From Rhypophila decipiens (Eukaryota; Ascomycota; Sordariomycetes; Sordariales; Naviculisporaceae), in the NCBI GenBank assembly GCA_033297075.1, contig MU858350.1, positions 1 to 23,364 on the forward strand: DNA of 23,364 nt, given 5' to 3'. A model generated the notes under the pieces. It was not told the origin of the DNA and made no database searches. It was given only the letters and a program-made list of their open reading frames with translations. A program made the translations under genes and the position numbers. Shown piece by piece: positions 1-23,364 of this stretch. Numbering within the stretch: position 1 is the stretch's first letter; the number at the start of each line of letters is the position of its first letter.

Positions 1-296
1 AACCCCGCCCAAAAACCGGTACATGCACAATGGAACTTCCAGGACAACACCCATGGCCCACATCTTCTTTGTACGGTAAATACACACTTTTCATTCAGTG
101 AAACACCAGCCAACGTGCGGGGATGCAGCCTCATTTCAAAAGTCCCCTATCAGAATTGTGGGGACACCGAACTGGATGACCAATCGCCGGCTCCGGAGGC
201 CTCTGGCAGCGGCTGTGTTGGAACGAATTGACCAAACTTGTACAACCTGTTGGCGGGCAAAAGCTGCCGCTGGCGGCCTTTGTTTCATAACCATAA

Positions 297-506
297 AGTA
301 CATTCACAGTCCGCAGAAACCATACATTTGCCATCGACGTGCACAACTACTGTATTATGTTTCCGAACGTCATTCAATCGCGGTTCATTCCGCAAGACGC
401 GGTTAAGCTTGGCCGTTTCACCACAAGCATCGACAACCCGCATCAGAACTACCACGATCCGTCATGGACGAACTTCGGTGCGAGAGTTTTCCTGGAGGTT
501 GTGTAA
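297..506 (+). pseudogene. Possible remnant of a fungal protein of unknown function
   Basis: The frame opens after a TAA at 294-296 and closes with TAA at 504-506. It contains the stretch PQDAVKLGRFTTSIDNPHQ followed by NYHDP. I associate this type of segment (a 'KLGRFVT.I..PHQ.YHDP' pattern) with N-terminal regions of a poorly characterised fungal protein family. No convincing start or continuation was found on either side, so it is either a fragment of a decayed gene or one exon of a gene whose other exons I cannot place. The family resemblance is from memory and unverified. Confidence 0.3.
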
Positions 507-675
507 AGGGCCGGGGAGAGAGATATTGGAAAGATTTTCTGTCTCCAATTTACGCCGTGGTGGGAGGACGTTTGGGTTGATAAAGAAGCCGAAGTGAAGA
601 GATGGCCTTTCTTTTCTAAAATTGGACCTGAGAGGTTTCTAGTGGCGATTTTCCTTGCGTTGATTCATGCTTTGA

Positions 676-767
676 TTTCTCTTTCGTTTTTCTCTTTTTC
701 CCTTTTTTCCTTTCTCTTTTTCCTCTTTCCTCTTTTCTTTTGCTTTTTCATTTTTTCTTTCCTTTTC
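676..767. repeat. Pyrimidine-rich low-complexity tract
   Basis: About 90 bases of almost pure T and C on the plus strand (runs of T with interspersed CTC and CCT). It forces apparent Phe/Leu/Ser-rich or Glu/Lys-rich frames on the two strands that are compositional artefacts. Tracts of this kind occur in fungal promoters and introns; no specific role can be assigned. Confidence 0.75.
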
Positions 768-1181
768 ATGGAAAAAACAGTGAGGGGAAAAGGAAATAAA
801 TAAATCAGCGCCGGGTAGCATCAAGGACCAGCCGTGAATGCTTTCCTACTTTTGCAGATTTCGCTGAGAGTCCCTTACAACATCTAAGTTATTCTCTAGA
901 GGATCCCAGGAGAGCTTTACCTGGAGTAACCCGACCTTCCTTCCCTTACACGCGTAATCCTCGCGGACTTCTGAAAGGACATTGCGGTGCCTACAGCACG
1001 GCACTTGGGTTTACCGAGGAATGGGCCGCAGCTTAAGACTCGAATCCCATGCGGCAGATATCGGAGAGAAATATTACAATGGTGTGATAGTTCTATATGC
1101 GAGATGCGTATTGGGCGGCACTCATCTAGTCTCTCTGCCCAGCACAAGCCCGACAGTTAGGACTGAATTCGTGTACCCCAT

Positions 1182-2328
1182 TCAATGCGACCTCTTCAAC
1201 CCGTGACCCTCGGCATGATGTTTCTCATCCGACTCGGGAACCGTCCTGGAGCCGTTATGCCGGGACACGACCCAGCTTCTCAGCTTTCCAAAGTTTCTGC
1301 AGGTATGAGGTACATCCGAGTTCACATAGTTGCGGCCTAGAAAATCTGTCCACTCGGTCGGGATCAACGTCATGTCTCCGTGGCACATGAGCATCTGTCG
1401 GATGTGGTCGATGCAATGCTCTGTAGGGTTGGAAATATCAGTATCGGGTTTTTGATTGATTCGTACAAAAAAACCAACCTCTGTGGATATAAGTATTGTG
1501 ATGGGTGGACTGCGGATAGTAGTCGGGCCAGAACGCCTGTCGTAGGCGGTTCTGCACGCGAGTAAGAAACGGTGACTATTTAGCCTAGAGAAATAACAGG
1601 TAAAAGGAAGAGGGAAAAGAAAAGAACTTACAAGGCAGTGGAGGGCATGAAACATGTCGATGCTGTGCAAAACAAAACACGACCCGTGTAAGCCATACAC
1701 TGGAACCGACGATAAACGGTCCTTATCAGAAGAAAACTCACCCAGCCATGTACCCGCCAACTTTATCATTCCAATACAAGTCAGACGCGCTCCCAAAGGC
1801 ATCAGTCGCCTCCTCGGCCGTGATGCGGAAATATCGCCCCGCCGTGATCTCCTCCCAGTTTTCATCAATCTCGGCCGATGGCTCCCCGATATATGTCTTC
1901 TCCCCGGGGTTCGGGACATAGAAGGTCCCGTTCTCCATGAACACGGGTGCGCCCGTAAAAGTCACCATCTCAGTCTCAATCTCGGACCGGAGCGGCTTGA
2001 AGTCCGTCGGGCGGGCGAGAGGAAACTCGCCGGCGCCGCCGCGGGACCATGGTCCTCTGTGTCCGTACTGCAGCACCGACGAGGTCATGAATGTGAGAGT
2101 TAATATCCAGGGGAGGACTTGGAGGAATGTAGGGCGTGATGGTGAGCCGCGTGGAGGGGCAGGAGGTGTGTTGTGAGGATTTTCCTCTTGGTCGTGGTGC
2201 TTGGGCGCTTGGTCGTGATATCTAGAGTCATCTGCGTCCGCTGACGATAGTGGCAGAGGGTGGTATTGTCTGCGTGAAGCGGACGGGGAGTTGGTGCTCC
2301 ATAAGGTGAAGAATCGAGCCATCTTCAT
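1182..2328 (-). CDS. UstYa-type (DUF3328) oxidase A
   Basis: DUF3328/UstYa proteins are membrane-anchored oxidases that act on secreted RiPP or other peptides: oxidative cyclisation, hydroxylation, desaturation or chlorination, depending on the member. My model has four exons (2328-1742, 1662-1632, 1551-1479, 1420-1182) with introns of 79, 80 and 58 bp and encodes 309 aa. The cytosolic N-terminus is Pro/His-rich and a single membrane segment lies at about 68-88. Both family motifs are intact: HALHC at 201-205 and, across the last intron, HREHC at 229-233. They are followed by MLMCHGDMT and the C-terminal HTCRNFGKLRSW. The start is the first ATG of the frame; a second ATG lies two codons later. 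The gene lies about 1.1 kb beyond the end of the RiPP precursor and has the same orientation. The N-terminal tail is longer than in its paralogues here. Confidence 0.9.
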
Positions 2329-3416
2329 TTCGTCGAGCAAAGTCAAGTTAGATCAGGTCAAGTCAACGAGGTAAAATCGGTGAGAGAGCACCGAGTTGCA
2401 GGAACGGACGAGGAGATGGGTGGGTAGACTTGGATAGTAACAGAGGTGGGTGGAGAGCAGGTTTCAGTGCTGAAAGCCTACCTGGGTCGGGGAGGGAGAG
2501 GCAAGGCGTTTGGAAACGGTCCTGTTATTCGGGGAAGGGAGGGTGTCCGGACCTCCATCAAGTCAGGCGCCGCCAGGTGCCTAGGAAGCCTGAGGTAGAT
2601 GGAAGGATGCATCCTCCCTCCACGGAGACGCGGTGAAAGGAGGTCTGTTGGAGATTTTCTGGAATTTGGAAGGTCCGATTAAGAGCAGGGGTGCTAACAG
2701 GATTCCGGGAGTCTCGGGCGTCAGCCAATACGTGGCATAGAGACCACGGAAATTTTACAACCTTCATTGTGACTTATCGACCAAAGTTTGGTTCGATGGC
2801 ATGAGGTCAAAGGACTCTTGGGATTTGTTGAGCCGTTGGTCTGTTGGTCCAACCTGAGACCCAAGTGCAACGCGCGGCCGTATACATCTTCAAGGTTCTG
2901 ATAGGCTGTTGGCCAATACAATCTTGATGTTGGTCATACCGCATGACATTAGCCTGTTTGCCTCTAATGTCATCGCTCTTTTGATTCATCCTCAATCTTT
3001 TCCCTTGTGACAAGCCCCTTCTTCGTCAGAATTCGAAACGTGGTCACCGTCATGTGACGTTGGTGTTCATGTTGTCACCCGGCACAGCACAGCACCACGC
3101 ATGTTGGTTAGCTTAGCTGCGTCGTACGTGTAACGCTTGAGCCTATTTCTACTCACGCTTCTGTATATTCCCAGTTTCTACTGACCGCCCGAAATGGATA
3201 TTCACGGGAGGTGCATGTGGTTGGCAACTTAGGGGGCTATCGAGAGAGACTCTTTCACCGGCCTGGTTACGTGATCCGAACGTGAACAACTGAATTTCCG
3301 GTACTTGATTGTTGGAAAGCTATAGACTTGATGGCAAGTCCAGACCTCACGAAATAGCCTGTCTAGATGATGGTCTGGCAATCTAGGAGCCCCAAATAGC
3401 GGTCTATATAGCGCAA
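2329..3416. other. Intergenic region between UstYa gene A and the precursor
   Basis: About 1.1 kb with no gene I can support. It contains the promoter of the minus-strand UstYa gene A and the 3' flank of the precursor gene. The one structural element noticed is a perfect 10-bp inverted repeat at 2943-2973. Confidence 0.6.
2943..2973. repeat. Perfect 10-bp inverted repeat with 11-nt spacer
   Basis: ATGACATTAG at 2943-2952 is matched by its exact reverse complement CTAATGTCAT at 2964-2973. It could be a binding site or a small hairpin. One such repeat in 23 kb is close to chance expectation, so function is uncertain. Confidence 0.4.
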
Positions 3417-3823
3417 CTAGAGCTTCTTGTCCGCTCCCTCATCGTCACCATTGTAGCGCTTCTTCTTGTCAGCGCCCTCATCGTCACCATTGTAGCGCTT
3501 CTTCTTGTCAGCGCCCTCATCGTCACCATTGTAGCGCTTCTTCTTGTCAGCGCCCTCATCGTCGCCATTGTAGCGCTTCTTCTTGTCAGCGCCCTCATCG
3601 TCACCATTGTAGCGCTTGCCGAAGCTGGTAACGGCGGGCTTAGAACCAAGGTGGCGGACGGCCAAGTTGCCCGCTGGAGCTTTGTTAGTTGCCGTGAATG
3701 TGCATCTGTCGATGATAGTTCAGAGTTTGGTTGATTTCTCTTACCAGCAGGACCCGGAATGGCAACGGCGGCGCTGAGGCAGGCCATGGCGAGCAAGCTC
3801 ATAGTGACCTTGGGGAGCTGCAT
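3417..3823 (-). CDS. Dikaritin-type RiPP precursor with five identical Kex2-bounded repeats
   Basis: Two exons (3823-3745 and 3679-3417) joined across a 65-bp intron (gtaaga..caaag) give 113 aa. Residues 1-21 form a signal peptide (hydrophobic core LLAMACLSAAVA). A short leader ends in Lys48-Arg49, and residues 50-112 are five copies of YNGDDEGADKK joined by KR. This layout (signal peptide, then tandem repeats each cut by Kex2 after KR) is that of ustiloxin/phomopsin-type precursors, where the mature core starts with an aromatic residue directly after KR. By that rule the core would start at Tyr, most simply as Tyr-Asn-Gly-Asp-Asp, with EGADKK as the discarded spacer; the exact C-terminal boundary cannot be read from sequence. 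The last copy ends KKL-stop without a KR. The surrounding five UstYa genes support the call. A plain secreted repeat protein is the alternative. Confidence 0.87.
3423..3611 (-). repeat. 39-bp coding tandem repeat (five copies, last truncated)
   Basis: Each unit encodes YNGDDEGADKK plus KR. The five copies are identical in protein. At the DNA level I see only three silent differences: one GGT/GGC in the second copy from the N-terminus, and two in the last copy (GGA for GGC and GCG for GCT). Such near-identity suggests recent amplification or ongoing homogenisation by unequal crossing-over or gene conversion. Confidence 0.95.
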
Positions 3824-4558
3824 GTTGATGATGTCTCTGTTGGATTGCTTTTGAGTTTTGGACGAATTTTTTGGCTGTGCTGGCAGTTGAATTGGACGTT
3901 GTAGCTTTTGGGGTATTGTAGATGGCAAGTCAAAACGTTTATATATCCGTACCACAGTTGGGTGCTTTTCTGCATGTGTGCAACCTCACCGTGATATTGG
4001 GCCATGTCCCGGACGACCTCCATATCGCGCGAGGCACCGACTCTTGCCAACATCAAAAGATAAGACTGCCCAACAGGGGTCGGTCTGGTGGTCTGCGAGG
4101 CTGGTGAACTGCGTCTTTCAATCCTTCACTACCTTCCGAAAGTGGAATACCCGGTGACTGGAACATTCTCAGAACAACATAGTTCCAAACCTCGGGTGTC
4201 GGAGCATTGATTGCACCTGCCAATCTTGGAAACACGCCGCCATCACGCATGAGGTTTATTCAGAGTTGTTGCTATAAATTGGTACCCGTTTTGCCTGAAG
4301 TTCGACATTCCGAGTTCAGCCCGGCGACCAACACGAAATACACACCAGGACCAGACTTTCTAGTTATTTTCCGGGCGCTATTATCTGCGCAACGGAGGCG
4401 TAGCTGGGAGGTGGGTTACATGGAAAACCTTCAGTGATAGCCAACGGAGGATGTCGTGACGTTTGAAGCATAAAATGGGAGGTGGAAAGAGGGGAGACAG
4501 GCAAGGTACCTCCTGACCAAAGTCGCTGTAGCATCTATAGACCATTTACTTACGAAAA
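3824..4558. promoter_or_regulatory. Divergent promoter region, precursor / acyltransferase
   Basis: 735 bp separate the start codons of the minus-strand precursor and the plus-strand acyltransferase, so the region must hold both promoters and could co-regulate them. A TATA-like element faces the precursor (3938-3945). An 8-bp palindrome AGGTACCT lies at about 4505-4512, roughly 50 bp before the acyltransferase start. No gene is supported inside. Confidence 0.55.
3938..3945 (-). promoter_or_regulatory. TATA-like box of the precursor gene
   Basis: TATATAAA on the minus strand, about 115 bp upstream of the precursor ATG. This is a good match to a TATA box at a position compatible with a short 5' untranslated region, as expected for a strongly expressed small secreted peptide gene. 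It is unproven. Confidence 0.5.
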
Positions 4559-6385
4559 ATGTCGACATTGAGGGACCAAGACGACATCGAGGCCGACATT
4601 GGGCGTCGAGCCTCCTCCCTTGGACGCCGGGCAATGGCTGTTGCAAAGAAGGCAGCAGCAACAACAACAATAACAACATGTTCGCTTTGCCTGGCTCTTC
4701 TCCCAAGCTGGGCCCGGGCCCAGCTCAAACCCCAAACCAGTCGACCGCCGGTGAAAAACTTCGAAAGAGCACATCACGCATCCTCAGCCTACATGGACGG
4801 CCTCCGGGGCCTCGTTGCCGTGTTAGTCTTTGTCCGGCACTTCACACTACCCTGGCAGGATCACATCGACTATGGCTACGGATGCCAAGACAAGTACTAC
4901 GGCGTGCTGCGCCTCCCATTCCTTCGTCTCCTCTACGCCGGACCCCTTGTCCCGGTCTTTTTTATCTTGTCCGGCTATGTTCTCTCGGCCAAGACCATCC
5001 GCCATTTACACACCATGTCCATATCGTCGCCATCAGGGCCAACACCAACGTGCAGCCACGACGCCGTTGCCACCCTGTTCATCTCGCTGTCTGGTTCGGC
5101 GTTCCGTCGGGCGCTTCGTCTCTTCCCACCGCCAATCATCTCGACCTTTTTGGTCATGCTGCTCACCCACTTCGGCCTCTTCTCCTTCGACTACGCCGTC
5201 ATGCCCGGACGCCAACCCGAGCACGCCGAGGCCCTGAGCACCTTTACGGCGCAGCTCAGCCACTGGGCATCCTTCGTCGGCGACGAGCTGATCAACCCCT
5301 GGCGCTGGGACGTCCCTCGGCTCGTCTATGGGCCTCACCTGTGGACGATACCCATCTCCTTCAAGGGATCCGCCGTCACCTTCCTCACCTGTCTGGTGAT
5401 TGCGCGGGTAGCGCGCCCCGGCGTCCGGCTGGCTCTCCTCTGCGCCGCCATCGCCTACGCCCTGTCCCGTGGCCGTTGGGATATGGCTCTCTTTTTGGCA
5501 GGGATCCTCGTCTGCGAGCTAGATGCACGACGCATACCACCTCGTGACACAGATCATCACCATGATCATCATCCTAGCGAAACCAACGAGGAAAAGAAAC
5601 CGCCAACCAAGCACCTCCTCTCCACACTCGTGCTCCTCCTCACCCTCCTCACAGCCCTCTACCTAGCCTCCTTCCCCCGCTCCAACAACGGCGGCCAAGA
5701 CTGCGTGCCCGGTTACGTTACCTTCTGTCGCATCACCCCCAACTACCGCTACTGGCATGCCCTTGCCGCCTTCCTCATCGTGCTATCCGTCTCCCGCTCC
5801 GCCAGCCTCCAACGCCCCCTAGTCTCACCCCTCGCGAAATACCTGGGCCGTATCTCCTTCTCGATGTACCTCGTGCACGAGCCGCTATTGCACATCTTTG
5901 GCTTTTACACCGTGCCGTTTTTCTGGGCGCTGACCGGCATGGAGAGTGGGTGGAGCTATCAGGTGGGGTTTGGGATGGGAATGATGATGACGGCCTTTGT
6001 CTTGGTTTGGGTGGCGGATTTGTTTAGGGCGTGGGTTGAGGTGCCGTGTGGAAAGGGGGCGATGTGGTTGGAGGGCGTTTGTTTGGGGGGGGGTGATGCT
6101 TGGTTGCCCTTCTATGTGGATTTGCAAATCCTACCCATCCATTTACCTACCTGCCAATGTGGATTTAGGTGTTTTGTTGGGTATCGCAGGGAAAGCCTGG
6201 GTTTTGAAGGGCAGTTGGGAAGGGACGCAGGAATCGGGATTGGTTGGCTCGTCTACTATAGTGGTAGTAGACTCTCTATAACCCGCAAACGGCGACAGGG
6301 AGGTAGAAGAGCGAGGCGGACTTGTGTGCCGTCAACAGCCTTGGCGAGAGTGACCGACAGGGGCATCTTTTTGTTATCTATATAG
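4559..6385 (+). CDS. Membrane acyltransferase, acyltransferase-3 family
   Basis: Acyltransferase-3 (OafA/NRF6-type) proteins are multi-pass membrane enzymes that move acyl groups, often acetyl, to sugars, peptides or secondary metabolites. The single frame encodes 608 aa. After a basic and Ala-rich N-terminus comes YMDGLRGLVAVLVFVRHF, giving the family's Arg-X10-His pair (Arg83, His94). FFILSGYVLSAK follows, then several hydrophobic segments and the C-terminal signature GRISFSMYLVHEPL. The gene is divergent from the RiPP precursor, which suggests a tailoring role, but this is inference. The last about 95 residues, after an unusual nine-G run (6085-6093), are low-complexity and unlike the family. 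One extra G would end the protein at about 512 aa, near the usual length, so the tail may reflect a sequence error, a real frameshift or an unrecognised intron. Confidence 0.82.
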   Translation: MSTLRDQDDIEADIGRRASSLGRRAMAVAKKAAATTTITTCSLCLALLPSWARAQLKPQTSRPPVKNFERAHHASSAYMDGLRGLVAVLVFVRHFTLPWQDHIDYGYGCQDKYYGVLRLPFLRLLYAGPLVPVFFILSGYVLSAKTIRHLHTMSISSPSGPTPTCSHDAVATLFISLSGSAFRRALRLFPPPIISTFLVMLLTHFGLFSFDYAVMPGRQPEHAEALSTFTAQLSHWASFVGDELINPWRWDVPRLVYGPHLWTIPISFKGSAVTFLTCLVIARVARPGVRLALLCAAIAYALSRGRWDMALFLAGILVCELDARRIPPRDTDHHHDHHPSETNEEKKPPTKHLLSTLVLLLTLLTALYLASFPRSNNGGQDCVPGYVTFCRITPNYRYWHALAAFLIVLSVSRSASLQRPLVSPLAKYLGRISFSMYLVHEPLLHIFGFYTVPFFWALTGMESGWSYQVGFGMGMMMTAFVLVWVADLFRAWVEVPCGKGAMWLEGVCLGGGDAWLPFYVDLQILPIHLPTCQCGFRCFVGYRRESLGFEGQLGRDAGIGIGWLVYYSGSRLSITRKRRQGGRRARRTCVPSTALARVTDRGIFLLSI

Positions 6386-6953
6386 CTAGGAGTACGAGCC
6401 CTCTGCTCTGTCCGTCCTAATACTTCGTTGGTACCGAGATTATAGCTAGGACCTTTGGACGTAAATGGGAAATAACAACAATGACAACAACCCGTTCTAG
6501 TAAGTTCGCACGTGGAACAAATCTGAAGCGTTTCCGTTACACAGCGTCTTAGGGCTAGTTGATCCCAGCCCTGGAACGAATGTCTACGCCGCACGCTAGC
6601 TCGGCTGCTGTGCCGTTACAACCTATGATCTGCGGAAGGGCTACGCGCACTGTCTTTTGGGTTGCGATGTGACGCGGCGCCAACACTGTTCGTTTGAACT
6701 GCGTTCATCGGTCTCTTGAAAGCCCGGACGAATAGGTACGTACCTTACTCTACTTGGGGGACAGCAACAGCAGGGCTTGAGACTTCAAGTTGGGTGTTGC
6801 CCAATCAAAGGGCCATTATAATTTCTTTCATCAAACATATGTGTGTGGACAACTTGGGTTAGGATTGGCCCCTATTTTGAACTCATGTGCCATTCTTTAC
6901 TTTGGACGCCACTCCAAGATGCCTGTCTCGTAATTACCGTCCCGGATTCGGAA
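6386..6953. other. Convergent intergenic region, acyltransferase / UstYa B
   Basis: 568 bp between the 3' ends of two convergent genes. No gene or terminator structure is evident. It contains a perfect 12-bp palindrome at 6734-6745. Confidence 0.55.
6734..6745. repeat. 12-bp perfect palindrome AGGTACGTACCT
   Basis: A self-complementary site located between convergent genes. It resembles the GTACCT/TACCTA-type palindromes at 4505-4512, 11819-11832 and 15827-15838. Its role is unknown. Confidence 0.5.
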
Positions 6954-7932
6954 CTATTTGCTTCCAGGCTGATACTCAACCTTCTCGGGCTTCCAGTGCT
7001 CCCAGACGGTGACATCGGGCAGGTGCAGGCCGCCGCCGGCATGGTAGCGGTTCCTCGTCCACTCTCTCAGCTTATCAAAATTCCTGCACGTGTGCACCAC
7101 ATCCGAGTCGGCGTAGTTGCGACCTGGATTCTCAAACCAGCGCGTTCCGTAAGCCGTCATGTCGCCGGCGCACATGATGTACTGCCGGATTTGGTCGATG
7201 CAGTGCGCTCTATGCCGCACATGGGCTTCGTGGTGTTTTGGATCAAGCGTGTAGTACTCGGGGTAGTAGAACCTGCGGAGGTTGTCCTGAGATGGACGGA
7301 GAAGAGAAACCTGTCAGTGTCTCCTCAACAGAAGTTGTCTCGACGGGAACTGGCACCACCTACCAGACAGTGCAGCGTGTGGAACACGTCCAACCCAACC
7401 GAGTACCCCTTCTTCCTGCGATGCCAGTGCACATCAATGTCAGCTCCCCAGAGCTCACGAGCCTCTTCCTCGCTGATGAGAAAGTCCCGCTCGCCCGTGA
7501 GATCTGCCCATGCCTGGTCAACCTCTGGGCTGGGTGGCCCGACGTAGTCGATGGGTGATTTGTGTGTGACGACGAAGGTGCCATTCTCGTCAAACTCACC
7601 GTTGCCATAGAACTGGACGTCGTGATACTCGATGACGCCCCGGGCGGCAGCTGAAACGCTCGAGTTAGCTTTATTGTCATGATGATTGTTATTTTTCACA
7701 AAGGCCTGAATGTCTCTAACTTACGAAAGTCGGATGTCCTCCAAGCCGTGGAAGCCTTACGCTGGAATGTCAGGATGCGAGCCGTCAGGCCAACGCAGAG
7801 TACTGCCAGAAAGGCGGTGCTGCAGACCCATGGCCAACGACGCGGCGGTCTTGTAATCGTGGAGTCGGGAATCAAAAAGTCTGATTCTGAATCTGCGTCT
7901 GAAGACGTTTTGTCTTTCTGGGAGGAGGTCAT
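6954..7932 (-). CDS. UstYa-type (DUF3328) oxidase B
   Basis: Three exons (7932-7725, 7650-7364, 7286-6954) with introns of 74 and 77 bp encode 275 aa. One membrane segment lies at about 34-54 after a Ser/Asp-rich cytosolic tail. The lumenal part contains YVGPPSPEVDQAWADL, then HTLHC at 160-164, DNLRRFYYPEYY just after the intron, HRAHC at 190-194, IMCAGDMT and HTCRNFDKLREW. This is the most canonical UstYa protein of the window, with all expected residues. An alternative first donor 36 bp earlier (CAGC|GTAAGG) keeps the same phase and would shorten the protein by 12 residues; I prefer the GTAAGT donor. It is divergent from UstYa gene C, with 509 bp between start codons. Its substrate is presumably the Tyr-containing peptide from the nearby precursor. 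Confidence 0.92.
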
Positions 7933-8441
7933 CCTGTTGGCTTGGTATCTTGGTGATTGATGAAAGACAGCACGGTAGGGTTTTTAGGCCGCTTCAGTCA
8001 AAGTTGTGAAGAGCGGAGCGAATATCGGGCGCTGTTGGGGTGGGCATGCAAAACACAGCGGTCGAGACGTATCAGAGCCTCCCCGCTTCATATCAGGGTC
8101 TTGAGGAAGGGACAAGGCATGGATTGAACTGGGATTGCTGGATTCGGAAATGCGGACTTTTCAAACACCCTTCCCCCTGGAGGTCGTTCTTGGGCGCATT
8201 GCATGGGACGCGCCGCATCCATGCATCCAACTTAGCTTTCTGCACCTCAGGGATCACCAGCCTTCAAGTGTCCCATTTACGCGTATGCCAACCCCTTCGG
8301 CCCTTCGGGTCAGAACGGAAGGAAGTGCTCCCATGTGAAGAAAGCAGCCATACTTGACCGTGCTCGTTTGGGACTCCCATATCACCGCCCACTCCAAGTT
8401 GTTCGACATCAGTCTGCCTTCGATCCAGATCCGATCTTACC
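7933..8441. promoter_or_regulatory. Divergent promoter region, UstYa B / UstYa C
   Basis: 509 bp between two divergent UstYa-type start codons. It must contain both promoters and suits coordinated expression of the two oxidases. I could not identify a convincing TATA box or a paired CGG zinc-cluster site. Confidence 0.5.
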
Positions 8442-9348
8442 ATGACCTCCCTCAAAGACAGATTTTTATTCATCCTTACAACTCTTAGGTTCACTCCTCG
8501 TGGACGGTACGCCGAGGTGCCCGATTCTGATGGCCCGGAACACGATGGCACCCTCGAAGAAATCCACAAGGCCGAGCCGAACGGAAGAAAGCACCCGAAA
8601 AAACTCACGTCGAGCACGTGTTTAACAATTGCCATAATTGTAATTGTTGCTATCGCTATCTGGGGCTTGGTCATGCTCGCCTTCAAGAAGCCAAGTGATA
8701 AAAAGGGGCAGTTCACAGTTTTCCCCTTTCCCAAGCGTAAGTTCCTACACAGGTCCCGTTCAATAGGGAAAACCCCATTCAGAATCTCGAAATTGACCAC
8801 AAGCAGTAGAAGCAACCAAAACTAAATTGTTTCTACCGAATTACAAGTACTTGAATTTGTCCAGCTCCCACTCGGCGAGCGCCTGGGACGTCCTCGGCCG
8901 CCACGGAGACGTCTTTATCCCGTCGTCGCATCTCGACCGGTACGGTCTACCTCGGGGTCTGGAGACGACGGTAGAGGGCTACGATAGCTACCCTCCTTCT
9001 GTCTTCTATCAGCTGCACTGTTTGGTGAGTAACTCCTTTGTAGTGGACGTCAAAGACCATCTCCGGGCGCTAATTCCCAGGCAGAAATCTATCAGAAAGC
9101 ATTACTCTGCGCTGCAGAGCAATACTCCTCTTGTAGACCCGGTAGAGAATCATGTCGATCATTGTTTTGACTATCTGCGTCAAGCCATCATGTGCAGTGC
9201 GGACATGACGCTGGAGAAGGCAAGGGTCGAACCTGATGGCCACCGACGGAAAGTCGACGGGTGGGGGACAACTCATCAATGCCGCAACTGGGGGCAAGTG
9301 CTTAAAATTGTGGCAGAACGGAGTCCTCCGCAGATACCGTATAGTTAG
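8442..9348 (+). CDS. UstYa-type (DUF3328) oxidase C, first motif altered
   Basis: Three exons (8442-8736, 8807-9024, 9085-9348) with introns of 70 and 60 bp encode 258 aa. The acceptor of intron 1 is a tandem site (AAG at 8803 or CAG at 8806) that changes the protein by one residue without changing frame. A strong membrane segment lies at 59-81 (LTIAIIVIVAIAIWGLVML). The first family motif reads YQLHC (166-170), with Tyr where the first His normally stands. The second, HVDHC (194-198), is intact and is followed by IMCSADMTLEKA and HQCRNWGQVLKI. The region between membrane segment and first motif is shorter than usual. The changed residue may alter metal binding or chemistry; a sequencing change of a single base (CAC/TAC) cannot be excluded. 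Confidence 0.87.
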
Positions 9349-9686
9349 TAGAAAAGATAGATTCATAATGCCGTATCTACGAACGAAGATTTGTTGACAA
9401 AAAATGAAACAAAATGAAGACGAGTTCCCGTAGAGCCAGCTAATGTTATTTGGCCTCGCTCGACGCAGGCGGACGTAATGAAGGCGCCAGTCCACCCACA
9501 CGTGATATAAGTAGGAGTGAGCACGCCGCCCGCGCCCCCTTCCACCAGTCCCCGTCCTTGCCCACCAGCTACATCTCACTTCCCTCCTGCATCTCAACAA
9601 GGCCTCTGACATAGACGCATCCACCTCCAGCACTACTGCTAGCTCACTAGATACGAACTCAAAAATCCTCCTCGTGCTGAATCACG
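9349..9686. other. Intergenic region before UstYa D
   Basis: 338 bp between two genes in the same direction. A TATA-like TATAAGTA lies at 9506-9513, about 180 bp before the start of UstYa D. No gene is seen. Confidence 0.45.
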
Positions 9687-10734
9687 ATGGCCCCTCCATC
9701 CCTTGACCTCGAAATGGACGAACAGTCTTCCCCTTTTCTCCCCAGGCACAGCAGAAGCAGACAAGCCAAAGAATCAACGAACCATCCCAAAACCGTCCCA
9801 TTTATCCAGCGATACTCCAACACGTGCGTTTTCACTCTGCTCTCCCTATCAGCAGCGTTCCTCGTCGCCGGCATCCGGGAAGGGCCGACATACGCGCAAT
9901 GCACCAAACAGTTAAACGGCTGGTGTAAGTCTCTGGGGCTTTCTACCTGATCCAGGGTTGAAAAAAAAGGAGGCGAGAGCAGGATGCGCTGACAGAGGGT
10001 GTTGGATGAAAAAGCGCCAATGCTGGAAGCAGTCGAGTACTACGACACGACCGAGTCCTCAGGCGCCGTCGTGGGACTGGGGACCGCCCCGTCGGCTCTG
10101 TACATGGGATTTCCCACATCGACGCTGGAACATGCTTGGGATGCCTTGTGGCAATGTGAGTTCCGTTGGTCTGCTAAACCTGGTTCTAAGGTCCAGTAAC
10201 GCTGACGATTTGTGCGTTCGTTATCTTGTGGGGGCAGTCGGATCAATGGGCATCCCGGAAAGTCAACTCCCGCTGCTGAACAAGACGGCGACGGAAAGGG
10301 ACTGGCATCACTTGCCTCTCCATATAGGAGGAGGGATCCAAGCGTATTTCGAGGGATTCCACTATATCCATTGTTTGGTGCGTACCAAGGAAAGAAAACA
10401 TGACGTGATGTATCTCTGACTTTGGTTGTTGCCCTCCCAACAGAACCTCGCTCGCCAGTACACATACCGCCACGAGTACAACTACAGCCATGTGCATGCC
10501 TTCAGCAACCCGAATGTGGGCATCCTCGATCACGTCGAGCACTGTCTCGAGATGCTGCGGGTGAGGATCATGTGCGATGCTGATCCGACCATGTACCCTG
10601 TATCGGGCGGCGACGGTGGATCGAAATGGACTATCCACACGCGGCCGAGGAGAGTCTGCAGGGACTTTGGCAAGATGGTACAGTGGGCAAATGAGCACAT
10701 CACAGTGCCGTTCGAGATGGAAAAGGATGCATAG
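9687..10734 (+). CDS. UstYa-type (DUF3328) oxidase D
   Basis: Four exons (9687-9922, 9998-10155, 10238-10377, 10444-10734) with introns of 75, 82 and 66 bp encode 274 aa. One membrane segment lies at about 46-63. The lumenal domain has EAVEYYD, APSALYMGFP, AWDALWQFGSMGIPESQ, then HYIHC at 173-177 and, in exon 4, HVEHC at 208-212, IMCDADPTMYP and RVCRDFGKMVQW. Both histidine motifs are intact. Intron 1 needs a GTGTAA donor and an AGAG acceptor, which is weaker than the others, but an in-frame TGA just upstream leaves no better choice. The gene is tail-to-tail with UstYa E (46 bp between stop codons). The phase-1 intron inside WQF is shared with gene E, suggesting that D and E are closer relatives. 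Confidence 0.88.
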
Positions 10735-10780
10735 AGACGTCAAGGTGGTGTGGTGTGTATATCTCTATCTAGCTATCTGC

Positions 10781-11637
10781 TTACACGACAAGAATGGAGT
10801 CCAAGAGTGAATGATGCGGTGACACAAAGTGTGATGCTGCCCATTCCAGCACCTTATCGTAGCTCCTACAGTAATGGTCGTTCCCCGTCACAGGAACGAT
10901 GCCCCGGGGAAAGCTGGCATTGTTCGCGATCAGGTACGGCGTCGTGTCGCAGGCGCAGACGAGATGCTCGCGCAGGACCGAGATGCATCGGTCCACCTGC
11001 TGCCGGGACGACGGCGTGAAGAGAGTCTGGTTGTAGTCTCGATATACGAACTGTCTCAGGAGTTTCTGCCGCAGCCCGTCAATGTCATGTTTCTCATGGA
11101 CAGCCCATGGGAGACTAACCAGACAGTTCATTTGCAGCACGACGCCGGGGACAGCGAAGGCCGCTCTGGTGGATATGGGATGGCTCGGTGCGACGCCAAC
11201 GACACCAACTAGAATGGAAAGGGCATCCTGTTAGCGAACGAAAGTGAAAGTGAGGTTTTACGTCCCACGCCGGTAGATTGGAGGGCCACGAACACGGGGT
11301 GAACTCATCCCATGCGGCCTGGCGGTCTGGCGTAGGCGGTCCTCGGTAGACGGCGTAGGGAACATAGTGGTCTCGGAAGTTTTCCCAGTGATATTCTACT
11401 GCTTCGTTGGCCGGTGCTGCCATGCATTGTGATCAGCTTTGCGAAAGATGACAGAACGGCAATTGCACCGTCGCCCTCGGGAAGGGTGTAGGACTGCTTA
11501 CAGCCGGGGAACAGGAGCTCGGTGCAGTCGGCATCGGTTGGAGGACGTGCCACACGGATTCCGTAAAACGCTGCCGAGGCGATGAGAGATAGCGAGCTCA
11601 AAGCGACTTTCAAGACGGCCGAGTGCCGTTGGAACAT
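10781..11637 (-). CDS. UstYa-type (DUF3328) protein E lacking the histidine motifs
   Basis: Four exons (11637-11502, 11416-11294, 11208-11120, 11065-10781) with introns of 85, 85 and 54 bp encode 210 aa, shorter than the other four. There is a membrane segment at about 7-25 with almost no cytosolic tail. The lumenal part keeps the family frame: EAVEYHWENF, YRGPPTPDRQAAWDEF, LVCACDTTPYL and HYCRSYDKVLEW. However, the first HxxHC motif is LQMNC (111-115) and the second is QVDRC (139-143), so all four motif histidines are gone while both cysteines remain. Exon 2 uses a GTTCGT donor that I chose because it keeps frame and matches an intron position in gene D. The frame is open throughout, so this looks like a retained, possibly non-catalytic partner protein rather than a pseudogene. 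Confidence 0.83.
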
Positions 11638-12259
11638 GGTGCTGAGTCTGGAGGGGCCCTGTGGTCTTGTCGAGCAAAGAGAAAGAAAAAAAAAACCAGC
11701 GGGCAATTAGAGGCGAAGACAGGACGAGAAGCCTCGACCAAATTCCAGCTTGGTGCTCATCACAGGTGCAGGTGCCCTCGGCCCGTGTGACACAATAAAA
11801 CATACTGCTGTACCTAGATACCTACGTAGGTACACCATGTTGGTGCATCATGTTGTCTTGGTTTTGGGCTGACAGGTATCGGATCGACGTTCAAGGGCTT
11901 CCTTTAGGGGGGTCGCAGTGGGATTTCGTTCATGCGGTTGGTTGGTTGGTCCCTATTAATGTCCAAAGGTCCTCTGTATAATCTAAGTACCAACAAAGTT
12001 TTTGTGTCAGGACCGACAGAGCCGAGGCTTGGCATCACAGTCGAGCTCATATGCGCGAACGGCGTAGGAGGCTTCCTTTAGGCTGTTTATGTTCCCATCC
12101 AATCTTCTTTTTGCACCCCCACCTGAGCACCCTTCTTAGGAAGGCATCTGTCTTCCCTTGGCAACATTCTTTCTGGTGGGCAAACTTGCAGTCTTCCTAG
12201 ACCGCCAGACTCCCACCTGCTGCACGCAGTGACAGTTCCAACTTCCGGGTCCTCCTGAC
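11638..12259. promoter_or_regulatory. Divergent promoter region, UstYa E / M3 peptidase
   Basis: 622 bp between divergent start codons. It contains the 14-bp palindrome TACCTACGTAGGTA at 11819-11832, preceded by another TACCTA at 11811-11816. No gene is supported. The arrangement would allow shared control of the last oxidase-like gene and the peptidase. Confidence 0.5.
11819..11832. promoter_or_regulatory. 14-bp perfect palindrome TACCTACGTAGGTA
   Basis: A self-complementary site about 180 bp upstream of UstYa E and about 430 bp upstream of the M3 peptidase. It may be a dimeric transcription-factor site. Similar TACCTA-type palindromes are frequent in fungal promoters, so cluster specificity is not established. 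Confidence 0.4.
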
Positions 12260-14600
12260 ATGGCGACTCCCAGCACTCGCACCAAGTGGCCTTGTCAGCT
12301 GCCCGGCTTCTTCGACGCCACGGCGTCCTCGCTCGTCCAGGATGCCCAGAACCTCGTCGACCAGACCAAGTCTGTCTGGGATAGGATTGTCGCCCATGTG
12401 CAGCACCCCAGCAACGCAACCTTCACCAACACCATCTTGCCCATAGCTCTGGACGAGAACGCGTCGGCGGCTCGCATCCTCCGCTTCTACGCATCGACAT
12501 CACCGTCCAAGGAGCTGCGCGATGCGAGCAACACCGCCACCAAGATCCTGAGCGACGCGGACGCGGGCCTGTACTCGCGCACCGACGTGTTTGTCCTCGT
12601 TGATGCTGTTCTGAACAAGATCGACGCCGCCGAAGGTGAGCATGCCCATCTAGACGACCAGTCCAAGTACTATGTCCGCAAGCTCCACCGGAAGATGTAC
12701 CAGAATGGGTGTGGCCTCGGCGACTCGGATCCGACCGCCAAGGACGCTTTTGAGCAGGTCAACAAGCGGGTTCAGGAGCTCGTCCGCCGGTGCACCGCCA
12801 ATCTGCACCAAGATCCATCCGGCATCTGGCTTTCCTTGGAAGAGCTGGAAGACGTACCCGACAGCGAGATTTCTGCGCTGAGAGGGCAATCAAGGGCAGT
12901 GGTCAACGCCAGCGGGCCAGAGGGAGACCCCGCTGGAAAACTTTGGGTGAAAACAAAGCTTCCGCACCCCAACAGAGTCCTCGCCCATGCAAAGTCCGAA
13001 GCCACCCGCAAGAAGATCTACTACGCTATCAAGAACCGCCTTCCTGAGAACATACCGCTGTTCCGCGAGCTGGTGCTCGCTCGTGACACGCTGGCGAGGA
13101 TGCTCGGCTACAGCAGCTATCTGGCGTACAAGACGGTAGACAAAATGGTGCAGACGCCTGAGACCGTAACTAGCCTGCTAGCTGGGATTCGGCGGGGGAT
13201 TCGTGCAGCCGTCCTCGCCGATGTGGCCAGTATGTTGACCATCAAGAAGGAAGAGGAAGGGCTAGGGGACGACGCGAAGCTGTTCGCGTGGGACGAGGAC
13301 TTTTACCTTCGAATCCGGAAGCAAAGAGACAAGCCCGACCTGGACCTCAGCAGCGTTCCAGAGTACTTTGAGCTGGGTAACACCCTGAAAATCCTAATAA
13401 GCCTGTATGGGAGGCTCTTCGGCACGCGATTTGAGCGTATTTCCCTTGACCCCCAGGGTCAGAGCGAGCTGGGCGGGCCGCTGACCTGGCACGAGGATGT
13501 ACAGATGTATGCCGTGTGGGATGTTGTTGACGACGGCACTGGTGAGGATGAGTTCCTCGGCTACGCCTACTTCGACCTGTTCCCTCGTGATGGAAAGTAC
13601 GGCCATCGCGGCACCTATGCTCTGACTTGGGGTTATGATCACCACCCCCAGAACGGTGAGGGAGATGTGCCCGAAACTCGTTTCCGCCCGTCCTGCGCCC
13701 TAGTCATGAATTTCCCCAAGCCTGCCGAAGACGGCACGCCGACGCTGTTGAGTCTTGTAGACGTTCGGAGGCTGTTTCACGAGCTTGGACATCTCCATCA
13801 CACCCTCTGTACCAAAGTCAAATACGCAGGGCTTTCATATATCGACAGGGACTTCGTCGAGGCACCCAGCTTGATGCTAGAGCGCTTCTTCTGGAAGCCG
13901 TCTTATATTAAAGGCTTGGCTCACCACTACTCGTATCTCTCGGCCGAGTTCAAGGAGGCCTGGTTGAGAAGCCAAGCCAAGAAAACAACCTCAGAGAGTT
14001 CCGATATCGACGTTGCCAAAGAGCTGACAGCCGAACAACCTCCACAGAAACTTCCAGACCGAGCCATCGCCGAGCTCGCAGATACAAACCCCAAGCAGTT
14101 CGTCAACGGCCAGGCATTCAACCTATTCCTTTCGCTCTACGACATCCTCGTCCACAACCCCGCCACGCACGATGAACTCGAACGTATGAACTTGGCTGAG
14201 GAATTCAACAAACTGCATACCGAAATCACAGGCTTCCACGGAGGTGAGGCCGTCGGTGATGGCTGGGAATGGGCTCATGGCGAGTCCGTGTTTCGCATGA
14301 TCGTTAGCGGATACGACGCCGGATATTACTCCTACGTTCTGTAAGCCATTCATTCTTCTGGCTGGCTCTCTCTCGTTGTAAGAACTGACCAAATATAGCG
14401 GCAGAGTGCACTCTCTGGACATGTGGCGGGCCGGTGGCTTTGAGAGCAACTTGAATGACGAGTCTGAGAAGGAGGCTGGCAGGAGGTTTCGCCGGGCGAT
14501 TTTCGAGCCCGGTGGAAGTCAACCCGAGATGAAGACGCTGACGGACTATCTCGGCCGCGAGCCGAGCAACGACCCTTATTTTGAGTGGCTCGGCGTTTGA
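12260..14600 (+). CDS. M3-family metallopeptidase (thimet oligopeptidase-like)
   Basis: M3 peptidases are zinc enzymes that cut short peptides inside a narrow channel. Two exons (12260-14340 and 14399-14600, 58-bp intron) encode 760 aa, close to the size of thimet oligopeptidase and saccharolysin. The zinc site is complete: HELGH at 507-511 and the third ligand Glu534 in DFVEAPS. Near the C-terminus GYDAGYYSYVL supplies the conserved substrate-binding tyrosines. No signal peptide is visible, so it is probably cytosolic. The start ATG has a favourable context (GACATGGCG). Its position beside the UstYa genes fits a role in trimming Kex2-released repeats or in product turnover, as peptidases accompany other dikaritin clusters. 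M3 enzymes are also general housekeeping peptidases, so cluster membership is inference. Confidence 0.93.
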
Positions 14601-16624
14601 TCCGAGTGGACGGGTCTATGTATTCAATATTGACGACTTCCTGCAGTACATTCAAAGTAGTTGGGACCCGCCGCGCAAAGTCGACGATGGCTCGCAGCGA
14701 CTGCTCTATCACCCTTCCCATCCTCGGATAAACCACCACTGCCTTGCCAACGCCTTTCCCCGTCGACTCCCCGTCTCTCACCATGGCAAGGGCTCCGGAA
14801 AAGACGTTGACCTGCGCTGCCATGTGGGAATCTGAAACTCAAAGGGCACTCGTAGCTGTCTTAGACCACTCGAGAATTTGTGGAGTGTAATGTACGGTTG
14901 TCCAGGTGAACGAGGCCGGTTAAAATCGGACGTAGGGGTGCGATTTCGGTGGAGAGTGTCGGGCGGCGGAAGAGGAACCGAAAGGACGGAGAAAGGAGAC
15001 GTAGCGCGAGGGACCTGAACTGACAAAAAAAGTACAAGTTAGCTTTGGGGTTCTGAATTCTGTAGCAACACAACCCGTTGATTAGGCAGACATCATGAAA
15101 TCCGATTAAACAGTAAAGTTAAGGAGCCCTCGGGGTGAAAATTATTTAGGTAAGCCCGGGCATTCACTATAATATTTCGATGGGACCTCAACCGCACTAG
15201 AGGCTTGACTTAGTGTCACGGTTGAGAGTGCATCCGTCCAGGGCATCGAAGCATCTAGATCTAATAAAAAGTATCCCACGCCCTAGCAATGCCGAATCCA
15301 GCTTGGACGATCTATTGCGCAATGTTATTTAAAATCGAATTCCCTGCTATATCGGCCTTCCGCCTGCATCGAGTCTCAATACTTCGCTCCCGTTAGGACA
15401 GCTAGCTGCACAGCTCCGTGTAGATGACTATGGTCAGGTTCCGGGAATTACATTCTCTGCGGCTACCTCAGAGAATGCGGCTCTAGAACCCCTTTTTATT
15501 GTGAGGACAAACGAGCGCGCTCCGATAACCTTAACACGTACGGGTATAAGCCCTACGACCCTTCGGCCGAACACCAACTACTTAACCTGAGGGCCAACTC
15601 TAAACGGAAGCAATGACACTGACGTGGTCATGCTTTAGCAGACGAGTATACATTGCGGATACTCCGATCCTCGAGAGTAAGTGAAGACAGCATAGAAGAT
15701 AGCCGTCTCGAAAAAAAAATACACCTATAGAACGCGTTCGTACAGCTGGTTAGGGATAGTGATGTATCGTAAAGTTTCTCTATGAGCCGGGCAAGCGGTT
15801 GTAAAACTAAAGCGGACTCTTTACTTAGAGGTACCTCTGTAACGATCGTGACATACCACACCACTACGCCACGTAGCCAAAAGAGCACTATTCTTGAACG
15901 GAAGCTTCCGTACAAGATTTGGTATGTATAGTACGTATAAGGACGTATAGGGTGGTTGTTCCTCTATACGATAGAGGTAGGCCACCGTTGGCTGAGATAT
16001 TAGGTATCTTAAGGTACACCACGCTACGATTCTAACAATTTCCAAACTATGATTTGACTGACTCTTACTGTCCCATCTTCAAGACAATCTCCCATTTAAC
16101 TGTTGAATACTTTTAGGAAGAGTTATCCCCTTGTGAATGAAACTAGTTCAAGCACAGTCACCGCAGCGATTCGATTACATCCTGATGGCTGTCTGACTCC
16201 AAGACATGGTGATGATCTCAACTGGGGCGAGGAGCCGGGACGATGGGGCTTATTTACCCGAACCCCAGTACCAAATCAGGGGTAAAGCCCGATCACCATA
16301 TGTCGTCTTTACCCCTGCAGATTGACGTCGTCTTTGCCCTTTGTTCGTGGAACGTCCCCGCATCTCACCACGACGACTTGGTTCTGGACCGGCGGACTGC
16401 CCCATCCCATGGGTGCATGGCGTCCATATTACCGGTAATGAGTATGATAATGACCCAGCTAAACACCGCCGAGATGGAAAGCCACATATTCGTAGCCTGG
16501 TTCAAGTAGGTTGAAGGTTCATCTATAGAGTCACCGAGTGATGAGATCGTGGAAAGAAGTCCCTAAGGGCATTCCCAAATTATCCCCTTCAGTATACTCC
16601 TATAATATTCTGCTTATTAATATA
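14601..16624. other. Two-kilobase stretch without a convincing gene
   Basis: Both strands are broken by frequent stops and no open frame carries a recognisable domain. From about 15050 the composition is visibly richer in A and T than the cluster genes. A 12-bp palindrome AGAGGTACCTCT lies at 15827-15838. A short plus-strand piece near 15840-15925 faintly recalls a copia integrase C-terminus, which would fit decayed transposon DNA, but the match is too weak to annotate. This stretch probably marks the right border of the biosynthetic cluster. Confidence 0.6.
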
Positions 16625-17625
16625 CTAGAGGCACGCGACACACGGCATACATGATTGAACCATTCCTAAGCAAGGGTTCGATGTTTCCAATATAGGACTG
16701 CGCCTAAGATTACCCGCGGCGTCCTTGTACCACCAGAACGAGTAGAAAGCGCGCTGGTCGTCGGGAACGATTCGATCAACCACGTTTCTAGCAAAGTGCT
16801 GACAGTTGTTAAACAGTTCGCTGTACTGCGGGTTTTCGTTCCAGACCTCTGCGCAGGTGCGGAGTATTTCCTCATGATCGGCATTAGTCCAGCCCAGCAG
16901 GCGGCTGTTCCATCTGGGAATCTCGCGGCGGTTGACCAGCCAAGGCATGCATGACCCGAACATCTTGTTCTGCCAGGACCGGCGGTATACAGTCTCGTCG
17001 GGCTCATCGGCATCCATGATGTACTCACTCGCTTTCCAGTAAAACGAAGCAGAGACTTTATCCTCCCGGACCTCGTACTTGATGTTGTTCACCACTAGGC
17101 ACTGGTGCTGGAACCGGCGGTAGTCGGAGTGCGACGTGATGTAGACTGTGGCCCCGAGGTCGGTGCGTAGCTCCTGGCGAAGGCGTACCCAGCGCATTAT
17201 TCTCAGGAAGCCAACGACGGTGCCGATAAAGATGAGGTAGTACAGACAACGTTTCGCGATAAAACCGGTTGCATGGTCGACCCCGGAAAGATCGTTATTA
17301 CTTGTGATCGTCAGTCATTGTCCATGAGTTGTGAGCTTAAATTGCATAATTACTCTGGGTTGGACAGCCATCTCCAAGCCTTGCAGGCCGCGAATTCGCA
17401 AGGCGGCCACGAGTCATAGAATCCAGGAGCCTGGGATCTGTTGATATAGTGCTGAGGCAAATGGGGCATAGTCAAGAAGCAAATGGCGATTATGGGCGAG
17501 GGTTGATTGAACGGGTAGCAACGCCGAGCGACGAGACGAGATAAAATACCTTTGCTGCCGATGTCCAGAGACCGACAGACAAACGCTATGGGGCTGAGCA
17601 CGCCAGCTTCGCCTCGTATTACCAT
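16625..17625 (-). CDS. Putative membrane protein with permuted papain-like (LRAT/PPPDE-type) His...NCQHF signature
   Basis: My model has two exons (17625-17354 and 17300-16625) joined across a 53-bp intron with a CTGAC branch site, giving 315 aa. The second exon encodes a hydrophobic segment CLYYLIFIGTVVGFL, then a domain with HQCLVVNNIKYEVR and, about 100 residues later, ELFNNCQHFARNVVDRIV. A His in a short strand followed much later by an N-C-x-H-F helix is the order seen in circularly permuted NlpC/P60-like folds such as LRAT and PPPDE proteins, where Cys and His are catalytic. The exact activity (thiol peptidase, acyltransferase or none) cannot be told. The first exon is less certain; the protein could instead start at the ATG at 17197, giving 190 aa without the membrane segment. 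No functional link with the cluster is evident. Confidence 0.6.
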
Positions 17626-18940
17626 TTTGTGGCAGCGTAAATAAGCGCTGTGGCGCCTAACAGCGCCAGAACCTAGAACTCATTTGGCGAGTAATACTGC
17701 GGGCACACACCCCCCACTTTTCCAAGTGATGGCAACTAGCCTTGAATTTCAGCATTTCACAGCCAAAAACCCCTGCTAGAAAGGTCCACACCCATATAAA
17801 CTGCAATTAACAGATTTAACTGCGTTTGACGGATTTGACTGCAATTGACAGACTTGAACATAATTAACGAATTTGACTGCAATTGACGATTTGACTGTAA
17901 CTAACGAGTTTGACTGCGAGCGACGGATTTAACTGCAATTGACAGACTTAACATTGAATGCAAATTATGCAATTGACTGTAAAATGGGTGTGGTTTATTG
18001 GTGACCTCACGCATTCAAGAGCAGAGGATAGAGTAGTGTAGTTTGGCCACAACGGGTCACCTGGCGCTCCCGGTCTTATGAGCGGGGGCGTCAGATGGGC
18101 CCCGTGCGCGCTCCCTTAAGCAGGGAGGCAAAATTGTCTGTAGATTGAAAGTCTATGTACGATTGTATGTGATGACTTGGGTACAGAGGGATGGAGGGAG
18201 GGAGAAGACACGCCTTGACTGTGTGAAACGTGACGATACTGATCACAGAGACGAGATGCAGGAGGAGAGAAAACCCCTCATTTCGCTGTCGGCTTCGGGA
18301 GCCGATATATGTCAAGTCACGTGTGGCAACCCCAATAAAAACACCCCCTGTAAGTGATGGGTTGAGCCTAGAATAGGTGTATATTTTGTATGGTAAATAC
18401 TGTAGTTTCATTGCTAGCTGTAATTCGTACAAGTATGTGCCTCCGGTATTACTCTTTATTTTTAGATTATAGGCGGGCCCTGCAGCAAGAATTCACTTGG
18501 CGAGAGGCGGGTAGGGCTTTGATAATGGGTGATTGGTGTTAGTGGCGGCGGGGGCAGGATCTGATAGGCCTCCTTTCCTTCACGCGATCCCTCTTTTTAC
18601 GCAACAGACCCCGAACCCCCCACCCTCCCCAAAAAGAACAGTTAGATGGCGTTGTAAGCAATAGACCAACGACGCCTGCAAAGTGACTACCACCGTCAAG
18701 GGGTTGCGGAGGTATACGAACAAGGATCCGCGTCTCTGGACACTGACAGTTGTGCATAAACAACGGCCGAGAAGTCGAAAAAGAGGACGGTACGATCGGG
18801 ATTTGTCCATCTCCCAAGTTAAGCTGACAGGTTTCACCAACAGCGTTCACAGAGCGGCCTTTGTCTTTTTTTCCACAGGCAGACGTGCCGACCCATCCCA
18901 GCCCAGCCACCCAGCTCCTGCCGTTCCCACCCGCTTCCCT
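17626..18940. other. Intergenic region with a minisatellite
   Basis: About 1.3 kb with no supported gene. It holds the 19-bp tandem array at 17799-17949, AT-rich flanks, and towards 18940 the presumed promoter of the DUF6601-like gene. Open frames near 18091-18432 and 18539-18910 show no domain and look fortuitous. Confidence 0.55.
17799..17949 (+). repeat. 19-bp tandem repeat array, eight units
   Basis: Units start at 17799, 17818, 17837, 17856, 17875 (18 bp), 17893, 17912 and 17931 and follow the pattern GACTGCAATTGACAGATTT with substitutions in each copy. A degraded ninth copy and a partial GCAATTGACTGT follow to about 17980. The divergence among units indicates an old array. Within each unit TTGAC/TTAAC motifs recur at about half-unit spacing. 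Confidence 0.88.
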
Positions 18941-19704
18941 ATGGCTCCGCTAGATGTCCGATCCTGGCCGGTATATGAGCAGTCCTACCATCATTCAAAT
19001 GTCCATACCGTCTGACTACTACATTATAGCTCAAAACAACGGTGCTTGTAGAGGAGGGCACCACAGATTCCCTACCAGCTACCTATCACTACTATAAGGC
19101 CGCTGGAAAACGCGTTGTCGGTAATCCAGTGGAGGATACTCCGGCTTTCCTCCAGAGGGAACTGTCCCTCGGGGACCTGGCCGATATGCTAAGGCACCTA
19201 TGGTTTGCCGGCGCAAGGCGCCCCGCCATACCACTACACTTTCATGCCGCCGTAGGCCGCGAGATCACCGTCGTCGACCGAATGGATCTGCACCTGCTCT
19301 GGACTAGTGACGGGAAGCTCCTCGTAAAACCCATCCCGCGCTTCCTTCTTCATCCAGTCTTTTGCCAGAGCAACCTCCAGTGTCCTAAGACTCCTAACGA
19401 CTGCACGTGTCGGGGACTTCCAGCAGATGCGTGCGGGCTGATCCCCCGGAGAGTCGCCCTTGGCTTCCTCTACACGTACGCTTGTCTCATATCATCCGAG
19501 AACGACTTCCATATCGCCAACGAAAAGCGTCTTTTGCCTCGCAAGGAAGACGACAGGTTGATTCAGTGGGCAGACTGGAAGAGCCTGGCGAGAGAGCTCC
19601 TCCAGATGTACCAGCGAGACCCGAACGTGGTCCACCCGCGCTTTCAGCACGCCGAGCTCCGCCTCTCCCGCATCAACACTATCCACTGTCACGGCGAGCC
19701 GTGA
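18941..19704 (+). CDS. DUF6601-like protein of unknown function
   Basis: Two exons (18941-18970 and 19030-19704) with a 59-bp intron (gtatat..tatag) encode 234 aa. The order of segments is FLQRELSLGDLADML, LWFAGA, GREITVVDRMDLHLLWT, LLVKPIPRFLL, then VALGFLYTYACLISSENDFHIANEK and, at the end, HPRFQHAELRLSRIN. This arrangement matches what I remember of a widespread ascomycete family (DUF6601) of about 200-350 aa whose function is unknown. The segment after PIPRFLL is Cys-rich (CQSNLQCPKTPNDCTCRG...C), which I do not recall as a family constant. The ten-codon first exon is inferred; without it the protein would lack a methionine start near the domain. It has no obvious relation to the peptide cluster. 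Confidence 0.7.
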
Positions 19705-19893
19705 TAACACAAGCGATAGTGCCCTATTGAAACCACTATATAACACACAATTCTAAGGCTGGCTTGCAGCTTAGAATTTGGCATCCTTTTTAAGGAGGTT
19801 TGGCCTAGTGGTGTGGTTCTAGATTCCCAAATCGTCACAACTAACTTGGTCTGCTTCTTTCAGTGTCCCAGCAAACACCAGCTCCAGAACACA

Positions 19894-20437
19894 ATGACCA
19901 CTTTTTCTCAATCTGTAAGTCGTCACCCCTCTTTATCTTTCTTTCCTCTTCTGAGCAAGGCGTAGTTAATGACAGTCCATCCCTCTACAGGATCGCCAAA
20001 CTGAAAACCTGGCGCTTTCTGGACTACAGCTCGCTCTTCCCTTCACTCCTCCCATCATGATGTTGGCGATGACGATCTTGAACCACAAATTCGGTCCTGA
20101 CGCCCACTTCCAGCTCGCCCCTGCTAATGGAGCCGATATCGAATTCACGGCTGATGCGAAGAAGATGTTTCTGTTTAAGGAACTCGATTCGGATGTCTGG
20201 ACCGTCATCATGCTTAAACGGGGCGACCGGACAGCTTACACGTTTGATGGGCTTGGAGAGCTGCAGATGGACGAGGCTGTTGTGTTGGATAGCGGAGAAT
20301 TGGGCGACGATCACAGCAAGCGCCACAGGCGTCTAGCGAACTACGCGGAGTACGCGCTGGGTCTGGATCGGGTTCATGACCTTAGCGTCTATTCCACTTG
20401 CTCCACGAATAACACCGATCTGCTGTCACTGACCTAG
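19894..20437 (+). CDS. Hypothetical two-exon protein, family not recognised
   Basis: A seven-codon first exon (19894-19914) joins a long second exon (19991-20437) across a 76-bp intron with GTAAGT donor, CT-rich tract and TACAG acceptor, giving 155 aa. I do not recognise the family. The sequence is soluble-looking and acidic to mixed, with FGPDAHFQLAPANGADIEF, a likely beta-rich middle (KMFLFKELDSDVWTVIMLKR), DGLGELQMDEAVVLDSGEL and a Lys/Arg/His patch DDHSKRHRRLANYAEYALG. There is no signal peptide, membrane segment or known catalytic motif. The clean splice sites and unbroken codon frame make it a plausible real gene. It lies 189 bp after the DUF6601-like gene in the same direction. Confidence 0.6.
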
Positions 20438-21451
20438 GCGGAGTGGACTGCTAGGGGTTATCACGTGGGAGTGCAGCACATGAGAGACACCCCCCCATTT
20501 GGCAGGCTGTGGGACCCTCGTGCTGCAAGTGAGCATCTGGAGCGGCCCTGAATAGGTCCCAATAGTGTCTCCTGGGCCAAGATTTGGGAGGGTAGGATGA
20601 TACATATCTCTGAGGGTCGTCTCCCTTGATGGGAGTTTAGTAGGGGTAAATGGCACTGCAGACAGGAATAGGTTCACTCGCGTTGACTTATCTTTATCGC
20701 ATCCGCCCAACCTGATATTTATGATGGACGGGGGAATAGAGAATAGGCACTGTTAGTTTCATCAGTTCGTTGATTTCGATTGAAATGACTTTAAGTAGAG
20801 AGGGACACCTCCAAATGCCACTACAAAGTACCGGGATATTTATAACTATTTTTAAACCCTACAAAGCATTCTTCCAGCCAAATACGCACTCTCTATTGGC
20901 TTTGTGGGTAAGAGGGACATATCATACTATCAAACTTACTAGGCCAGATTCCTCAAGCAGCAATAGCACAGACACAAGATGGGAAACCAGAATCTATTGT
21001 GTAATCTTAGTAGTTGAGCTACAGGCAATTCTTACTACCGCGTGACGGTGGTCTTCCAAATACCTAAATGATTTGCACACATCTATGGACGTGCGATGCA
21101 CTACCCAAGCAGCCGAATGAAGAAGATAGACAAATTCTTTCAGATCAACATGGCGGACTTCGACTGCGAGCCTGTTCACCAATACGTAGAGTATTATTGC
21201 ACTGTATAGTACTATTCAGTAATGGGTGCTGATTGGAAATACCGGACAAGATGTATATAAAAATTAACTGAATAGGCGGCAATGCAAGCCATCACCAAAT
21301 ATTAAGTTAGTAACAGTTGGTGGCAATTCGGGCGATGTAATCATGAATCTGACTTTGATGTCCTAGAAGAAAATATTCCACTATATTAAGTACAACTTTT
21401 TACGCACGCTCAATTAACTTGCGTTTTACTTTCAAACCCTCAGCTTCAACA
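20438..21451. other. AT-rich stretch without a gene
   Basis: About 1 kb with dense stop codons on both strands and raised A+T from about 20760 onward. Nothing recognisable was found. It directly precedes the broken DUF3435 gene and may be remnant of the same mobile-element DNA. Confidence 0.55.
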
Positions 21452-22078
21452 ATGACGATACAACGGCCTAAGCAGCGTGCTCAGCAGTCACCAGATTACT
21501 ACCAGAAACGGCGTCAACGTCATGTCGAAGATGGAGCACCGAAAAAAAACCATGCGCCGAAGATCAAGGAGAATATGAGTGTTGTAACTGATAGGTGGAC
21601 AAGGTGTGTTATTTTTAATCTTCGGATTTTGACAGATTACTTATCAACTACAGGTTTTGTCATCATATAGGTGTTACCGAGTATGAACATTTGGAGAAAG
21701 CAGAGAAGGAGGATATCAGGACATTCCTTGATTGGACGCTTGACACTTTTCCCAAAATTAGGAAAAGGAGCACAGTGTTAGAATATAAACGAGTGTTTTT
21801 CATGATTTATCGAAAATCCATGAATTGCGATTTTGATCGAGAGGCGGCTTCTGAAATACATGATATGATCTAAGTTAAAATACATCCCTTGCAAGAGGAC
21901 GCTAACATGGCTTTAGTATATCATGGGCCACCTCACGATCTCGTACACACTTGACACAACAACAAATGAGAAGCCAGTTCTGAACGTCGATGATATTTAT
22001 GTAATCCTTCACCATCACTGGGTCCACGATCGGTCGAAGTTTCCGGATGAGCAACAGAGAATCCAACTAACGGGGTGA
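21452..22078 (+). pseudogene. Decayed DUF3435-type tyrosine recombinase (Starship-captain-like) fragment
   Basis: A start ATG at 21452 opens a basic N-terminus. A 50-bp intron (21604-21653) joins DRWTR to FCHHIGVTEYEHLEKA, and the frame continues with EKEDIRTFLDWTLDTFPKI and STVLEYKRVFFMIYRKS up to a TAA at 21871. A further TGA follows. Then, in another frame (from 21968), EKPVLNVDDIYVILHHHWV and FPDEQQRIQLTG occur and stop at 22076. These are, in correct order, the N-terminal core-binding part of DUF3435 proteins, the fungal tyrosine recombinases of which some mobilise Starship elements. The following catalytic domain (Arg..His-x-x-Arg..Tyr) is absent. Two in-frame stops, a frameshift and the truncation make this a relic. 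Confidence 0.75.
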
Positions 22079-22657
22079 TTGACAGTTGAAAGGAGGTCGA
22101 ACAAGTACTCAAGTACTAGCGTTTACGTGATTTCTTTCAATGCAACGGCACGGACATTTACATGGCAATTCCAGGAGGCACCGGTGATCCCTCTCTACCA
22201 AACTCAGTTGACCTTTTTCTCGTCTCAGTTTCCTCATTTCATATCCCACAAAGCATTTCCCGCGTTGTCGCTCAATTGGAGGAAAGATGCTTCACAACGC
22301 ACTAGCAACACACGTACCAATCCCGATGCTTCGATTTGCAATTGGCGTCAGCCCCAGACGCCGACGCCACCGAAGTGCCCGACGTGCGGGGTTCGTGATT
22401 CCCGCCGCGAAACGCATCAAGCCCAAAAGACGGCCACAACCACATCAAGGTTCAATATGCCAACTGAAACTACCGCGATACACACTGCGCGCCGCGACTA
22501 CCAATAATAAGTAACTTTCCTATTCCTAGCTGTTATCCAAATTTTAACCACTGGCGCGTTGAACCTACAGATCCACGACGTTCAAGCCTTCCGTACGCAC
22601 CCGCCACCAGCACCGATATAAATACCGGCCGAGAGCGGACCCCGATAACCTTGCACG
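22079..22657. other. Spacer between the recombinase relic and the HET gene
   Basis: About 580 bp. The homology to DUF3435 breaks off abruptly near 22078. An open frame at 22079-22507 has no domain and is probably fortuitous. The right end contains the promoter of the HET gene, with a TATA-like box at 22617-22624. Confidence 0.5.
22617..22624 (+). promoter_or_regulatory. TATA-like box before the HET gene
   Basis: TATAAATA 34-41 bp before the HET start codon. If used, the transcript would start very close to the ATG, giving a minimal 5' leader; it could also be coincidental. Confidence 0.35.
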
Positions 22658-23364
22658 ATGCGGCTCCTGGAGCGAGACCATACCGGCGAGTTCCGCCTGA
22701 CAAAGCACCTCCCGAACGACAAAATCCCCGAGATTCCACCCTACGCGATACTTTCACACACATGGGGCGACGAGGAGGTCCTCTTCAGGGACCTGGCGGG
22801 CGGCACGGCCAAGAACAAGGCAGGCTACGCCAAGATTCAGTTTTGTGGAGAGCGAGCCGAGCGTGATGGGCTGAGCTACTTCTGGGTTGACACATGCTGT
22901 ATCGACAAGGCTGACGCCGGCGAGCTTCAGCACGCTCTTAACTCCATGTTTCAGTGGTATCGCAACGCGGCCAAATACTATGTCTATCTTACAGATGTCT
23001 CAACATACAAGCGAGATGCTGACGGCAATTCTGAGTGGAAATTTGCTTTTCAAGGGTGCAGATGGTTTACGCGTGGATGGACCCTCCAAGAGCTGATCGC
23101 CCCAACTACCGTCGAATTCTTCTCCCAAGAGGGTACGTGGCTAGGAGATAAGCAGTGGCTGGGTCAACACATTTGCAATGCAACTGGCATTCCTCTCGGA
23201 GCTCTTCAGAGCAATGCATTGTCCGATTTCAGCATTGAAGAACGCATCTCGTGGGTCAAAAACCGCACTACAACACGCAAGGAAGATAAGGCATACTCGC
23301 TGTTCGGCATCTTCGACGTATGCATGCCCATTCTGTACGGGGAAGGAGAAGACAGAGCATTCAA
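22658..23364 (+). CDS. HET-domain protein, 5' part (runs off the window)
   Basis: HET domains trigger programmed cell death in fungal heterokaryon incompatibility, often as the N-terminal effector of NOD-like (NACHT-WD40) receptors. The frame is open from the ATG for 235 codons to the window edge. The opening MRLLERDHTGEFRLTK is that of HET-D/HET-E-like proteins. It is followed by YAILSHTWGDEEVLF, YFWVDTCCIDK, SMFQWYRNAAKYYVYLTDV, RWFTRGWTLQELIAP and, near the edge, EDKAYSLFGIFDVCMPILYGEGE. These are the complete HET blocks in order with no interruption. The resemblance to HET-E-like N-termini suggests that a NACHT and WD40 region may follow outside the window, but this cannot be seen. Confidence 0.93.
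   Translation, partial: MRLLERDHTGEFRLTKHLPNDKIPEIPPYAILSHTWGDEEVLFRDLAGGTAKNKAGYAKIQFCGERAERDGLSYFWVDTCCIDKADAGELQHALNSMFQWYRNAAKYYVYLTDVSTYKRDADGNSEWKFAFQGCRWFTRGWTLQELIAPTTVEFFSQEGTWLGDKQWLGQHICNATGIPLGALQSNALSDFSIEERISWVKNRTTTRKEDKAYSLFGIFDVCMPILYGEGEDRAF

Follow-up and report, generated by a model that had tools for sequence, protein, structure and literature searches.

A candidate dikaritin-type locus with a repeat precursor and five UstYa genes in Rhypophila decipiens

The phomopsin cluster and many clusters related to it contain tyrosinase and S41 peptidase genes, and the asperipin-2a cluster is free of a tyrosinase. Five dikaritins, namely ustiloxin, asperipin-2a, phomopsin, epichloecyclin and victorin, had been reported up to 2022 (PMC10512285), and in its broad current sense the class is defined by DUF3328 (PMC12048977). 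In asperipin-2a the rings are closed through ether bonds that link side chains of Tyr to beta-carbons, and conserved ED and KR motifs flank the core in the ustiloxin precursor (PMC6514808). Dehydro-Asp in phomopsins was assigned to the UstYa protein PhomYd by gene inactivation (PMC10880069). The DUF3328 enzyme CctR, for which hydroxylation was reported, is a membrane-bound copper dimer that requires dimerisation and carries two coppers in its HxxHC(x)nHxxHC motif, alanine mutants of which are inactive (PMC12435403). Among 7878 KEPs surveyed, 1758 are accompanied by DUF3328 genes, which lie on average 3.09 genes away, and 2560 lack any homologue (PMC7329392).

The window analysed here, i.e. the whole stretch of 23,364 bases, is the complete contig C306 of the 45.7 Mb assembly of Rhypophila decipiens (Sordariales, Naviculisporaceae). 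Between 1.2 and 14.6 kb, the genes follow each other in the order UstYa-1 (-), precursor (-), Acyl_transf_3 acyltransferase (+), UstYa-2 (-), UstYa-3 (+), UstYa-4 (+), UstYa-5 (-) and M3 oligopeptidase (+), with the following features:

1182 to 2328, minus strand: UstYa-1, four predicted exons, motifs HALHC and HREHC, PF11807 E 3.6e-43
3417 to 3823, minus strand: precursor gene, exon 1 from 3823 to 3745, intron from 3744 to 3680 or 3674, exon 2 to the stop codon at 3419-3417
3423 to 3617, minus strand: five 39-nt repeats coding for KRYNGDDEGADKK (Tandem Repeats Finder)
3761 to 3823, minus strand: hydrophobic leader, a putative signal peptide of about 21 aa from hydropathy only, border set by eye
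4559 to 6385, plus strand: Acyl_transf_3 acyltransferase, domain 4787-6007, PF01757 E 5.8e-22, 3' end unsure
6954 to 7932, minus strand: UstYa-2, three predicted exons, motifs HTLHC and HRAHC, PF11807 E 5.5e-45
8442 to 9348, plus strand: UstYa-3, three predicted exons, motifs YQLHC and HVDHC, PF11807 E 9.5e-29
9687 to 10734, plus strand: UstYa-4, four predicted exons, motifs HYIHC and HVEHC, PF11807 E 2.2e-37
10781 to 11637, minus strand: UstYa-5, four predicted exons, motifs LQMNC and QVDRC, PF11807 E 5.9e-21
12260 to 14600, plus strand: M3 oligopeptidase, exons 12260-14341 and 14399-14600, PF01432 E 9.7e-65

Given that five UstYa/DUF3328 genes and an M3 peptidase of the PhomG clade surround the precursor, a dikaritin-type cluster is well supported, and we regard it as likely that this is a dikaritin-type (ust-RiPS) biosynthetic locus. 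With respect to the broad sense of the term, DUF3328/UstYa genes lie near the precursor (five PF11807 models), two HxxHC motifs are present in three of the five DUF3328 proteins, and the cores are repeated with Kex2 sites (five copies, KR before each). Of the five components by which Ding et al. define the class (cited via PMC12048977), the peptidase or transporter is represented by the PhomG-clade M3 enzyme, and a tyrosinase was not found on the window contig. The dikaritin-type assignment made in the original prediction is therefore supported in that the PF11807 models and the M3 tree place the repeat precursor, which is of the Kex2 type, in a cluster of DUF3328/UstYa genes.

The precursor gene lies on the minus strand from 3823 to 3417 and has two exons; its product of 111-113 aa is deposited at NCBI as 'hypothetical protein QBC37DRAFT_328423'. 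The borders 3417..3823 assigned earlier correspond to the ATG (3823) and the stop codon (3419-3417), and the span contains an intron. According to the splice scan, this intron has the donor GTAAGA at 3744 and an acceptor AG ending at 3680 or 3674, the choice of which results in 113 or 111 aa; the acceptor at 3674 agrees with the public 111-aa model P0001. Averaged over 11 residues, the Kyte-Doolittle values of the leader peak at 2.4, and from this hydropathy, by which its signal-peptide character was judged, the precursor protein is probably secreted. Tandem Repeats Finder described 3423-3617 with a period of 39, 5.0 copies, 97% matches, 0% indels and a score of 369. The unit of 13 aa, KRYNGDDEGADKK, is identical in protein in all five copies, each preceded by KR, and the copy junctions read KK-KR; repeat finder, splice scan and hydropathy thus bear out the earlier observation of a leader followed by five KR-bounded, protein-identical copies. 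The five 39-nt copies differ at three positions in total, all of them synonymous third positions. Of the 117 single changes that the unit allows, 21 are synonymous, which gives this outcome a rough chance of 0.006 if changes among the repeat copies are random and independent.

The residues of the unit open to modification are Tyr, Asn, Asp, Glu, Ala, Gly and Lys only, with no Ile, no Trp and no aliphatic residue beyond Ala. A phomopsin/ustiloxin-type core, in which Tyr and Ile serve the ether ring, was not found, Ile being absent from the unit. An alpha-factor-type mating pheromone was considered and rejected, given a sub-cut-off match to PF20844 (E 0.13) and a unit without Trp. It had been stated that known cores start with an aromatic residue directly after KR. 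This is no rule, since in ustiloxin an ED flank precedes the core (PMC6514808). Nor does asperipin-2a, with its Tyr ethers to beta-carbons (PMC6514808), agree with the idea that Tyr needs a different bond partner and that the chemistry could be new; this idea is also countered by the phomopsins, where PhomYd was made responsible for dehydro-Asp, so that Asp is a reported UstYa target (PMC10880069). The core had further been called unusually acidic. In the KEP survey, Tyr is 'often accompanied by D', and multiple D's occur in the widespread types G-6 and G-5/P-1, of which 46/49 and 16/35 members, respectively, have DUF3328 neighbours; acidic units headed by Tyr and located next to UstYa genes are therefore a known pattern (PMC7329392). 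Our locus resembles these types (Umemura 2020) in the combination of Tyr with several Asp and in the DUF3328 neighbours, a likeness by description and not by sequence profile (PMC7329392). As to the statement that no product with this core is known, the exact core was not found in the open-access papers searched, where the sole 'YNGDD' stands in an unrelated paper.

In a protein search of 5.77 billion proteins, with 5744 candidates scored, no homologue of the precursor was accepted at E <= 1. Within this limit the search returned two rows, one being the precursor gene and the other P0002, an ORF from a metagenome that has NGDDEGA repeats but no KR site and was rejected as a chance match. A protein search of the repeat against its own 45.7 Mb genome returned the precursor locus and one weak match on C259 (E 0.39, 38% identity over 37 residues), at which the KR-repeat detector was silent (L010). 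The DNA pattern K-[R/S]-Y-x-G-D-[D/E] occurs eight times in the genome, comprising the five copies in the window and three single, unrepeated matches, and its backwards control gave none.

All five UstYa models passed the PF11807 cut-off, with E-values from 5.5e-45 to 5.9e-21. Their splice sites were set by hand. The UstYa-2 protein as analysed contains about nine extra residues from the first intron (the splice 7724-7651 would give SDFPAARGVIEY, like P0003), and the UstYa-5 protein as analysed is one residue off at the second intron; the HxxHC motifs of both lie outside these doubtful borders. Both motifs are intact in three of the five oxidases, UstYa-1, -2 and -4. In UstYa-3 (8442-9348, plus strand), one motif histidine is replaced (YQLHC). 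UstYa-5 (10781-11637, minus strand) has all four motif histidines replaced and both cysteines retained, and its match to PF11807 is still good (75.8 bits at a cut-off of 25). Judged from these motifs, UstYa-3 and UstYa-5 are possibly inactive or partner subunits within a working cluster, and UstYa-5, without copper ligands, could be a partner subunit beside working members. The protein search found a relative of UstYa-2 with 82% identity in Podospora aff. communis. Against solved structures, UstYa-2 gave five chance-level rows only (T-cell receptor chains, E 0.34-0.73); NCBIfam gave a single chance row for UstYa-1 and no rows for UstYa-3 or the acyltransferase. Across the genome, 67 UstYa exon matches form 34 loci when grouped at 10 kb, and the window contig leads with seven matches. 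Extended by 5 kb in both directions, the 34 loci cover 0.9% of the genome. A gene-merging script counted four UstYa genes here, equal to the locus on C3, whereas the hand-made models give five here.

The M3 oligopeptidase shares 43% identity over 99% of the query with 'Oligopeptidase PhomG' of the phomopsin pathway, which was among the 118 homologues listed. It is one of three M3 genes found in the genome, the others lying on C64 and C29. In a tree of 36 rows (33 hand-picked from the 118 listed homologues plus the three genes of the genome itself), the window enzyme and PhomG belong to one clade of 22 rows with a support of 100/100 and a stem of 1.24, within which they fall in different halves. 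The saccharolysin-like C64 copy, represented by a 380-residue piece, and saccharolysin-type rows fall outside this clade; C29 has a very long branch and an unsure place. PhomG is the only member of the clade named as a RiPP-pathway enzyme, and in Neoarthrinium moseri an M3 relative (JX266_011640) and a UstYa relative (JX266_011641) bear consecutive tags on same-sized contigs. PhomG and this pair suggest that the clade may serve RiPP pathways. Trichoderma harzianum and Podospora aff. communis possess both M3 and UstYa relatives on contigs of unequal length, which leaves adjacency unsupported in these two fungi; Echria macrotheca likewise has a relative of UstYa-2 or of the M3 enzyme. For the M3 protein, NCBIfam returned distant bacterial peptidase rows. 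Two metagenome proteins, P0044 and P0045, are 95% and 86% identical to it and lie on contigs of 7.8 and 11.6 kb, which suggests that relatives of the cluster are present in environmental data.

Compared with the phomopsin cluster (PhomA, PhomG, PhomYa-e), the locus has in common a leader-bearing precursor whose repeats are bounded by KR sites, a set of five DUF3328 genes (PMC10880069, PMC7329392), likened by number and not gene by gene, and a PhomG-clade M3 peptidase. It differs in that the contig carries neither tyrosinase nor S41 peptidase, no methyltransferase was found among the scanned ORFs, and the core is devoid of Ile, Val and Pro. With asperipin-2a, the cluster shares the lack of a tyrosinase; there, Tyr forms the ethers to beta-carbons (PMC6514808). 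In contrast, the asperipin-2a cluster has one UstYa gene, a transporter and a reductase, and ours has five UstYa genes, the M3 peptidase and the acyltransferase. The genome contains 60 tyrosinase and four S41 peptidase matches, none of either on the window contig, which may be cut on the left; the methyltransferase search covered part of the contig's ORFs. As the contig ends 1.2 kb to the left of UstYa-1, the gap for tyrosinase and methyltransferase is no proof of absence. Against the dikaritin reading we counted the lack of tyrosinase and S41 genes on the contig, the lack of a homologous precursor despite the UstYa-2 relative of 82% identity, the position of the M3 enzyme and PhomG in different halves of the clade, the two UstYa proteins short of histidines and the equal UstYa gene count at C3.

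The acyltransferase gene is divergent from the precursor gene, its family has 11 matches in the genome, and its membership in the cluster is putative. Beyond 14.6 kb, the four ORFs scanned comprise one DUF6601 ORF (19186-19704, plus strand) to the right of the cluster, one HET-domain ORF (22658-23364, plus strand) that runs off the contig end, and two without a family. An imperfect tandem array with a 19/38-nt period and the consensus AACTGCAATTGACAGATTT was observed at 17799-17952. A scan for bacterial promoters and terminators was set aside as meaningless in a fungus.

The scan for KR repeats covered 22 stretches (208,757 bases) that surround 12 of the genome's 33 further UstYa loci, and KR-repeat frames were found at three loci, C71, C59 and C21, 1-6 kb from UstYa matches. 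The C71 frame (L017 7761-7056, minus strand) encodes a KR-repeat precursor near a UstYa match with units APLYSLTALVGP, a leader and an intron after the leader as judged by eye. At C59 (L023 6739-7062, plus strand), KR-bounded GPPPPSW/GPPPPDW repeats lie near UstYa matches, and at C21 (L037 8081-8476, plus strand) two UstYa matches lie a few kb away from a precursor with a leader and four TNSYPKYGKAEDYEAVN-type units. The precursors on C71 and C21 share the leader with the window gene, and that on C71 also shares the post-leader intron; the units at all three loci are quite unlike that of the window. The detector misses precursors with fewer or intron-split repeats and is not fully specific, since at a looser setting it returned one unconvincing frame (L020) and one reversed-control match beside the three real-looking precursors.

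Given that the precursor is set among enzymes that modify such peptides in related fungi, the product of this fungus is very probably a compound of a known kind that has not been described before. The precursor architecture, the five UstYa genes and the PhomG-clade peptidase are read from the DNA, and from these we infer all processing and chemistry of the route outlined here as well as its product. The leader would take the precursor into the ER, and Kex2, following its known rules, would cleave after every KR; for ustiloxin, a Kex2 release of 13- or 14-mers before cyclisation is a speculation in the literature (PMC6514808). A Kex1-like carboxypeptidase and the PhomG-type M3 enzyme would then shorten the pieces, leaving YNGDDEGAD or a smaller core that begins with Tyr, a step suggested by the Kex2 rules and the kinship with PhomG. 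The trimmed core may thus be shorter than the 13-aa unit, and the acidic tail DDEGAD may be part of it or, by analogy with the ED flank of ustiloxin, a removed recognition or spacer piece. The released peptide would be oxidised by the membrane-bound UstYa copper oxidases, foremost UstYa-1, -2 and -4 with their intact HxxHC pairs, and UstYa-5, if acting at all, would be a partner subunit. The acyltransferase might attach an acyl group or might be a bystander, its role being a guess.

The likeliest changes would be an ether from the Tyr phenol to a beta-carbon, with Asn2, Asp4 or Asp5 as the partner, and/or desaturation of Asp. Precedents in the literature exist for Tyr-to-beta-carbon ethers (asperipin-2a), dehydro-Asp (PhomYd) and hydroxylation (CctR). 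At the same locus, the UstYa enzymes might only hydroxylate, desaturate or otherwise decorate a linear peptide, and to such an acyclic product we give some, limited credence: hydroxylation by a DUF3328 protein (CctR, PMC12435403) and desaturation of Asp (PhomYd, PMC10880069) have been reported and the acidic unit offers several Asp, but known Tyr-containing dikaritins are commonly cyclised through Tyr (PMC7329392, PMC6514808). A further-reaching possibility is an all-polar core (YNGDDEGAD or a shorter YNGD form), with no aliphatic side chain beyond Ala, that would be closed by a Tyr ether to an Asn or Asp beta-carbon, the histidine-less UstYa-5 contributing the structural part of a dimer with another UstYa protein. 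We consider this combination rather doubtful; an ether bond of this kind is not described in the dikaritin literature covered.

The precursor could also be a plain KEP, from which Kex2 frees acidic peptides that stay linear and serve in signalling or at the surface, the UstYa enzymes acting on another substrate. Most surveyed KEPs (6120/7878) have no DUF3328 neighbour (PMC7329392), and in a unit without any aliphatic residue larger than Ala the partner for an ustiloxin-type cross-link is missing. However, the precursor lies within a run of five UstYa genes with a PhomG-clade peptidase, no other gene for a peptide-like substrate was noticed on the contig, and Tyr, which heads our unit, occurs in 65.6% of DUF3328-linked KEP repeats as compared to 38.2% of the others (PMC7329392), which makes this explanation improbable. 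Least of all do we expect a decaying cluster, a former peptide pathway whose product is no longer made after the loss of some oxidase active sites: the replaced histidines (all four in UstYa-5, one in UstYa-3) and the failure of the protein search to find a precursor homologue elsewhere would fit, but UstYa-5 is readable across four predicted exons with its cysteines kept and a score far above the cut-off, the repeat differences are synonymous only, and the peptidase and three of the UstYa genes seem undamaged.

Read as a dikaritin-type cluster, this compact locus is a candidate source of a new RiPP from fungi. Judging by the producers named in the literature, including PMC12048977 and PMC6514808, no member of the Naviculisporaceae is the source of any of the five dikaritins in PMC10512285. 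A PhomG-clade peptidase is a possible extra flag when fungal genomes are mined for such clusters. The pattern of histidine loss among the UstYa proteins may perhaps be more original than the repeat precursor itself, and UstYa-5, which lacks the motif histidines, offers a way to test whether these dimer-dependent copper enzymes (PMC12435403) can function as mixed pairs. The product would reveal the scope of UstYa oxidases on a peptide without the usual Ile or a second aromatic partner.
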